Part shown: positions 1 to 64,000 of the stretch, piece after piece
Numbering within the stretch: position 1 is the first letter of the stretch
Layout: each line of letters starts with the position of its first letter
NCBI RefSeq assembly: GCF_036127095.1
Contig: NZ_CP108006.1
Location: 6,501,501-6,565,500 of the forward strand
DNA from: Streptomyces sp. NBC_00335
GTDB taxonomy: Bacteria > Actinomycetota > Actinomycetes > Streptomycetales > Streptomycetaceae
Direction of reading: 5' to 3'
Length of the DNA: 64,000 nt
Notes under the pieces: generated by a model
What the model saw: the letters and a program-made list of their open reading frames with translations, nothing else
The model's database searches: none
Told to the model about the DNA's origin: nothing
Translations under genes and position numbers: made by a program

Positions 1-269
1 GTGGCTTCTTCCGCGACGGCCTTGGCGCCGTTCTCGCAGAATTCGGCGGTGTGCCGCTTGTCGCCCTCGGGCCAGGCGCAGCCGGGGCAGTCGAAGCCGT
101 TCTTCTGGTTGACCTTGAGGAGGGTGCGGGCGGTACGGGCGAGCCCCATCTGCTCTTGCGCGATCTTCAGGGTGTGCCCGATCGCGGGCAGGCCGGCGGC
201 CGCGTGCTTGGGGGGCGTCACCTGGGGTGCGTCCTGTACGGGATCCCCTGCGGGCGGCTTGGTGGCCAT
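1..269 (-). CDS. FdhF/YdeP-type molybdopterin oxidoreductase, N-terminus only
   Basis: The window holds the first 89 codons of a reverse-strand gene that runs off the left edge. The peptide contains KNGFDCPGCAWPE followed by HTAEFCENGAKAV. This Cys-rich N-terminal signature is typical of the FdhF/YdeP family of molybdopterin oxidoreductases related to formate dehydrogenase alpha subunits. Those enzymes bind a bis-MGD cofactor and often an Fe-S cluster. The ATG at 269-267 is preceded by a good AGGGGAG ribosome-binding site. The physiological substrate of this family in streptomycetes is not known, and the catalytic domain lies outside the window, so activity cannot be judged. Confidence 0.8.
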   Translation of the reverse strand, partial: MATKPPAGDPVQDAPQVTPPKHAAAGLPAIGHTLKIAQEQMGLARTARTLLKVNQKNGFDCPGCAWPEGDKRHTAEFCENGAKAVAEEA

Positions 270-684
270 GTCGCTCCCCTTCGAGCGTGTGTGCGAGTGC
301 AGCACATAGTGCCGCACTTCCGATCCTTTCACGGTCGCCGGGTGGGCGGGAGGGCGGTACGGAGCGTCCGCAGGCCGGGCGGGTGCGCCGGGGGCGGCCG
401 CTGTGACGGATGCGCCGGGGGGAGCCGGACGGGGCTGCCCGGGCGAGTCGCGGGGGAGGCCCGGTGGGAGGCGGCGGCCGGGCCCTTGCGGCGGACCGGC
501 CGTGGACGGGCCCCGCAGCGGACTGGCCCCACGAAGGGCGCTGGATGGGTGGCGGATGGGCCGGTGGCCGGCCTCCGGGGGCGACGGCGGTCGGGCCCGC
601 GCGGGGCCGGGCCCGGACGGCTGCCCACCGACCGGGTGACCACCGGCGCCGGAATTGTCAGCGCGGCGGCCTAGGATCGGGGGC
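270..684. other. Divergent intergenic region between the oxidoreductase gene and polA
   Basis: This 415-bp G/C-rich region separates two divergent genes. I see no convincing coding sequence in it; open frames here show no family resemblance and follow from the lack of AT-rich stop codons. A weak promoter candidate for the reverse gene reads GTGAAA, 17 nt, CTATGT on the minus strand near 305-335. On the plus strand TAGGAT at 672-677 lies exactly 7 nt before the polA GTG. Confidence 0.5.
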
Positions 685-3408
685 GTGGCAGATTCAGCAT
701 CGAAGAAGACCGACCAGCCGACCGCAGCGGGCCGCCCCCGCCTGATGCTCATGGACGGGCACTCCCTGGCGTACCGGGCGTTCTTCGCGCTGCCCGCGGA
801 GAACTTCACCACCGCGACGGGGCAGCCGACCAACGCCATCTACGGGTTCGCGTCGATGCTGGCGAACACGCTGCGCGACGAGGCGCCCACGCACTTCGCG
901 GTGGCGTTCGACGTGTCCCGCAAGACGTGGCGCTCGGCGGAGTTCCCCGAGTACAAGGCGAACCGTTCCAAGACCCCCGACGAGTTCAAGGGGCAGGTGG
1001 AGCTGATCGGCGAGCTCCTCGACGCGATGAGCGTGCCGCGCTTCGCGGTCGACGGCTTCGAGGCCGACGACGTGATCGCGACCCTCGCCACGCAGGCCGA
1101 GGCCCTCGGCTTCGACGTGCTGATCGTCACCGGCGACCGGGACTCCTTCCAGCTCGTCTCCGAGCACACCACCGTGCTCTACCCCACCAAGGGCGTCTCC
1201 GAGCTGACCCGCTTCACCCCCGAGAAGGTCGAAGAGAAGTACGGGCTCACCCCCCAGCAGTACCCGGACTTCGCGGCGCTGCGCGGCGACCCGTCCGACA
1301 ACCTCCCCGGCATCCCGGGCGTCGGCGAGAAGACCGCCGCCAAGTGGATCACCCAGTTCGGGTCCTTCGCGGAGCTCGTCGAGCGCGCCGAAGAGGTCAA
1401 GGGCAAGGCCGGGCAGAACTTCCGCGACCACCTGGACGCCGTGAAGCTCAACCGGATCCTGACCGAGATGGTCAAGGACGTCGCCCTGCCCAAGACCCCG
1501 GCAGACCTGGCCCGCGCCCCTTACGACCGGACGGCCGTCACCGGAGTCCTGGACGTACTGGAGATCCGCAACGCCTCCCTGCGCGAGCGGCTGCTCGCCG
1601 TGGACCCGGGCGCAGCCGAGGAGGAGGCCCCGGCCCCGGTGGCCGCCGCCGTGGAGCTGGACGGTTCCGTGCTGGGCGCCGGCGAGCTCGCGCCGTGGCT
1701 GGAGAGCCACGCGGGCGCCCCGCTCGGCATCTCCACCGTCGACACCTGGGCGCTCGGTGCCGGCAACGTCTCCGAGATCGCGCTCGCCTCGGCCGGCGGC
1801 GCCGCCGCCTGGTTCGAGCCGTCCGCGCTGGACGAGGCCGACGAGCGGGCCTTCGCCACCTGGGCCGCCGACGCCGCCAAGCCCAAGGTGGTGCACAACG
1901 CCAAGGCCCTGATGCGGGTCTTCCCCGAGCACGGCTGGACCCTGGCCGGGGTCGCCATGGACACCGCGCTCGCCGCTTACCTGGTCAAGCCCGGCCGCCG
2001 CTCCTTCGCGCTGGACGTGCTCTCCCAGGAGTACCTGCACCGGGAGCTGGCGCCCGCCGCCGCCGACGGGCAGCTCGCCTTCGGCGCCGACGACACCGCC
2101 GAGGCCGAAGCCCTGATGGCGCAGGCCCGCGCCGTCCTGGACCTCGGCGACGCCTTCGCGGTGAAGCTGCCCGAGGTGGGCGCGGCCGAGCTGCTCCACG
2201 ACATGGAGCTGCCCACCTCCGAGCTGCTGGCCCGCCTGGAGCGGGCCGGCATCGCCGTGGACCGCAGCCACCTCGAAGCGATGGAGCAGCAGTTCGCCGC
2301 GGCCGTGCAGCAGGCGGTGAAGGAGGCACACGCGGCGGTGGGCCACGAGTTCAACCTCGGCTCGCCCAAGCAGCTCCAGGAGGTCTTCTTCGGCGAGCTG
2401 GACCTGCCGAAGACGAAGAAGACCAAGACCGGCTACACCACGGACGCCGACGCGCTCGCCTGGCTGGCCACCCAGACCGACCACGAACTGCCCGTGATCA
2501 TGCTCCGCCACCGGGAGCAGGCCAAGCTGCGCGTCACCGTCGAGGGCCTGGTCAAGATGATCGCCGCCGACGGCCGGGTGCACACCAGCTTCAGCCAGAC
2601 CGTCGCCGCGACGGGCCGGCTGTCCTCCACCGACCCCAACCTGCAGAACGTGCCGGTGCGCACGGACGAGGGCCGGGCCATCCGCCGCGGCTTCGTCGTC
2701 GGCGAGGGCTACGAATCCCTCATGACCGCCGACTACAGCCAGATCGAGCTGCGCGTCATGGCCCACCTCTCCGAGGACGAGGGCCTGCTCGAAGCCTTCC
2801 AGTCGGGCGAGGACCTGCACACCACCGTCGCCTCCCAAGTGTTCGGCGTCGAGCGCTCCGAGGTCGACGCCGAGATGCGGCGCAAGATCAAGGCCATGTC
2901 CTACGGTCTGGCCTACGGGCTCTCCGCGTTCGGCCTCGCCCAGCAGCTGAACATCGAGCCCGGCGAGGCCCGCGGCCTGATGGAGACCTTCTTCGAGCGC
3001 TTCGGCGGGGTCCGGGACTACCTGGGCCGGGTCGTCGAGGAGGCCCGCGCCACCGGCTACACGGCCACCGTCTTCGGCCGCCGCCGCTACCTCCCGGACC
3101 TCAACAGCGACAACCGCCAGCGCCGCGAGGCCGCCGAGCGGATGGCGCTGAACGCGCCGATCCAGGGCACCGCCGCCGACATCGTCAAGGTCGCGATGCT
3201 GCGCGTGGACAAGGCGATCACCGGGGCCGGGCTGAAGTCGCGGATGCTGCTCCAGGTCCACGATGAAATCGTGCTGGAGATCGCGCCCGGAGAGCGTGAG
3301 CAGGTGGAGGAGCTGGTGCGCCGCGAGATGGCCGCCGCCGTCGACCTGCGGGCCCCGCTGGACGTGTCCGTGGGCGTCGGCCCCGACTGGGAGTCCGCCG
3401 CGCACTGA
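685..3408 (+). CDS. polA: DNA polymerase I
   Basis: Pol I fills gaps after Okazaki-fragment processing and excision repair in the cytoplasm. The 907-residue product has a 5-prime nuclease domain (about residues 20-310, with the LMDGHSLAYRAFFALP start), a middle region with a degenerate 3-prime exonuclease fold, and a family A polymerase domain. Visible catalytic motifs are motif A TADYSQIELR with Asp683, motif B RRKIKAMSYGLAYG around residues 732-745, and motif C QVHDEIVLE with Asp860. The length is normal for actinobacteria. I chose the GTG at 685 over an upstream TTG at 655 because TAGGAT at 672-677 is spaced like a -10 box for a leaderless transcript and there is no Shine-Dalgarno sequence. 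It is monocistronic and ends at a bidirectional hairpin. Confidence 0.97.
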   Translation: MADSASKKTDQPTAAGRPRLMLMDGHSLAYRAFFALPAENFTTATGQPTNAIYGFASMLANTLRDEAPTHFAVAFDVSRKTWRSAEFPEYKANRSKTPDEFKGQVELIGELLDAMSVPRFAVDGFEADDVIATLATQAEALGFDVLIVTGDRDSFQLVSEHTTVLYPTKGVSELTRFTPEKVEEKYGLTPQQYPDFAALRGDPSDNLPGIPGVGEKTAAKWITQFGSFAELVERAEEVKGKAGQNFRDHLDAVKLNRILTEMVKDVALPKTPADLARAPYDRTAVTGVLDVLEIRNASLRERLLAVDPGAAEEEAPAPVAAAVELDGSVLGAGELAPWLESHAGAPLGISTVDTWALGAGNVSEIALASAGGAAAWFEPSALDEADERAFATWAADAAKPKVVHNAKALMRVFPEHGWTLAGVAMDTALAAYLVKPGRRSFALDVLSQEYLHRELAPAAADGQLAFGADDTAEAEALMAQARAVLDLGDAFAVKLPEVGAAELLHDMELPTSELLARLERAGIAVDRSHLEAMEQQFAAAVQQAVKEAHAAVGHEFNLGSPKQLQEVFFGELDLPKTKKTKTGYTTDADALAWLATQTDHELPVIMLRHREQAKLRVTVEGLVKMIAADGRVHTSFSQTVAATGRLSSTDPNLQNVPVRTDEGRAIRRGFVVGEGYESLMTADYSQIELRVMAHLSEDEGLLEAFQSGEDLHTTVASQVFGVERSEVDAEMRRKIKAMSYGLAYGLSAFGLAQQLNIEPGEARGLMETFFERFGGVRDYLGRVVEEARATGYTATVFGRRRYLPDLNSDNRQRREAAERMALNAPIQGTAADIVKVAMLRVDKAITGAGLKSRMLLQVHDEIVLEIAPGEREQVEELVRREMAAAVDLRAPLDVSVGVGPDWESAAH

Positions 3409-3433
3409 TCCGTGGCCCTCGTGGCCCGGGCAG

Positions 3434-3466
3434 CGCCCGTCCCCGCCTAAGTGGTGGGGACGGGCG
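3434..3466. terminator. Bidirectional terminator between polA and the DUF4184 gene
   Basis: An 11-bp perfect stem, CGCCCGTCCCC (3434-3444) with GGGGACGGGCG (3456-3466), is followed by TTCCCTTTTT on the plus strand. The TAG stop of the convergent reverse gene (3447-3449) sits in the loop, so one hairpin serves both genes. Confidence 0.75.
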
Positions 3467-4340
3467 TTCCCTTTTTCTCCGCCGAGTCCGAGTCGGCGTC
3501 CGAGTCGGACTCGGCGTTCGGGTTCGAGCGGTCGCGGACCCGCCGGTGCGGCAGGCGCACGAGGATCCCGTACAGCAGCAGCCCCACGGCGAGGCCGCCG
3601 CCCGCGCCGAAACAGACGGTCGGGATGATGTCGAGCGGCGTGCGGATCCGGTCGAAGTAGGTGAAGAAGCGCAGCACGCGCCAGGTGATCCCGACCGCCA
3701 CGCAGACGAGGACCAGGGCGAGCGCGCCCCACACCTCGGCCCGGCCGAGCACCGGGACGGACGCGGGGGCGGGCGAGTCGGGCAGCCGGCGCAGTGCGGT
3801 CGCCGTGAACCAGACCAGGAGGCAGGCCGCGAGCGCCGAAGTCCCGTACTGCAGGTACGAGTAGAGGGGCAGTCCGAGGGCGAGCGGCTCGCCCAGCTCC
3901 GGCAGGATGCGCGTCCCGAAGCGGTCGACGTGCGTGAAGGCGTCCCACACCACGTGCGTGAGGGAGCCGATGGCCGCCGAGAGGTAGAACCAGAGGGCCA
4001 GCGCGGGCAGTCGGCGCCCGCGCCATTCCTCGCCCCGGACGAAGGCGTGCACCCTGCCCTGCCGGCCGCGCGGCAGGAGCGCGATCAGCGGTTCGCGCAG
4101 CAGCAGCCAGCACGCCGCGAGGACGGCGGTCAGGGCTGCGTCGGCGGTCAGGACGCCGGGCAGGGAGTGCGTGAAGGTGCTGTACGGCCTGAGGCCCGGC
4201 ACCACGACGTCGACGAAGTAGAGGGTGTCCGGAGCGAACGACCCGAGGACCAGGGCCGATCCGACGAGGGGGCCGCGCGCACGACCGGACCGGCGGATGG
4301 CCGGAAGTACGGCGGCCGCGTGGCTGAGAGTGAACGGCAT
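3447..4340 (-). CDS. DUF4184 family integral membrane protein
   Basis: The 297-residue product starts MPFTLSHAAAVLP, the characteristic opening of DUF4184 proteins, and has about six hydrophobic segments. It contains the conserved HVVWDAFTH stretch (near residue 130), whose His/Asp residues resemble those of the LexA-regulated, zinc-dependent membrane hydrolase YdjM family, to which DUF4184 is often compared. The C-terminus is an acidic run rich in Asp and Ser. I use the ATG at 4340; a frame extension to 4421 lacks family resemblance. The function is unknown. It converges on polA and shares its terminator. Confidence 0.8.
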   Translation of the reverse strand: MPFTLSHAAAVLPAIRRSGRARGPLVGSALVLGSFAPDTLYFVDVVVPGLRPYSTFTHSLPGVLTADAALTAVLAACWLLLREPLIALLPRGRQGRVHAFVRGEEWRGRRLPALALWFYLSAAIGSLTHVVWDAFTHVDRFGTRILPELGEPLALGLPLYSYLQYGTSALAACLLVWFTATALRRLPDSPAPASVPVLGRAEVWGALALVLVCVAVGITWRVLRFFTYFDRIRTPLDIIPTVCFGAGGGLAVGLLLYGILVRLPHRRVRDRSNPNAESDSDADSDSAEKKGTPVPTT

Positions 4341-4514
4341 GGGACCTTGTCTCGGAGGGCTCGGCTCTTCGACCGGTGCGGGCGCCCGGTGCGTCCAGTA
4401 TGGGTGGCCTGCGGAACTCATGAGGAAATCGTGAAATCCCGCTCACGATGCGTGCCCTGTTCAGCGAGTTGACGTAGGGTCACGCGGACGTCGAGGGGGA
4501 GGGGGGTCCGGCTC

Positions 4515-5882
4515 ATGACGGCTCGGATTCGAATACCGGCAGGCGCGTCCGCGGGGATACCGGCGCGCTTCGGCCGGGTGGTGCGCAAGAGCGGGGCCGC
4601 CGTGCTCCTCTCCGCTCTCGTGGCCGGCGTGCTGACCGCCTCGCAGGGACCGCTCGCGGTCGGTGCCGACGCGTCCGCGGTCGCGGAACCCGCGCCCGCC
4701 CCCGAGGACTCCGCCGGGGACGGCTCCTACTTCACCGCGCTGCCGCCGCTGGTGAGCCCCGAGCCGCCGGCCGTGCTGCTGCCCGAGGGCGGGGCGACGC
4801 CGCCGCCCGTGGCGCAGGCCGCCGCGGATCCGGGGGCGCGGGGCGGGCCCGTGGCCATGGGCGGGGCCGAGGGCGCGCAGGGCATACCGGCGAGCGTGCT
4901 CGCCGCGTACCGGGGCGCGGAGCAGGCGGTCGGCAGGAACGACCCCGGATGCGGACTGCGCTGGCAGCTCCTCGCGGCCATCGGCAAGGTCGAGTCCGGG
5001 CAGGCGCGCGGCGGCCAGGTCGACGCCTCCGGTACGACGCTGCGGCCGATCCGGGGGCCCGTGCTCGACGGCAACGGCTTCGCGAACATCTCCGACACCG
5101 ACGGCGGAGCCTACGACGGTGACTCCCGCTACGACCGTGCGGTCGGGCCGATGCAGTTCATCCCGTCCACGTGGGCCTCGTGGGGCCAGGACGCCAACGG
5201 CGACGGCCGGCGCGACCCCAACAACGTGCACGACGCCGCGCTCGCGGCGGGCCGTTACCTGTGCGCCGGTACGCGTGACCTGCGGGTGGACGCGGATCTG
5301 GACCGGGCCGTGCTGTCGTACAACCACTCCTCGGCGTACCTGCGGACGGTGCGGTCCTGGTTCACGTACTACCTGAAGGGCACGCACGAGATCCCGGACG
5401 GCCGTGGCGGCGGCAGTGGGACCGGTGGCGGCGGCGACCCGGTGGTCACACCTCCGAAGCCGGGCCCGGATCCGATTCGGACACCGAAGCCGAAGCCCAC
5501 GCCGTCGCCGAAGCCGACCCCTTCGCCCACGCCTACGCCGAAGCCGACGCCTACTCCTTCGCCCACGCCGACGCCTACCCCGAGTCCGACGCCCACTCCG
5601 ACTCCGAGTCCGACCCCGACCCCGACCCCGACTCCGAGTCCGACGCCCACACCGACGCCGAGCCCGACTCCCACGCCGAGCCCCACGCCTTCACCGACAC
5701 CGACCCCGACTCCCAGTCCGACTCCGACTCCGACTCCGAGTCCCAAGCCCACCCCGTCGCCGACGCCCGAGCCCTCTCCGAAGCCCACCGCTTCGGTCTC
5801 CCCGTCGCCGAAGCCCAAGCCGTCGCCCAAGCCCTCACCGTCCGCGTCCGCCGCCACTCCGGCGCCCACGCCGACCCGCTGA
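4515..5882 (+). CDS. Secreted lytic murein transglycosylase with Pro/Thr/Ser tail
   Basis: The product probably cleaves peptidoglycan glycan strands outside the membrane. Residues 1-45 form a signal sequence with an Arg-rich start and a hydrophobic core. The catalytic SLT-like domain spans about residues 130-290. It carries [11 protein letters not shown] with the likely catalytic Glu, [40 protein letters not shown] and [11 protein letters not shown], all hallmarks of MltB-type actinobacterial transglycosylases. From about residue 315 to the end (455) the protein is a low-complexity tail of SPTPTP and KPTPSP units, probably a wall-spanning linker. The ATG at 4515 follows a GAGGGGGAGGGG ribosome-binding site. 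Two strong hairpins follow the stop. Confidence 0.9.
5480..5875 (+). repeat. Low-complexity repeat encoding the (S/K)PTPTP tail
   Basis: Degenerate 6-bp and 12-bp units such as CCGACT, CCCACG and CCGAGT are repeated for about 400 bp inside the transglycosylase gene. The unit encodes Pro-Thr and Pro-Ser pairs. Such tracts expand and contract by slippage, so length is expected to differ between strains. The reverse strand reads as a long Gly-Val-Gly frame, which is a by-product. Confidence 0.9.
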
Positions 5883-5888
5883 CGCGCA

Positions 5889-5961
5889 CCGGAGCCCCGC
5901 CCCTGAGCAGGGGCGGGGCTCCGGCACGACCCCGCACCGCCTGGACCGAGGTGCGGGGTCG
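5889..5961 (+). terminator. Tandem terminator hairpins after the transglycosylase
   Basis: The first hairpin has a perfect 16-bp stem (5889-5904 with 5909-5924) and a GAGC loop, beginning 7 nt after the stop codon. A second hairpin has a 12-bp stem, CGACCCCGCACC (5927-5938) with GGTGCGGGGTCG (5950-5961). Neither has a U-tract, which is usual for streptomycete terminators. Confidence 0.8.
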
Positions 5962-6153
5962 CGCCATGGGGGGCCCCGCCCCGTCCCGCTCCCTCGGGGT
6001 GGAACGGGCGACCTCGTGTCCGCTCCGCCACCGCCCCGACACGGGTCGCCGCGAGGTCCCCGCGCGAGCAGTGGCGCAAACGGTTCTCATCTGTCACCCG
6101 CATTGCTACGGTGCCACCGCCCTGACACCCCATCAGATTCCGGAGGCCCCGGC

Positions 6154-6294
6154 ATGCGCGCATTCGTCGCCGCCGCCAGCGGTCTCGTCCTCGCGGTGCT
6201 CCTCGTCTTCGCCATCACGGCGACGGGGGCGCCGGAAGGCAAGACCTCACCGAAGCCCCTGCTCACCACCGCGCCCGCCGCGCCCGGAAAGTAG
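6154..6294 (+). CDS. SPW_0924-type micro-protein
   Basis: This 46-residue protein has a single hydrophobic segment (about residues 4-24) followed by a short polar tail containing TSPKPLLTT. The pattern matches the small SPW_0924 family annotated in many streptomycetes. Its function is unknown; it is predicted to sit in the membrane or be exported. The ATG at 6154 has CGGAGG upstream at 6141-6146. It ends 14 nt before the DUF3068 gene and the stop overlaps that gene's ribosome-binding site, so the two are probably cotranscribed and translationally coupled. Confidence 0.75.
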   Translation: MRAFVAAASGLVLAVLLVFAITATGAPEGKTSPKPLLTTAPAAPGK

Positions 6295-6308
6295 AGGAGG
6301 GCCCGGCC

Positions 6309-7286
6309 ATGCGACGCAGAGCAAGCCTCGTCCTGCTAGCCGTAGCCGTGTTCTGTGCAGCCCTCGCACCACTGCTGCGCTGGTACGCGTACCCCAGACT
6401 CGCCAAGATCCCGCCGAGCCAGTACCAGGAGATGGTGCTGGAGGCGAAGGACGCGACCCTCATCGACTACGCCACCATGCAGCCCAAGAAGGTCGACAAG
6501 GTCACCATCGTCCAGACCCTCAAGGGAAACGTCGAGGCGTCGCGGGAGATCGAGGCCAGCGCCGGCAAGGACGTCGTGGTCTGGGACACGCTGACCCACA
6601 TCATGGGCCCGGACGGGAAGATGGTCTCCCAGATACCGGAGCGCTACATCTTCGACGCGCACAGCCAGGACCCGGTGCACGCCACCGGCGAGGCGGTGGA
6701 CGGGGACCCGGTCAAGCGCGAGGGCATCGAGTTCAAGTGGCCGTTCTTCACCGAGCCGCGCGACTACCTCTACTTCGACCAGCAGACCCGCACCTCCTCG
6801 CCCATCCACTACGTGGGTCCGCGCACGTTCAAGGGCGTCGACGTCTACTACTTCGAGCAGACCGTGCCGTGGACGAAGGTCGGGCTGCCGAAGAAGATGC
6901 CGTTCGATGGCATCGACCCGGCGACGTTCGAGCAGAGCACCGGAACCAGCCTCTGGTACACGACCAAGGCGAAGTTCTGGGTCGACCCGGTGACCGGGGC
7001 TCCCGTCAACGCCGAGCAGGAGATCCAGCAGGAGATGCGCGGCGGGACCATCGCGGGCAGCGCGCCCGAGGGGAAGCTCACCGTCTTCGCCGGGCACGTG
7101 AAGATCCGCGAGGACTACAGCGACTACACCGTCGACCTGGTCAAGTCGAACCGGGTCATGGTCCTGGCCCTGCACACGTACGCCCCGATCGGGCTGGCGG
7201 CCGGCGGGCTCGCGCTCTTCGCGCTCGCCCTGCTGCTGGAGGCGCGCAGTCGGCGCCCCGAGCGCGAGGGGCCGCTCAGCGCTTGA
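6309..7286 (+). CDS. DUF3068 family membrane-anchored extracytoplasmic protein
   Basis: The 325-residue product has an N-terminal membrane segment (about residues 5-25), a large extracytoplasmic beta-rich domain with YYFEQTVPWTKVGLP and VDPVTGAPVNAEQEI, and a second membrane segment near residues 290-312 followed by a short cytoplasmic Arg-rich end. This architecture defines DUF3068 (PorA-like) proteins of actinobacteria. No enzymatic motif is evident. GAGGAGGGC precedes the ATG. Its 3-prime end overlaps the convergent hrpB gene by 11 bp. Confidence 0.85.
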   Translation: MRRRASLVLLAVAVFCAALAPLLRWYAYPRLAKIPPSQYQEMVLEAKDATLIDYATMQPKKVDKVTIVQTLKGNVEASREIEASAGKDVVVWDTLTHIMGPDGKMVSQIPERYIFDAHSQDPVHATGEAVDGDPVKREGIEFKWPFFTEPRDYLYFDQQTRTSSPIHYVGPRTFKGVDVYYFEQTVPWTKVGLPKKMPFDGIDPATFEQSTGTSLWYTTKAKFWVDPVTGAPVNAEQEIQQEMRGGTIAGSAPEGKLTVFAGHVKIREDYSDYTVDLVKSNRVMVLALHTYAPIGLAAGGLALFALALLLEARSRRPEREGPLSA

Positions 7287-9798
7287 GCCGGGCGTTGGTG
7301 TGCCGGGTGGGTTCGGCGGTCGCCGGATCCTCGGGCCACGGGTGCTTGGGGTAGCGGCCGCGGAGCTCGGCACGGACCGCGCGGTAGCCGCCCTGCCAGA
7401 AGGAAGCCAGGTCGGCGGTGACCGCGGCGGGCCGGCCGGCGGGCGACAGGAGATGGACGAGTACGGGAACCCCCGCGACCCGGGGGGTCTCGGCCAGCCC
7501 GAACAGTTCCTGGAGCTTGACCGCCAGTACGGGCTGTCCGTGCTCGGCGGCGTAGTCGACGCGGATCCGCGACCCGCTGGGCACCTCGATCCGCTCGGGG
7601 GCCAGCTCGTCGAGCCGGGCGGCCTCCCCGGTGGCCCAGGGGAGCAGCCGGTTCAGCGCCTGGCCCGCGTCGATCCGCGCGAGGTCGCCGCGGCGGCGGG
7701 CCCGCGACAGCTCGGGCTCCAGCCAGTCGTCGGCCCGCTCCAGCAGCTCACCGTCGTCCGCTACGTCGGGCCACGGCGGGCCGAGCGTGCGGTGCAGGAA
7801 GCCGAGCCGGGCCCGCAGCGCCTGCGAGTCAGGTGTCCAGCGCAGCAGGCCGAGCCCGTCGGTGCGCAGCCCGTCGAGCAGGGCGTCCCTGACGAGGTCC
7901 CGGTCGGGGGTGCGCAGGGGCCGTGCGGCGAGCTCGATGGCGCCGAGCCGTTCCACGGAGCGGGCGACGAGGTCGCCGTCCTCCCAGTGGACCTCCTCGC
8001 CGGAGCGGAAGAGGTGGCCGGCGGCGGCGCGGGCGGTCTCCTCGTCGATGAGGGCTCCGAGCCGGACGCGGGCGGACGCCGAGTGCGGGGGCCTGTCGGC
8101 GACGGCCACGGCCAGCCAGGGCGCGTTGCGCAGCGCTGACCCCTCCGCGAGTTCGGCCCCGGTTCCGGAGGCCATGAGGAAGGCCCCCTGGCCCTTGGCC
8201 TTGGCGACCCGCTCCGGGAACGCGAGCGCGGCGACGAGCCCGGCGGCGGTGTCGTCGGGGAGGGAATGCCCCGCAGGGCCGCCTTCCGACGCCGCGCGCT
8301 CCAGGCGGCGGGCCTCCGTGCGCCAGCGGGGGGCGTAGCCGTCGCCACCAGCGCGGGCACGCCGCCAGGCCGCGGCCAGGTCGTCCCCGTACTCCCGCGG
8401 CGGCTCCTCGCTCAGCAGGGCCACCAGTTCCGACGCCCGCCGGGCCCCCAGCGCGGCGGAGCCGTCGAGGAGGGCCCGGGCGAGGCGCGGGTGCAGGCCG
8501 AGCCGGGCCATCCGCAGCCCCCGGGGCGTCGGCCGGCCCGCCGGGGACACCGCGCCCACCGCGAGCAGCACCTCGCGCGCCGCGGCCATCGCTCCGGCCG
8601 GCGGCGGATCGAGCAGGGCCAGACCGGTCGCGTCCGGGTCGCCCCAACAGGCGGCCTGGAGGGCGAACTGCGCGAGGTCCGCGATCCGGATCTCGGGGGA
8701 GGGGTACGCGGGCAGCCGCCCGTCCTCCGCTTCGGCCCAGCAGCGGTACACCGTGCCCGGGGCCTCGCGCCCGGCCCGGCCCGCGCGCTGGCGGCCGGCC
8801 GCGCGGGACGCCCGTACGGTGGCCAGCGCGCCCAGGCCCCGGGCGTGGTCGACCCGGGGTTCGCGGGCCAGCCCCGAGTCCACGACGATCCGTACGCCGG
8901 GCACGGTCAGGCTGGACTCCGCGACGGCGGTGGACAGGATGACGCGGCGGTGCGGCGCGGGGGACAGCGCCGCGTCCTGGACGGAGGCCGGAGCGCGGCC
9001 GTGTATCTGGAGGACCTCCGCGTCGACGGCGCCGAGCTGCCCGGCGACCCGGGCGATCTCACCGACGCCGGGCAGGAAGCACAGGACGTCGCCGGAACGT
9101 TCCGCCAGCGCTCGCCGCACCACCGAGGCCACGTGCGTCAGCTGCGCGGGATCCACCCGCATCCCGTGCGGCGGCCGCACCGGGCGGGCCGGCGGGGCCC
9201 ACACGGTCTCCACGGGGTAGGAGACCCCGGCGGCTTCCACGACGGGGGCGTCCCCCAGGACGCGGGCCCAGCCGGCCGCGTCGGTGGTCGCCGAGGCCGC
9301 GAGGATCCGCAGCTCCGGGCGCAGGGTCTCGCGTACGTCCAGGAGGAAGGCGGCGACCGTGTCGGCGTCCAGGTGCCGCTCGTGGCACTCGTCCAGGATG
9401 ACCAGGTCGGTGCCGGACAGCTCCTGGTCCCGCTGGAGCCGCTGGAGCAGCACCCCGGTGGTGACCACCTCGATCACGCTGGACGGCCCGACCACCCGCT
9501 CGCCGCGCACCGTGAAGCCCACGGAGGCGCCGACCTGCTCGCCGAGCAGCCAGGCCATCCGGCGGGCCGCCGCGCGGGCGGCGATCCGGCGGGGTTCGGC
9601 GACCACGATCCGGCGGCGCGGCCCGTCCCCCACCAGCCCCGCCAGCACCAGCGGCACCAGCGTGGTCTTGCCGGTCCCGGGCGGGGCACAGAGCACGGCC
9701 GCGCCGTGGGCGTCGAGCGCCGAGACGAGGGCGGGCACGGCTTCCCGTACGGGAAGGGAGTCGAGGTCGGCCCTGCGGATCACGCGCTGTCCCGTCAC
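7276..9798 (-). CDS. hrpB: ATP-dependent helicase HrpB
   Basis: HrpB is a DEAH/RHA-type helicase; its cellular target in actinobacteria is not established. The 840-residue product has Walker A APPGTGKTT with Lys44, Walker B DECHERH, the SAT motif (ASATTDA) and the QRAGRAGRE motif VI, then the HrpB-specific C-terminal region. The GTG at 9798 lies 4 nt beyond the stop of the methyltransferase gene, so the two probably form an operon with coupled translation. Upstream extensions of the frame lie inside the methyltransferase gene and have no family similarity. The stop overlaps the end of the DUF3068 gene. Confidence 0.93.
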   Translation of the reverse strand: MTGQRVIRRADLDSLPVREAVPALVSALDAHGAAVLCAPPGTGKTTLVPLVLAGLVGDGPRRRIVVAEPRRIAARAAARRMAWLLGEQVGASVGFTVRGERVVGPSSVIEVVTTGVLLQRLQRDQELSGTDLVILDECHERHLDADTVAAFLLDVRETLRPELRILAASATTDAAGWARVLGDAPVVEAAGVSYPVETVWAPPARPVRPPHGMRVDPAQLTHVASVVRRALAERSGDVLCFLPGVGEIARVAGQLGAVDAEVLQIHGRAPASVQDAALSPAPHRRVILSTAVAESSLTVPGVRIVVDSGLAREPRVDHARGLGALATVRASRAAGRQRAGRAGREAPGTVYRCWAEAEDGRLPAYPSPEIRIADLAQFALQAACWGDPDATGLALLDPPPAGAMAAAREVLLAVGAVSPAGRPTPRGLRMARLGLHPRLARALLDGSAALGARRASELVALLSEEPPREYGDDLAAAWRRARAGGDGYAPRWRTEARRLERAASEGGPAGHSLPDDTAAGLVAALAFPERVAKAKGQGAFLMASGTGAELAEGSALRNAPWLAVAVADRPPHSASARVRLGALIDEETARAAAGHLFRSGEEVHWEDGDLVARSVERLGAIELAARPLRTPDRDLVRDALLDGLRTDGLGLLRWTPDSQALRARLGFLHRTLGPPWPDVADDGELLERADDWLEPELSRARRRGDLARIDAGQALNRLLPWATGEAARLDELAPERIEVPSGSRIRVDYAAEHGQPVLAVKLQELFGLAETPRVAGVPVLVHLLSPAGRPAAVTADLASFWQGGYRAVRAELRGRYPKHPWPEDPATAEPTRHTNARLKR

Positions 9799-9802
9799 CG
9801 GC

Positions 9803-10651
9803 TCAGTCCCGCTCGCACACGAAGATCGCCGTACCGGGGATGAGGTTGCCGCGCAGCGGGGACCAGCCGCCCCACTCCTGGCTGTTCCACACGGGCCACT
9901 CCGGCTCGACCAGGTCGACGAGGCGGAAGCCGCCCGCGACCACGTCCCGTACCCGGTCGCCGATCGTGCGGTGGTGCTCCACATATACGGCGCGGCCCTG
10001 CTCGTCCTGCTCGACGTACGGGGTGCGGTCGAAGTAGGAGGCGGAGACGGACAGCCCCTCGGGGCCCGGCTCGTCGGGGAAGGCCCAGCGGACGGGATGG
10101 GTGACGGAGAAGACCCAGCGGCCGCCGGGGCGCAGGACGCGGCGCACCTCGCGCATGACGTTCACGGGGTCGGCGACGAAGGGGACGGCCCCGTAGGCGG
10201 AGCAGGCGAGGTCGAAGGAGCCGTCGCGGAAGGGGAGGCGGCCGGCGTCGGCTTCGACCAGGGGGACGTCGTCGCCGATCCGCAGGGCGTGCTGGAGCTG
10301 GCGGTGGGAGAGGTCCAGGGCGACGGGGCGGGCGCCCTGGGCGGCCAGCCAGCGCGAGCACTGGGCGGCGCCGGCGCCGATCTCCAGGACGTCCTTGCCC
10401 TTGAGGGAGGCGGCGGGGCCGAGGAGGGCCGCTTCCGCCTCGTCCAGGCCCTCGGGTCCCCAGACGAACCGGTCGTCGCCGAGGAACGCGCCGTGCTCGC
10501 TCTGGTACTCGTCGGCGTTGCGGTCCCACCAGCCGCGGCTGGCGCGGCTGCTCTCCGCTTCCCCTGCGTCACGCCGCGTGGCCTCGGAGTCGTCCTCGGC
10601 GGCCGATCCGGCTTCGTACGCTTCTTCGGGGGCGTAGTCCTCTTGGTTCAT
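9803..10651 (-). CDS. Class I SAM-dependent methyltransferase
   Basis: The 282-residue product has a disordered acidic N-terminus of about 40 residues, then a Methyltransf_11 fold. Motif I is VLEIGAGAAQCSRWLA (about residues 88-103), the acidic residue binding the ribose is in VALDLS, and the motif IV region is FDLACSAYGAVPF. The VTHPVRWAFPDEPG segment near the active site is shared with several small-molecule or tRNA methyltransferases, but the substrate cannot be deduced. It is the first gene of a two-gene transcript with hrpB and diverges from rpsA. Confidence 0.85.
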   Translation of the reverse strand: MNQEDYAPEEAYEAGSAAEDDSEATRRDAGEAESSRASRGWWDRNADEYQSEHGAFLGDDRFVWGPEGLDEAEAALLGPAASLKGKDVLEIGAGAAQCSRWLAAQGARPVALDLSHRQLQHALRIGDDVPLVEADAGRLPFRDGSFDLACSAYGAVPFVADPVNVMREVRRVLRPGGRWVFSVTHPVRWAFPDEPGPEGLSVSASYFDRTPYVEQDEQGRAVYVEHHRTIGDRVRDVVAGGFRLVDLVEPEWPVWNSQEWGGWSPLRGNLIPGTAIFVCERD

Positions 10652-10774
10652 GGGGCCCGTCGTCGTAGTCTGCGAATGTCTGCGGAAAGCGGGCTGGAAG
10701 GGCCATCGGCGCCTGCCCGCCCGCCAATTGTGCCGGTTGTGCGGTGATCTGCCCGGGGTGTGCGCCTTCGCGCA

Positions 10775-10803
10775 TTGACCCTGTCCGGCTGCCCCCGTAT
10801 GCT
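10775..10803 (+). promoter_or_regulatory. Probable housekeeping promoter of rpsA
   Basis: TTGACC at 10775-10780 and TATGCT at 10798-10803 are separated by 17 nt, a close match to HrdB-type (sigma-70) promoters. This is the best such match I found in the window and suits a highly expressed ribosomal protein gene. Transcription would start near 10810. Confidence 0.75.
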
Positions 10804-11009
10804 ACAAGTTGCGCTGCGAGCCTGTGCTCCTCAGACCTAGCAGGCTGCGCTTGTATCTGTTGATGTCCCCTCGGTTTTCGAGGCCCCCACCCCGCACTTC
10901 GCGGAACTGGGGCTTCCTTGGCTGTCCGGCTTCTTCGGCAGATGCCGATAAGGGCTCCCGGCGTAGCAGTACCTACGACTTTCTGTCCGTAACCGGAGCC
11001 CTTACCCAC
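10804..11009 (+). promoter_or_regulatory. Structured rpsA mRNA leader, about 200 nt
   Basis: The leader contains four candidate hairpins. H1 (10816-10850) pairs GCCTG with CAGGC. H2 (10869-10883) is CCTCG-GTTTT-CGAGG. H3 is 10883-10913. H4 pairs TAAGGGCTCC (10949-10958) with GGAGCCCTTA (10995-11004) and encloses an inner CGTAG/CTACG hairpin (10962-10977). H4 ends 5 nt before the ATG and covers the only purine-rich, Shine-Dalgarno-like GGAG. The structure was read by eye and not folded by computer. Confidence 0.55.
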
Positions 11010-12527
11010 ATGACGAGCAGCACCGAGACCACCGCCACCACCCCGCAGGTTGCGGTCAACGACATCGGTGACGAGGCCGCGTTCCTCGCCGCGATCGACG
11101 AGACGATCAAGTACTTCAACGACGGCGACATCGTCGACGGCGTCATCGTGAAGGTCGACCGTGACGAGGTTCTCCTCGACATCGGTTACAAGACCGAGGG
11201 CGTCATCCCGAGCCGCGAGCTCTCGATCAAGCACGATGTCGACCCGAACGAGGTCGTCAAGGTCGGCGACGAGATCGAGGCACTTGTTCTCCAGAAGGAG
11301 GACAAGGAAGGCCGTCTCATCCTGTCCAAGAAGCGCGCGCAGTACGAGCGCGCCTGGGGCACGATCGAGAAGATCAAGGAAGAAGACGGCATCGTCACCG
11401 GTACCGTCATCGAGGTCGTCAAGGGTGGTCTCATCCTCGACATCGGCCTCCGCGGCTTCCTGCCGGCCTCCCTCGTCGAGATGCGTCGCGTCCGCGACCT
11501 CCAGCCCTACGTGGGCAAGGAGCTCGAGGCGAAGATCATCGAGCTGGACAAGAACCGCAACAACGTGGTCCTGTCCCGCCGTGCCTGGCTTGAGCAGACC
11601 CAGTCCGAGGTTCGCCAGACGTTCCTCACCACCCTGCAGAAGGGTCAGGTCCGCTCCGGCGTCGTTTCCTCGATCGTCAACTTCGGTGCCTTCGTGGACC
11701 TGGGTGGCGTCGACGGTCTCGTCCACGTCTCCGAGCTGTCCTGGAAGCACATCGACCACCCGTCCGAGGTTGTCGAGGTCGGCCAGGAAGTCACCGTCGA
11801 GGTCCTCGACGTCGACATGGACCGCGAGCGTGTCTCCCTGTCGCTGAAGGCGACGCAGGAAGACCCGTGGCAGCAGTTCGCCCGGACGCACCAGATCGGT
11901 CAGGTCGTCCCGGGTAAGGTCACCAAGCTGGTTCCGTTCGGTGCGTTCGTCCGCGTGGACGAGGGCATCGAGGGCCTGGTCCACATCTCCGAGCTGGCCG
12001 AGCGCCACGTGGAGATCCCGGAGCAGGTCGTCCAGGTCAACGACGAGATCTTCGTCAAGGTCATCGACATCGACCTTGAGCGTCGCCGGATCTCGCTGTC
12101 GCTGAAGCAGGCCAACGAGTCCTTCGGTGCCGACCCGGCGTCGGTCGAGTTCGACCCGACCCTGTACGGCATGGCCGCGTCTTACGACGACCAGGGGAAC
12201 TACATCTACCCCGAGGGCTTCGACCCCGAGACCAACGACTGGCTCGAGGGCTTCGACAAGCAGCGCGAAGCCTGGGAGGGCCAGTACGCCGAGGCGCAGC
12301 AGCGCTTCGAGCAGCACCAGGCTCAGGTCATCAAGAGCCGCGAGGCCGACGAGGCCGCCGCTGCCGAGGGTGCGGCCGCTCCGGCCGCGGGCAGCAGCAG
12401 CAGCGCCGGTGCGGGCATCTCGGGTGGTTCGTACTCCTCCGAGGGTGCGGACGAGACCTCTGGCGCCCTGGCGTCCGACGAGGCCCTCGCCGCGCTCCGC
12501 GAGAAGCTGGCCGGCGGCCAGAGCTGA
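11010..12527 (+). CDS. rpsA: 30S ribosomal protein S1
   Basis: S1 brings mRNA to the 30S subunit. The 505-residue protein carries four S1 RNA-binding repeats at about residues 33-103, 118-185, 204-272 and 289-358. Each shows the VKGxVxxVxxxGxFVxL-type pattern, for example SSIVNFGAFVDLGGVDGLVH and TKLVPFGAFVRVDEGIEGLVH. Four repeats is the normal actinobacterial number, against six in E. coli. The C-terminal 150 residues are acidic, then Ala/Ser/Gly-rich. The ATG at 11010 lacks a well-spaced Shine-Dalgarno sequence. The frame is open further upstream, but that part is the leader. Confidence 0.97.
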   Translation: MTSSTETTATTPQVAVNDIGDEAAFLAAIDETIKYFNDGDIVDGVIVKVDRDEVLLDIGYKTEGVIPSRELSIKHDVDPNEVVKVGDEIEALVLQKEDKEGRLILSKKRAQYERAWGTIEKIKEEDGIVTGTVIEVVKGGLILDIGLRGFLPASLVEMRRVRDLQPYVGKELEAKIIELDKNRNNVVLSRRAWLEQTQSEVRQTFLTTLQKGQVRSGVVSSIVNFGAFVDLGGVDGLVHVSELSWKHIDHPSEVVEVGQEVTVEVLDVDMDRERVSLSLKATQEDPWQQFARTHQIGQVVPGKVTKLVPFGAFVRVDEGIEGLVHISELAERHVEIPEQVVQVNDEIFVKVIDIDLERRRISLSLKQANESFGADPASVEFDPTLYGMAASYDDQGNYIYPEGFDPETNDWLEGFDKQREAWEGQYAEAQQRFEQHQAQVIKSREADEAAAAEGAAAPAAGSSSSAGAGISGGSYSSEGADETSGALASDEALAALREKLAGGQS

Positions 12528-12563
12528 TCGCAGCAGCACGGCGTGAGCCGAGCTGATCTTCAC

Positions 12564-12601
12564 CGGTAAGGCCCGTCCCCTCAGGGGGGCGGGCCTTACC
12601 G
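12564..12601 (+). terminator. rpsA terminator
   Basis: A 12-bp stem, CGGTAAGGCCCG (12564-12575) with CGGGCCTTACCG (12590-12601), lies 37 nt after the rpsA stop and is followed by CTTTGTGTG. Confidence 0.85.
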
Positions 12602-12708
12602 CTTTGTGTGGCCGGGCCGGGCGATCTCGTGAATGCCGTCAACTGGGGAATGGTCGCGGCTCCTTGGACGTTCTTGCCAGAGAACGCGGCGGAGGAGGAG
12701 TGGTGGCG

Positions 12709-13647
12709 GTGCTTGATCCACAGGGTTTGTACGAATGGGACGCCAAGGGCCTGGCGGTGGCCGACCTGGCGCTTGCCCAGGACTCGGCCGGGCTGGTCAT
12801 GCTCTACCACTTCGAGGGGTACATAGACGCGGGTGAAACCGGCGAGCAGATCGTCGAGCGGCTGCTCGACACGCTGCCCCACCAGGTCGTGGCCCGGTTC
12901 GACGCGGACCGTCTGGTGGACTACCGGGCGCGCCGTCCGCTGCTGACGTTCCAGCGCGACCACTGGACGGAGTTCGAGGAGCCCCTGCTGGAGGTGCGCC
13001 TCGTCCAGGACGCCACAGGCGCGCCCTTCCTGCTGCTGTCGGGCCCCGAGCCCGACGTGGAGTGGGAGCGCTTCTGCGTCGCCGTCCGGCAGATCGTCGA
13101 GCGCCTGGGCGTGCGGCTCTCCGTCAACTTCCACGGCATCCCCATGGGCGTCCCGCACACCCGGCCCGTCGGGATCACCCCGCACGGCAACCGGACCGAC
13201 CTCATGCCGGGACACCGCAGCCCCTTCGACGAGGCCCAGGTCCCCGGCAGCGCCGAGTCGCTGGTCGAGTTCCGCCTCGGTCAGGCCGGGCACGACGTGC
13301 TGGGCGTCGCCGCCCACGTACCGCACTACGTGGCGCGCTCCCCGTATCCCGACGCCGCGCTGACCGCCCTGGAGGCGATCACCGCCGCGACGGGGCTGGT
13401 CCTGCCGTCGGTCGCGCACGCGCTGCGCACCGAGGCGCACCGCACGCAGACGGAGATCGACCGGCAGATCCGGGAGGGCGACGAGGAACTGGTCAGCCTG
13501 GTGCAGGGGCTGGAGCACCAGTACGACGCGGCGGCGGGCGCCGAGACCCGGGGCAACATGATCGCGGAGCCCGCGGAGATCCCGTCGGCGGACGAGATCG
13601 GCCTGGAGTTCGAGCGGTTCCTGGCGGAGCGCGAGGGCGAGGGCTGA
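12709..13647 (+). CDS. PAC2 family protein (proteasome assembly chaperone-like)
   Basis: The 312-residue protein starts [17 protein letters not shown] and contains [34 protein letters not shown] and [17 protein letters not shown], all characteristic of the PAC2 (PF09754) family in actinobacteria. Eukaryotic relatives assist proteasome assembly, and streptomycetes do have a proteasome, but a role for bacterial PAC2 proteins there is unproven. A strong GGAGGAGGAG (12691-12700) suits the GTG at 12709; a GTG at 12703 is the alternative. It stands alone after the rpsA terminator. Confidence 0.85.
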
Positions 13648-13708
13648 GGAAGCGCCTCGGGCCGGGGGTCTGTACGGGCCCCCGGGGGCGCGGGCTAGTC
13701 TGCCCGGC

Positions 13709-14320
13709 ATGTTGAAAGTTGGCCTGACAGGCGGAATCGGCGCCGGCAAGAGCGAGGTCTCGCGGCTGCTGGCGGGGTACGGGGCGGTCGTCGTGGACGC
13801 CGACCGGATCGCGCGGGAGGTCGTGGAGCCGGGTACGCCCGGGCTCGCGGCGGTGGTGGAGGCCTTCGGGGAGTCCGTACTGGGACCGGAGGGCGGGCTG
13901 GACCGGCCCAAGCTGGGGTCCATCGTGTTCGCCGATCCGGCGAAGCTGAAGATCCTCAACGGGATCGTGCACCCGCTGGTCGGGGCCCGGTCCGCCGAGC
14001 TGGAGGCGGCCGCGGGGCCCGACGCGATCGTGGTGCACGACGTACCGCTGCTCGCGGAGAACGGGCTCGCTCCGCTGTACGACCTGGTCGTCGTCGTGGA
14101 CGCGGCGCCCGCCACCCAGCTCGCCCGGCTCACGGGGCTGCGGGGCATGGAGGAGTCGGAGGCCCGGGCCCGGATGGCCGCGCAGGCCACGCGGGAACAG
14201 CGGCTGGCCGTGGCCACGCTCGTGATCGACAACGACGGGCCGCTGGAGGCGCTGGAGCCGCAGGTGCGCAAGGTGTGGGAGGACCTCACGGCGCGGGCGG
14301 CGGGCGAGGGCGGGGCGTGA
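13709..14320 (+). CDS. coaE: Dephospho-CoA kinase
   Basis: CoaE phosphorylates the ribose 3-prime hydroxyl of dephospho-CoA, the last step of coenzyme A synthesis. The 203-residue protein has Walker A GGIGAGKS at residues 8-15, [13 protein letters not shown] in the substrate lid region, and [18 protein letters not shown] near the CoA site. The size is that of the single-domain enzyme; many actinobacteria have longer fusions. TAGTCT at 13696-13701 lies 7 nt before the ATG with no ribosome-binding site, so the mRNA is probably leaderless. rpsA-coaE neighbourhood is conserved in streptomycetes. Confidence 0.95.
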
Positions 14321-14400
14321 CGGGGGCTGCGTGACGGGGGCTGTGCGGCGAGGGCGTGCGTGACCGGGGCCGAGTGACGGGGCTGCGTGATCGGGGTGCA
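14315..14400 (+). repeat. Short degenerate tandem repeat after coaE
   Basis: GCGTGACGGGGGCT occurs twice in perfect tandem (14315-14342), then decays into GTGACCGGGG, GTGACGGGGCT and GTGATCGGGG units up to about 14400. It begins at the last codon of coaE and fills the gap before the decayed esterase. Confidence 0.7.
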
Positions 14401-14430
14401 CCGCGAGGGCCGTGTGGGGGTGCGCCGCGC

Positions 14431-15150
14431 ATGCCGGTCAACCCGTCTATCGCGGCCGTACTCGCCCAGGTCGACGCGCACCCCGCCCCCCGGGTCATCG
14501 ACAACGAGGCCGAGGTGCTGCGCGAGGTGAGCCGCCGGATGGGCGCCGGCTTCGCGCTGCCGGAGCCGATCGAGGTCGGCTCGGTGGAGGGCGGCGCCGT
14601 TCCCGGACCCGCCGGGCGGATGCCCGTCCGCGTCTACCGGCCCGCAGGCGGCGGACCCGTTCCCACGGTGGTCTTCTTCCACGGCGGCGGCCGGCTCACC
14701 GGTGACCTCGACACCCATGACGACGTCGCCCGGCGGATGTGCCGCGAGGTGAACGCCGCGGTCGTGGCCGTCGGCTACCGGCCGGCCCCCGAGCACCCCT
14801 TCCCCGCCGCTTACGACGACTGCCCCGCCGCCGCCCACCACGTCGCCGACCACATCGACGGCTTCGGTGGCCGCCGCGACCGCTTCGCCGACGTCCTGGA
14901 ACTCCAGCACCTCTACACGGGCGACGACCCCGCCGTACGCGCCTCCTTCCGGGTCTCCCCGCTGCGCGCCGGGAAACTCACCGGCCTCGCCCCCGCGGTC
15001 ATCGGGACCGCCCAGTACGACCCCCTGCGCGACGAGGGCGCCCGTACCTACGAGGGGCTGATCCACACCTTCCTCGACCTCTTTCCCGTCTCCCCGGCCG
15101 CCGACGCCGCGGTCACTGAGCCGTACGCCCGGCTCAAGCGGCTCGGCTGA
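14431..15150 (+). pseudogene. Decayed alpha/beta-hydrolase (HSL family) lacking its nucleophile region
   Basis: The 239-residue open frame begins MPVNPSIAAVLAQVDAHP and keeps the oxyanion-hole motif FFHGGGRLTGDLDTHD, VAVGYRPAPEHPFPAAYDDC, and the acid-region motif AVIGTAQYDPLRDEGARTYEG with IHTF. Esterases of the hormone-sensitive-lipase family are about 310 residues and carry GDSAGG between these parts. Here HHVADHIDGFGG runs directly into RRDRFADVLELQHLY, so the nucleophilic serine elbow and surrounding helices are gone. A second gap lies between ARTY and EGLIHTF. Both deletions are in frame. No ribosome-binding site is evident. I infer a non-catalytic remnant; a new non-enzymatic role cannot be excluded. 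Confidence 0.7.
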
Positions 15151-15208
15151 CGGAATAGCGTGCGGTGCGCGGGGCGTTGAACGGGGCTGTAGAGGGAAGG
15201 AACAGACC

Positions 15209-15604
15209 GTGTCCGACACCACGCCGCAGCTCCCGCCGCCGCCTCGGTCCTCGTCGCCCGAGACGCACGTCATCGACTACCGGGCCGCGGAGCAGCTCCT
15301 CGCCGCGCGCGACCCGCGCGGTGCGGTGAAGCTGCTCGACTCGGTCATAGCCGCCCACCCGGAGAACACGGCGGCCCGGCTGCTGCGCGCCCGGGCCTTC
15401 TTCGCCGCCGCCCAATTGCGGCCGGCGGAGCTGGAGTTCGAGATCGTGCTGGAGCGGGAGCCGGACAACGCCTTCGCCCACTTCGCGCTGGCCCGCACCC
15501 ACGAGCGCGCCGGCCGGCCGGACCAGGCCCGCAAGCACTTCCGCCTCGCGGCCGCCCTGGACCCCCAGCCGGACTACCTGGCGGCGGCCCGCTTCGAGAA
15601 GTAG
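15209..15604 (+). CDS. Small tetratricopeptide-repeat protein
   Basis: The 131-residue soluble protein has a Pro/Ser-rich N-terminus and about three helical hairpins of TPR type, such as AAEQLLAARDPRGAVKLLDSVIAAHPENTAARLLRARAFF and NAFAHFALARTHERAGRPDQARKHFRLAAALDP. It is probably a protein-interaction module; the partner is unknown. GAGGGAAGG precedes the GTG start at 15209. It converges with the DUF6343 gene, 27 bp away. Confidence 0.85.
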   Translation: MSDTTPQLPPPPRSSSPETHVIDYRAAEQLLAARDPRGAVKLLDSVIAAHPENTAARLLRARAFFAAAQLRPAELEFEIVLEREPDNAFAHFALARTHERAGRPDQARKHFRLAAALDPQPDYLAAARFEK

Positions 15605-15631
15605 CCGGTCTGATCGGCAAGACACCAGGCC

Positions 15632-15919
15632 CTAGTGGCCCGGCGGCTCGTACGGAGGGATGTCGCGGCCCGGCTGGTAGTGCGGGCCCTGGCGGATGCG
15701 GCGGAGCACCACGGCCAGGTCCACGGCCGCGAGTACGGCGACGGCGGCGCAGGCCGCGGCCCACCCGGGCCGGGCGGCGAGCGAGAACGCCGCCGCTCCG
15801 GCACCGGACCAGATCAGCCCCCACAGGCTCAGCCAGAAGCGCAGCCGCAGCGCGCTGCGGGCGGTCACCGGCTCGTTTCCGGTGCGCATGGCCATCGCCG
15901 CCTCGGCGTCGTCGCCCAC
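15632..15919 (-). CDS. DUF6343 family membrane protein
   Basis: The 95-residue protein has two predicted membrane helices (about residues 27-47 and 52-72) and ends in IRQGPHYQPGRDIPPYEPPGH, the conserved tail of the streptomycete DUF6343 family. Function is unknown. The GTG at 15919 has GGGGAAG upstream; a start at the internal ATG of MRTGNEPV is also possible and would shorten the protein by 10 residues. Confidence 0.75.
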   Translation of the reverse strand: MGDDAEAAMAMRTGNEPVTARSALRLRFWLSLWGLIWSGAGAAAFSLAARPGWAAACAAVAVLAAVDLAVVLRRIRQGPHYQPGRDIPPYEPPGH

Positions 15920-15965
15920 CCCGGCTTCCCCGTCCCTTCCATGGTCCCACCGGGGGCGCCGCGCG

Positions 15966-16622
15966 TCAGGGGTTGAGCTTGTTCACGGCCCTGACGGTCG
16001 TCTTCTTGAAGGCGGGGACGGGTGCGTGGGACAGGTTCCCCATCTCTCCCCACTGCACGACCGTCACGGTGGTGCCGTCGCGCCCGATGCCGAACATGTG
16101 CACGCCGGGCTCGGATTCCGGGATGGAGGTGTGCACCCCGTAGACGTGCGCGCCCTCCTCGACGGTGAGCTTCCCGTAGTCCTGCCAGGAGGCCGTACCG
16201 CCCGGGGTCTTGCGCAGCCAGTCGGCGGCGCATGCCGCCACCTTGCGCTCCAGGGCCGCCTTGAGGTTGATGGCCGCCGTGGTGGAGGACGTGCGTACGG
16301 ACACCTGTACCGCGCCCGTGTCGAACTCGGTGCCGAAGTCGCGGTACCAGCTCCCGGTGGCAGGGAGCACGCCGTCCAGGCAGAACGGCGCGAACTCGGG
16401 CAGCCCCTTGGTGATCTTCCCGGCGTACCAGGGGGAGGTGGGGTGCGGGGGCAGGTCGGTGCCGGCCAGGAAGCCGGGCGCGGTGACGGCGGCCGTGGAG
16501 GTGGTGGAGGCGGTGAGGACGAGGGCGGTGGCGGCGGCCGCGGTGGCCGCGAGGACGGCGGTGGTCCGGGCGGGCCGGAAGGTCCGGGCGGGCCGGGTGG
16601 ATCGGGCGGTGCGTCGGAACAT
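15966..16622 (-). CDS. Secreted protein of unknown function
   Basis: The 218-residue product has an N-terminal region with several Arg residues and a hydrophobic core (about residues 22-45) ending near STAAVTAPG, consistent with export. The mature part contains two Cys residues (FCLDGVLP and KVAACAADW) that could form a disulfide, and a beta-rich segment ending VVQWGEMGNLSHAPVPAFKKTTVRAVNKLNP. I recognise no family or catalytic motif. It is divergent from the membrane-spanning HTH regulator with 147 bp between the starts, so that regulator may control it. Confidence 0.7.
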   Translation of the reverse strand: MFRRTARSTRPARTFRPARTTAVLAATAAAATALVLTASTTSTAAVTAPGFLAGTDLPPHPTSPWYAGKITKGLPEFAPFCLDGVLPATGSWYRDFGTEFDTGAVQVSVRTSSTTAAINLKAALERKVAACAADWLRKTPGGTASWQDYGKLTVEEGAHVYGVHTSIPESEPGVHMFGIGRDGTTVTVVQWGEMGNLSHAPVPAFKKTTVRAVNKLNP

Positions 16623-16769
16623 GGTCGGTTCTCCCCGTGTGGTCCGTGATGGTGCGGCGGTGTCTGTGGAGAAGGCTGTACCCCGGCCCGGGCCCACGCC
16701 GACGGATCGGGACGAAGTCGGGACGGTGGAACGGCCGTACGCACCGTCAGCTGCGGGAACATCCTTGGC

Positions 16770-18131
16770 ATGGAACGGAACTCCGGGACGGGGAGATCGG
16801 CCGAGGCGCAGGCGTTCGCGCGGTCGATGAGGGAACTGAAGGAGCGGAGCGGGCGGAGCTACGGAGCCCTCGCGCGAGGGCTCCACACGAGCACGTCGAC
16901 CTTGCACCGGTATTGCAGCGGTGAGGCACTGCCCGCGGAGTTCGTCGTGGTGGACCGCTTCGCGCGGGCCTGCGGGGCGACTCCGGCGGAGGCCGTGGAA
17001 CTGCACCGGGCCTGGCTGCTGGCGGATGCGCGGCGGCGGGCGGTCTCGGTCGTGGAGGCGGTGGAGGCGGTGGAGGTCGTGGAGGCGGTAGAGGCGCCGC
17101 CCGTGGATGAGGGGGGCCGGGCGGACCCGGCGGCCGGCCTGGAGGCGGTGGCCGCGGAAGCCGATGTTCCGGGGGCGCCGGTGCCGAGCCGGTCCGGGCG
17201 CCGGCTGCGGCTGGCCGGGGCGGTGGCGGCCGCGGTCGTGGCCCTCGCGGTGAGCGTCTGGTGGCTTCCGCAGACGGGTCCGGACCACCGGACACCCCAG
17301 GCCGGACCGACGGCGCCGGCCGGGGCCACGGGTACGACGGCGACGGCCGGGCCGACGACGTCGGCGACCGGGCCGGGAGGCACCGGGCCCGCGGCGACGC
17401 CGACGCCGACGCAGACCGGCCCGGCGAAGGGCTCGACGGGCGCTTCGGCCGGCGCTTCGTCGGGCGTGACGGGAACGCCGGCCGGGCCCGCGGCGACGGG
17501 CGGTCCCTCGCCGGCCTCCCCGCCCCTGCGCGCGGCCGTACGGTCGCACGTGTGGGCGGCGGCCTGCGACCACGCGTACCTCGCCGAGCCGGCGCCCTCG
17601 GCGGTGCCCCCGCCCCCGGTGGAGGCGGACGCGCCCGCGTGGGCGGCGGGGCGCGGGGCCGTCCACGCGGGGACGCAGATCGTGGAGGTCACCCTGCTGG
17701 GCACGGGCCCGGGCGTGGTGGTCCTGGAGGACTTGGAGGTACGGGTGGCCGGGCGGCGGTCCCCGCTGCAGTGGAACGTCTACCAGATGTCGCAGGGCTG
17801 CGGCGGAGGGCTCACCCCGGCCGGGTTCACGGTCAACCTGGACGCACCGCGCCCACTGGCCCGGCCGGTGGCCGGCAACAACGAGGGGGAGGCGATCGCG
17901 GCACCCGCCTTCCCGCTCCGGGTCTCGGCCACCGAACCGGCCGTCCTGCGGGTGGTGGCGAGCAGCAGCGGCTGCGACTGCGACTGGTACCTGGACCTGC
18001 GCTGGAGCGGCCCCACCGGCTCCGGCACCCTCCGCCTCGACGAGGACGGGCGGCCCTGGCGCATCTCCGCCGTCTCCTCGGACCGACCGGTCTACGGATA
18101 CGCCCCCGAGCGGGGGCGCTGGGGCCGCTGA
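16770..18131 (+). CDS. HTH (XRE-type) protein with transmembrane segment and outer domain
   Basis: The 453-residue product begins with an XRE-like helix-turn-helix (about residues 8-75; SYGALARGLHTSTSTLHRYCSGEALP). A Val-Glu-Ala repeat follows (residues 95-109), then one membrane helix (about 148-168, AVAAAVVALAVSVWWLP). The linker is Thr/Pro/Gly-rich, and the C-terminal domain (about 250-453) has paired Cys residues including SSSGCDCDWYLDL. This layout occurs in many streptomycete helix-turn-helix proteins and suggests a membrane sensor whose outer domain perceives envelope signals. The signal and target are unknown. ATG at 16770 is 4 nt into the open frame after ATCCTTGGC. Confidence 0.8.
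   Translation: MERNSGTGRSAEAQAFARSMRELKERSGRSYGALARGLHTSTSTLHRYCSGEALPAEFVVVDRFARACGATPAEAVELHRAWLLADARRRAVSVVEAVEAVEVVEAVEAPPVDEGGRADPAAGLEAVAAEADVPGAPVPSRSGRRLRLAGAVAAAVVALAVSVWWLPQTGPDHRTPQAGPTAPAGATGTTATAGPTTSATGPGGTGPAATPTPTQTGPAKGSTGASAGASSGVTGTPAGPAATGGPSPASPPLRAAVRSHVWAAACDHAYLAEPAPSAVPPPPVEADAPAWAAGRGAVHAGTQIVEVTLLGTGPGVVVLEDLEVRVAGRRSPLQWNVYQMSQGCGGGLTPAGFTVNLDAPRPLARPVAGNNEGEAIAAPAFPLRVSATEPAVLRVVASSSGCDCDWYLDLRWSGPTGSGTLRLDEDGRPWRISAVSSDRPVYGYAPERGRWGR
17053..17097 (+). repeat. GTGGAGGCG in-frame tandem repeat
   Basis: Five 9-bp units close to GTGGAGGCG encode a Val-Glu-Ala/Val run in the cytoplasmic linker of the HTH membrane protein. It is short and probably slippage-prone. Confidence 0.7.
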
Positions 18132-18161
18132 ACGGCACCGCGGCCCGGGGCCAACCCCCGG

Positions 18162-18216
18162 CCCCCGCTCCTCGGACGCCGGAGGGCCGGATCCTCGCCG
18201 GCGTTCGAGGCGCGGG
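18162..18216. repeat. Dispersed streptomycete intergenic repeat, palindromic copy
   Basis: The sequence reads CCCCCGCTCCTCGGACG, CCGGAGGGCC, GGATCC, then TCGCCGGCGTTCGAGG and CGCGGGG, an imperfect palindrome. Its left half belongs to the same family as the CTCCTCAAACGCCGGA copies near 30.3-30.5 kb. It follows the HTH membrane protein gene by about 30 bp and could act as its terminator. The 18132-18341 interval otherwise holds only the start region of the SNF2 gene. Confidence 0.65.
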
Positions 18217-18341
18217 GTCCCGGGCTTCGGGAAACGTGCAGCTCAGCGGGATTGTCGGTGGGCCCGCCTAGACTCGGTGGCAGATGGGATTCGTCGGCCG
18301 CGAAGGTGACGGCGGACGTGGGGAGGGGGAGAGGGGGGAAC

Positions 18342-21227
18342 ATGATGGACATGCCGACGGCGTCGCGCGCGCCGGGGCAGTCGGGCGGGGCCGCTTCCGC
18401 CCTGCCGCGGCACGCGGCCGTGTTCCTTCCCGCCGCCGTGCCCCGCGAGAGCCGCATCGCGTTCTGGTCCCCCGACGGGGACGGCCTGCCCGCCGAAGGC
18501 GCCCCGGCCACGCTCCAGGTGGTCCGCCCCCACGGCGAGGGCATCCGTACCCGCACGGTGCCCGCCGTCACGCTGACGGTCACCGCCGCGCTGCCCGTGC
18601 TCGTCCGCGCGGTCCGCAGGCCCGCCACGCATCCCGCGACCCGGGCGTGGGGGACCGCCGCCGTCCAGGCGCTGTCCCTCGTCGCGCGGGGCCGGCTGCT
18701 GCCCGGGCTGACCCCCGAAGGCGTCGACGCCTGGCGGGTCGGGCCCCTCGACGCCGAGGACATCGCGCATCTGCGTGCGGTCGCCGCCGCCCTGCCTCCC
18801 GAGGGATACGCCACCCCGCTCGCCGGCCGCCGCCCGCTCCACCTGCCCGAACCGGAGGCGCTGGTCAGGGCGTTCCTCGACGCCGTCGCCGACAGCCTGC
18901 CCCGGACCCCCGCGGCGCCCTTCGCCGCGGGCCGGCCGTTCGCGGCCCGCGAGCCGCAGCAGGTCCCGGGGATAAGGGACTGGGCCGCGCAGGTCGCCTC
19001 GGGAGCGGACACCGGAGTCGGGATCTCGCTCCGCCTCGACCTGTCCTCCTTCCGCCTCTTCGACGAGGCCGAGACCGGGACGGAACCGGAGGAGGACGTG
19101 CGCCGCGCCGGGGCCGCCGTCGTCCAGGTGCACAGCCTCGCCGACCCGACCCTGGTCACGGACGCCTCGATGCTCTGGGCGGGCGCCGCCGCGGCCGGCT
19201 TCGGGCCCCGCGCCCGGATCGACGCCGTCCTCGCGCTGCGCCGGGCGGCCCGGGTCTGGCCGCCGCTGCTGCGGCTGCTGGACCAGCCGGTTCCCGATGT
19301 GCTGGCCCTGTCGGACCCCGAGCTCGAAGACCTGCTGGGCCGGGCCGCGACCCGGCTGGCGGAGGCCGGAGTCCTGGTCCACTGGCCGCGCGAGCTGGCT
19401 CGTACGCTGTCCGCGACCGCGGTCGTACGGTCCACCGCGCCCGGTTCCGCCACCGACGGCACCGCCTTCTTCGACGCCGAGCACCTCTTCGCCTTCTCCT
19501 GGGAGCTGGCGCTCGGCGGCGACCGGCTCACCCCGGGGGAGATGGACGCGCTCGCGCAGGCCCACCGGCCGGTCGTGCGGCTGCGCGACCAGTGGGTGCG
19601 GGTCGATCCGGAGCTGGTGCGCAAGGCCCGCAAGCGGGAGCTGGGCCTACTGGAGCCGGTGGACGCGCTGGCCGCCGCACTGACGGGGACGGTCGAGGTC
19701 GAGGTCGAGGGGGAGCCCGTGGCCGCGGTGCCGGTGGGGGCGCTGGCCGCCCTGCGGGACCGGCTGACCGGGGAGCTGGCCCCGCTGCCCCAGCCGGCCG
19801 GGCTCAAGGCCACTCTGCGCGACTACCAGGCCCGCGGTCTGGCCTGGCTCGACCTGATGACCTCGCTCGGACTCGGCGGCTGCCTCGCCGACGACATGGG
19901 CCTGGGCAAGACCGTCACCCTGATCGCGCTCCACCTGCACCGCGCCCGTCCCGAGCCGACCCTGGTGGTCTGCCCGGCCTCACTGCTCGGCAACTGGCAG
20001 CGGGAGATCGAGAGGTTCGCCCCCGGTACGCCGGTGCGCCGCTTCCACGGCGCCGGCCGCAGCCTCGACGGGCTGGAAGGCCAAGGCGGCGGGGGATTCG
20101 TCCTCACCACCTACGGAACCATGCGCGCGGGAGCGGCCCGGCTGGCCGAACAGTCCTGGGGCATGGTCGTCGCGGACGAGGCCCAGCACGTCAAGAACCC
20201 GCACTCGGCGACCGCGAAGGCGCTGCGCACGATCCCGGCGCCCGCGCGGGTGGCGCTGACCGGCACCCCCGTGGAGAACAACCTCTCCGAGCTGTGGGCG
20301 CTCCTCGACTGGACCACGCCCGGACTGCTCGGCCCGCTCACCGCGTTCCGGGCCCGGCACGCCCGGCCCGTGGAGCACCAGACGGAGGAGGACGGGGGCA
20401 ACGAGGCGGCGGTCGCCCGACTGGCCGCGCTGGTCCGGCCGTTCCTGCTGCGGCGCAAGAAGTCCGATCCGGGGATCGCCCCCGAACTGCCGCCGAAGAC
20501 GGAGACCGACCACCCCGTGTCCCTCACCCGCGAGCAGGCTTCCCTCTACCAAGCGGCGGTGGACGAGGCGATGGCCGTGATCGGCGCGAGCGAGGGCATC
20601 GAGCGGCGCGGCATGATCATGAAGCTGCTGGCCTCGCTCAAGCAGATCTGCAACCACCCCGCGCAGTTCTTGAAGGAGGACCAGCCCCGGATCGCGCACC
20701 GTTCCGGGAAGCTGGCCCTCCTCGACGAGCTGCTCGACACGATCCTGGCCGAGGGCGGATCCGTGCTGGTCTTCACGCAGTACGTGACGATGGCCCGGCT
20801 CATCGAGCGCCATCTGACGGCGCGCGGGATCTCCCACCAACTGCTGCACGGGGGCACGCCCGTTCCGCGCCGCGAGGAGCTCGTGGACCGCTTCCAGGCG
20901 GGCGAGTTCCCGGTGTTTCTGCTCTCCCTCAAGGCCGCGGGCACCGGGCTCAACCTCACCCGCGCCGGCCACGTCATCCACTACGACCGCTGGTGGAACC
21001 CGGCCGTCGAGGAACAGGCCACCGACCGCGCCTACCGCATCGGCCAGACCCAGCCCGTCCAGGTCCACCGCATCATCGCGGAGGGCACCGTCGAGGACCG
21101 GATCGCCGAAATGCTGGAGGCGAAGCGGGCGCTGGCCGATGCCGTGCTCGGCTCCGGCGAGACGGCGCTGACCGAGCTCACCGACCGCGAGCTGGCCGAC
21201 CTCGTCTCCCTGCGCAGGCCCGGATGA
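18342..21227 (+). CDS. SNF2-family DEAD/DEAH helicase
   Basis: The 961-residue product has a long N-terminal region of about 480 residues, a bacterial SNF2-associated domain, then a Swi2/Snf2 ATPase. Walker A is DDMGLGKT with Lys523, motif II is DEAQ starting at Asp612, and the second RecA lobe has FTQYVTMARLI, LLSLKAAGTGLNLTRA, YDRWWNPAVEEQATDRAYRIGQ. These enzymes translocate on double-stranded DNA to remodel protein-DNA complexes. It overlaps the SWIM-domain gene by ATGA, so the two products are likely made together. The ATG at 18342 has GAGAGGGGGG just upstream; an ATG one codon later is equally possible. Confidence 0.93.
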   Translation: MMDMPTASRAPGQSGGAASALPRHAAVFLPAAVPRESRIAFWSPDGDGLPAEGAPATLQVVRPHGEGIRTRTVPAVTLTVTAALPVLVRAVRRPATHPATRAWGTAAVQALSLVARGRLLPGLTPEGVDAWRVGPLDAEDIAHLRAVAAALPPEGYATPLAGRRPLHLPEPEALVRAFLDAVADSLPRTPAAPFAAGRPFAAREPQQVPGIRDWAAQVASGADTGVGISLRLDLSSFRLFDEAETGTEPEEDVRRAGAAVVQVHSLADPTLVTDASMLWAGAAAAGFGPRARIDAVLALRRAARVWPPLLRLLDQPVPDVLALSDPELEDLLGRAATRLAEAGVLVHWPRELARTLSATAVVRSTAPGSATDGTAFFDAEHLFAFSWELALGGDRLTPGEMDALAQAHRPVVRLRDQWVRVDPELVRKARKRELGLLEPVDALAAALTGTVEVEVEGEPVAAVPVGALAALRDRLTGELAPLPQPAGLKATLRDYQARGLAWLDLMTSLGLGGCLADDMGLGKTVTLIALHLHRARPEPTLVVCPASLLGNWQREIERFAPGTPVRRFHGAGRSLDGLEGQGGGGFVLTTYGTMRAGAARLAEQSWGMVVADEAQHVKNPHSATAKALRTIPAPARVALTGTPVENNLSELWALLDWTTPGLLGPLTAFRARHARPVEHQTEEDGGNEAAVARLAALVRPFLLRRKKSDPGIAPELPPKTETDHPVSLTREQASLYQAAVDEAMAVIGASEGIERRGMIMKLLASLKQICNHPAQFLKEDQPRIAHRSGKLALLDELLDTILAEGGSVLVFTQYVTMARLIERHLTARGISHQLLHGGTPVPRREELVDRFQAGEFPVFLLSLKAAGTGLNLTRAGHVIHYDRWWNPAVEEQATDRAYRIGQTQPVQVHRIIAEGTVEDRIAEMLEAKRALADAVLGSGETALTELTDRELADLVSLRRPG

Positions 21228-22432
21228 TCACCGCGCGCGACGACCGCCGCCGCACCTTCGAGACCGTGCCGCCGGGGGTGGAGGCCGTCAGCTGGTGGGG
21301 CCGGGCCTGGGTGTCCGCCCTGGAGACGGTGGCCCGCGACGGAGCCCGCCTGACCCGGGGGCGGACGTACGCCGCCGAGGGCCACGTCGACGCCGTCACC
21401 ATCACCCCGGGCCGGATCGTGGCCTACGTACGGGGCAGCCGGCCGCGGCCATACCGCACCGAGCTGTCCCTGCCCGCCTTCTCGGACACCGAGTGGAGCG
21501 AGCTGCTCGAATCGGTGGTCGCCGATCCGACGGCGCTGGCCGCGCTGCTGGAGCGGGAGGTCCCGGAGTCCCTCTCCGAGTCGGTCCTGCCCGGTGCGGG
21601 AGAGCTCGTGCCGCGCTGCTCCTGCCCCGACGTCGCCCGCCCGCCCTGCAAGCACGCCGCGGCCCTCTGCTACCGCGCGGCCCGGCTCCTGGACGCCGAC
21701 CCCTTCGTCCTGCTCCTGCTGCGCGGCCGCGGGGAGCGGGAGCTGCTGGAGGAGCTCACCCGCCGCAACGCCGCCCACGCCGCACGTGAACAGCCCGATG
21801 AGACACCGGACTTCCCCGGCGTACCCGCCCGTGCCGCGCTGGTCCGCACCGTGCTGCCGCCACTGCCCGCTCCGCTGGCGGCGCCCTCCGCCGTCGGGAT
21901 GCCGCCCGCGTATCCGGCCGACCCGGCGGCCCCGGACCCGCTCGCCCTGGACCAGCTCGCCGCGGACGCGGCCGCCCGCGCCCTGGCGCTGTTGCGCACC
22001 GCCGAGGATCCGATGGCCGGGCTGAGCCGCTGGCAGGACGCCGTCCGGCTGGCCTCGGCCCATCCCACCGCCGGGCTCACCGGCGCCGCCCGCGCCCTCT
22101 ACCGCGAGCTGGCCCGCGCCACGGGACGCAGCACCACGGACCTGGCCCGGGGGGCGGCCGCCTGGAGGCAGGGCGGTCTGCCCGCCCTGCTCGCCCTCGA
22201 AGAGCCCTGGGACCCGCCGGCGGGCCCCTTCGACCGGGCCCGCCCGGCGCTCCTCGCCGCCGCCCAGGGCGCGTTCCGCCCCGACCGGAACCGGCTGACG
22301 GGCACCGGCCGGCAGCTCCGGCTCGGCCGGGACGCCCTCTGGTACTCCTACGAGAACCGCCTGGGCGACGACGACTGGTGGCCCACGGGCCGCCGCCCCT
22401 CGCCGGACCCGGTCACGGCCCTGCTGGGCTGA
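21224..22432 (+). CDS. SWIM zinc-finger protein, partner of the SNF2 helicase
   Basis: The 402-residue protein carries a SWIM zinc finger, CSCPDVARPPCKHAAAL (about residues 129-145), with the C-x-C-x(n)-C-x-H ligand pattern. The N-terminal part, including SWWGRAWVSALE and RTYAAEGHVDAVTITPGRIVAYVRGSR, is the conserved region of SWIM proteins found beside bacterial SNF2 helicases. It probably binds DNA or the helicase. Its ATG overlaps the helicase stop (ATGA). Its 3-prime end overlaps the convergent HAD-like gene by 20 bp. Confidence 0.9.
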   Translation: MITARDDRRRTFETVPPGVEAVSWWGRAWVSALETVARDGARLTRGRTYAAEGHVDAVTITPGRIVAYVRGSRPRPYRTELSLPAFSDTEWSELLESVVADPTALAALLEREVPESLSESVLPGAGELVPRCSCPDVARPPCKHAAALCYRAARLLDADPFVLLLLRGRGERELLEELTRRNAAHAAREQPDETPDFPGVPARAALVRTVLPPLPAPLAAPSAVGMPPAYPADPAAPDPLALDQLAADAAARALALLRTAEDPMAGLSRWQDAVRLASAHPTAGLTGAARALYRELARATGRSTTDLARGAAAWRQGGLPALLALEEPWDPPAGPFDRARPALLAAAQGAFRPDRNRLTGTGRQLRLGRDALWYSYENRLGDDDWWPTGRRPSPDPVTALLG

Positions 22433-22958
22433 GCCCGGCCGCCCAGCGGTCGAGGGTGGTGAAGTCCTGCGGGCGCAGGCCGTGGCGGGGGTGGATGCGC
22501 AGGAGCAGGGCCGGGGCCGGGTGGTGGGCGGCGACCCAGGCGCGGTCCCGGGGCGTGATCAAGTCGTCGACCCAGGCGAAGGGGCGGCCGGCCGCCCATT
22601 CCACGAGCGGGCGGGTCTTCCAGAAGAGGCCGTCGGGGTCGCGGGTGAAGAGTTCCGGCCACTCGATGACAGGAAGATCAGCGGGTAGTCCGATGTGCGG
22701 GGAGATCAGTGTGTTGGCCTCGTGCGTCCAGGCGGTGGCCCAGGCGATTTCGTAGGGCAGGGCCAGCAGCCGGGCGCCGTGGGCCGGGTGCAGGCGCACC
22801 CGCAGGCCGCGCCTGGTGCTGCGGGATTCCGGTGCGCGGTAGGACAGCCAGATGCTCGGACGCATCCGGTGGCTGGTGTATCCGCGGAGACCCGCGAGGC
22901 GGGACCGGAAGGGGTTGAGGGGGCCGTCCACGTCGAGGAGGAGCAGTGGGCGAGTCAT
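22413..22958 (-). CDS. HAD-like domain protein (secondary thiolation/phosphatase-like hypothetical)
   Basis: The 181-residue product begins MTRPLLLLDVDGPLNPF, a HAD motif I (DxDGPLN). It has FAWVDDLITPRDRAW near the C-terminus, which resembles HAD motif IV with acidic residues. It lacks a clear Ser/Thr motif II by eye, so phosphatase activity is uncertain. The family is common in streptomycetes as a HAD domain-containing hypothetical protein. No ribosome-binding site precedes the ATG. It diverges from the chaplin gene. Confidence 0.75.
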   Translation of the reverse strand: MTRPLLLLDVDGPLNPFRSRLAGLRGYTSHRMRPSIWLSYRAPESRSTRRGLRVRLHPAHGARLLALPYEIAWATAWTHEANTLISPHIGLPADLPVIEWPELFTRDPDGLFWKTRPLVEWAAGRPFAWVDDLITPRDRAWVAAHHPAPALLLRIHPRHGLRPQDFTTLDRWAAGLSPAGP

Positions 22959-23008
22959 GAAGTAGGGATTACCCAGTACACGATGGAGTGAAATGCCTAC
23001 CGGCGCTA

Positions 23009-23034
23009 TAACCCGAATGGGGTTACGGCGTTGT
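23009..23034 (+). promoter_or_regulatory. Candidate ECF-sigma promoter with palindrome upstream of the chaplin gene
   Basis: TAACCC (23009-23014) and GGGTTA (23020-23025) form a perfect inverted repeat with a 5-nt spacer. The AAC in its left arm (23010-23012) is 16 nt from CGT (23029-23031) in GGCGTTGT. AAC in -35 and CGT in -10 with this spacing is the usual ECF-sigma pattern. Chaplin genes are known targets of the ECF factor BldN, so the match is meaningful but unproven. Further hairpins, including CCTTCCGGAAGG at 23063-23074, lie between here and the start codon. Confidence 0.45.
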
Positions 23035-23085
23035 TTCCGGTACGGGTGCAAGGCCCGTGGACCCTTCCGGAAGGCAGGAAATCTG

Positions 23086-23817
23086 ATGCGTCACAGTCGT
23101 CGGAATGGCTTGATCGCGGCGGTGGTTGCGGGGGGTGGACTCGCGGTCGCGGGTGCGGGTGGCTTCGCCTACGCCGACGCGGAGGCGGGCGGGCAGGCCG
23201 TGCGTTCGCCGGGGGTGCTGTCGGGGAACCTGCTGCAACTGCCGGTGCACGCACCGGTGAACGTGTGCGGGAACACCGTGAGCGTGGTCGGCGTGCTCAA
23301 CTCGGCGGCCGGGAACCGGTGCGTCAACGCGGACCAGGGCGGCGGGAAGCCCGGCAAGCCGGGCCATCCCGGGCCGGGGTCGTCCGGCCCCTCGCACCCC
23401 TCGAAACCCGGCGCCGGAAACGGTGCGGGGAACGGCGGCCAGAGCGGCCCCGGCCGGGGTGCAGTGGCAGAGGGGCGCGGAAAGGATTCTCCGGGGCTGC
23501 TGTCCGGCAACGGGCTCCAGCTCCCCGTCCAGGTGCCGGTCAACATCAGCGGCAACTCGGTGAGCGTCGTCGGCGTCGGCAACTCCTCCGTGGGCAACAC
23601 CTCCGTCAACGGCATGCCCCCGGTCGTCGGCAAGCCCGTGCAGCCGCCCGTCCGGCCGCCCGTCGCCGTGCGGCCGGTCACCCCGCCGGCCCCGCCGCGC
23701 AACCACCCCTCCGCGCTCGCCCACACCGGGGCCGAGGACCTGGGATACCTGCTGTCCGGCGGCGGCGCCATGCTGCTCGGCGGAGTGCTGCTCTACCGCC
23801 GGTTCCGGCTCAACTAG
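23086..23817 (+). CDS. Long chaplin with two chaplin domains and sortase signal
   Basis: Chaplins assemble into amphipathic fibrils that coat aerial hyphae. The 243-residue product has a signal peptide ending near AYADA (about residue 28), chaplin domain 1 (about 42-83, GVLSGNLLQLPVHAPVNVCG to GNRCVN) with the usual two Cys residues, and a Gly/Pro/Ser linker. Chaplin domain 2 (about 140-178, GLLSGNGLQLPVQVPVNISG to GNTSVN) has Ser and Thr in place of both Cys. A Pro-rich stalk and a sorting signal LAHTG-hydrophobic helix-RRFRLN follow. LAxTG is the SrtE-type signal, so the protein should be linked to peptidoglycan. The ATG at 23086 has GGCAGGAA upstream. Its end overlaps the DUF2293 gene by 8 bp. 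Confidence 0.92.
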   Translation: MRHSRRNGLIAAVVAGGGLAVAGAGGFAYADAEAGGQAVRSPGVLSGNLLQLPVHAPVNVCGNTVSVVGVLNSAAGNRCVNADQGGGKPGKPGHPGPGSSGPSHPSKPGAGNGAGNGGQSGPGRGAVAEGRGKDSPGLLSGNGLQLPVQVPVNISGNSVSVVGVGNSSVGNTSVNGMPPVVGKPVQPPVRPPVAVRPVTPPAPPRNHPSALAHTGAEDLGYLLSGGGAMLLGGVLLYRRFRLN

Positions 23818-24484
23818 CCTGCGCGGGCGCCTCGGAACCCGCCCGCCAGCCGTCCAGGATCGCGTCGATCCGGGGCGCCAGCCGGGCCCGGGCCGCGAAC
23901 CGCGGCACGCCCCCCATCAGCAGGGCGTCGTATTCGGTGTCCAGGTGCCGTACGGCCGCCCGTACCGCCGCGTACACGGCCGGCGGGTCCAGGGCCCGGC
24001 CGGCCGCGCTGCGGCCCACCCGGCCGCTGCCGCGCACCGAGGCGTGCGCGGCGATGGCCCCGGCCCGGTCGGCCGGGCACCCGGGGAACAGGCGCAGGAT
24101 CTCGGCGGCGAAGGCCGCCGTGAACCGGGTGTCCTCGGCCGCGCGGCGCAGCCGGTCGCGCTCCCGCCGGCGGGCCCGCGCCTCGGCGTCCGCGAGGCAG
24201 GCCCGCTCGGCGCGGGCCAGGGCCGCGTCCTCGACGAGGATGCCGAGGCGCTCGTAGCGGCGGCGGCGCCGGTGGAAGCGCAGGACGACCGCGGACAGGG
24301 AACTGGCCTCGTGGGCCCGGCGGGTGAGGGCCGTGTCGCCGCGCGGCACGTAGACGAGGTGTCCGAGGTCGGCGCAGTCCAGGCAACGGGGCACGCCGGC
24401 CTCGCGGACGAGACGGCGCAGGGGGCCCTGCCTGCACTCCGCGCAGTGGATCTGTTTCGTAGACTCGAAAACGACCAGGCTCAT
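23810..24484 (-). CDS. DUF2293 domain protein
   Basis: The 224-residue cytoplasmic protein starts with a possible zinc-binding CAECRQGPLRR and PRCLDCADLGH pair (CxxC ... CxxC, about residues 14-39). The DUF2293 region follows, including TRFTAAFAAEILRLFPGCPADRAGAIAAHASVRGSGRVGRS and ALLMGGVPRFAARARL. The four-Cys N-terminus suggests a zinc ribbon. Function is unknown. The start ATG at 24484 has no ribosome-binding site. It converges on the chaplin gene. Confidence 0.8.
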   Translation of the reverse strand: MSLVVFESTKQIHCAECRQGPLRRLVREAGVPRCLDCADLGHLVYVPRGDTALTRRAHEASSLSAVVLRFHRRRRRYERLGILVEDAALARAERACLADAEARARRRERDRLRRAAEDTRFTAAFAAEILRLFPGCPADRAGAIAAHASVRGSGRVGRSAAGRALDPPAVYAAVRAAVRHLDTEYDALLMGGVPRFAARARLAPRIDAILDGWRAGSEAPAQAS

Positions 24485-24625
24485 GCCGAACTGATACCGC
24501 CGTTCAGGCCGTATATCACCTTGTAAGTATGGGTACTTGCGGTTTCACAGAGTCTTCCCTGACCTCATGGTGTCCTCCTACCGTGAGTCGAGTGGGCCGC
24601 GGCCGGTCCATGGAGGAGGGGAAAC

Positions 24626-25015
24626 ATGGCTGGACGGCAGGCTACGGTCGGACGCCCGAGGGTTGCGGGCAGGCGTCCGAAAGCGGAGGTGGTCTCCGAC
24701 CTCGTGGTGCGGGAGGTCGAGATCCAGCCTGGCGGCTGCACCGGCTGGCACTACCACCGCGTCCCCTTGATGGCGGTGGTCAAGTCCGGCACCCTGACGC
24801 GGATCCTGCGCGACGGCACGGTCGAGGTGCATCACACCGGCACCAGCTTCGTCGAGCCCGCCGGCCGCCGTCACGTCCACCTCGGCCGCAACCTCGGCTC
24901 CGTGCCCGTCGTGCTCTGCGTGACCGCCGCCCTCGCCCAGGGCGACCCCTTCGCGCTTCCGGCGCAGGCCCCGCCCGGGGCCACGCCCTGCGCGTGCCCC
25001 ACGCGGACGCGGTGA
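24626..25015 (+). CDS. Cupin-domain protein
   Basis: The 129-residue protein has a basic N-terminus and one cupin barrel. Cupin motif 1 is PGGCTGWHYHRVPLMAVVKSGTLT (about residues 36-59) with two His metal ligands, and motif 2 is GTSFVEPAGRRHVHLGRN (about 72-89). The substrate is not deducible; it may bind a metal and a small molecule. GGAGGAGGGG precedes the ATG at 24626. Confidence 0.85.
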   Translation: MAGRQATVGRPRVAGRRPKAEVVSDLVVREVEIQPGGCTGWHYHRVPLMAVVKSGTLTRILRDGTVEVHHTGTSFVEPAGRRHVHLGRNLGSVPVVLCVTAALAQGDPFALPAQAPPGATPCACPTRTR

Positions 25016-25043
25016 GCCCCGGCCCCGCGAACCGGGTCATCGC

Positions 25044-26489
25044 TCAGACGAGCCGGCGGATCTCCCCGCGCACGCGGTAGAAGCCCCCGGCCGCGGGGTG
25101 CAGGCCGTCCACCACGTACCGGGCGCCGGGCTCCCGTATCCCGCGCGGGAACTGCACGTTCCAGGAAGGGTCGAATCCGCCCGACACCACCTGTACGCGC
25201 ATCCGCTGGCCCTGCTGCACGCACTCCACGACGACACCGCCGGCGGGCACCGAGGACACGGACACCGTCGCCACCGCGGCGGGGCTGGCGGCCGGGGTGA
25301 AGACGGGCAGGGCCGCCGCCGACTTCACGTCCACGGCCGTCGGCACCGACCCCTCCCGGGCGGCCGCGATCGCGGCCTCGCTCGCGTCCACGCACACCAG
25401 CGAACCGTCCGTGGTCACCAAGTACAGCCGCTCGTCCAGATACTGCATCGACAGCGCGGCCCCGCTGCCGGTGCCCAGCTTCCACAGCCGCCGCCCGTCG
25501 GCGTCGAAGCAGTACACGGACGACGCGAGGTCGCCGGCGAAGACGTGCCGTCCGTCCGGTGAGGTCGCGCACGAGTAGACCGCCGCGTCGCACCGGTACG
25601 AGGCCTCCAGCGCACCCGTCGCCTTCGACAGCCGCTCCACCGTGTTGCGGCCGGTCCCCGCGTACACCGCGTGGTCCTCCTGCCAGCCGAACAGCACCGC
25701 CCCGTTGGTCTGGGTGTGCCACAACTGCCCGCCGCCGTCCGGGGCGTAGGCCGTGACCCCCTTGCTGTGGCCGTGGTAGACGGCCCGCTCGTCCGCCCGC
25801 ACCATCCACGCGTGCTCACCGGACGAGCGCCGCGACCACTGGAACTCGTCCTCGTGGTCGATGACCGTCAGCCCGCCGCCCGCGTCGGACACGTTGAGCA
25901 CGCCCTCGCGGATGTCGAGCCAGAAGATGTCCACGTCGGCCGCGATGTCGTACGCCCCGAACGGAACCTTCGAGGACAGGTCGTACACCGTGCCGTCGTC
26001 GCAGCCCGCGTAGATCCAGAACTCGTCCGCCACCAGGCACTTCACCCCGTCCGGCAGCGAGTACCGGGCCAGCACCTCACCGTCGTGGCTCACCGTGTAG
26101 ACGTCTCCGGCCTGGTTGCCGACCCAGCAGCGGTCCTCGTCCACGTGGATCCCGAAGGCGGAGGACCCCGTACGGAACCGCCACAGCACCGGGGCCGCCG
26201 CGCGTGCGGTGGACGGGGTCGCGGTCACCTGGCGGCGCGTCACCGACCGGGCCGCGCGGGCTCCCCGCACCGCCGGGGCGTAGCCCTTGCGGACCTTCTC
26301 CCCGATCTTCTTGGCGGCGGCGGCCCGCGCCTTCTCGGCGGTCGGGAAGGAGGAGTTCTGCAGCTGGCCGTCCGCGCCGATGCGTCCGTACCGCACGGAG
26401 ACGGCGGTGCCGTCGACGGTGACCTCGTAGAACTTGTGGGCACCGCCGTCCTCCTGGGACAGCTCCAGATACGTCGTCTCCCGAGCCAT
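25044..26489 (-). CDS. WGR domain fused to a PQQ-like beta-propeller
   Basis: Residues 1-75 form a WGR domain (TYLELSQEDGGAHKFYEVTVDGTAVSVRYGRIG, with the conserved YGRIG instead of WGR). Residues 100-390 form a beta-propeller with repeats such as HVDEDRCWVGNQAGDVYTVSHDGEVLARYSLPDG and DERAVYHGHSKGVTAYAPDGGGQLWHTQTNG. The C-terminal segment (about 400-481) is a short beta domain. In PARPs, WGR domains sense DNA breaks, but bacterial WGR proteins are mostly uncharacterised. There is no signal peptide, so the propeller is cytoplasmic. GGGGAGGGG precedes the ATG. Confidence 0.85.
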   Translation of the reverse strand: MARETTYLELSQEDGGAHKFYEVTVDGTAVSVRYGRIGADGQLQNSSFPTAEKARAAAAKKIGEKVRKGYAPAVRGARAARSVTRRQVTATPSTARAAAPVLWRFRTGSSAFGIHVDEDRCWVGNQAGDVYTVSHDGEVLARYSLPDGVKCLVADEFWIYAGCDDGTVYDLSSKVPFGAYDIAADVDIFWLDIREGVLNVSDAGGGLTVIDHEDEFQWSRRSSGEHAWMVRADERAVYHGHSKGVTAYAPDGGGQLWHTQTNGAVLFGWQEDHAVYAGTGRNTVERLSKATGALEASYRCDAAVYSCATSPDGRHVFAGDLASSVYCFDADGRRLWKLGTGSGAALSMQYLDERLYLVTTDGSLVCVDASEAAIAAAREGSVPTAVDVKSAAALPVFTPAASPAAVATVSVSSVPAGGVVVECVQQGQRMRVQVVSGGFDPSWNVQFPRGIREPGARYVVDGLHPAAGGFYRVRGEIRRLV

Positions 26490-26581
26490 GACAGACCCCT
26501 CCCCAAGGCCGGGCCACCGACCCCCTGTGCGCCGGTGATCCCTCCTGAAAAACGTTAGGGGCCACCACTGACAATGGGCTG

Positions 26582-27256
26582 GTGCAGCTGGAAGCGATCA
26601 CATGGCAGCGGATGGCCGAGCGGCTCGCCGGTCACCTCGACGACAACGAGAAGGACGGCGGCGGGGACGGGACCGGCCCGGAGGACCGATGGCGCCGCGT
26701 GGGCATCGACGGGGCGCCCGCCGCCCGCACAGGCGTCCTCGCGGCGGAGCTCGCCGACGCGCTGCGCCTGCGCGGGCGTTCGGTCCTGGTCGTGGCGGCC
26801 GAGGGCTTCCTGCGCCCCGCCTCCCTCCGCTTCGAGTTCGGCCGCGAGGACGTGGACTCCTACCTCGACGGCTGGTACGACACGGCGGCGCTCTGGCGGG
26901 AGGTCTTCGGCCCGACCGACCCCGGCGGCACCGGCCGGGTGCTGCCCGACCTCTGGGACCCGGCCACCGACCGGGCGACCCGCAGCCCCTACGCCGAACT
27001 CCCGCCCGGCGGCGTGCTCATCGTGCACGGCCCGCTGCTCCTGGGCCACTGGTTCCCCTTCGACCTCAGCGTCCACATCGGCCTCTCCCCGGGCGCGCTC
27101 GCCCGCCGCACCGAGGAGTCCGCCCGCTGGACGCTCCCCGCCTTCGCGCGCTACGAGGCCGAGACCGGCCCCGCGGACCGGGCCGACGCCCTGGTCCGGG
27201 CCGACGATCCGCGCCACCCGGCCTGGACGGGCCTGCGCGCAGGGGGCGCCGGCTGA
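26582..27256 (+). CDS. Uridine kinase-like protein without a canonical P-loop
   Basis: The 224-residue product resembles streptomycete proteins annotated as uridine kinase. It keeps the fold landmarks VGIDGAP, LVVAAEGFLRPASLRFEFGREDVDSYLDGWYDTAALWREV and LPDLWDPATDRATRSPY, which match the nucleoside-binding part of uridine kinases. The P-loop position reads GIDGAPAARTG and lacks the GKS/GKT lysine, so normal ATP-dependent kinase activity is doubtful. GACAAT at 26570-26575 is 6 nt before the GTG start and there is no ribosome-binding site. Confidence 0.7.
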   Translation: MQLEAITWQRMAERLAGHLDDNEKDGGGDGTGPEDRWRRVGIDGAPAARTGVLAAELADALRLRGRSVLVVAAEGFLRPASLRFEFGREDVDSYLDGWYDTAALWREVFGPTDPGGTGRVLPDLWDPATDRATRSPYAELPPGGVLIVHGPLLLGHWFPFDLSVHIGLSPGALARRTEESARWTLPAFARYEAETGPADRADALVRADDPRHPAWTGLRAGGAG

Positions 27257-27280
27257 CTCCGCGGGGCCGCCGGTGCCTGC

Positions 27281-27340
27281 GTCCGCGTACGTCCGCGTAC
27301 GTCCGCGTACGTCTGCGTACCTCTGCCTACGTCTGCGTAC
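27281..27340. repeat. Six tandem 10-bp repeats
   Basis: GTCCGCGTAC occurs three times exactly (27281-27310), followed by GTCTGCGTAC, CTCTGCCTAC and GTCTGCGTAC (27311-27340). The period of 10 bp is about one helical turn. The array lies in the gap between the uridine kinase-like gene and the lipoprotein gene (27257-27496), which holds no other recognisable feature. Confidence 0.9.
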
Positions 27341-27496
27341 TCCCGCCCCGTCACGGAGGTCCGGGAACCGCAACAGGGGGATTCCGGCAAGGTGACGATC
27401 GGTTCCGGCCATCGCTCCGGCCGGAACCGGGCGCTACGTTGACGGCACGCTTCGACGGCGGCCACCCCGGTGGCGCCTTGGCAGAGGGAGAAGGCA

Positions 27497-28147
27497 ATGC
27501 GCGGACACGGCAATGAGGTTCCGGGCCCGAGACGGTTGCGTGCGCAGGCGGCGCTCGCAGCGCTGGCCCTGTGCGGGACCCTGGCCCTCACGGCATGCAA
27601 CGGCAACGAGGAGGCCGGCGCCCCGGGAACCCCCGCGAGCCCCGCCACCAGCGCGGCGGCCACGGGCACCGCCTCGCCGTCGGCTTCGCCGTCGCCCTCC
27701 TCGGCGTCCTCGGCCACGCCGAAGAAGCCGGCCCCCACCGCCACTTCGACCGCCACCCCGGAGGGTACGAAGAAGGCGCCGACGCCCGGCCCCACCTGCG
27801 ACCACAAGATGCCGATCTCGCCCGACGAGGTCGCCGTCTACCGCTACACCCCCGAGGGCGGGGTCCACAGCCTGATCGTCAAGCACGGCAACTGGGGCTG
27901 CGCCGCACCCGGCATGGACGCCGCCCCCTTCGACACGGTGGGCAAGGAGACCTTCCTCAACATCGCAGAGGACGCCAAGATCACGGCCGTCACCCCCATC
28001 ATCGCCAGCCCGGTGAGCAAGCCGATCACCCTCCAGCAGCTCATCGACTGGCTGATCGCCCACCCGAACCAGGGCCGCGTCTTCCGCTACCACCTGGACA
28101 GTGCGGGCGTGATCGACTGGATGGACCAGCAGTACACGGCGTCGTAA
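27497..28147 (+). CDS. Secreted lipoprotein of unknown function
   Basis: The 216-residue product has a basic N-terminus, a hydrophobic stretch and a lipobox LALTAC (about residues 28-33), so it should be a lipid-anchored surface protein. A Ser/Pro/Thr/Ala-rich linker (about residues 40-95) leads to a globular domain of about 115 residues. That domain starts TCDHKMPISPDEVAVYRYTPEGGVHSL and contains a second Cys (NWGCAAPG). I recognise no family. GAGGGAGAAGG precedes the ATG at 27497; the frame is open upstream to 27470. Confidence 0.8.
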   Translation: MRGHGNEVPGPRRLRAQAALAALALCGTLALTACNGNEEAGAPGTPASPATSAAATGTASPSASPSPSSASSATPKKPAPTATSTATPEGTKKAPTPGPTCDHKMPISPDEVAVYRYTPEGGVHSLIVKHGNWGCAAPGMDAAPFDTVGKETFLNIAEDAKITAVTPIIASPVSKPITLQQLIDWLIAHPNQGRVFRYHLDSAGVIDWMDQQYTAS

Positions 28148-28193
28148 GACCCGTACCCGCAGGCGCGGCCGTACGGTTTCCCCTCCGTGCTCC

Positions 28194-29123
28194 CTACGGC
28201 CGCCCGCCCAGCCGGGTCACCGCCAGCGCGGCCGCGCGGCAGCCGGCCCCCGCGGCCCACGCCGAGCCCGCTCCCGCCAGGCGGGCCGCGAGGAAGGCGC
28301 CCGTGAAGGCGTCCCCGGCGCCCGTGGAATCCACCGCCTCGGCGCTCTCCGCAGCGACCTCGGCCGTCACCCGGCCGTCCTCGGCGATGAGCGCTCCGGC
28401 CCCGCCCCGGGTGACCACCACCAACGGCACCCGCCGGCTCAGCTCAGCCGCCGCCCGCGCGACCCCGGCCGCCCCGGCCGGCCCGTGCGAGCCCGCGAGC
28501 AGCAGCGCCTCGTCCGAGTTCGGCAGCAGTACTCCGGCCCCCGCCGCGGCGGCCAGGAACCGCTCCGGACCCAGCGCGGCCAGGAACCCCGCCGAGGCCG
28601 GGTCCACGCTCACCGGTACGTCCCGGGCGCGGGCGTCCCGTAGCGCGAGCAGGGCCAGCTCCCGGCTGGCGTCGGCGAAGAACAGGTAGCCCGACAGGTG
28701 CAGATGGGCGACGCCGTCCAGCAGCCCGGGCTCCCAGTCGGCGGGGGAGAGCCGCAGCGAGGCCCCGCTGTCGGTCAGGAAGGTCCGCTCCGCGTCCTGG
28801 CCGACCAGCGCGACCACCGTCCCGGTCGGCTCGGCGGGATCGATCACCAGCCTCGGCCGCACCCCCGCGCCGCGCAGCGCCCGCTCGTGCCACCCGGCCG
28901 ATTCGGCGCCGACCCGCGCGAGGAGGCGTACGTCCGGGGCGCCCGCGTGGGCGGCCCAGCAGGCCGCGTTGGCCCCGGCGCCGCCCGGCAGGGTCCTGAT
29001 CCGGGCCGGGGTGTCGGTACCCGGAGCCAGTGGCTCCGCATGCACCGCCACGACGTCCGTCACCACGTCCCCGACGACCAGCAGCGCCCCCGGCCCGGCG
29101 GGAGCGGCCGGCGCCGCGGTCAC
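28194..29123 (-). CDS. psuK: PfkB-family kinase, probable pseudouridine kinase
   Basis: The 309-residue product is a ribokinase-fold PfkB protein. Signature 1 is TLPGGAGANAACWAAHAG, and signature 2 is DSTGAGDAFTGAFLAARLAG with the catalytic Asp and anion hole. PsuK phosphorylates pseudouridine to pseudouridine 5-prime phosphate, which PsuG then splits. The substrate is inferred from the neighbour only: the GTG start at 29123 overlaps the psuG stop by GTGA. Such fused translation of psuG and a PfkB kinase is common. The stop lies 46 bp from the end of the convergent lipoprotein gene. Confidence 0.82.
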   Translation of the reverse strand: MTAAPAAPAGPGALLVVGDVVTDVVAVHAEPLAPGTDTPARIRTLPGGAGANAACWAAHAGAPDVRLLARVGAESAGWHERALRGAGVRPRLVIDPAEPTGTVVALVGQDAERTFLTDSGASLRLSPADWEPGLLDGVAHLHLSGYLFFADASRELALLALRDARARDVPVSVDPASAGFLAALGPERFLAAAAGAGVLLPNSDEALLLAGSHGPAGAAGVARAAAELSRRVPLVVVTRGGAGALIAEDGRVTAEVAAESAEAVDSTGAGDAFTGAFLAARLAGAGSAWAAGAGCRAAALAVTRLGGRP

Positions 29124-30094
29124 GGCCGGGCCGCCCAGGCCCGGGCGATCCGGGCCCCGAGGCGCACGTTGCCCCGTACCGCCGCGAGGTTGGCCTCCAG
29201 GGAGGCGCCGCCCGTGGCGCGCACCAGGAACCCCAGCAGGAACGGGGTCACCGCCTGCCCCGTGATGCCCCGCTCCCGGCACTCCGACAGCGCCTCGGCC
29301 AGGACCCGGTCGTGGAGCTCCGGATCGAGCTGCCGCTCCCGCGCCACCGGATTGGCCACGAGCAGCGCCGACTCCGCGCCACCGAGGAGGTCCTGAGCGG
29401 CCATCACGGCCGCCACCTCCTCGGGGCGGTGCACCGTCCAGTCCACCGGCTCGCCGGAATCGGCCAGGTAGAACCCGGGGAAACGATCCGTCCCGTACCC
29501 GAGGACCGTCACCCCCAGCGTTTCCAGCCGCTGGAGCGTCGCGGGCACGTCCAGGATCGACTTCACCCCCGCGCACACCACCGTGATCCGGGTCCGCGCC
29601 AGCAGCGCGAGGTCCGCCGACTCGTCCTGCGACCGCGTCCAGTCCCGGTGTACGCCGCCCAGCCCGCCGGTGGCGAAGACCCGCAGCCCCGCCCGCGCGG
29701 CGAGGAAGGCCGTGGCCGAGACGGTCGTCGCGCCCGTCGCCCCCGTGGCGAGGGCCGGGGCCAGATCCCGGTGGCCGAGCTTGCGTACGCCCTCGCCGCC
29801 CGCGATCCGCTCCAGCCGGGCCTTGTCCAGCCCGGCGTACGCCACCCCGTCGACGACCGCGATCGTCGCCGGGACGGCTCCCTCCGCGCGGACCAGCTCC
29901 TCCAGTTCCAGACCCACGGCCAGATTGCGGGGGCGGGGCAGACCGTGGGCGAGGATCGTGGACTCCAGTGCCACGACGGGCTGCCGGCGGTCGAGCGCCT
30001 CGCGCACCTCCTCCGACAGGACCGGGACGGCGGCCGTTGCCGCAGTCGGGAGGGCGGAGGGCGCTGTGTGCTCGGATGCTGTGTGCTGTGACAT
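29120..30094 (-). CDS. psuG: Pseudouridine-5-prime-phosphate glycosidase
   Basis: PsuG reversibly cleaves the C-C glycosidic bond of pseudouridine phosphate to uracil and ribose 5-phosphate, recycling modified nucleosides from RNA turnover. The 324-residue protein has ALESTILAHGLPRPRNL (about residues 40-56), TIAVVDGVAYAGL, KLGHRDLAPALA with the Lys/His active-site region, VFATGGLGGVHRDW and VVCAGVKSILD, all typical of the family. I start at the ATG at 30094 (MSQHTASEH) with GGGGA upstream. It is the first gene of the psuG-psuK operon, next to a repeat-rich block. Confidence 0.93.
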   Translation of the reverse strand: MSQHTASEHTAPSALPTAATAAVPVLSEEVREALDRRQPVVALESTILAHGLPRPRNLAVGLELEELVRAEGAVPATIAVVDGVAYAGLDKARLERIAGGEGVRKLGHRDLAPALATGATGATTVSATAFLAARAGLRVFATGGLGGVHRDWTRSQDESADLALLARTRITVVCAGVKSILDVPATLQRLETLGVTVLGYGTDRFPGFYLADSGEPVDWTVHRPEEVAAVMAAQDLLGGAESALLVANPVARERQLDPELHDRVLAEALSECRERGITGQAVTPFLLGFLVRATGGASLEANLAAVRGNVRLGARIARAWAARP

Positions 30095-30197
30095 GTCCCC
30101 ATCCCTGGCACGCGTTCCGGGGTCCCAAACGCGCGGCCGCCGCACCGGCGTGAACCCGCCCCGGGAGCGTGCGGGCCGTCCGGGGCGCCGGCTGCGG

Positions 30198-30565
30198 GTG
30201 TGCCGCGGGGCGGAGTCCCCTACCCGCCCTTCGCCCGTTCCCCGGGGCTGCGCCCCGGACCCGTTGCCGGGTGCGGCGCCGTTCCCGGGGGCCGGCCCCC
30301 GGACCCCCGCTCCTCAAACGCCGGAGGGGCTGAATTTTGGCCGGCGTCAGCCAGTACGCGTGCGGGGCTGCCCCGTCGCCCCCTGGGGCTTTTCAGCCGT
30401 CCGGCGTGTGAGGACCGGGATCTGGGGCGGAGCCCCAGGTGTCCGGGCGCAGCTCGGGACCCTGCCTTCAGCCCGTCCGGCGTTTGAGGACCGAGGTCCG
30501 GGCAGAGCCCGGGGAACGGGGGAAGGGCGGGTAGGGGACCTCGCCCCGCAGGGCCCAGCCACCCG
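30198..30565. repeat. Intergenic element with imperfect inverted ends and dispersed repeats
   Basis: The 693-bp gap between psuG and the cupin gene (30095-30787) contains no credible gene. Two arms mirror each other. The left arm at 30215-30253 includes GTCCCCTACCCGCCCTTC then CCCGTTCCCCGGG; its reverse complement appears at 30508-30541. Between and around them lie three copies of a motif close to CTCCTCAAACGCCGGAGGGGCTGA: 30310-30333 (direct), 30393-30416 (inverted) and 30469-30491 (inverted). Related short repeats are widespread in streptomycete intergenic regions. No transposase is present. Confidence 0.75.
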
Positions 30566-30787
30566 CACCCGCCCACCGGGCCCGGGGCCGGGACGGCGGT
30601 GGCGGCAGCCCCGCCGGGCCACCGCCGGACGGAGTTCGGCGCAGCGGGGCGAAGCCCAGGAGGCCCGCCAGGGCCGAGTGGTGCGAGGTCCGCGTCAAAG
30701 AATGGACAGGGTGACGGGTGGGGCGGGCGCGCGCTGGACGCTCTGGTCACCCCGGCGCGCCGGGCGTCCCGATTAGGCTCCGGGAGC

Positions 30788-31165
30788 ATGAGCACAAGTG
30801 ATCACCGTGATGCCCCCGCTTCGTTCGCCGTCTCCGTCCCGGACTTCCCCGACTCCGAGCTGGAAGTGGACGAGCTCGACCCCGCGCAGATCGTCTCCGG
30901 GAACCCCGTCGTGACCGGCAAGGTGCTGTGGGAGGCGCCGGACGGCTCGCAGGTGCGCGGGATCTGGCAGATCACCCCGGGCGTGGTCACCGACACCGAG
31001 GCGAACGAGCTGTTCGTTGTGGTCAGCGGCCGGGCCACCGTCGAGGTGGAGGGCGGCGAGACCCTGGAGGTCGGCCCCGGCTCCGCGTGCGTCCTGCGCG
31101 AGGGCGACAAGACCACCTGGACCGTCCACGAGACCCTTCGCAAGGCCTACCACATCAGCTACTAG
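30788..31165 (+). CDS. Cupin-domain protein (Cupin_3 type)
   Basis: The 125-residue protein is a small cupin of the ethanolamine-utilisation-like Cupin_3 group. Visible landmarks are VVTGKVLWEAPDGSQVRGIWQITPG, FVVVSGRATVEVEGGETLEVGPGS and REGDKTTWTVHETLRKAYHISY. It lacks the classical two-His motif 1, as is common in this group, so metal binding is uncertain. Its ATG has GGGAG close by and TAGGCT 8 nt upstream. Its TAG stop interlocks with the convergent MFS stop in a shared CTAG (31162-31165). Confidence 0.82.
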   Translation: MSTSDHRDAPASFAVSVPDFPDSELEVDELDPAQIVSGNPVVTGKVLWEAPDGSQVRGIWQITPGVVTDTEANELFVVVSGRATVEVEGGETLEVGPGSACVLREGDKTTWTVHETLRKAYHISY

Positions 31166-32466
31166 CCGGGCCCCGTCCCGGTGTCCGTGGCCTTCACCGG
31201 ACGGCGGCGCGAGGTGAACAGCGCGAGCGCCGCCATCGGCAGCAGCAGGGCGGCGGCGGCCGCGTTGAGCCAGCCGTAGCCCGCCTGGGACATGACCAGC
31301 CCGGCGACGGCGCCGCCGACTCCGGCGGCCGTGTTCATGGTGAGGTCGCCCAGCCCCTGCACGGCGGCGCGAGCGGGCTGCGGCACCGAGTCGGTCAGCA
31401 GCGCCGAGCCGGACACCATGCCGGCGGACCAGCCCAGACCGAGCAGGAAGAGGCCGACACCGCTCTGGGTGTGGTTCCCGTCGGCCGTGCCGGCGAGCAG
31501 TGCGGCGATGGAGAGCAGCCCGGCGGCGAGCCCGATCACGGACAGCCGGCCGATCCGGTCCGCGAGCCAGCCCATCACCGGCGAGAAGCCGAACATGCCG
31601 GCGATGTGCCCGCTGATGACCAGCCCGATGAGCTGGAGCCCGGCTCCGTGGTGCCCGAGGTCGACCGGGGTCATCACCATGATCGAGACCATGGTGGTGT
31701 GTGACACCGCGATGGTGAGGAGCGCGAGCCGGGCCCTGGGGGAGGCCCTGACGGCCGCGAACCCGGCGCGCAGCGAACGCCCGGCGCGGGTCTGGTCCTC
31801 GGCCGGGGCGAGCGCGCGGGCCGTCAGCAGCGGATCCGGGCGCAGGAGTACGCCGATCAGCGTCGCGGTGAGCAGGAAGATGGCGCCGGCCCATATGAAG
31901 GGCCCCGCCATCGGGGGTATGGAGGTGCCGGTGAAGCTGCGGCTGGCCGGGGCGGAGAGGTTGGGGCCCAGCACGGCGCCGATGGTGGAGGCCCAGACGA
32001 CGACGGAGATCGCCCGTGCCCGGTGGTCGGGCTCGGCGAGGTCGGCGGCGGCGAAGCGGGCCTGGAGGTTGGCGGAGGAGGCGGCTCCGAAGGCGGCCAT
32101 GCCGAGCATCAGCAGCGGGAAGCTCTTGATCGAGGCGGCGAGGACGACGAGGGCGGCCCCGGCCGCGCCGATCACGTAGGCCAGGACCAGGCCGGGCCGG
32201 CGGCCGCGCGCGGTCATCAGCGCGGCGAGCGGCAGGGAGACGGCCGCGGTGCCGATCACGGAGGCGGTCGAGGCGAAGCCGGAGAGCGACTCCGTGCCGC
32301 TGACCTCGGTGGCCAGGACCGGGGCGAGGGCGATGCTGATGGGCACGCCGATCCCGCCCAGCACCTGGCCGGCGATCAGTACCCCGGAGGTGCGCCGCCG
32401 CAGCCGGGGCAGGTCGGCGGCGGTGACCGTGACGGCGGGCCGGGCGGTGCCCGGCGCGGTGCTCAC
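31162..32466 (-). CDS. MFS transporter, drug-exporter type
   Basis: The 434-residue product has 12 hydrophobic segments in two halves. It shows the MFS loop motifs MTARGRRPGLVLAYVIG (after TM2) and MGWLADRIGRLSVIG (after TM8), and no transport-substrate signature. It is probably an exporter in the inner membrane. The GTG at 32466 is preceded by GGAGG with 8-nt spacing; a longer frame to 32541 is not supported by a ribosome-binding site. Confidence 0.87.
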   Translation of the reverse strand: MSTAPGTARPAVTVTAADLPRLRRRTSGVLIAGQVLGGIGVPISIALAPVLATEVSGTESLSGFASTASVIGTAAVSLPLAALMTARGRRPGLVLAYVIGAAGAALVVLAASIKSFPLLMLGMAAFGAASSANLQARFAAADLAEPDHRARAISVVVWASTIGAVLGPNLSAPASRSFTGTSIPPMAGPFIWAGAIFLLTATLIGVLLRPDPLLTARALAPAEDQTRAGRSLRAGFAAVRASPRARLALLTIAVSHTTMVSIMVMTPVDLGHHGAGLQLIGLVISGHIAGMFGFSPVMGWLADRIGRLSVIGLAAGLLSIAALLAGTADGNHTQSGVGLFLLGLGWSAGMVSGSALLTDSVPQPARAAVQGLGDLTMNTAAGVGGAVAGLVMSQAGYGWLNAAAAALLLPMAALALFTSRRRPVKATDTGTGPG

Positions 32467-32608
32467 GCGGTCCACCTCCGACACGGATGCGGAGGGGCTG
32501 CGGGCACGGCGCAAGGTGTGGTCACCGCCGCAGTTTCGCACCCCCCGCCGGACGGGCGGAACAGGGTTTCCGGGAGGGCTGGGAGCATCGGGAGCACGGC
32601 CGTGCGCC

Positions 32609-33178
32609 TCAGAACAGCGGCTGGGGGAGTACCCCCTCCAGGGCCAGGAGGCGGCGCTTGGTCTCCACGCCGCCGCCGAAGCCGCCGATGCCCCCGTCGT
32701 TCTCCACGACCCGGTGGCAGGCCACCACCAGCGGCAATGGGTTCGAGCCCATGGCGTTGCCGACGGCCTGGGCCGCGCCCGGGGCCCCGGCCCGGGCGGC
32801 CAGTTCGCCGTACCCCACGACCGCCCCGTAGGGCACGGTGCGGTCCAGTTCCAGCAGGACCTGCCGGTTGAAGCCGGAGCTGAGCCGCCAGTCCAGCGGC
32901 AGCTCGAAGCGGCGCAGCGTACCGGCGAAGTAGGCGTTCAGCTGGCGTATCGGCTCGGCCAGCAGGACCTCCTCGCCCGGCGGCGGGCGCCGGGCGTCGG
33001 CGCCGAGGCGGGAGATCAGCGCGCCGATCATCTTCTCGACCCGGTCCGGTCCGGCATGGAACTCGACCTTGACCAGGCCCTCGGGGGTGGCGGCGAGGAG
33101 CAGGGGCCCGATGTCGGCGACGCCGCTGTCGACGACGGTCCATTCGAGGTGCGGCCCGCGGGGCTCAGGAGTGTCCAC
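32609..33178 (-). CDS. ogt: Methylated-DNA--[protein]-cysteine S-methyltransferase
   Basis: This suicide enzyme transfers alkyl groups from O6-alkylguanine to its own cysteine. The 189-residue protein has the C-terminal DNA-binding fold with VPYGAVVGYGELAARAGAPGAAQAVGNAMGSNPLPLVVACHRVV and GGIGGFGGGVETKRRLLALEG. The active site reads VACHRV where most family members have PCHRV; the Cys, His and Arg are all kept. TACCGT lies 6 nt before the GTG at 33178 with no ribosome-binding site, suggesting a leaderless mRNA. Confidence 0.9.
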   Translation of the reverse strand: MDTPEPRGPHLEWTVVDSGVADIGPLLLAATPEGLVKVEFHAGPDRVEKMIGALISRLGADARRPPPGEEVLLAEPIRQLNAYFAGTLRRFELPLDWRLSSGFNRQVLLELDRTVPYGAVVGYGELAARAGAPGAAQAVGNAMGSNPLPLVVACHRVVENDGGIGGFGGGVETKRRLLALEGVLPQPLF

Positions 33179-33218
33179 CCCTTCACGGTACGGCGCCCCA
33201 CTGACAGCGCCGCGCCCG

Positions 33219-34103
33219 TCAGTAGCCGCCGACCGCTTCCCGTACGACGTCGGGGTTGTCGGTGATGATCCCGTCCACGCCCATGTCCTGGACCTTCCGG
33301 GCGGTCGCGGCGTCGTCCACGATCCAGGTGTCCACCTCCAGCGCCTTGCCGTGGGCGCCGAGCAGCCCGTGCACCGCGGCGACCCAGTCGCCGTTGATGG
33401 TGGTGTGCCAGGGGTTGATCCGGTCGGTGAACTCGGCGTACCGCGGCAGGTCGGCGAGGGCCGGGGTGCCGAGGAAGGCCGTGATCAGGTCGGGGCGCAG
33501 CTCGTGCACGGTGCGGACCGAGGCGGCGCTGAAGCTCTGGACGACCAGCCGGCGGGCCACGCGGTTCTCCTCGAGCCAGCCGGTCGCGCCCAGCACGTCC
33601 AGGGTCTGCCGTTCGATCCCCGGGTAGAGCTCCGGCTTCTTGATCTCCAGGAGCAGCCGCTGCTGGTTGCGCTGGACCCGGTTCATGTACGTCCGCAGGG
33701 TCGGGACGCGGGCGCCCGCGAACTCCTGGCCGAACCAGCTGCCGGCGTCCAGCCGGGCGATCTCCGCCGCCGTGAAGTCCTTCACCCGCCAGGGCTTGCG
33801 GTCGGGGAACACCTGCTCGACGTCGGTCGTCCGGGCCAGGGTGTCGTCGTGGATGACCACGAGCTCCCCGTCCTTGGTGCGCTGGACGTCGTTCTCCACC
33901 CAGTCGAAGCCCATCTCCATGGCGAGGTCGATCGCCTCCAGGGTGTTCTCCGGGGCGTACGCCGAAGCCCCCCGGTGGGCGTACACGATCGGGTTGGACA
34001 GCCAGTCCGGACCGGGCGCGGCCGAGGCGGTGCCCGCGGCGCACATGGTCAGGGTGAGTCCAAGGAAGGCGGCGGTGGCCGCGGCGGCGGATCGGACGTA
34101 CAT
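33219..34103 (-). CDS. Secreted glycerophosphodiester phosphodiesterase
   Basis: The enzyme hydrolyses glycerophosphodiesters from lipid or teichoic-acid turnover to glycerol 3-phosphate. The 294-residue product has a signal peptide (about residues 1-28, ending ASA), then the GDPD barrel. It carries [53 protein letters not shown], which holds the HR, E-N-D and HD catalytic/metal residues, and ends [14 protein letters not shown]. It diverges from uvrB across 244 bp. Confidence 0.93.
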
Positions 34104-34347
34104 GCGCGTTCTCCTCGGGTCATGGGCCCTGCTCCTGCCGTCAAACGGGCGTGGAGCGGCATTCGTTGCGGCGGGGCACGGGCGGCTGTGCGTTTCCGAC
34201 GCACTTTCAGGGAGAGCCGCGTACGGCGATCATGGGGTTGACGATCACCGGGCCGCCACCGAACTACGACAAACGGACCAGGCCCGCACCCCTCGGCCCG
34301 GGGCGGGCGGGCACCGAGTGTCAGTGGGTGGTCGTACGGTTGACCCC

Positions 34348-36507
34348 ATGCGGCCCGTATCGAAGATCGAACGCACGGTGGCGCCTTTCGAGGTCGTCAG
34401 CTCCTACACGCCCAGCGGCGACCAGCCGGCGGCCATCGCCGAGCTGGAGAAGCGCATCCGTGCAGGTGAGAAGGATGTCGTGCTGCTCGGCGCGACCGGA
34501 ACCGGCAAGTCGGCGACGACCGCCTGGATGATCGAGAAGCTCCAGCGGCCCACCCTGGTGATGGCGCCGAACAAGACGCTCGCCGCCCAGCTGGCGAACG
34601 AGTTCCGCGAGCTCCTGCCGAACAACGCGGTCGAGTACTTCGTCTCGTACTACGACTACTACCAGCCCGAGGCGTACGTACCGCAGTCGGACACCTACAT
34701 CGAGAAGGACTCCTCGATCAACGAGGAGGTGGAGCGGCTGCGCCACTCCGCGACGAACTCCCTCCTCACCCGGCGCGACGTCATCGTCGTCGCCTCGGTG
34801 TCCTGCATCTACGGCCTCGGCACCCCGCAGGAGTACGTGGACCGCATGGTCCCCCTCAAGGTCGGCGAGGAGATGGACCGGGACCAGCTCCTGCGCCGCT
34901 TCGTCGACATCCAGTACACCCGCAACGACGTGGCCTTCACCCGGGGCACCTTCCGGGTGCGCGGCGACACCATCGAGATCTTCCCGGTCTACGAGGAACT
35001 GGCCGTCCGCATCGAGATGTTCGGCGACGAGATCGAGGCCCTGTCCACCCTGCACCCGCTGACCGGCGAGGTGATCAGCGAGGACCGCGAGCTCTACGTC
35101 TTCCCCGCCAGCCACTACGTCGCCGGCCCCGAGCGCATGGAGAAGGCGGTCCGCGGCATCGAGGCCGAGCTCGCCGAGCGCCTCGCCGAGCTGGAGAAGC
35201 AGGGCAAGATGCTGGAGGCGCAGCGCCTGCGCATGCGCACCACCTACGACCTGGAGATGATGCGCCAGATCGGCTCCTGCTCCGGCATCGAGAACTACTC
35301 GCTGCACATGGACGACCGGGAGCGCGGCTCCGCCCCGAACACCCTCATCGACTACTTCCCCGAGGACTTCCTCCTCGTCATCGACGAATCGCACGTCACC
35401 GTGCCCCAGATCGGCGCGATGTACGAGGGCGACGCCTCCCGCAAGCGGACCCTCGTCGACCACGGCTTCCGGCTCCCGTCGGCCCTCGACAACCGGCCGC
35501 TGAAGTGGGAGGAGTTCCAGGAGCGGATCGGCCAGACCGTCTACCTGTCGGCCACCCCGGGCAAGTACGAGCTCTCGCGCGGCGACGGCTTCGTCGAGCA
35601 GATCATCCGCCCGACCGGGCTCATCGACCCGGAGGTCGTGGTCAAGCCCACCGAGGGCCAGATCGACGACCTGGTCCACGAGATCCGCCAGCGGGTGGAG
35701 AAGGACGAGCGGGTCCTGGTCACCACCCTCACCAAGAAGATGGCCGAGGACCTCACCGACTACTTCCTGGAGCTCGGCATCCAGGTCCGCTACCTGCACA
35801 GCGACGTGGACACCCTGCGCCGCATCGAGCTGCTGCGCGAGCTGCGGGCCGGCGAGTACGACGTCCTGGTCGGCATCAACCTGCTGCGCGAGGGCCTGGA
35901 CCTGCCGGAGGTGTCGCTCGTGGCGATCCTCGACGCCGACAAGCAGGGCTTCCTGCGGTCGGGGACCTCGCTGATCCAGACCATCGGCCGCGCGGCGCGC
36001 AACGTCTCCGGCCAGGTCCACATGTACGCGGACAGCATCACCCCGGCGATGGCCCAGGCGATCGACGAGACGAACCGGCGCCGCGAGAAGCAGGTCGCCT
36101 ACAACACGGCCCACGGGATCGACCCGCAGCCGCTGCGCAAGAAGATCAACGACATCGTGGCCACGATCGCCCGCGAGGAGCTCGACACCGAGGAGCTCCT
36201 CGGCACCGGCTACCGGCAGACGAAGGACGGCAAGGCCCTCAAGGCGCCCGTCCCGGCGCTGGGCGGCAAGGCGGCGCAGGCCGCGTCGGGCGGCAAGGCC
36301 GGGGCCAAGGGCGCCAAGGGAGCGAAGGGTCCCGTGGTCGCGACCGACCGTCCCGCCGCCGAACTGGCCTCACTCATCGAGCAGATGACCGAACGGATGC
36401 GGGGCGCGGCCGCGGAGCTGCAGTTCGAGGTCGCGGCCCGGATCCGGGACGAGGTCGGCGAGCTGAAGAAGGAGCTGCGACAGATGAAGGAAGCGGGCCT
36501 CGCCTGA
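34348..36507 (+). CDS. uvrB: Excinuclease ABC subunit B
   Basis: UvrB verifies DNA damage handed over by UvrA and recruits UvrC. The 719-residue protein has Walker A GATGTGKS (residues 48-55), the beta-hairpin [27 protein letters not shown] Walker [24 protein letters not shown] and QTIGRAARN helicase motifs, and a C-terminal UVR domain ([28 protein letters not shown]). A low-complexity Gly/Ala/Lys insert (about residues 635-660) precedes the UVR domain. TACGGT (34335-34340) lies 7 nt before the ATG and no ribosome-binding site exists, so the mRNA is probably leaderless. The long open frame upstream to 33640 is not coding. Confidence 0.97.
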
Positions 36508-36594
36508 CCCGGAGGCGGTCAGTAGGGTTGGCACCAGCCGCAGGTACACGCTGCGCACCCCCATCGGGGGAGGGCTATGGAGAGGGGACAGCGC

Positions 36595-37173
36595 GTGACG
36601 GTCAACATGACCAAGGGTCAGGCCATCAGTCTGCAGAAGGCGGACGGAGGCACGCTGACCGCGGTCCGCATGGGCCTCGGCTGGCAGGCGGCCAAGCGCC
36701 GGGGGCTGTTCGGCTCGCGGACCCGGGAGATCGACCTCGACGCCTCGGCGGTGCTCTTCGCCGACAAGCAGCCCGTGGACGTCGTCTTCTTCCGGCACCT
36801 GCAGAGCGACGACGGCTCGGTCAAGCACACCGGTGACAACCTCGTCGGCGGCGTCGGCCAGGGCGGGGACGACGAGTCGATCCTCGTCGACCTGCAGCGC
36901 GTGCCGGTGCACATCGACCAGATCGTCTTCACGGTGAACTCCTTCACCGGCCAGACGTTCCAGGAGGTGGAGAACGCCTTCTGCCGCATCGTCGACGAGA
37001 CCAACGGCCAGGAGCTGGCCCGCTACACGCTGGACGGTGGCGGCCAGTACACCGCTCAGATCATGGCGAAGGTGTCGCGCGTCGGCGCCGGCTGGCAGAT
37101 GACGGCCCTCGGCAACCCGGCCAACGGCCGTACCTTCCAGGACCTGATGCCGGCGATCCTGCCGCACCTGTAA
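36595..37173 (+). CDS. terD: TerD family stress protein
   Basis: TerD proteins are cytoplasmic calcium-binding proteins of the tellurium/envelope-stress systems. The 192-residue protein starts MTVNMTKGQAISLQKADGGTLTAVRMGLGW and carries LDASAVLFADKQPVDVVFFRHLQSDDGSVKHTGDNLVG and GDDESILVDLQRVPVHIDQIVFTVN, where the acidic residues form the calcium sites. The GTG at 36595 has GGAGAGGGG 9 nt upstream; an ATG at 36577 lies within that ribosome-binding site. It precedes the TerD/FtsK-like fusion and terC. Confidence 0.93.
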   Translation: MTVNMTKGQAISLQKADGGTLTAVRMGLGWQAAKRRGLFGSRTREIDLDASAVLFADKQPVDVVFFRHLQSDDGSVKHTGDNLVGGVGQGGDDESILVDLQRVPVHIDQIVFTVNSFTGQTFQEVENAFCRIVDETNGQELARYTLDGGGQYTAQIMAKVSRVGAGWQMTALGNPANGRTFQDLMPAILPHL

Positions 37174-37181
37174 GCAGGACC

Positions 37182-37250
37182 GGCAGCACGGCAGCACGGC
37201 AGTACGGCAGCACAGCGCAACAGCACAACAGCACGGCACAGCAGGACCGG
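37182..37250. repeat. Degenerate GGCAGCAC tandem repeat
   Basis: The 8-bp unit GGCAGCAC recurs (GGCAGCAC, GGCAGCAC, GGCAGTAC, GGCAGCAC) and then decays into AGCGCAAC, AGCACAAC and AGCACGGCAC. It lies just after the terD stop. No gene is present in this gap (37174-37300). Confidence 0.75.
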
Positions 37251-37300
37251 GCACGATCGAGGGCCCGGCGGAAGAACGGGTACGGGGGAGGGGCTGCACG

Positions 37301-39244
37301 ATGACGGCCGAACTGGTCCGGGGACAGAACCACCCCCTGTCCCGGAGCCGGGTGGAGGTCAGGGTCTCGGCGGGCACACCCGTGCTCGCCCTGGCCCAGC
37401 TCGGCGACGACACGGGCCGGCTCGCCGGCCCCGGTGCGGTCGCCCACCCGGGCGCCCGCACCCTCCCCGGGCTCGAAGTGCCCGGGGAGGCCTCCGGGCA
37501 GCACCGCATAGCGGTCGACCTCGACGCGGTCGCACCGGCCGTCCACCGGGTCGGCTTCGTGCTGGTCCTGCCGCCCGGCGGCCCGCCGCGGTTCGGCGCG
37601 GTCCCCGCCTCCTACGTGTCCGTGGCCGACCCGGAGGGCGCCGAGCTCGCCGGGTACACGCTGACCGGACTGGAGTCGGAGACCGCCGTCGTGGCCCTGG
37701 AGCTGTACCGGCGCCAGGGCGCCTGGAAGGTGCGCGCCGTCGGCCAGGGGTACGCCGCCGGCCTCGGTGCGCTCCTGACCGACGCCGGGCTGCCCGCCCC
37801 GGCCGCGGTCGAACTGGCCGCCGCCGCCCTGGGCACGGCGCCTGCCGGGGACATCACCCTGGCCGTCATGCCCGGCGGCCCGGCCCCGACCGTTCCGCGC
37901 GGGCTCCGGGCCCCGGCCGCGGCCCAGACGCCGGCCCCGGCACCGCAGGACGTGCCGGCCGCCCCCACGCCCCCGCCGATGCCCCCGGAGCCGGGCACGG
38001 ACACCGCGGGCGGTCCGCCCACCATCAGCTACGCCCACCCGCGCCGCCGCACCAGCACCGAGTCGCCCGAGCCAGGGCCGCGCCCCGCCGCACCGCCGCG
38101 GCCGGGCGAGGCGCCCCGCCCCGTCGCCGGGGACGCGAGTGGCTGGTCCATGGAGGAGCGGCTCTACAACCAGGTCTGGGGCATGTTCGAGGACCTGGCC
38201 CGCGCCGTCGCCGCCTACCGCGGCGCCGTCGAGTTCGCCGACTCCCGGATGGACCGCGAGCTCGACGAGGCGCTGTCAGACCCCCGCCACCGGCTCGGCG
38301 GCTCCGGAAACGCCGCCCGGGACACCGCCCGGGCCCGCCGCGAGGAACTGGTCGCGCGGGCGCAGGAAGTCCTCGACCGGGACCTGGTCCAGCTCACCGC
38401 CGAGTCCGAGGTGGTCGAGCCCGCGCTGCCCGCCGCGTACGCGCGCTGGGACAACCCGGTCTGGCAGGCGCACTCCGTGCCCGCCGAGGCGCCCCTCGCC
38501 CTGCGCCTGGGCGACCTCCACCTGCCCGAGCGGCCCGACCTGCGCATCCCCATGCTGGTGCGGGTCCCGCTGGAGCGCGGCCTGTGGATCGACAACGGCC
38601 GCACCGGCTCCGAGGCGGCCATGGCGATGGACACCGACCGGCTGCGCCGGGCCGCCATGGACATGGCCGTCGCGCACGCGGCGCGGATGCTGGCCGCCCA
38701 CCCCGCCGACCGGTTCGCCGTCCACGTCATCGACGCGGCCGGTGCCGGAGCCGCCTCGCTGGCCCCGCTGGTGCGCGCCGGAGTGCTGGCCGGGGCGCCC
38801 GCCGCCGGGGCCGCGGGGGTCACCGAGACCCTGGAGCGGCTGACCCGCCGGGTGGACCTCGTACAGATGGCGGTGCGGGCCGGGGCTCCCGAGGATCTGC
38901 CGGCCGATGTGGACACCTCCGACCAGCTGCTGATCGTGCACGACTTCCCGCACGGGTTCGACGACCGTGCCGTCACCCGTTTGCGCTACCTCGCCGACGA
39001 GGGGCCGGCGGTCGGCGTGCACCTGCTGATGGTTGCTGACCGTGACGAGGCCTCGGCCTACGGGCCGCTGCTGGATCCGCTGTGGCGCTCGCTGATGCGG
39101 CTGTCGCCCGTACCGGACAACCACCTCGCCGACCCCTGGGTCCACCACGCCTGGATCTTCGAGCCGGATCTGCCCCCGCAGGGCAGCAGGGTCCTTGACC
39201 AGGCGCTGGAGCGGGTTGCGGCGGCCCGGGGCGGCGCGCGGTAG
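37301..39244 (+). CDS. TerD-domain protein fused to a degenerate FtsK/HerA-like domain
   Basis: The 647-residue protein has an N-terminal TerD-like beta domain (about residues 1-180; HPLSRSRVEVRVSAG, GFVLVLPPGGPPRFGAV, YVSVADPEGAELAGYTLTGLESETAVVALELYRRQGAWKVRAVGQGY). A Pro/Ala-rich linker (about 195-280) leads to a C-terminal region (about 285-647) resembling the FtsK/HerA ATPase fold. The P-loop position reads WIDNGRTGSEAAMAM and lacks the GKS lysine, while LLIVHDFPHGFD looks like a Walker B strand. I infer a scaffold rather than an active motor. ATG at 37301 has GGGGGAGGGG upstream. It sits between terD and terC. Confidence 0.75.
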   Translation: MTAELVRGQNHPLSRSRVEVRVSAGTPVLALAQLGDDTGRLAGPGAVAHPGARTLPGLEVPGEASGQHRIAVDLDAVAPAVHRVGFVLVLPPGGPPRFGAVPASYVSVADPEGAELAGYTLTGLESETAVVALELYRRQGAWKVRAVGQGYAAGLGALLTDAGLPAPAAVELAAAALGTAPAGDITLAVMPGGPAPTVPRGLRAPAAAQTPAPAPQDVPAAPTPPPMPPEPGTDTAGGPPTISYAHPRRRTSTESPEPGPRPAAPPRPGEAPRPVAGDASGWSMEERLYNQVWGMFEDLARAVAAYRGAVEFADSRMDRELDEALSDPRHRLGGSGNAARDTARARREELVARAQEVLDRDLVQLTAESEVVEPALPAAYARWDNPVWQAHSVPAEAPLALRLGDLHLPERPDLRIPMLVRVPLERGLWIDNGRTGSEAAMAMDTDRLRRAAMDMAVAHAARMLAAHPADRFAVHVIDAAGAGAASLAPLVRAGVLAGAPAAGAAGVTETLERLTRRVDLVQMAVRAGAPEDLPADVDTSDQLLIVHDFPHGFDDRAVTRLRYLADEGPAVGVHLLMVADRDEASAYGPLLDPLWRSLMRLSPVPDNHLADPWVHHAWIFEPDLPPQGSRVLDQALERVAAARGGAR

Positions 39245-39344
39245 CGCCTGCCGGGCGGTCCGCCGCCCGGCCTCGATGACCGGCCGCTGACCAGTTCTTG
39301 GGTTCCCCTTTACCTAATGTGCCCACGGCGGGTACCCTGGTGAA

Positions 39345-39463
39345 CGCGGAGGGGAGTATTCCTGCTTTCCTGCTACGGCGTGCCCGTCAATACGGACTGC
39401 AATCGGTCCCGGGGCGCCGGCCCGTGGCCTCCTGGCCGTCCGGGTGGAAGAGACCTCCGGCAG
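39345..39463 (+). promoter_or_regulatory. yybP-ykoY riboswitch (manganese-sensing) upstream of terC
   Basis: The RNA begins GCGGAGGGGAGTATT (39346-39360), matching the conserved GGGGAGUA loop of the yybP-ykoY class, and ends GGAAGAGACCTCCGG (39446-39460), matching the conserved GAGACCU strand. CGGAGG (39347-39352) pairs with CCTCCG (39454-39459) to form P1. Internal hairpins GGACTG/CGGTCC (39394-39409) and GGCC/GGCC follow. This class senses Mn2+ and very often controls TerC/MntP-type membrane proteins, as here. The 3-prime P1 strand CCTCCGGCAG (39454-39463) is also perfectly complementary to CTGCCGGAGG (39492-39501), the terC ribosome-binding region. A weak promoter candidate, TAATGT at 39315-39320, lies upstream. 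Confidence 0.8.
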
Positions 39464-39511
39464 CGATGACGCTGACCAAGTGCTGAGCCATCTGCCGGAG
39501 GCGTGTTTATA

Positions 39512-40507
39512 GTGGATGTTTCGTTGACCCTCTGGGTGCTGACCATTCTCGGTCTGGGCATCCTCATCGGCGCCGATTTCTTCATCGGCCGCAAGCCGCA
39601 CGACGTCTCCATGAAGGAGGCGGGCATCTGGACGGTCGTCTGGATCGTCCTCGCGGTGCTCTTCGGACTCGGCCTGCTGGTGTTCGGCCACGGCCAGGCC
39701 TCGCAGGAGTTCTTCGCCGGTTTCATCACCGAGAAGTCCCTGAGCGTGGACAACCTCTTCGTCTTCGTCCTGATCATGGCGAAGTTCGCGGTCCCCTCAC
39801 AGCTCCAGCAGCGCGTGCTGCTGATCGGCGTGCTGATCGCCCTGGTGCTGCGCGCCATCTTCATCGCCGCCGGCGCCGCGATCATCACCAACTTCTCGTG
39901 GGTCTTCTACATCTTCGGCGCGTTCCTCATCTACACCGCGTGGAAGCTGATCCAGGAAGCCCGCAAGGACGAGGAGGAAGAGGAGTTCGAGGAGAACCGC
40001 CTCCTGAAGTCCATCGAGAAGAAGTTCGGCGTCGCCGACCGCTACCACGGCACCAAGCTCTTCATCCAGAGCAACGGCAAGCGCGTCCTGACCCCGCTGA
40101 TGGTCGTCATGCTCGCCATCGGCACCACCGACGTGCTGTTCGCCCTGGACTCGATCCCCGCGATCTTCGGCCTCACCCAGGACCCGTACATCGTCTTCAC
40201 CGCCAACGCCTTCGCGCTGATGGGTCTGCGCCAGCTGTACTTCCTCATCGGCGGCCTGCTCAAGAAGCTGGTCCACCTCAGCTACGGCCTCTCCGTCATC
40301 CTCGGCTTCATCGGCATCAAGCTCGTGCTGCACGCCCTGCACGAGTCGGGCCTGCACGTCCCGCAGATCTCCATCCCGGTCTCCCTGGGCGTCATCTGCG
40401 GTGTCCTGGTGATCACCACGATCACCAGCCTGATCGCCTCGAAGAAGCAGGCCGAGGCCGAGGCCGCCGAGGCCGCCGGGGCCGGCCCGGAGCGCATCGA
40501 CGCCTGA
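39512..40507 (+). CDS. terC: TerC/Alx family membrane protein, probable manganese exporter
   Basis: The 331-residue protein has about nine hydrophobic segments. It holds the acidic intramembrane motifs of the family, EKSLSVDNLFVFVLI (about residues 77-91) and GTTDVLFALDSIPAIFGLTQD (about 207-227). A charged cytoplasmic loop (ARKDEEEEEFEENRLLKSIEKKFGV) separates the halves. TerC/Alx proteins are linked to Mn2+ export and to metalation of secreted proteins, and to tellurite resistance in ter clusters. I choose the GTG at 39512 because GGAGG lies 10 nt upstream; the frame opens at a GTG at 39503, too close to that site. The manganese riboswitch in the leader supports the Mn role. Confidence 0.93.
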   Translation: MDVSLTLWVLTILGLGILIGADFFIGRKPHDVSMKEAGIWTVVWIVLAVLFGLGLLVFGHGQASQEFFAGFITEKSLSVDNLFVFVLIMAKFAVPSQLQQRVLLIGVLIALVLRAIFIAAGAAIITNFSWVFYIFGAFLIYTAWKLIQEARKDEEEEEFEENRLLKSIEKKFGVADRYHGTKLFIQSNGKRVLTPLMVVMLAIGTTDVLFALDSIPAIFGLTQDPYIVFTANAFALMGLRQLYFLIGGLLKKLVHLSYGLSVILGFIGIKLVLHALHESGLHVPQISIPVSLGVICGVLVITTITSLIASKKQAEAEAAEAAGAGPERIDA

Positions 40508-40511
40508 TCCG

Positions 40512-40546
40512 GTGCCACCCCGGTCGCCGCGCGACCGGGGTGGCAC
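40512..40546 (+). terminator. terC terminator
   Basis: A perfect 16-bp stem pairs GTGCCACCCCGGTCGC (40512-40527) with its complement at 40531-40546 around a CGC loop, 4 nt after the terC stop codon. Confidence 0.85.
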
Positions 40547-40600
40547 GGGCCTAGGCTGGTGGGACGTTGCCCTCGTCGTCGTACGACAGGAGGCCGACCC

Positions 40601-41833
40601 ATGAGGCCGACCCGCATCAGGATGCGCAGGGCCTGTGTGGCGGTTGCCGCCGCCGGCATGCTCATCAGCCCGGCCGTCGCGGGCTCCGCGTACGGGGCGA
40701 CCGCCCCGGCTCCGTCCGCGTCCGCCGCCCCGTCCCCGGACGGCGATACGGAGTTCCCGCAGCTCACGCCGGCCGTCGCCGCCCGACTGGACGCGGCCGT
40801 GCGCGAGGTGATGGACCTGGCGAAGGTGCCCGGCGTGACCGTAGGCCTGTGGTCTCCGGGCAAGGGCAGCTACGTGAAGTCCTTCGGCGTGGCAGACAAG
40901 GCGACCGGCGCGCCCATGAAGCCCGATCTCGGGGTCCGGATCGGCAGCGAGACCAAGACGTTCACGGTCACCGCCCTCCTCCAACTCGTGGACCAGGGCA
41001 AGCTCTCCCTGGACGACCCGATCGGCAAGTACATCAGCGGCGTCCCGAACGGGGACCGCATCACCCTGCGCGAACTGGCGGGCATGCGCAGCGGGCTCTT
41101 CAACTACAGCGAGGACCCGGGCTTCGACAAGGAGCTCAACGGCACCTCCACCTTCACGCCGCAGCAGCTGCTCGACATCTCCTTCAAGCACCCGGTGAAC
41201 TTCGAGCCGGGCGCGAAGTTCGAGTACTCCAACACCAACCTGATCCTGCTCGGCCTGCTGGTGGAGAAGATCACCGGCCGGCCGATCCATGAGGTCATCG
41301 ATCAGGACGTGGTGAAGCCCGCCGGGCTGAGCGGCCGCACGCTCTTCCCCGTCGGCACGGAGTTCCCCGAGCCGCACGCGCACGGCTACACCAACGACCT
41401 GCCCAGCGGGAAGATCGTGGACGCGACCGACTGGGACCCGTCCTGGGCCTGGTCCGCCGGAGCGATGGTCTCCGACCTGGAGGACCTGCGCAGCTGGGCG
41501 AAGACCCTCGCCACCGGCACCCTGCTGACCCCCGCGACCCAGGCCGAGCGGCTGAAGACCCAGCCGATCGGCATCATTCCCGGCGCGGGCTACGGGCTCG
41601 GCATCTTCAACGTCCAGGGCTGGATCGGCCACAACGGCTCGCTGCCCGGGTACGAGACGCTGACCGTCTACCTGCCGGAGGAGCAGGCCACCATGGTCAT
41701 CGTGCTGAACACCGACGACCTGTACAAGGGCCAGGAGCCCAGCACCCTCTTCGGAGAGGCCGTCACCGGCATCGTGACCCCCGGCCACCTGTACCCGGGA
41801 CACAAGCCGACGACCGAGGACAAGAGCGGCTGA
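40601..41833 (+). CDS. Secreted serine hydrolase (beta-lactamase / D-alanyl-D-alanine carboxypeptidase family)
   Basis: The 410-residue product has a signal peptide (about residues 1-33, ending near AYGATA) and a class C beta-lactamase-like domain. The Ser-x-x-Lys motif is GSETKTF (near residue 110), the Tyr-x-Asn motif is EYSNTNL, and the third motif is GHNGSLPGY. The family includes D,D-peptidases and esterases acting outside the membrane. The ATG has AGGAGG at 40588-40593 with 7-nt spacing. Transcription probably ends in the hairpin at 41852-41876. Confidence 0.9.
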   Translation: MRPTRIRMRRACVAVAAAGMLISPAVAGSAYGATAPAPSASAAPSPDGDTEFPQLTPAVAARLDAAVREVMDLAKVPGVTVGLWSPGKGSYVKSFGVADKATGAPMKPDLGVRIGSETKTFTVTALLQLVDQGKLSLDDPIGKYISGVPNGDRITLRELAGMRSGLFNYSEDPGFDKELNGTSTFTPQQLLDISFKHPVNFEPGAKFEYSNTNLILLGLLVEKITGRPIHEVIDQDVVKPAGLSGRTLFPVGTEFPEPHAHGYTNDLPSGKIVDATDWDPSWAWSAGAMVSDLEDLRSWAKTLATGTLLTPATQAERLKTQPIGIIPGAGYGLGIFNVQGWIGHNGSLPGYETLTVYLPEEQATMVIVLNTDDLYKGQEPSTLFGEAVTGIVTPGHLYPGHKPTTEDKSG

Positions 41834-41845
41834 GCGACCGGGTGG

Positions 41846-43225
41846 CTACACGGGGGCGGCCGCTTCGGCCGCCCCCTTCTCCGCGTCCGAGCCCGTCCGC
41901 TGCCGGACGAGCACCGGGTTGGTCTCCGGCAGCAGCGAGAAGCAGGCCAGCGAGACCAGGGCGATCGCCGTCAGGTACACGGCGACGGCCCACGGCGGCC
42001 CGGAGCCGTCCGCCAGCGCCGTCGCAACGATCGGGGTCAGCGCGCCGCCCAGCACCCCGCCGAGGTTGTAGCCGACGGCCGCGCCGGTGCAGCGGATGCG
42101 CGGGGCGTACAGCTCGGGCAGGTACGCGCCCACCACCGCGAACATCGTCACCATGCCGAGCAGGGCGCCGAACAGGCCCACCGTCATCAGCAGCGGGTCC
42201 GCGGTGCGCAGCAGCGCCACGAAGGGGAACATCCACAGGGCCGAGGCCGTGCAGCCCGCCAGGCACAGCGGGCGCCGGCCGTAGCGGTCGCCGAGCACCG
42301 CGATCACCGGGGTGGCCGCCCCCTTGAGGGCGACGGCCACCATGATGCAGGCCAGCATCACGGAGCGGTGCACGCCGAGGTGCTCGGTGGCGTACGCGAG
42401 GGACCAGGTGGTGACCGCGTAGAAGACGGCGTAGCCCACGGCCAGGGCCCCGCCGGTCAGCAGGAGCAGGCGCCAGTGGCCCCGTAGGACCTCGGCCAGC
42501 GGGGCTTCGGCCCGGTGGCCGGTCTCGGCCAGGGCGCGGAACTGCGGGGTCTCCTCCACCGAGCGGCGCAGCCACAGTCCGCTCAGGGCCAGCAGCCCCG
42601 CCACCCAGAACGGCACCCGCCAGCCCCAGGCGGCGAACTGCCCGTCGGACAGCGTGCTCGACAGGGTCAGCATCAGGCCGTTGGCCAGCAGGAACCCCAC
42701 CGCCGGACCCATCTGCGGGAAGCTCGACCACAGCCCGCGCCGCCCCTCGGGGGCGTGCTCCGAGGTCAGCAGCACCGCGCCGCCCCACTCCCCGCCGAGG
42801 CCGAGGCCCTGGAGGAAGCGCAGCAGGACCAGTAGGACCGGCGCGGCCATCCCGATGGAGGCGTACGAGGGCACGCAGCCCACCGCCACCGTGGCCAGGC
42901 CGGTGAGCAGCAGGGAGGCGAGGAGCACCGGGCGCCGGCCGTACCGGTCGCCGACGTGGCCGAAGACGGCGGAGCCGAGGGGCCGGGCGAGGAAGCCGAC
43001 GCCGAAGGTGCCGAAGGCGGCGAGGGTCCCGGCGAGCGGCGAGAAGGAAGGGAAGAAGAGCGGGCCGAGCACCAGGGCGGCGGCGGTGCCGTAGACGAAG
43101 AAGTCGTAGAACTCGATGGCGGTGCCGACGAGGGAGGCCGCGGCGAGCCGGAGCATCGAGGGGGGTGGGGAGGAGGGTGCGGCGGACGGCGCGGTGGGGG
43201 CCGCGGGGGAGGGTTCGTGTTGCAT
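41846..43225 (-). CDS. MFS transporter, metabolite:H+ symporter (MHS) type
   Basis: The 459-residue protein has 12 hydrophobic segments. It shows the sugar-porter/MHS signatures VGTAIEFYDFFVYGTAAALVLG in TM1 and GHVGDRYGRRPVLLASLLLTG in the TM2-3 loop, with LGDRYGRRPLCLAG repeated in the second half. MHS family members import dicarboxylates, betaine-like osmolytes or aromatic acids, but the substrate is not readable. The ATG at 43225 opens the frame; no neighbour suggests a pathway. Confidence 0.9.
   Translation of the reverse strand: MQHEPSPAAPTAPSAAPSSPPPSMLRLAAASLVGTAIEFYDFFVYGTAAALVLGPLFFPSFSPLAGTLAAFGTFGVGFLARPLGSAVFGHVGDRYGRRPVLLASLLLTGLATVAVGCVPSYASIGMAAPVLLVLLRFLQGLGLGGEWGGAVLLTSEHAPEGRRGLWSSFPQMGPAVGFLLANGLMLTLSSTLSDGQFAAWGWRVPFWVAGLLALSGLWLRRSVEETPQFRALAETGHRAEAPLAEVLRGHWRLLLLTGGALAVGYAVFYAVTTWSLAYATEHLGVHRSVMLACIMVAVALKGAATPVIAVLGDRYGRRPLCLAGCTASALWMFPFVALLRTADPLLMTVGLFGALLGMVTMFAVVGAYLPELYAPRIRCTGAAVGYNLGGVLGGALTPIVATALADGSGPPWAVAVYLTAIALVSLACFSLLPETNPVLVRQRTGSDAEKGAAEAAAPV
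41852..41876. terminator. Terminator embedded in the 3-prime end of the convergent MFS gene
   Basis: GGGGGCGGCCG (41852-41862) and CGGCCGCCCCC (41866-41876) form a perfect 11-bp stem with a CTT loop, followed by CTTCT. It is also the coding sequence for the last residues (AEAAAPV) of the MFS protein on the other strand. Confidence 0.75.
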
Positions 43226-43338
43226 GGTGCAGCAATTACCCCGCCCCGCCCCCTCAGGACGTGCGTTCGGCCGTCAATGACCGGAAGGGGGTGCGGCCCG
43301 GCGTGAGGTTGACGGGCCGGCGCCCCCTTCGGTGCCCG

Positions 43339-43995
43339 CTACCAGCCGCGCTCGCGCCATTCGGCCAGGTGGGGGCGCTCGGCGCCGAGCGTGGTGTCGT
43401 TGCCGTGGCCGGGGTAGACCCAGGTCTCGTCCGACAGCTCGCCGAACAGCTTGTTCTCCACGTCGTCGAGCAGGCTGGTGAAGGCCTTCTGGTCGCCCGA
43501 GGTGTTGCCGACGCCGCCCGGGAAGAGGCAGTCGCCGGTGAACACGTGCGCGTGGCCGTGCGGGTCGTCGTAGACCAGCGCGATCGAGCCGGGGGTGTGT
43601 CCGACCAGGTGGCGGGCGGTCAGCGTGACCCGTCCGACCGTGATCGTGTCCCCGTCCGCGACGAGCACGTCGGTGGTGACCGGGATGCCCTCCGCGTCGT
43701 GGGCGCCCGCGTACGTCCGCGCGCCGGTCGCCGCGACCACGTCCGCCAGCGCGCCCCAGTGGTCGCCGTGCCGGTGGGTGGTGACCACGGAGGCGATGCC
43801 GCCGTCGCCGATCAGGCTCAGCAGGGTCTCCGGCTCCGCGGCCGCGTCGATCAGCAGCTGCGCGTCGGTGGCCCGGCAGCGCAGCAGGTAGGCGTTGTTG
43901 TTCATCGGGCCCACCGCGACCTTGGAAATCATCAGGTCCGAGAGTTCGTGCACGTCGGCCGGACCGCCGACCTTGACTGCTCCGCTGTACGTCAT
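43339..43995 (-). CDS. MBL-fold metallo-hydrolase, glyoxalase II-like
   Basis: The 218-residue protein has the zinc-binding motif THRHGDHWGA (HxHxDH), LTARHLVGHTPGSIALVY, HVFTGDCLFPGGVGNT and VYPGHGNDTTLGAERPHLAEW. This set is typical of glyoxalase II-like hydrolases that cleave thioesters. It lies 28 bp downstream of the maleylpyruvate-isomerase-like gene on the same strand; both may act on mycothiol conjugates, which is an inference. TAGGAT lies 7 nt before the ATG at 43995, so it may also have its own leaderless transcript. Confidence 0.9.
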   Translation of the reverse strand: MTYSGAVKVGGPADVHELSDLMISKVAVGPMNNNAYLLRCRATDAQLLIDAAAEPETLLSLIGDGGIASVVTTHRHGDHWGALADVVAATGARTYAGAHDAEGIPVTTDVLVADGDTITVGRVTLTARHLVGHTPGSIALVYDDPHGHAHVFTGDCLFPGGVGNTSGDQKAFTSLLDDVENKLFGELSDETWVYPGHGNDTTLGAERPHLAEWRERGW

Positions 43996-44023
43996 GTTCT
44001 CGATCCTAAGGGTGTCGTCCGGG

Positions 44024-44725
44024 CTAGAGCGGGGGCAGCTCGGGGAGGTGGCCGCCTTCGATGAGGGTGAGGTGCGCGCCGCGGTCCCCGCGGCCCGCGA
44101 GCCAGCCGAGCAGCTCGTCGCGGGTGCCGGCCAGGGTGATGGGCGCACCCTCCGTGCCGCCGGTGTGCCAGAGGGGTCCGGTGCCGTCGTACCCGAGCCA
44201 CAGGGTGACCGGCGGGACCTCCGGGCGGCCCGACCAGCGGTCGGCGAGGAAGGCGATCTCGCGCTCGGCGAACTCGTCCGGGAGGTCGGACAGCTCGTAG
44301 CCGATGTTCAGGTCGACGTGGTGCAGCTCGACCTCGATCAGGCGCCGGAAGGGCACCCGGGCCGCCGTGTCCGTGACCCCGTTGCGCAGTTCCACGGTGC
44401 GGGTCCAGTCCTGCGGGCGCTCGGCGACGGCCTGCCAGCGGTCCGCGGAATTCCGGACGTCCTCGAGCTGTTCCAGCAGGGGACGCACCGCGTCGCGCTC
44501 GATGTCGGATTCCCGGGAGGTGGCGCTCTCGTACATCGGGCGGCCTTCGAAGACCTCGACCAGGGCGTCCGCGTTCCGGGCGAGGTGCGCCAGGACGTGG
44601 CCGCGGGTCCAGCCGGGGAGAAGTGACTCTTCGGCCAGCTTCGCGTTGTCCAGCTTCGCGACCGCGGTCAGCAGTCGATCGGTGGCCTCGTGAACGGATC
44701 GCAGGTCGTGCGCATGATCAGTCAT
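44024..44725 (-). CDS. Maleylpyruvate isomerase family mycothiol-dependent enzyme
   Basis: The 233-residue protein belongs to the DinB-like four-helix family with the MDMPI N-terminal domain: LLPGWTRGHVLAHLARNADAL (about residues 35-55) and IEVELHHVDLNIGYEL supply the metal-binding His residues. A smaller C-terminal domain follows (LWHTGGTEGAPITLAGTRDELLGWLAGRG). Related enzymes use mycothiol as cofactor in isomerisation or S-transfer. TAGGCT lies 7 nt before the ATG at 44725, consistent with a leaderless transcript. It diverges from uvrA. Confidence 0.88.
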   Translation of the reverse strand: MTDHAHDLRSVHEATDRLLTAVAKLDNAKLAEESLLPGWTRGHVLAHLARNADALVEVFEGRPMYESATSRESDIERDAVRPLLEQLEDVRNSADRWQAVAERPQDWTRTVELRNGVTDTAARVPFRRLIEVELHHVDLNIGYELSDLPDEFAEREIAFLADRWSGRPEVPPVTLWLGYDGTGPLWHTGGTEGAPITLAGTRDELLGWLAGRGDRGAHLTLIEGGHLPELPPL

Positions 44726-44913
44726 GCGGCCGAGCCTAGTGGCCGTGGGGCCCTCGCCACACGATCGGGTGAAGAGGGCTGCGGAGTGCCGAAAATCGAA
44801 TGCACGTGCTATACGCTCGGAGTCCAGTCTCCCACTCCACCGCAGAGGCGCCCCCCAATACCCTTGGGACGGGGGCCCGTGCCCCCGCTCTCTCAAGAAA
44901 GGTGCGGACCGGC

Positions 44914-47892
<2,979 letters not shown>

Positions 47893-47900
47893 CCCCCGGG

Positions 47901-47943
47901 CGGGGCTGGATCGTGCGCCGATGCCGGCCGAGATCCAGCCCCG
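47901..47943 (+). terminator. Possible uvrA terminator
   Basis: CGGGGCTGGATC (47901-47912) and GATCCAGCCCCG (47932-47943) are a perfect 12-bp inverted repeat with a 19-nt loop, 9 nt after the uvrA stop codon. Confidence 0.65.
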
Positions 47944-48006
47944 CGCAGCGGTACGCCCGCCGGGCCCGCGCAGTGGTACGCCCCTAGCCCCGCGCAGCGG
48001 CACGCC
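47939..48006. repeat. Three tandem copies of a CCCGCGCAGYGGYACGCCC unit
   Basis: Copies begin at about 47940, 47965 and 47988, with spacers of 4-6 nt. They lie between the convergent uvrA and oxidoreductase genes and are followed by a run of ten C residues (48005-48014). Confidence 0.75.
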
Positions 48007-48023
48007 CCCCCCCCGGCCTGCGG

Positions 48024-48674
48024 CTACGCGGCGACGCCGATGGTGTGGCCCGACGTCGAGGGGTCGGACAGGGTGGTCAGGAGGGCGTCGGCGACGTCCG
48101 CCCGGGCGATCACCTTGCCGCCCGGAACGTTGGCGTCGACCGCTCGCCGGTACGTCCCCGTGTGCGGCCGGTCCAGCAGCCGCGGCGGCCGGATCACCGT
48201 CCACTGCGTACGGCTCGCGGCGATCGCCGCCTCCATGACCGTGAGGTCCGCGTACACGTCCCGCAGCGCCCTGCGCAGCAGCGGGTACACCACGACCCGG
48301 GTGAGAGCCCCGTCCTGCGGCGTGAGCGGACCCAGCGGCGCCGCGCTGACCGCCGACAGGCGGCTCACCCCGGCCCGGTCCATCGCGGAGACGATCGACC
48401 GCAGGGCCGGTCCCGCGATCGGGGTGAGCCTGGCCTGCTTGTTGCTCGTCGGGCCGAGCGCGGAGACCACCGCCTCCTGACCCTCCAGCACCGGAACGAG
48501 CGCGTCCTCGTCGGAGAGGTCCCGCACCACCGCCACCCGCAGCCGTTCGTGCGCCGGTACGTCCAGCCGCGCCGGGTCGCGGACGACAGCCGTCACCTCG
48601 TGACCCGCTTCGAGCGCCTGCCGCACCACCTCGTGGCCGACCCCGCCCGTGGCTCCGAACACCGTGAGTTTCAT
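48024..48674 (-). CDS. NAD(P)-binding oxidoreductase (NmrA/SDR-like)
   Basis: The 216-residue product begins MKLTVFGATGGVGHEVVRQALEAGHEV, an atypical short-chain dehydrogenase Rossmann motif (GATGGVG), and continues with VTAVVRDPARL and ALGPTSNKQARL. Such proteins are NAD(P)H-binding reductases or redox sensors. I use the ATG at 48674, which follows GGGAG; starts at 48701 or 48692 are less well supported. It is divergent from a TetR gene, and twin operators lie between, so TetR probably represses it. Confidence 0.85.
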   Translation of the reverse strand: MKLTVFGATGGVGHEVVRQALEAGHEVTAVVRDPARLDVPAHERLRVAVVRDLSDEDALVPVLEGQEAVVSALGPTSNKQARLTPIAGPALRSIVSAMDRAGVSRLSAVSAAPLGPLTPQDGALTRVVVYPLLRRALRDVYADLTVMEAAIAASRTQWTVIRPPRLLDRPHTGTYRRAVDANVPGGKVIARADVADALLTTLSDPSTSGHTIGVAA

Positions 48675-48731
48675 CTTGACTCCCACATTCATGTGACGCA
48701 TGACGTGTGACGCATGGCGTATGTGGGGGTG

Positions 48732-48781
48732 GGTGAGTACTCACTCACCCCCACTTCCGTTATGGTGAGTGAATGCTCACC
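48732..48781. promoter_or_regulatory. Twin TetR operators between the oxidoreductase and tetR genes
   Basis: GGTGAG-N6-CTCACC occurs twice, at 48732-48749 and at 48764-48781, with centres 32 bp apart (about three helical turns). The first copy extends to GGGTGAGT-N4-ACTCACCC. The second overlaps the tetR ATG (48773-48775) and its TATGGT box (48761-48766). This is the arrangement expected for autoregulation plus control of the divergent gene. Confidence 0.75.
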
Positions 48782-49378
48782 CCAAAGTCAAGCCGGTCCA
48801 CCCCGGAGCGCCTGCTCGATGCCGCCGAGACCCTGATGCGCACCGCCGGTCTGGCCAACGCCACCACGAAGGCCATCGCCCGTGAGGCGGGCTGCTCGGA
48901 GGCCGCGCTCTACAAGTACTTCGCGAACAAGGAGGAGCTGTTCGTCCGCGTGCTGATGGAACGCCGCCCCAACGCCGGGGCGATGATGGCGGCGCTGACC
49001 GGCGACCCGGGGGAGCAGCCGGTCGAGGAGCGGCTGACCGAGATCGCCCGGTACGCCTCGCTCTTCTACGCCGAAGCCATGCCCATGTTCGGCTCGCTCT
49101 TCGCCGATCCCGTCCTGCTCACCCGCCACCGCGAGGGCGTACGGAGCATCGGCGCGGGTCCCCACGTGGTGCTGGAGGCCCTCACCGGCCACCTGTTCCG
49201 CGAGCTCGAACGCGGCCGGCTGCGCCCCGACGCCGACCCGGCCGCCGCCGCCGCGCTGCTGCTCGGCGCCTGCTTCCAGCGGGCCTTCTTCCTGCACTTC
49301 TCCGGGCCCGACACGGTCGGGCCGGTCGAGGAGTTCGCCCCCGCGGTGGCCGCTACGGTGTGGGCCGCGCTGCGCTGA
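48773..49378 (+). CDS. TetR family transcriptional regulator
   Basis: The 201-residue protein has an N-terminal TetR helix-turn-helix (about residues 10-56; RLLDAAETLMRTAGLANATTKAIAREAGCSEAALYKYFANKEELF) and a helical ligand-binding domain rich in Ala, Leu and Met. The inducer is unknown. TATGGT lies 6 nt before the ATG and there is no ribosome-binding site, so the mRNA is probably leaderless. An operator covers the start codon. The 3-prime end overlaps the convergent PfkB gene by 26 bp. Confidence 0.93.
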   Translation: MLTPKSSRSTPERLLDAAETLMRTAGLANATTKAIAREAGCSEAALYKYFANKEELFVRVLMERRPNAGAMMAALTGDPGEQPVEERLTEIARYASLFYAEAMPMFGSLFADPVLLTRHREGVRSIGAGPHVVLEALTGHLFRELERGRLRPDADPAAAAALLLGACFQRAFFLHFSGPDTVGPVEEFAPAVAATVWAALR

Positions 49379-50252
49379 GCTCGCGGGCGTACGGAGGCTC
49401 CGCGCCGGCCCGGGTGCAGGTCAGCGCGGCCGCCGCGGCGGCATAGGACAGCACCTCGGGCCAGTCCACCGGGCCCGGGCCGCCCGCGCCGGCCGCCAGC
49501 CGGTGCAGCAGGGCCGCGTTCACGGTGTCGCCCGCGCCGATGGTGTCCACCACCGCGACCCGGCGTGCGGGCACCGAGTGCTCCGCGCCCTCCCGCGTCC
49601 ACACCGTCAGGCCGCCGGCGCCCCGGGTGAGCACCACCGCCGAGGGCCCGGCCGCCAGCCAGTCGCCGGGGCGGCCGCCCAGCCACGCCGCGTCCTCCTC
49701 CGACAGCTTCAGCACGCCGACGTGCGGCAGCCAGGACAGGAAGCGGGCCCGGTAGGCGGCCGGGTCGGCGATCAGCGCCGGGCGGATGTTGGGGTCGAGC
49801 AGGGTCGCCAGCCCGCGCCCGGCTTCCCGGCGCAGCAGGGACTCGTAGGCGCTGGCCCCCGGCTCCAGCACCAGCGAGCAGGTGCCGAGCGCGAGGGCCC
49901 GTACCCCCTCGGGGAGCGCGGGCGGCAGCCGGAACAGCCGGTCGGCCGTGCCCTCGACGTAGAACCCGTAGGCCGCCGAGCCGTCCGGGGCCAGCGAGGG
50001 CACCGCCAGCGTGGTCGGCTCCGGTCCGCGCTGGACCAGGGAGAGGTCCACCCCGGCCGTGCGCAGCCCGTCGAGCAGCGAGGCGCCGAAGCCGTCCGTC
50101 GAGATCCGGGAGCAGAAGGCGGTCCGCACGCCGAGCCGGCCCAGCGCGATGGCGGTGTTGTACGGTCCGCCGCCCGGCCGCGGCAGCAGGGCGCCCGGCG
50201 GCCCTTCGACGGGCACCAGGTCGATCAGGGCTTCTCCACCGACGACGATCAC
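49353..50252 (-). CDS. PfkB-family carbohydrate kinase, fructokinase-like
   Basis: The 299-residue protein begins MIVVGGEALIDLVP and has PRPGGGPYNTAIALGRLGV (signature 1) and VDTIGAGDTVNAALLHRLA (signature 2 with the catalytic Asp). This form is typical of fructokinases, but other sugars are possible. It is not near psuG, unlike the other PfkB gene in this window. TACCTT lies 7 nt before the GTG and no ribosome-binding site is visible, suggesting a leaderless mRNA. Confidence 0.88.
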   Translation of the reverse strand: MIVVGGEALIDLVPVEGPPGALLPRPGGGPYNTAIALGRLGVRTAFCSRISTDGFGASLLDGLRTAGVDLSLVQRGPEPTTLAVPSLAPDGSAAYGFYVEGTADRLFRLPPALPEGVRALALGTCSLVLEPGASAYESLLRREAGRGLATLLDPNIRPALIADPAAYRARFLSWLPHVGVLKLSEEDAAWLGGRPGDWLAAGPSAVVLTRGAGGLTVWTREGAEHSVPARRVAVVDTIGAGDTVNAALLHRLAAGAGGPGPVDWPEVLSYAAAAAALTCTRAGAEPPYARELSAARPTP

Positions 50253-50366
50253 GCGGGGGAAGGTATCCCATCGGGCGCGGGTATCGTCGGGTGGGCCCGC
50301 CGGGCCCGGCCGTGCCGATCCCGGCCCTGCCGCATCCGCACCCCGCCCTCATTCCAGGAGTACCGC

Positions 50367-50789
50367 ATGTCCGCCTCGCAGTCCGCCGCCCGCCGTACCG
50401 TCCTCAAGGGCGCCGCCGCGATCGTCGGAGCCGTCGGCGGCGGCGCTGCGCTCACGGCCTGCTCCACCGAGACCAACAGCGGCTCCGGCTCCCCGGCGGT
50501 CCCCGCCGAGCTCGGAGCGGCGACCGAGGTGCCGGTCGGCGGCGCGAAGCTGTTCCGGGAGAAGAAGCTCGTGGTCAGCTGCGCGGAGGCGGGCCAGTAC
50601 AAGGCCTTCAGCGCCCAGTGCACCCACTCCGGCTGCGTACTGGACAAGATCGTCGAGGGCGAGGGCAACTGCCCCTGCCACGGCAGCCGCTTCGACGTGA
50701 CCACGGGCAAGGTGCTGCGCGGCCCGGCCACCGACCCGCTGCCCGAGGTCCCGGTGAAGGTCGAGGCCGGCAAACTCGTCGCCGGCTGA
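50367..50789 (+). CDS. Rieske (2Fe-2S) protein, TAT-exported lipoprotein
   Basis: The 140-residue protein has a twin-arginine signal (ARRTVLKGAAAIVG, about residues 8-21) and a lipobox ALTAC (about 29-33), so it should be folded with its cluster, exported, and lipid-anchored. The Rieske cluster motifs are CTHSGC and CPCHGSRFD, with both Cys-x-His pairs and the extra disulfide Cys residues. Electron partners are unknown; no redox enzyme gene lies next to it. CAGGAG precedes the ATG. Confidence 0.93.
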   Translation: MSASQSAARRTVLKGAAAIVGAVGGGAALTACSTETNSGSGSPAVPAELGAATEVPVGGAKLFREKKLVVSCAEAGQYKAFSAQCTHSGCVLDKIVEGEGNCPCHGSRFDVTTGKVLRGPATDPLPEVPVKVEAGKLVAG

Positions 50790-50815
50790 CGGGGCGGGCC
50801 GCGTCGCACCGGCGC

Positions 50816-51859
50816 TCACTCCCAGTCCCAGCCGATCCCCAGGATCCCGCGCCGCACCCCCTGCTCCACCAGGTGCACGGCCCGGTGCGGTCCGCTCGGG
50901 TTCAGGTCCGCGAGCCGCCCGCGCGGCGCGTCCGGCCCGCTGCGCGTGAAGCGGCGGCAGCGCACCGGCAGCGCCGCCTCGTCGAAGCGGACCTGGAGCA
51001 CGTACTGCCCGCCGGTGTAGCTGAAGCCGCGCACGTACTCGGTGCTGCGGCCGGCCGTGCCGTCCTCGAAGCCGTAGCCGAAGACGTACGTGTCCCCGGC
51101 CCGCAGCCGGGCGTCGAAGAGCAGCTCGGCGACGACCAGCTCCGCCTCGGGGTGGCGGCGGATCCGCCCGGTCCGGCAGTTCTCGTCGGCCCGGACCCGG
51201 ATCCGCTCCGGATCGCAGCCCGGGTCGCCGTGGTGGACCGCGATGTAGCGGTCGACCCCGTCGCGGTGGGCCCGTACGACGTGCTGCGATTCACGGCCCA
51301 GCAGCTCCCCGGCGGGCCCGATCCGCACCCGCTCGTGGTGCCCGACGGTGTGCAGGCCGCCGTCGGCGGGCAGTTCCATGCCGGCCAGCAGCTCCTCCAC
51401 GGCCGCGCCCACGCTGAACAGCGCCCGGTACGAGCGCGCGGGCGGCCGGGCCGTCCCCGGAGCGGCGGGATCCGGCGCGGCCAGCAGCCGCAGCAGGGCG
51501 CCCTCGGGCAGTTCCAGGATCTGCTCCAGGGCCCGTACGGCCTTCAGGGACTCGGGGCGGCCCGGCCGCCGGGCGCCCTGCTGCCAGTAACTGAGGCTGG
51601 TCACCCCGAGCTTGATGCCGCGGGCGGCGAGCCGGTGCTGCACCCGGTGCAGGGGCAGGCCGCGTGCGGTGAGGGCGGCGCGCAGCGCGAGGTGGAAGGG
51701 GCCCTCGCGCAGCAGGTGCGGCAGGTCCCGGGCGGCCTGCGCGCGGGCGTTGTCCGAAGGGGGGCCGGCCGGAGGGGAGCCGTCCGACGGGGGGCCGGCG
51801 CGATGGGAGCCGTCCGGAGGGGGGCCGGCCGAGAAGGTGCCGTTCGCGCTCGACCGCAT
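50816..51859 (-). CDS. HTH transcriptional regulator, divergent from the papain-like protease operon
   Basis: The 347-residue protein has a repetitive N-terminus (about residues 8-38; three copies of a Gly-Pro-Pro-x-Asp-Gly-Ser unit) and an XRE-like helix-turn-helix (about 55-115; LALRAALTARGLPLHRVQHRLAARGIKLGVTSLSYWQQGARRP). A C-terminal beta-rich effector domain of about 200 residues follows, with VHHGDPGCDPERIRVRADENCRTGRIRRHPEAELVVAELLFD. I do not recognise the effector family. AGGAGG precedes the ATG. An operator-like palindrome lies 14 nt upstream of the ATG, so autoregulation is likely. Confidence 0.8.
   Translation of the reverse strand: MRSSANGTFSAGPPPDGSHRAGPPSDGSPPAGPPSDNARAQAARDLPHLLREGPFHLALRAALTARGLPLHRVQHRLAARGIKLGVTSLSYWQQGARRPGRPESLKAVRALEQILELPEGALLRLLAAPDPAAPGTARPPARSYRALFSVGAAVEELLAGMELPADGGLHTVGHHERVRIGPAGELLGRESQHVVRAHRDGVDRYIAVHHGDPGCDPERIRVRADENCRTGRIRRHPEAELVVAELLFDARLRAGDTYVFGYGFEDGTAGRSTEYVRGFSYTGGQYVLQVRFDEAALPVRCRRFTRSGPDAPRGRLADLNPSGPHRAVHLVEQGVRRGILGIGWDWE
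51751..51840 (-). repeat. Three in-frame 30-bp tandem repeats
   Basis: Units at 51751-51780, 51781-51810 and 51811-51840 share YGTCCGRMGG then GGGGCCGGC cores. They encode 10-residue units of the Ala-Gly-Pro-Pro-Ser-Asp-Gly-Ser type at the N-terminus of the HTH regulator. The unit length keeps the frame, so copy number may vary without harm. Confidence 0.88.
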
Positions 51860-51872
51860 GGCGGTTCCTCCT

Positions 51873-51983
51873 GTGAACGTTCACGCGACGGGGTGCGGGC
51901 GGTCCGGCGGGTGACGCCCGTGGTCCCGGTGGGTCCAGGTGGGGTGACGGCGGACGTTCACACTCTGGCCCCACCGTTCACAC
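51873..51983. promoter_or_regulatory. Operator array between the HTH regulator and the protease operon
   Basis: GTGAACGTTCAC at 51873-51884 is a perfect 12-bp palindrome beside the regulator start. CGTTCACAC is repeated directly at 51955-51963 and 51975-51983, exactly 20 bp apart, each containing the palindrome half-site GTTCAC. Binding at these sites would cover the regulator start and the region just upstream of the protease promoter. Confidence 0.6.
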
Positions 51984-52010
51984 CTCGATGTCACGCCGTA
52001 TTGAAGCGTG

Positions 52011-52040
52011 TTGACCTGTTCCCGACAACACCCTGATGCT
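52011..52040 (+). promoter_or_regulatory. Candidate promoter of the protease operon
   Basis: TTGACC at 52011-52016 and GATGCT at 52035-52040 are 18 nt apart. The -35 hexamer equals that of rpsA. The direct operator repeats end 28 nt upstream. Confidence 0.5.
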
Positions 52041-52098
52041 CCTCCACAGCGTCCGGACGCGCTCCTCCACCCCCACTCCCCACATCGGGAGGAACGCG

Positions 52099-52749
52099 AT
52101 GCGCCACACGACCCGGCGGCTCACCCTGGCCGCCTTCATCACCGCCCTGCTCAGCGCCCTGCTCGCCTTGCCCACCGCTGCCGCCACCGCCGCCGATGCC
52201 GCCGCCGGTACGGGCACCACGACCGCCATCTCCTCCGCAGCAGCCGCACCCGCCGAGGCCACGGCCCTGGCCTCCAAGCGGCTGAACATCACCATGCAGG
52301 CCCAGCAGAAGACCAACTGGTGCTGGGCCGCCGGAGGCAACACCATCGCCACCTGGTTCGGCCGCACCTACAGCCAGAACCAGTTCTGCAACGCCGCCTT
52401 CAACCGCCAGCAGGGCTACGACTGCCCCAACAACCAGGCCACCCTCGGCAACGTGCAGACAGGCCTGCGCTGGGCCGGCATCAACTCCGGCTCCTACGTG
52501 AACGGCTGGCTCCAGTACTCCACCGTCCAGACCGAGATCAACGCCAACCGCCCGATCGAGACCCGCATCCAGTGGTCCAACGGCGGTGGCCACATGCACG
52601 TGATCTACGGCTACGACACGGCGAACAGCTGGGTGTACTGGGGAGACCCGTGGCCCTCCAGCGACCGCTACAACTGGGCCTCCCACGCCTGGTACGTGGA
52701 CAACAGCACCTTCTCCTGGACCCACTCGCTCTACCGGATCGGGGCGTGA
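52099..52749 (+). CDS. Secreted papain-like cysteine protease
   Basis: The 216-residue product has an Arg-rich start and hydrophobic core (about residues 1-32; RRLTLAAFITALLSALLALPTAAATA), a Thr/Ala-rich stretch, and a papain-like fold domain. The catalytic Cys is in QQKTNWCWAAGGNTIATWFG (about residues 75-94) and the catalytic His in GGHMHVIYGYDTANSWVYWGDPWP. This matches the papain-like/C39-type peptidase family common in streptomycetes. GGGAGGAA precedes the ATG. It is followed at 4 bp by a membrane-anchored secreted protein, so the pair is an operon. Confidence 0.88.
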   Translation: MRHTTRRLTLAAFITALLSALLALPTAAATAADAAAGTGTTTAISSAAAAPAEATALASKRLNITMQAQQKTNWCWAAGGNTIATWFGRTYSQNQFCNAAFNRQQGYDCPNNQATLGNVQTGLRWAGINSGSYVNGWLQYSTVQTEINANRPIETRIQWSNGGGHMHVIYGYDTANSWVYWGDPWPSSDRYNWASHAWYVDNSTFSWTHSLYRIGA

Positions 52750-52753
52750 CCCC

Positions 52754-53575
52754 ATGGCTTCCCGCCTCATGAACGGCCGCCTCGCCGCCGCGGCCGTCGC
52801 CGCGACCGCCGCACTGGCCCTGGCCCCCACCCAGGCGTCCGCGGCGCCCGTACCGCAGCCCCAGAACGTGACCGCCGAGAACCTGGCCGCCGCGGGGCGG
52901 ACGGCGGCGGCCCCCGACACCCTCGCCACCCTGTCCCGCTTCTTCGCCCGCGAGGGCAAGGTCTCGCTCGCCGCCGCGCAGCCCCGCATCGAGGGCGAGA
53001 CGGTGCCCGTGCACTACCTCTCGCCCGAGTTCGTCGCGGGGAAGGCCGGCGCGAGCGTGGCCCGGCTGGAGTTCCTCGCCAGCAAGGCCGTCTCCTCCGA
53101 CGGACAGCAGGCCGCCCTGTGGACCGCGCGGACCGCGGCGGGCTGGCAGGTGGTGAACATCGCCACCGGCGACGACGAGTTCCGCTACGCACAGCTCGGC
53201 GCGGCGAAACTCCCCGGCGGGACCGTGTTCCGCGAACCGCAGATCGACGCCTGGTACGTGGCCGGCGGCGAGCGGGTGCTGCCCCTGGACGAGGACGCGG
53301 CCACGGCCGTGGGCGCGCGGGGCACGAGCCTGGCCGCCTACCGCACACGGGTCGTGAAGGCCTACGGGGACAAGCTGCCGGGATCGGCCTACGGCAAGTC
53401 CGGGAAGGCCGGTGGCTTCGCCCCCACGGAAGCCACGGCCACGACAACCACCGCATCGCCGACGTCCGCCCTCGCCGGACTCCCGATGGCCGCCGGAGCC
53501 GTGGCTCTGGCGCTGGGCGCGGCCGGCGCGGTGGCCGCCCGGCGTGCCCGGCGGCAGCGGGTGGTGCGGGCGTAA
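52754..53575 (+). CDS. Secreted, C-terminally membrane-anchored partner of the protease
   Basis: The 273-residue product has a signal peptide (about residues 1-30, ending ASAAP) and an outer domain of about 190 residues containing VPVHYLSPEFVAG, TAAGWQVVNIATGDDEFRYAQLG and VFREPQIDAWYVAGGERVLPLDEDA. A Thr-rich spacer, a C-terminal hydrophobic helix (about 240-260) and an Arg-rich end follow. The end looks like a wall-sorting tail but I see no LAxTG or LPxTG. I recognise no enzyme family. The 4-bp gap to the protease gene implies coupled translation; it may be a substrate, anchor or inhibitor of the protease. Confidence 0.8.
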   Translation: MASRLMNGRLAAAAVAATAALALAPTQASAAPVPQPQNVTAENLAAAGRTAAAPDTLATLSRFFAREGKVSLAAAQPRIEGETVPVHYLSPEFVAGKAGASVARLEFLASKAVSSDGQQAALWTARTAAGWQVVNIATGDDEFRYAQLGAAKLPGGTVFREPQIDAWYVAGGERVLPLDEDAATAVGARGTSLAAYRTRVVKAYGDKLPGSAYGKSGKAGGFAPTEATATTTTASPTSALAGLPMAAGAVALALGAAGAVAARRARRQRVVRA

Positions 53576-53584
53576 CCACCCGAG

Positions 53585-53641
53585 GGGCCCGGCCGCCCGG
53601 CCGCCTGCCGGGCGGCCGGGCCCTGCGGGGCCGGGCCCCGC
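53585..53641 (+). terminator. Double terminator hairpin before uvrC
   Basis: A perfect 16-bp stem (53585-53600 with 53608-53623) is followed by a second hairpin GCGGGGC-CGG-GCCCCGC at 53625-53641. They lie just after the protease-partner gene. Confidence 0.8.
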
Positions 53642-53671
53642 TTGTCGGCGGGCGACAGTAGGGTGGCTGGC

Positions 53672-55705
53672 ATGGCCGACCCTTCCAGCTACCGCCCCAA
53701 GCCGGGACAGGTTCCCGACTCCCCGGGGGTCTACAAGTTCCGCGACGAGCACCGCCGGGTGATCTACGTCGGGAAGGCCAAGAGCCTGCGCCAACGGCTG
53801 GCCAGCTACTTCCAGGACCTCTCCGGGCTGCACCCGCGCACCGCCACCATGGTGACCACGGCCGCCTCCGTCGAGTGGACCGTGGTCTCCACCGAGGTGG
53901 AGGCGCTCCAGCTCGAATACTCCTGGATCAAGGAGTTCGACCCGCGGTTCAACGTCAAGTACCGGGACGACAAGAGCTACCCCTCCCTCGCCGTCACCAT
54001 GAACGAGGACTACCCGCGGGTCCAGGTCATGCGCGGGCCCAAGAAGAAGGGCGTGCGCTACTTCGGCCCGTACGGGCACGCCTGGGCCATCCGCGAGACC
54101 GTCGACCTGATGCTCCGGGTCTTCCCCGTCCGCACCTGCTCCGCCGGGGTGTTCAAGCGGTCCGCCCAGATCGGCCGCCCCTGCCTGCTCGGCTACATCG
54201 GCAAGTGCTCCGCGCCCTGCGTCGGCCGGGTCACCCCCGAGGAGCACCGCGAACTCGCGGAGGACTTCTGCGACTTCATGGCCGGCCGCACCGGCACCTA
54301 CCTCACCCGCCTCGAACAGCAGATGCACGAGGCCGCGGAGGAGATGGAGTACGAGAAGGCCGCCCGGCTGCGCGACGACATAGGGGCCCTGCGGCGGGCC
54401 ATGGAGAAGAACGCGGTCGTGCTCGCCGACGCCACCGACGCCGACCTGTTCGCCGTCGCCGAGGACGAGCTCGAAGCGGCCGTGCAGATCTTCCACGTCC
54501 GCGGCGGCCGGGTCCGCGGCCAGCGCGGCTGGGTCACCGACAAGGTCGAGGCCGTCGACACCGCCGGGCTCGTCGAGCACGCCCTCCAGCAGCTGTACGG
54601 GGAGGAGAAGGGCGAGGCCGTCCCCAAGGAGGTGCTGGTCCCGGCCCTCCCCGAGGACACCCCGGCCCTGAGCGAGTGGCTCGCCGAGCGGCGCGGCTCT
54701 CAGGTGAGCCTGCGCATCCCGCAGCGCGGGGACAAGAAGGCGCTGATGGAGACCGTCCACCGCAACGCCCAGCAGTCCCTCGCCCTGCACAAGACCAAGC
54801 GCGCCGCCGACCTCACCACCCGCTCGCGGGCCCTGGAGGAGATCGCCGAGGCGCTGGAGCTGGACGGCGCGCCGCTGCGCATCGAGTGCTTCGACATCTC
54901 CCACCTGCAGGGCGACGACGTCGTGGCCTCCATGGTCGTCTTCGAGGACGGGCTGGCGCGCAAGGGCGAGTACCGGCGCTTCCAGATCAAGTCCTTCGAG
55001 GGGCAGGACGACGTCCGCTCCATGCACGAGGTGGTCTCCCGCCGCTTCCGCCGCTACCTCCAGGAGAAGCTGAAGACGGGGGAGTGGTCCCCCGAGTCCC
55101 CCGGGGCCGCCGCGGGCGGGGAAGTCGAACAGGACACGCCCGAGGACGACGGGCGCCCCAGGCGCTTCGCCTACCCGCCGCAGCTCGTCGTGGTCGACGG
55201 CGGGCAGCCCCAGGTGGCCGCCGCCAAGCGGGCCCTGGAGGAGCTGGGGATCGACGACGTCGCCGTGTGCGGCCTCGCCAAGCGCCTGGAGGAGGTCTGG
55301 CTGCCCGGGGAGGACGACCCGGTGGTGCTGCCCCGCAGCAGCGAGGGCCTGTACCTGCTCCAGCGGGTCCGTGACGAAGCCCACCGGTTCGCCATCCAGT
55401 ACCAGCGCAACAAGCGGGGCAAGCGTCTGAAGGCCGGCCCCCTCGACGAGGTCCCCGGGCTCGGCGAGAGCCGCAGGCTGGCCCTGATCAAGCACTTCGG
55501 TTCGGTGAAAAAGCTGAGACAGGCGACAATCGATCAGATCTGCGAGGTCCCGGGCATAGGCCGCAAGACGGCCGAGACCGTGGCCGTGGCCCTCGCCCAG
55601 GCGGTTCCCGCCGGCCCCGCCGTCAATACGGCGACCGGCGAGATCATTGAGGATGAGACCCCCGCGTCCGCGGGAGCAGCATCCGATCGGGGGACCGAGC
55701 AATGA
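53672..55705 (+). CDS. uvrC: Excinuclease ABC subunit C
   Basis: UvrC makes both incisions around a lesion bound by UvrB. The 677-residue protein has an N-terminal GIY-YIG domain (about residues 12-95; [30 protein letters not shown]), a UVR domain (about 205-240), and the C-terminal RNase H-like nuclease ([24 protein letters not shown], about 410-433). Tandem helix-hairpin-helix motifs end it ([21 protein letters not shown] and [16 protein letters not shown]). TAGGGT (53659-53664) is 7 nt before the ATG with no ribosome-binding site, implying a leaderless mRNA. Its stop overlaps rapZ by ATGA. Confidence 0.97.
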
Positions 55706-56697
55706 CCGAGCGCGAAACCCGCCGCGACCGAGGATCCGAGCAGGATTCCGGAAGTGACATCGCATCCGAGTACGACCGAGACGGAGCACAGGTGAGTACG
55801 GGCACGACAGTGGAGCCCGGAGATACCGCCGAGGCGGCCATCCCCGAGCTGGTGATCATCTCCGGTATGTCCGGCGCCGGCCGCAGTACGGCGGCCAAGT
55901 GTCTGGAAGACCTCGGCTGGTTCGTCGTCGACAACCTCCCGCCCGCGCTGATCACCACCATGGTGGAACTCGGCGCCCGCTCGCAGGGCAACGTGGCGCG
56001 CATCGCCGTCGTCGTCGACGTCCGAGGCCGCCAGTTCTTCGACGCACTGCGCGAATCCCTCGCCGACCTGGAGACCCGCGGGGTCACCCGGCGGATCGTC
56101 TTCCTGGAATCCTCGGACGACGCCCTCGTCCGCCGCTTCGAGTCGGTCCGCCGCCCGCACCCGCTCCAGGGCGACGGACGCATCGTCGACGGCATCGCCG
56201 CCGAGCGCGACCTGCTGCGCGAGCTGCGCGGCGACGCCGACCTGGTCATCGACACCTCCAGCCTCAACGTGCACGAGCTGCGCGCCAAGATGGACGCCCA
56301 GTTCGCCGGCGACGAGGAGCCCGAGCTGCGGGCCACCGTCATGTCCTTCGGCTACAAGTACGGACTCCCCGTCGACGCCGACCTCGTCGTCGACTGCCGC
56401 TTCATCCCCAACCCGCACTGGGTCCCGGAGCTGCGCCCCTTCACCGGCCTGAACGAGGAGGTGTCGGGCTACGTCTTCAGCCAGCCCGGCGCCAAGGAGT
56501 TCCTCGACCGCTACACCGAGCTGCTCCAGCTCATCGCCACCGGCTACCGCCGCGAGGGCAAGCGGTACGTGACCATCGCGGTCGGCTGTACCGGCGGCAA
56601 GCACCGCAGTGTCGCCATGTCGGAGAAGCTCGCCGCCCGCCTCGCCTCCGAAGGAGTCGAGACCGTCGTCGTCCACAGGGACATGGGGCGCGAGTGA
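55702..56697 (+). CDS. rapZ: RapZ-family nucleotide-binding protein
   Basis: In E. coli RapZ binds GlcN6P and adapts a small RNA to RNase E; in actinobacteria the role is unclear, but the gene always sits with yvcK and whiA. The 331-residue protein has a 48-residue charged N-terminal extension, then the P-loop GMSGAGRS (residues 55-62, with Arg where most ATPases have Lys). The C-terminal RapZ domain has [26 protein letters not shown] and [21 protein letters not shown]. It overlaps uvrC and yvcK by 4 bp each (ATGA, GTGA). Confidence 0.95.
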
Positions 56698-57764
56698 CCG
56701 GACGTACCATGCGGCTCCGCCGCCTGCGCCGGCTCACCACCGGCAAGGGCGAGGACGGCGCGGTCCGCACCGGCCTGCGCCGGGGGGAGGTCCCCGAGGT
56801 GGCCGCGCCCAAGGTCGTGGCGCTCGGCGGCGGCATGGGCCTCTCGGCCTCGCTGACCGCCCTGCGCCGGATCACGGGCGAGCTGACCGCCGTCGTCACG
56901 GTCGCCGACGACGGCGGCTCCAGCGGCAGGCTGCGCGAGGAGCTCGGCGTCCTGCCGCCCGGGGACCTGCGCAAGGCGCTGGCCGCGCTGTGCGGTGACG
57001 ACGACTGGGGCCAGACCTGGGCGCGGGTCATCCAGCACCGCTTCCAGTCCCAGGGCGACCTGCACGAGCACGCCGTGGGCAACCTGCTGATCGTCGCGCT
57101 GTGGGAACAGCTCGGCGACCCCGTCCAGGCCCTGGACCTCGTCGGCAAGCTGCTCGGCGCCCAGGGCCGGGTGCTGCCGATGTCGGCGGTCCCGCTGGAG
57201 CTCCAGGCCCTGGTCAAGGGCCACGATCCGGCCCGTCCCGAGGACGTGGACACCGTACGGGGGCAGGCCACCGTGGCACTGACCCCCGGCGAGGTGCTCT
57301 CCGTACAGGTGGTGCCGAGCGACCCGCCGGCGGTGCCGGAAGCGGTCGCGGCGGTGCTCGACGCGGACTGGGTCGTGCTCGGTCCGGGGTCCTGGTTCTC
57401 GTCGGTGATTCCGCACCTGCTGGTGCCCGAATTGCTCGACGCGCTGGTCGAGACCAAGGCGAGAAGGGTGCTTTCGCTGAACCTCGCACCACAACCCGGA
57501 GAAACAGAGGGCTTCTCTCCGCAGCGTCATTTGGAGGTTTTGGCCCGACACGCCCCTAAACTCGCCCTGGACGTGGTGCTTGCCGATCAGGCTGCCGTGC
57601 CCGATCGCGAGTCCCTCGCCGATGCCGCAAAACGGTTCGGTGCCGCGGTCGAGCTGGCGCCGGTCGCCAGGCTGGACGGCTCTCCGAAGCACGATCCGGA
57701 GCTGCTGGCCGCCGCGTACGACCGTATTTTTCGGATGCATGGAAGGATCGGCCCATGGCGATGA
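56694..57764 (+). CDS. yvcK: YvcK/CofD-like protein (gluconeogenesis factor family)
   Basis: YvcK proteins bind UDP-GlcNAc-type ligands and support cell-wall synthesis during gluconeogenic growth. The 356-residue protein has the CofD-like fold with [59 protein letters not shown] (about residues 41-100) and [22 protein letters not shown]. The GTG at 56694 overlaps the rapZ stop (GTGA); an ATG at 56709 is an alternative. It overlaps the whiA start by 10 bp. Confidence 0.95.
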
Positions 57765-58756
57765 CGCCCGCGGTGAAGGATGAGATCGCCCGCCTGCCTG
57801 TCACCCGCACCTGCTGCAGGAAGGCGGAGGTCTCGGCGATCCTTCGGTTCGCGGGCGGGTTGCACCTGGTGAGCGGCCGGATCGTCATCGAGGCGGAACT
57901 GGACGCGGGGATCGCGGCCCGCCGCCTGCGCAAGGACATTCTGGAGATCTTCGGACACTCCTCGGATCTGGTGATCATGGCTCCGGGCGGTCTGCGCCGG
58001 GGCAACCGGTACGTGGTCCGCGTGGTCGCCGGCGGCGACCAGCTCGCCCGCCAGACCGGCCTCGTGGACGGCCGCGGCCGTCCGATCCGGGGTCTGCCCC
58101 CCCAGGTGGTCTCCGGGGCCACCTGTGACGCCGAGGCGGCCTGGCGCGGGGCCTTCCTGGCCCACGGCTCGCTGACCGAGCCGGGGCGCTCCTCCTCCCT
58201 GGAGGTCACCTGCCCCGGCCCGGAGGCCGCCCTGGCCCTGGTCGGAGCCGCCCGCCGGCTCTCCATCGCCGCGAAGGCCCGTGAGGTCCGCGGCGTGGAC
58301 CGGGTCGTCGTACGGGACGGGGACGCCATCGGCGCCCTGCTGACCCGGCTCGGCGCCCACGACTCGGTGCTGGCCTGGGAGGAGCGGCGGATGCGGCGCG
58401 AGGTGCGCGCCACCGCGAACCGCCTCGCCAACTTCGACGACGCCAACCTGCGCCGCTCGGCGCGGGCCGCGGTGGCCGCCGGAGCCCGGGTCCAGCGTGC
58501 GCTGGAGATCCTGGCCGAGGAGGTCCCGGAGCACCTCGCCGCGGCCGGCCGGCTGCGCATGGAGCACAAGCAGGCCTCCCTGGAGGAGCTGGGCGCGCTC
58601 GCCGACCCGCCGCTGACCAAGGACGCGGTCGCGGGCCGGATCCGCCGCCTGCTGGCGATGGCCGACAAGCGGGCCCAGGACCTCGGCATCCCGGGCACCG
58701 AGTCGAACCTCGACCTCAGCGACAGCGAGGAGCTGGCCGACAACATGGCCGGCTGA
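57755..58756 (+). CDS. whiA: Sporulation regulator WhiA
   Basis: WhiA acts with WhiB to switch aerial hyphae to sporulation septation. The 333-residue protein has a LAGLIDADG homing-endonuclease-like N-terminal part ([51 protein letters not shown]) and a C-terminal helix-turn-helix ([35 protein letters not shown]). GGAAGG lies 9-14 nt before the ATG at 57755, inside the end of yvcK. It is the last gene of the uvrC-rapZ-yvcK-whiA chain; a strong terminator follows. Confidence 0.97.
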
Positions 58757-58799
58757 GGCCGCGCGGACCGGACGCAGGTCCGGTCGGCGCAAAGCGTGC

Positions 58800-58846
58800 T
58801 ACCGAAAGGGGCCCGCACGATCACTCGTGCGGGCCCCTTTTCGGTA
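58800..58846 (+). terminator. whiA operon terminator
   Basis: A long stem of about 21 bp with one bulged T runs from TACCGAAAGGGG (58800) through the TCAC loop to CCCCTTTTCGGTA (58846). It is among the strongest hairpins in the window. Confidence 0.88.
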
Positions 58847-58892
58847 TGCCCCATTGACATGAGCATGGGCTGATCGTGAGCCTGTCGTCCGA

Positions 58893-58928
58893 AGCTTTCG
58901 TGGCAGACGGGAGCTTTCGTGGCAGACG
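58893..58928. repeat. 17-bp direct repeat before the carboxypeptidase gene
   Basis: AGCTTTCGTGGCAGACG occurs at 58893-58909 and again at 58912-58928, a period of 19 bp. A perfect TTGACA lies upstream at 58854-58859, but no good -10 hexamer follows at the expected distance. Confidence 0.85.
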
Positions 58929-58944
58929 ACGCCCAGGGGGGCAC

Positions 58945-61902
58945 ATGAGGCACCGCGCGAGATCGATCCTCGCCGCAAGCGCATTCGTCTTCGGCACCAC
59001 ACTCGCCGCACTACCCGCAGCGGCCCAGGCCCAGCCCGGTCCGGCGGACAAGTCCGCCGCCGACGAGGTACGGGTCTACGACGCTGACATCACCAAGGAG
59101 CAGGTCCCGCTGGTCCTGGCGGCCGGCCAGGACGCGCACGAGCTCACCGAACGCGCCCCGGAGACCGGGACCGCCAAGGTCGAGCTCTTCCTCACCGGCG
59201 GACAGGCCGAGGACCTGACGGCTCAGGGGATCAAGCTCGCCGAACGCAAGATCGGGGCCAAGGCCGCCGCCCGCTCGCTGGCGGCCGGCGACGGGGTCTT
59301 CCGCCCGTACAGCGGCAAGGGCGGGCTCCAGGAGGAGATCCTGCGCACCGCCCAGGAGAACCCGGGCCTCACCAAGGTCGTCTCCATCGGCAAGACCGTC
59401 CAGGGCAAGGACATCCTCGCCCTGAAGGTCACGAAGAACGCCAAGAAGTCCAGGGACGGCGGCAAGCCCTCGACGCTGTTCATGTCCAACCAGCACGCCC
59501 GCGAGTGGATCACCCCGGAGATGACCCGGCGGCTGATGCACCACACCCTGGACAACTACGGCAAGGACCCGCGGATCACCAAGCTGGTGGACTCCACCGA
59601 GCTGTGGTTCCTGCTCTCCGCCAACCCGGACGGCTACGACTACACCTTCGCCCCCGACGGCCAGCGGCTGTGGCGCAAGAACCTGCGCGACAACAACGCC
59701 GACGGCAAGATCACCGCGGGCGACGGCGTCGACCTCAACCGCAACTTCGCCTACAAGTGGGGCTACGACAACGAGGGCTCCTCGCCCAACGAGTCGAGCG
59801 AGACCTACCGCGGCGCCAAGGCCGCGTCCGAGCCCGAGACCGTCGCCCTCGACAGGTTCGAGAAGCGCATCGGCTTCGACTACGGCATCAACTACCACTC
59901 CGCGGCCGAACTGATCCTGTACGGCGTGGGCTGGCAGGTGGCCACCCCCACCCCCGACGACGTCGCCTACAAGGCGCTCGCCGGCACCCCGGAGAACCCG
60001 GCGGTCCCCGGCTACTACCCGCAGGTCTCCTCCGAGCTCTACACCACCAACGGCGAGGCCGACGGTCATGCCGCCAACGCCAACGGCATGATGATGTTCA
60101 CGCCGGAGATGACCACCTGCCAGACGGCCTCCGGGATCGACCCCGACGACCAGTGGAAGCCCGAGGACTGCGCCTCCGGCTTCAACTTCCCGGACGACGA
60201 GAAGCTCATCCAGGCCGAGTTCGCCAAGAACATCGCCTTCGCGCTCTCCGTGGCCGAGAGCGCCGAGCGGCCGGACCAGCCGAAGTCCTCCCTCGGCCTG
60301 ACCGCCGCGGACTTCACCCTCGACCCCTTCACCACCTCCTACGCGGCCCGCGGCGAGGACCAGGAGGTCGCCGTCACGGCCCGCAAGGCGCTGAAGGACA
60401 AGGAGCTCAACTACCGGATCAACGGCGGCCGCACCCACGACGAGGACCTCGAAGCCTGGAAGGGCGGCGAGGTCTACGGCGGCGACGACAACAACTGGTT
60501 CGACGAGTACCGCGCCGAGGTCGAGGGCGCCAGGCCCGGCGACAAGGTCGAGGTCTGGTTCACCGGCCGCGACCGCGGCAAGCAGGTCTCCAGCGAGCAC
60601 TTCACGTACACGGTGGCCACGCGGCCCCGCGCCGACGTGCTGGTGATCGCCGAGGAGGGCGCACCGGCGCAGCACGCGCAGTCCTACGTCGACGCCCTGC
60701 GCGCCAACGGCAAGAGCGCGGCGGTCTGGGACGTGGCCGTCCAGGGCGCCCCGCACCACCTCGGAGCCCTCTCCCACTTCCGTACGGCCGTCCACTACAC
60801 CGGGGCCAAGTCCCCGGGCGGCGACACGCAGCTGGCGGTGCGCGACTTCCTCAACGAGGGCGGCAAGCTGATCGAGGCCGGTGAGCTGGCGGGCGGCAAC
60901 GCCCAGGTCGGCCGCGCCGTGACCAACGACTTCAGCCAGTACTTCCTCGGTGCCTACGGCCGCGCCGGGGTCACCGGCCCCACCGGCTTCACCGGCGCGG
61001 GCACCCTGACCGGGGCCAACGGCGCCCTCGGCAACGCCACGGGCAACCCGCTCGACCGCCCGGGCTCCTACACGGTCACCTCCGACACCCTGCCCGCGGC
61101 GCAGTTCCCGCAGTTCAAGAGCGCGCAGTCGGGCCAGTACGCCGGAGTCGTGAACCCGTACGCCCCGTACGCCGGCGCCTCGATGGCCTCGGCCACGCAC
61201 GCGGACGACGACTGGAAGCGCCTCACCCGCACCATCGACCTCACCGGGGTCACCGCGGCCGACCAGCCGAAGCTCAAGATGGCGCTGAACTGGAACACCG
61301 AGGAGGGCTACGACCACGCGGTCCTGGAGTCGCGTACCGCGGGCGGCGACGACTGGACCACGCTGCCCGAGGCGAGCGGCCTGACCACCACCACCGTTCC
61401 GGAGGAGTGCGGGGCCGGGTTCTTCATCAACGGCCACCCGTTCCTGCGCCGCTACCTCACCCTGGACGCCGGCGGCTGCACCCCGCAGGGCACCAGCGGC
61501 ACCTGGAACTCCTTCACCGCCTCCTCGGGCGGCTGGAAGCAGGTCTCCTTCGACCTCAGCGCGTACGCGGGCAAGACCGTCGAGGTCTCCCTCGCCTACA
61601 TCACCGACCCGGGCTCGGGCGGCCGCGGGGTCTTCGCGGACGAGGCCCGCGTCTCGATCGGCGGCGCCGACCAGGCGACCGAGGGCTTCGAGTCCTCGTT
61701 CGGCGTCTGGACCGCCCAGGGCGCACCTGCCGGAAGCCCCGATGTTCCGGGCGATTGGTCCCGGTCGGGCGAGCTGTTCAAGTCCTACGCCTCCGTCACT
61801 ACGCGTGACACCGTGCTCCTGGGCTTCGGCCTGGAACACGTGCCGGCGGCGGCCGACCGCGCCGTACTCGTCGGTAAGGTGCTCCGCTCGCTGAACCACT
61901 GA
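58945..61902 (+). CDS. Secreted M14 zinc carboxypeptidase, multidomain
   Basis: The 985-residue exoenzyme has a signal peptide (about residues 1-30, ending AQAQP), a propeptide-like region, and an M14 domain (about 115-430). Zinc ligands are His184 and Glu187 in NQHAREWITPEM and His318 in NYHSAAE; the catalytic Glu is near residue 388 in FTPEMTTC. DLNRNFAYKWG and SANPDGYDYTF are also typical. The remaining 500 residues include a DUF4350/ThuA-like region (ADVLVIAEEGAPAQHAQSYVDAL) and beta-sandwich modules, probably for substrate or wall binding. The ATG at 58945 follows AGGGGGG; an open frame upstream to 58876 includes the direct repeat and is unlikely to be translated. Confidence 0.93.
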   Translation: MRHRARSILAASAFVFGTTLAALPAAAQAQPGPADKSAADEVRVYDADITKEQVPLVLAAGQDAHELTERAPETGTAKVELFLTGGQAEDLTAQGIKLAERKIGAKAAARSLAAGDGVFRPYSGKGGLQEEILRTAQENPGLTKVVSIGKTVQGKDILALKVTKNAKKSRDGGKPSTLFMSNQHAREWITPEMTRRLMHHTLDNYGKDPRITKLVDSTELWFLLSANPDGYDYTFAPDGQRLWRKNLRDNNADGKITAGDGVDLNRNFAYKWGYDNEGSSPNESSETYRGAKAASEPETVALDRFEKRIGFDYGINYHSAAELILYGVGWQVATPTPDDVAYKALAGTPENPAVPGYYPQVSSELYTTNGEADGHAANANGMMMFTPEMTTCQTASGIDPDDQWKPEDCASGFNFPDDEKLIQAEFAKNIAFALSVAESAERPDQPKSSLGLTAADFTLDPFTTSYAARGEDQEVAVTARKALKDKELNYRINGGRTHDEDLEAWKGGEVYGGDDNNWFDEYRAEVEGARPGDKVEVWFTGRDRGKQVSSEHFTYTVATRPRADVLVIAEEGAPAQHAQSYVDALRANGKSAAVWDVAVQGAPHHLGALSHFRTAVHYTGAKSPGGDTQLAVRDFLNEGGKLIEAGELAGGNAQVGRAVTNDFSQYFLGAYGRAGVTGPTGFTGAGTLTGANGALGNATGNPLDRPGSYTVTSDTLPAAQFPQFKSAQSGQYAGVVNPYAPYAGASMASATHADDDWKRLTRTIDLTGVTAADQPKLKMALNWNTEEGYDHAVLESRTAGGDDWTTLPEASGLTTTTVPEECGAGFFINGHPFLRRYLTLDAGGCTPQGTSGTWNSFTASSGGWKQVSFDLSAYAGKTVEVSLAYITDPGSGGRGVFADEARVSIGGADQATEGFESSFGVWTAQGAPAGSPDVPGDWSRSGELFKSYASVTTRDTVLLGFGLEHVPAAADRAVLVGKVLRSLNH

Positions 61903-61947
61903 TCAGAGCCCCCGACCGGGCTCACCGTGAGTGACCGGGCACAAAGT

Positions 61948-61989
61948 CCCCGAGGTCCCGTACTCGTCTTGGAGTGCGGGCCTTCGGGG
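61948..61989 (+). terminator. Terminator after the carboxypeptidase gene
   Basis: CCCCGAGGTCCCGTACTC (61948-61965) pairs with GAGTGCGGGCCTTCGGGG (61972-61989) through G-C and G-U pairs and one mismatch. Confidence 0.65.
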
Positions 61990-62044
61990 CGTGTCACACG
62001 ATGGTCGATGTCACTCCGAAGCTCACGGAGAGGTAGTGTCGTAA

Positions 62045-63115
<1,071 letters not shown>

Positions 63116-63255
63116 GCACCAAGACAGGCACCACGAAGTGAGCACCGGGGCTCGGGCAGCGCGATGAAGCGCTGTACGGGCCCTGTTGCTTGCCTCGTAC
63201 CCCTCTCGCCCCGCACGGGTAAAGTCCTGGGCTGGGAAAAGGAGTAGAAAACAGC

Positions 63256-64000
63256 ATGAAGACGATCGACGAACTTCTCGCCGAGGGCGTGTCCGGCAAG
63301 CGTGTCTTCGTACGCGCGGACCTGAACGTGCCGCTCTCGAACGGTGAGATCACCGATGACGGCCGCATCCGCGCCGTGCAGCCCACCATCGCGAAGCTCG
63401 CCGAGGCCGGCGCCCGCGTGGTCGTGGCCTCGCACCTGGGCCGCCCCAAGGGCGCCCCGGACCCGGCCTTCTCGCTGGCGCCCGCCGCCGCCCGCCTCGG
63501 CGAGCTGCTCGGCACGGACGTCGCGTTCGCCACCGACACCGTGGGCGCCTCCGCCAAGGAGACCGTCGCGGCCCTCGCCGACGGCCAGGTCGCCGTCATC
63601 GAGAACCTGCGCTTCAACGCGGGTGAGACCGCGAAGGACGACGCCGAGCGCGGCGCCTTCGCGGACCAGCTCGCCGAGCTGGCCGACATCTACGTCGGCG
63701 ACGGCTTCGGCGCTGTCCACCGCAAGCACGCCTCGGTCTTCGACCTCCCCGCGCGCCTCCCGCACGCGGCCGGCTACCTCATCGCCACCGAGGTCGGCGT
63801 CCTGAAGAAGCTGACCGCCGAGGTCAAGCGCCCGTACGTGGTCATCCTCGGCGGCGCCAAGGTCTCCGACAAGCTCGCCGTCATCGACGAGCTGCTCGGC
63901 AAGGCCGACCGCCTCCTCATCGGCGGCGGCATGGCGTACACCTTCCTCTACGCCAAGGGCTACGAGGTCGGCATCTCCCTGCTCCAGAAGGACCAGGTGG
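63256..64000 (+). CDS. pgk: Phosphoglycerate kinase, C-terminus beyond the window
   Basis: PGK transfers phosphate from 1,3-bisphosphoglycerate to ADP. The first 248 codons are present and read [86 protein letters not shown] and [36 protein letters not shown]. These cover the N-domain substrate residues and the hinge. GGAG lies 11-14 nt before the ATG. It is 140 bp after gap, with which it may be cotranscribed. Confidence 0.96.

Follow-up and report, generated by a model that had tools for sequence, protein, structure and literature searches.

We found that positions 39347–39459 of the window, the whole 64-kb stretch of Streptomyces DNA analyzed here, form, as judged from the sequence, an aptamer of the yybP-ykoY (Mn2+) class that lies shortly before a gene of the TerC/Alx family (terC). 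The leader is very probably a Mn2+-responsive riboswitch that turns on terC translation. Sequence analysis showed homology of the aptamer, covariation in its fold, a pair of helices that exclude each other, and the family of the gene; we infer the ligand, the direction of control, the controlled step, and the job of the protein. The initial annotation had assigned the leader to the yybP-ykoY class, and this assignment was backed by homology across models that reached the Escherichia coli alx leader, by covariation, and by gene context. The annotated span, 39345–39463, takes in the aptamer and the anti-Shine-Dalgarno strand, whose partner at 39492–39501 lies outside it. The window leader is a new, unannotated member of an already known riboswitch class.

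Homology to the yybP-ykoY class

The two words on which the initial annotation was built, GGGGAGTA at 39351–39358 and GAGACCT at 39450–39456, were present in the window sequence at those positions, 91 bases apart, as was the P1 complement between CGGAGG (39347–39352) and CCTCCG (39454–39459). Two such words alone are weak evidence. The pattern GGGGAGTAN{75,105}GAGACC occurred in at least 100 of 101 Streptomycetaceae genomes, many of the listed matches resembling coding sequence by eye, and the same pattern read backwards mostly gave 0–1 matches per genome. This pattern, with its gap of 75–105 bases, is unspecific genome-wide and was used for leads only. The leads were of three types by eye and were sorted by regular expression into types B (terC; 68 rows), A (34 rows), and C (9 rows), with a number of A and B rows representing a single site at a one-base offset.

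We built a covariance model, R1, from 22 aligned A/C leaders, with the structure taken from RNAalifold; according to tblastn, 20 of these leaders preceded GDT1 genes, two preceded Na_Ca_ex genes, and none preceded terC. On the 64-kb window, R1 gave 39347–39459 as its single clear match (35 bits, E = 5.9e-6; runner-up: 18.3 bits, E = 0.041). Since R1 was made without any terC leader, this match places the site above chance. Among 30 loci, R1 matched all 23 terC-leader loci (E = 7e-8 to 4.6e-4), and the seven decoys, which had been fetched by the word pattern alone, were either at E ≥ 1.3 or unmatched. In the 501 bases around the E. coli alx leader, R1 matched L164:3376–3499 with 36.0 bits (E = 2.7e-8).

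A second model, R2, was made from 50 aligned B-type terC leaders, including that of the window, with the structure proposed here. It placed its alx match where R1 had (44.6 bits, E = 2e-9) and gave the window 96.1 bits, a score to be read with the window sequence being part of the training set. Across 43 sources, R2 recovered all 18 sister leaders at E ≤ 9.2e-4, the window being found by construction, and none of 24 negatives at E < 0.1 (22 terC upstream regions without the words and two noise loci; best, L214 at 0.21). In searches of the window's own genome, the terC leader was unlisted by R1 and listed by R2. A weak second match to both models at 11711–11799 on the minus strand of the window (18.3 and 20.3 bits, E = 0.04–0.07) is probably due to chance. 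We also entertained a Streptomyces-specific new RNA class and dropped it, as alx was matched by both R1 and R2.

Rfam family RF00080 (release 15; gathering score, 45 bits) did not recover the locus. Nothing in the whole 64 kb was reported at the Rfam gathering threshold; positions 39230–39560 at E ≤ 10 gave four unrelated weak Rfam matches, none of them RF00080; and RF00080 over the whole genome of the window (G000; 9.0 Mb, 2 contigs) gave one noise match elsewhere (E = 3.6). The model was above its cut-off in 0 of 61 Streptomycetaceae genomes (E ≤ 1 in 12) and in 0 of 148 Actinomycetia genomes (E ≤ 0.01 in 9), both searches having been run with stricter filters that lose weak matches. Thus, the covariance check that the initial annotation had named beforehand as the refuting test was negative at the locus, at gathering as well as at E ≤ 10. 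We do not regard it as a valid refutation, because RF00080, run with the same tool, also left the E. coli alx leader unlisted at gathering and at E ≤ 10, because its cut-off was passed in none of the 148 genomes of the class, and because the printed model stops short of GAGACC and leaves the GGGGAGUA strand unpaired, so that it cannot use the evidence of P1. Full-length matches of RF00080 to sister leaders lay below the threshold, at 23.7–32.4 bits (best E = 1e-5). They include leaders that carry the same words, of which L142, L143, and L159 precede GDT1 genes and L156 a Na_Ca_ex gene; the gene downstream of the sub-threshold match in L155 was left untyped by five query proteins. We do not count the locus among RF00080 matches, and the RF00080 score is not taken as defining the riboswitch class.

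Aptamer fold and covariation

The aptamer extends from P1 to P1 (39347–39459, on the plus strand, as are all features of the leader), as delimited by R1, R2, and covariation. We examined covariation in the 50 aligned terC leaders (A2) and in 30 hand-chosen diverse sequences (A3), which were aligned to R2 and are hence model-fitted; the window and L137 also belonged to the R2 training set, and alx did not. The 5′ strand of P1, CGGAGG (39347–39352), pairs with 39454–39459, with double-sided changes in one pair in A2 and three in A3. It is followed by the 5′ side of L1, GGAGTA (39353–39358), which was invariant in the 50 terC leaders; A39355 is likely the equivalent of A10, for which a cross-docking role is described (PMC6754395). 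P1.2 joins TTCC (39359–39362) to GGAA (39446–39449). Its alternatives were UUCC/GGAA, CUCC/GGAG, GUCC/GGAC, and GCC/GGC, and its first pair was a C-A mismatch in 28 of the 50 terC leaders, the window leader being free of mismatch. The 5′ strand of P3.1 (39376–39386, with G39382 bulged) pairs with 39410–39419, and nine of its 10 pairs changed on both sides in A3. Beyond it lie L3, TCAATAC (39387–39393), and the P3.2 hairpin GGACTG/CGGTCC (39394–39409; strands 39394–39399 and 39404–39409), four of whose six pairs were counted for covariation. The P4 hairpin (39420–39445; stem 39420–39424/39441–39445) had both sides changed in all five stem pairs in A3. The 3′ strand of P1.2 and the 3′ side of L1, GAGA (39450–39453), complete the aptamer core at 39446–39453, as placed by the leader alignment and A3 covariation.

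In the 50 terC leaders, 94.1% of the cells paired and 13 of the 29 pairs changed on both sides, a level that none of 500 shuffles attained; for P1 alone, the one double-changed pair was matched by 43 of 500 shuffles. The 22 A/C leaders had 98.6% of cells paired and double-sided changes in 8 of 20 pairs. For A3, the corresponding values were 94.3% and 24 of 29 pairs, with 0 of 500 shuffles as high on every measure, and the covariation score was 0.677, compared with 0.223 for shuffled and at most 0.111 for slid alignments. RNAalifold returned the same helices from A3 (28 pairs, 22 with double changes). An explanation by chance, in which two short words happened to fall in a GC-rich intergenic stretch, could appeal to the negative RF00080 result and to the commonness of the two-word pattern genome-wide, but we give it practically no weight in view of the R1 match obtained without terC training data, the orthologous leaders in 53 of 61 genus genomes, and the covariation both in the 50 terC leaders and in A3.

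The CA of L3 was invariant in all 30 rows of A3, including alx, and A39389 is, from sequence comparison alone, the candidate Mn2+-coordinating adenosine of the Lactococcus lactis A41 type. The base following it varies among A, G, T, and C across the terC leaders. This variability would suit a descendant of yybP-ykoY with a different main cue, such as alkaline pH, Ca2+, or another transition metal, as would the reports that alx responds to alkaline pH besides Mn (PMC9603457) and that a Streptococcus mgtA relative binds Ca2+ (PMC9495176), and the occurrence of sister leaders before Na/Ca-exchanger genes as well. We nevertheless consider another main cue unlikely, given the invariant CA, the assignment of TerC to the Alx subfamily, and the presence of sister leaders upstream of GDT1 genes, whose UPF0016 products are named as Mn exporters (PMC13274385).

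Other features of the class are also present in the leader: the L1 words GGGGAGUA and GAGACC closed by P1; P3.1, an asymmetric L3 with its invariable adenosine (A39389), and P3.2; homology to a proven member, alx being matched by R1 and R2 and the window by R1; and an expression platform exclusive with P1 in the aptamer-bearing terC leaders, as described below. Self-complementary stretches at 39350–39371, around L1, and at 39384–39395 (CCGTCAATACGG around L3) could form competing hairpins, and words similar to them recur in relatives.

A strand shared by P1 and the Shine-Dalgarno sequence

The switching strand, CCTCCGGCAG (39454–39463), provides the 3′ strand of P1 with its first six bases and is anti-Shine-Dalgarno over all ten: it is complementary to the Shine-Dalgarno stretch CTGCCGGAGG (39492–39501), which ends 10 bases before the GTG at 39512. 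Because the P1 3′ strand CCTCCG sits within CCTCCGGCAG, P1 and sequestration of the Shine-Dalgarno sequence are mutually exclusive, and Mn-induced translation is therefore predicted. In the absence of Mn2+, CCTCCGGCAG would pair with CTGCCGGAGG and mask the Shine-Dalgarno sequence. When Mn2+ is present, docking of the L1 and L3 loops around the metal would hold P1 (CGGAGG/CCTCCG) closed; the switching strand would then be occupied and the ribosome binding site freed from it. The Alx-type TerC product could then export Mn2+ or hand it to secreted enzymes.

Among 166 terC upstream regions, a regular expression found the aptamer in 144 (140 distinct) and not in 22. In all 144 aptamer-bearing leaders, the strand at the 3′ end of P1 pairs over 8–10 contiguous bases ending in the Shine-Dalgarno sequence, compared with at least eight paired bases in 129 of 7200 trials with Markov-shuffled downstream sequence. 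In addition, the three strands change in a coordinated manner: CGAAGG/CCTTCG occurs with the Shine-Dalgarno stretch GCCGAAGG in L137, L139, and L305, GGAAGG/CCTTCC with GTGGAAGG in L270, CCTCCAGC with GCTGGAGG in L300, and CCTCCGGT with ACCGGAGG in L185. L220 and L292 are intermediate, as the switching strand alone is altered and both helices are kept via G-U pairs. The swap between CGGAGG/CCTCCG/CCGGAGG and CGAAGG/CCTTCG/CCGAAGG makes the sharing of the switching strand visible from sequence alone.

We also analyzed 36 leaders outside Streptomycetaceae, a set from which L289, L312, and L318 were excluded; L308 was unmatched, and L290, L301, and L314 had a doubtful P1 register. P1 paired in 194 of 216 cells, compared with at most 186 in 1000 reshuffles, and six or more contiguous anti-Shine-Dalgarno pairs were found in 31 of the 36 leaders (not in L303, L306, L307, L311, or L317), the Shine-Dalgarno partner having been picked for complementarity, which makes the shuffle control lenient.

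Folding without metal gave the anti-Shine-Dalgarno pairing a probability above 0.5 in 139 of the 144 leaders, whereas P1 exceeded 0.5 in none of the full leaders and in 48 of the 144 before the Shine-Dalgarno sequence is made. For the window, this early P1 probability was 0.05, owing to possible self-pairing of the L1 strand. The metal-free RNA is thus predicted to be OFF, and formation of P1 would depend on the docked fold with bound metal or on transcription kinetics. The forced ON fold of the window leader had −71.4 kcal/mol and the free fold −78.3 kcal/mol, a difference of 6.9, and the GGAGG of the Shine-Dalgarno sequence was unpaired with a probability of 0.23 in the former and 0.001 in the latter; accessibility in the ON fold was low because other bases take up GGAGG. 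The energy model alone predicts no full release of the Shine-Dalgarno sequence, and the folding results fit a ligand-dependent switch.

The metal-free stability of the anti-Shine-Dalgarno hairpin might also be expected if the leader were a Shine-Dalgarno hairpin only (a thermometer, a protein site, or a fixed attenuator) with the aptamer as a relic, and such a hairpin persists by eye in L086 and L094, two of the eight terC leaders of the genus that lack the aptamer. Conversely, compensatory changes keep the aptamer helices across families, and the aptamer-less L077, L078, L095, and L097 are without a CCTCCGG partner strand. We therefore judge a hairpin-only leader to be very improbable and retain the Mn2+-responsive riboswitch as our reading.

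A probable promoter at 39308–39338 consists of CTTTACC (39308–39314) and TACCCT (39333–39338), with 19 bases between TTTAC and TAnnnT. Among 129 leaders with enough upstream sequence, TTTAC-N14..22-TAnnnT was found in 128 (spacing: 19 bases in 110, 18 in 16, and 14 in two). This promoter would start the RNA just before P1. Between the anti-Shine-Dalgarno strand and the Shine-Dalgarno sequence, a six-codon ATG...TGA frame (39466–39486) also occurs in close relatives and is absent from many other leaders; it was rejected as a leader peptide, as many relatives carry GACGACG instead of ATG.

terC, sister leaders, and known systems

terC extends over 39512–40507 on the plus strand, with a probable GTG start at 39512; another in-frame GTG, at 39503, is only a single base away from the Shine-Dalgarno sequence. 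The identification of the downstream gene in the initial annotation was confirmed by PF03741 (5e-53) and NCBIfam TIGR03718 'R_switched_Alx' (TerC/Alx family metal homeostasis membrane protein; 380 bits, cut-off 246.4), and the protein was below the cut-offs of the YkoY and YjbE subfamilies. It is identical to E. coli Alx at 120 of 299 positions (40%). The NCBIfam name suggests that curators already tie this protein subfamily to a riboswitch. The closest named terC record was that of Streptomyces sp. AP-93 (98% protein identity), in a comparison from which the window genome's own records were possibly left out.

Two TerD-domain genes (36577–37173 and 37301–39244) precede terC on the same strand. 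A homolog of the second of these proteins precedes terC at 29 of 30 loci, including the window's own (the exception is L026); the TerD–terC neighborhood is thus conserved, even with a separate promoter-like site in front of terC. These neighbors would suit a tellurite-only reading of terC, which we considered. The initial annotation had proposed manganese homeostasis and not tellurite resistance as its role. The former is indicated by TIGR03718, by the identity to Alx, and by the sister GDT1 leaders; the denial of the latter found no backing, with TerD-domain genes adjoining terC. Resistance to tellurite and zinc has been associated with a terC of Klebsiella (PMC12054061), so that family membership by itself is no argument against a tellurite role. 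TerC proteins of other bacteria have been connected with Mn export or with the metalation of exoenzymes (PMC13274385, PMC10550928, PMC12096827). Overall, manganese is favored over tellurite only by the leader, by the Alx-type protein, and by the sister leaders.

Taking the best-matching TerC gene of each of the 61 genus genomes, we found the aptamer words before 53 and not before eight (L077, L078, L086, L087, L088, L094, L095, and L097). None of the nine second terC copies fetched had them. Of these copies, L085, L089, L091, L092, L093, and L098 are 77–79% identical and without aptamer, and some second copies, most clearly L091, keep a GGGTGGAAGAGACC-like piece that resembles a decayed 3′ half.

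In 148 sampled Actinomycetia genomes, R1 matched in 69 and R2 in 85 at E ≤ 0.01 (either, 99; both, 55). The top 30 R1 matches preceded GDT1 in 28 cases and a Na_Ca_ex protein and TerC in one case each, according to tblastn with five query proteins, whose identities were confirmed by Pfam (GDT1, PF01169; Na_Ca_ex, PF01699; TerC, PF03741). Thirty loci were fetched from the top 31 R2 matches, and TerC was downstream in 29 (in L302 at 28% identity) and not in L289; at 20 further, hand-picked lower R2 places, the gene was TerC-like in 19, with L318 as the exception. In total, 78 of the 80 downstream genes typed were TerC-, GDT1-, or Na/Ca-exchanger-like. The window's own genome holds a second leader of the class, far from terC, before a GDT1-family gene (L245, G000:C1:363141–363245; 85.4 bits). 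The terC-type aptamer at L289:1501–1595 (78.2 bits, E = 1.2e-12) precedes an uncharacterized 283-residue protein without a Pfam or NCBIfam match, and that of L318 (G235:C1:725850–727500) precedes a PGPGW transmembrane protein (PF09656), which may be a further Mn-controlled gene. In L312, R2 matched both strands at sites separated by about 140 bases (G211:C33:34827–34935 and 35075–35173), possibly two back-to-back switches of which one side leads into a TerC gene.

The GDT1 leaders differ in where the competing strand would lie. At 27 of 30 R1 loci, the best complement of the P1 3′ strand ended 23–80 bases before the estimated coding start, many of these complements being only 6–7 bases long and thus near chance; in L267, L268, and L270 it ended 5–6 bases before that start. 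This suggests transcription control at most GDT1 genes. At the end of the GDT1-type leader of L103, a GC-rich stem runs into seven T, the arrangement that a terminator would show.

We lean toward a broader view in which Actinomycetia hold a large, unannotated branch of Mn2+ riboswitches that serves as their main control of Mn export, with terC-type and GDT1-type leaders that are both found in the window genome. In the terC type, the P1 5′ strand would mimic the Shine-Dalgarno sequence, so that one strand chooses between the aptamer and the ribosome site; in most GDT1 leaders examined, the competing helix would lie upstream of the ribosome site, implying transcription control. A few leaders stand before genes without a link to Mn so far (L289 and L318). 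Should these leaders be Mn2+ switches, Rfam-based annotation has overlooked the Mn-export response of antibiotic-producing soil bacteria, and a role that can be tested emerges for their TerC and GDT1 proteins. The main interest lies in this systematic absence from annotation, and the alignments made here can be used to extend RF00080, which misses alx too.

A literature search on yybP-ykoY or manganese riboswitches and TerC with Streptomyces or actinobacteria returned no title on such a Streptomyces switch; it mostly did not cover subscription journals, and a mention elsewhere is possible. Mn2+ riboswitches are mentioned among the RNAs that earlier searches found in actinobacteria (PMC8164766). 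The cg2157 (terC) leader of Corynebacterium glutamicum is actinobacterial, was listed under RF00080 in an earlier Rfam, and has an observed transcript (PMC3890552); C. glutamicum was not one of the control genomes matched by RF00080 in the search of the class.

The aptamers of L. lactis and Xanthomonas oryzae, known from crystal structures, share the L1 and L3 elements, including the invariable L3 adenosine that contacts Mn2+, A41 in UCA41AU43UC and A48 in ACA48U49ACU, respectively (PMC6754395). The UCAAUUC of L. lactis resembles the terC-type L3 (TCAATAC in the window), and the ACAUACU of X. oryzae resembles the GDT1-type L3 (ACATACT and variants). Both are described as four-way junctions, whereas the place of P2 is taken by 4–14 bases in terC leaders and by 4–8 bases in aligned GDT1-type leaders, and neither the structures used for terC and sister leaders nor the alx alignment has a fourth helix. 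A three-way form is on record for Streptococcus pneumoniae (PMC9495176), so that P2 may not define the class; the S. pneumoniae mgtA riboswitch has a different kind of target gene. Another counterpart is alx, described as a riboswitch of the yybP-ykoY class with a Mn-activated reporter (PMC9603457). Its leader differs from that of the window in a longer P4 region, in GC content (0.47 vs. 0.69), and in P1 (CAAAGG/CCUU-G vs. CGGAGG/CCUCCG), and shares with it the L1 words, the L3 form UCAUUACG, the layout of P1, P1.2, P3, and P4 without a P2 hairpin, and the same downstream protein family.
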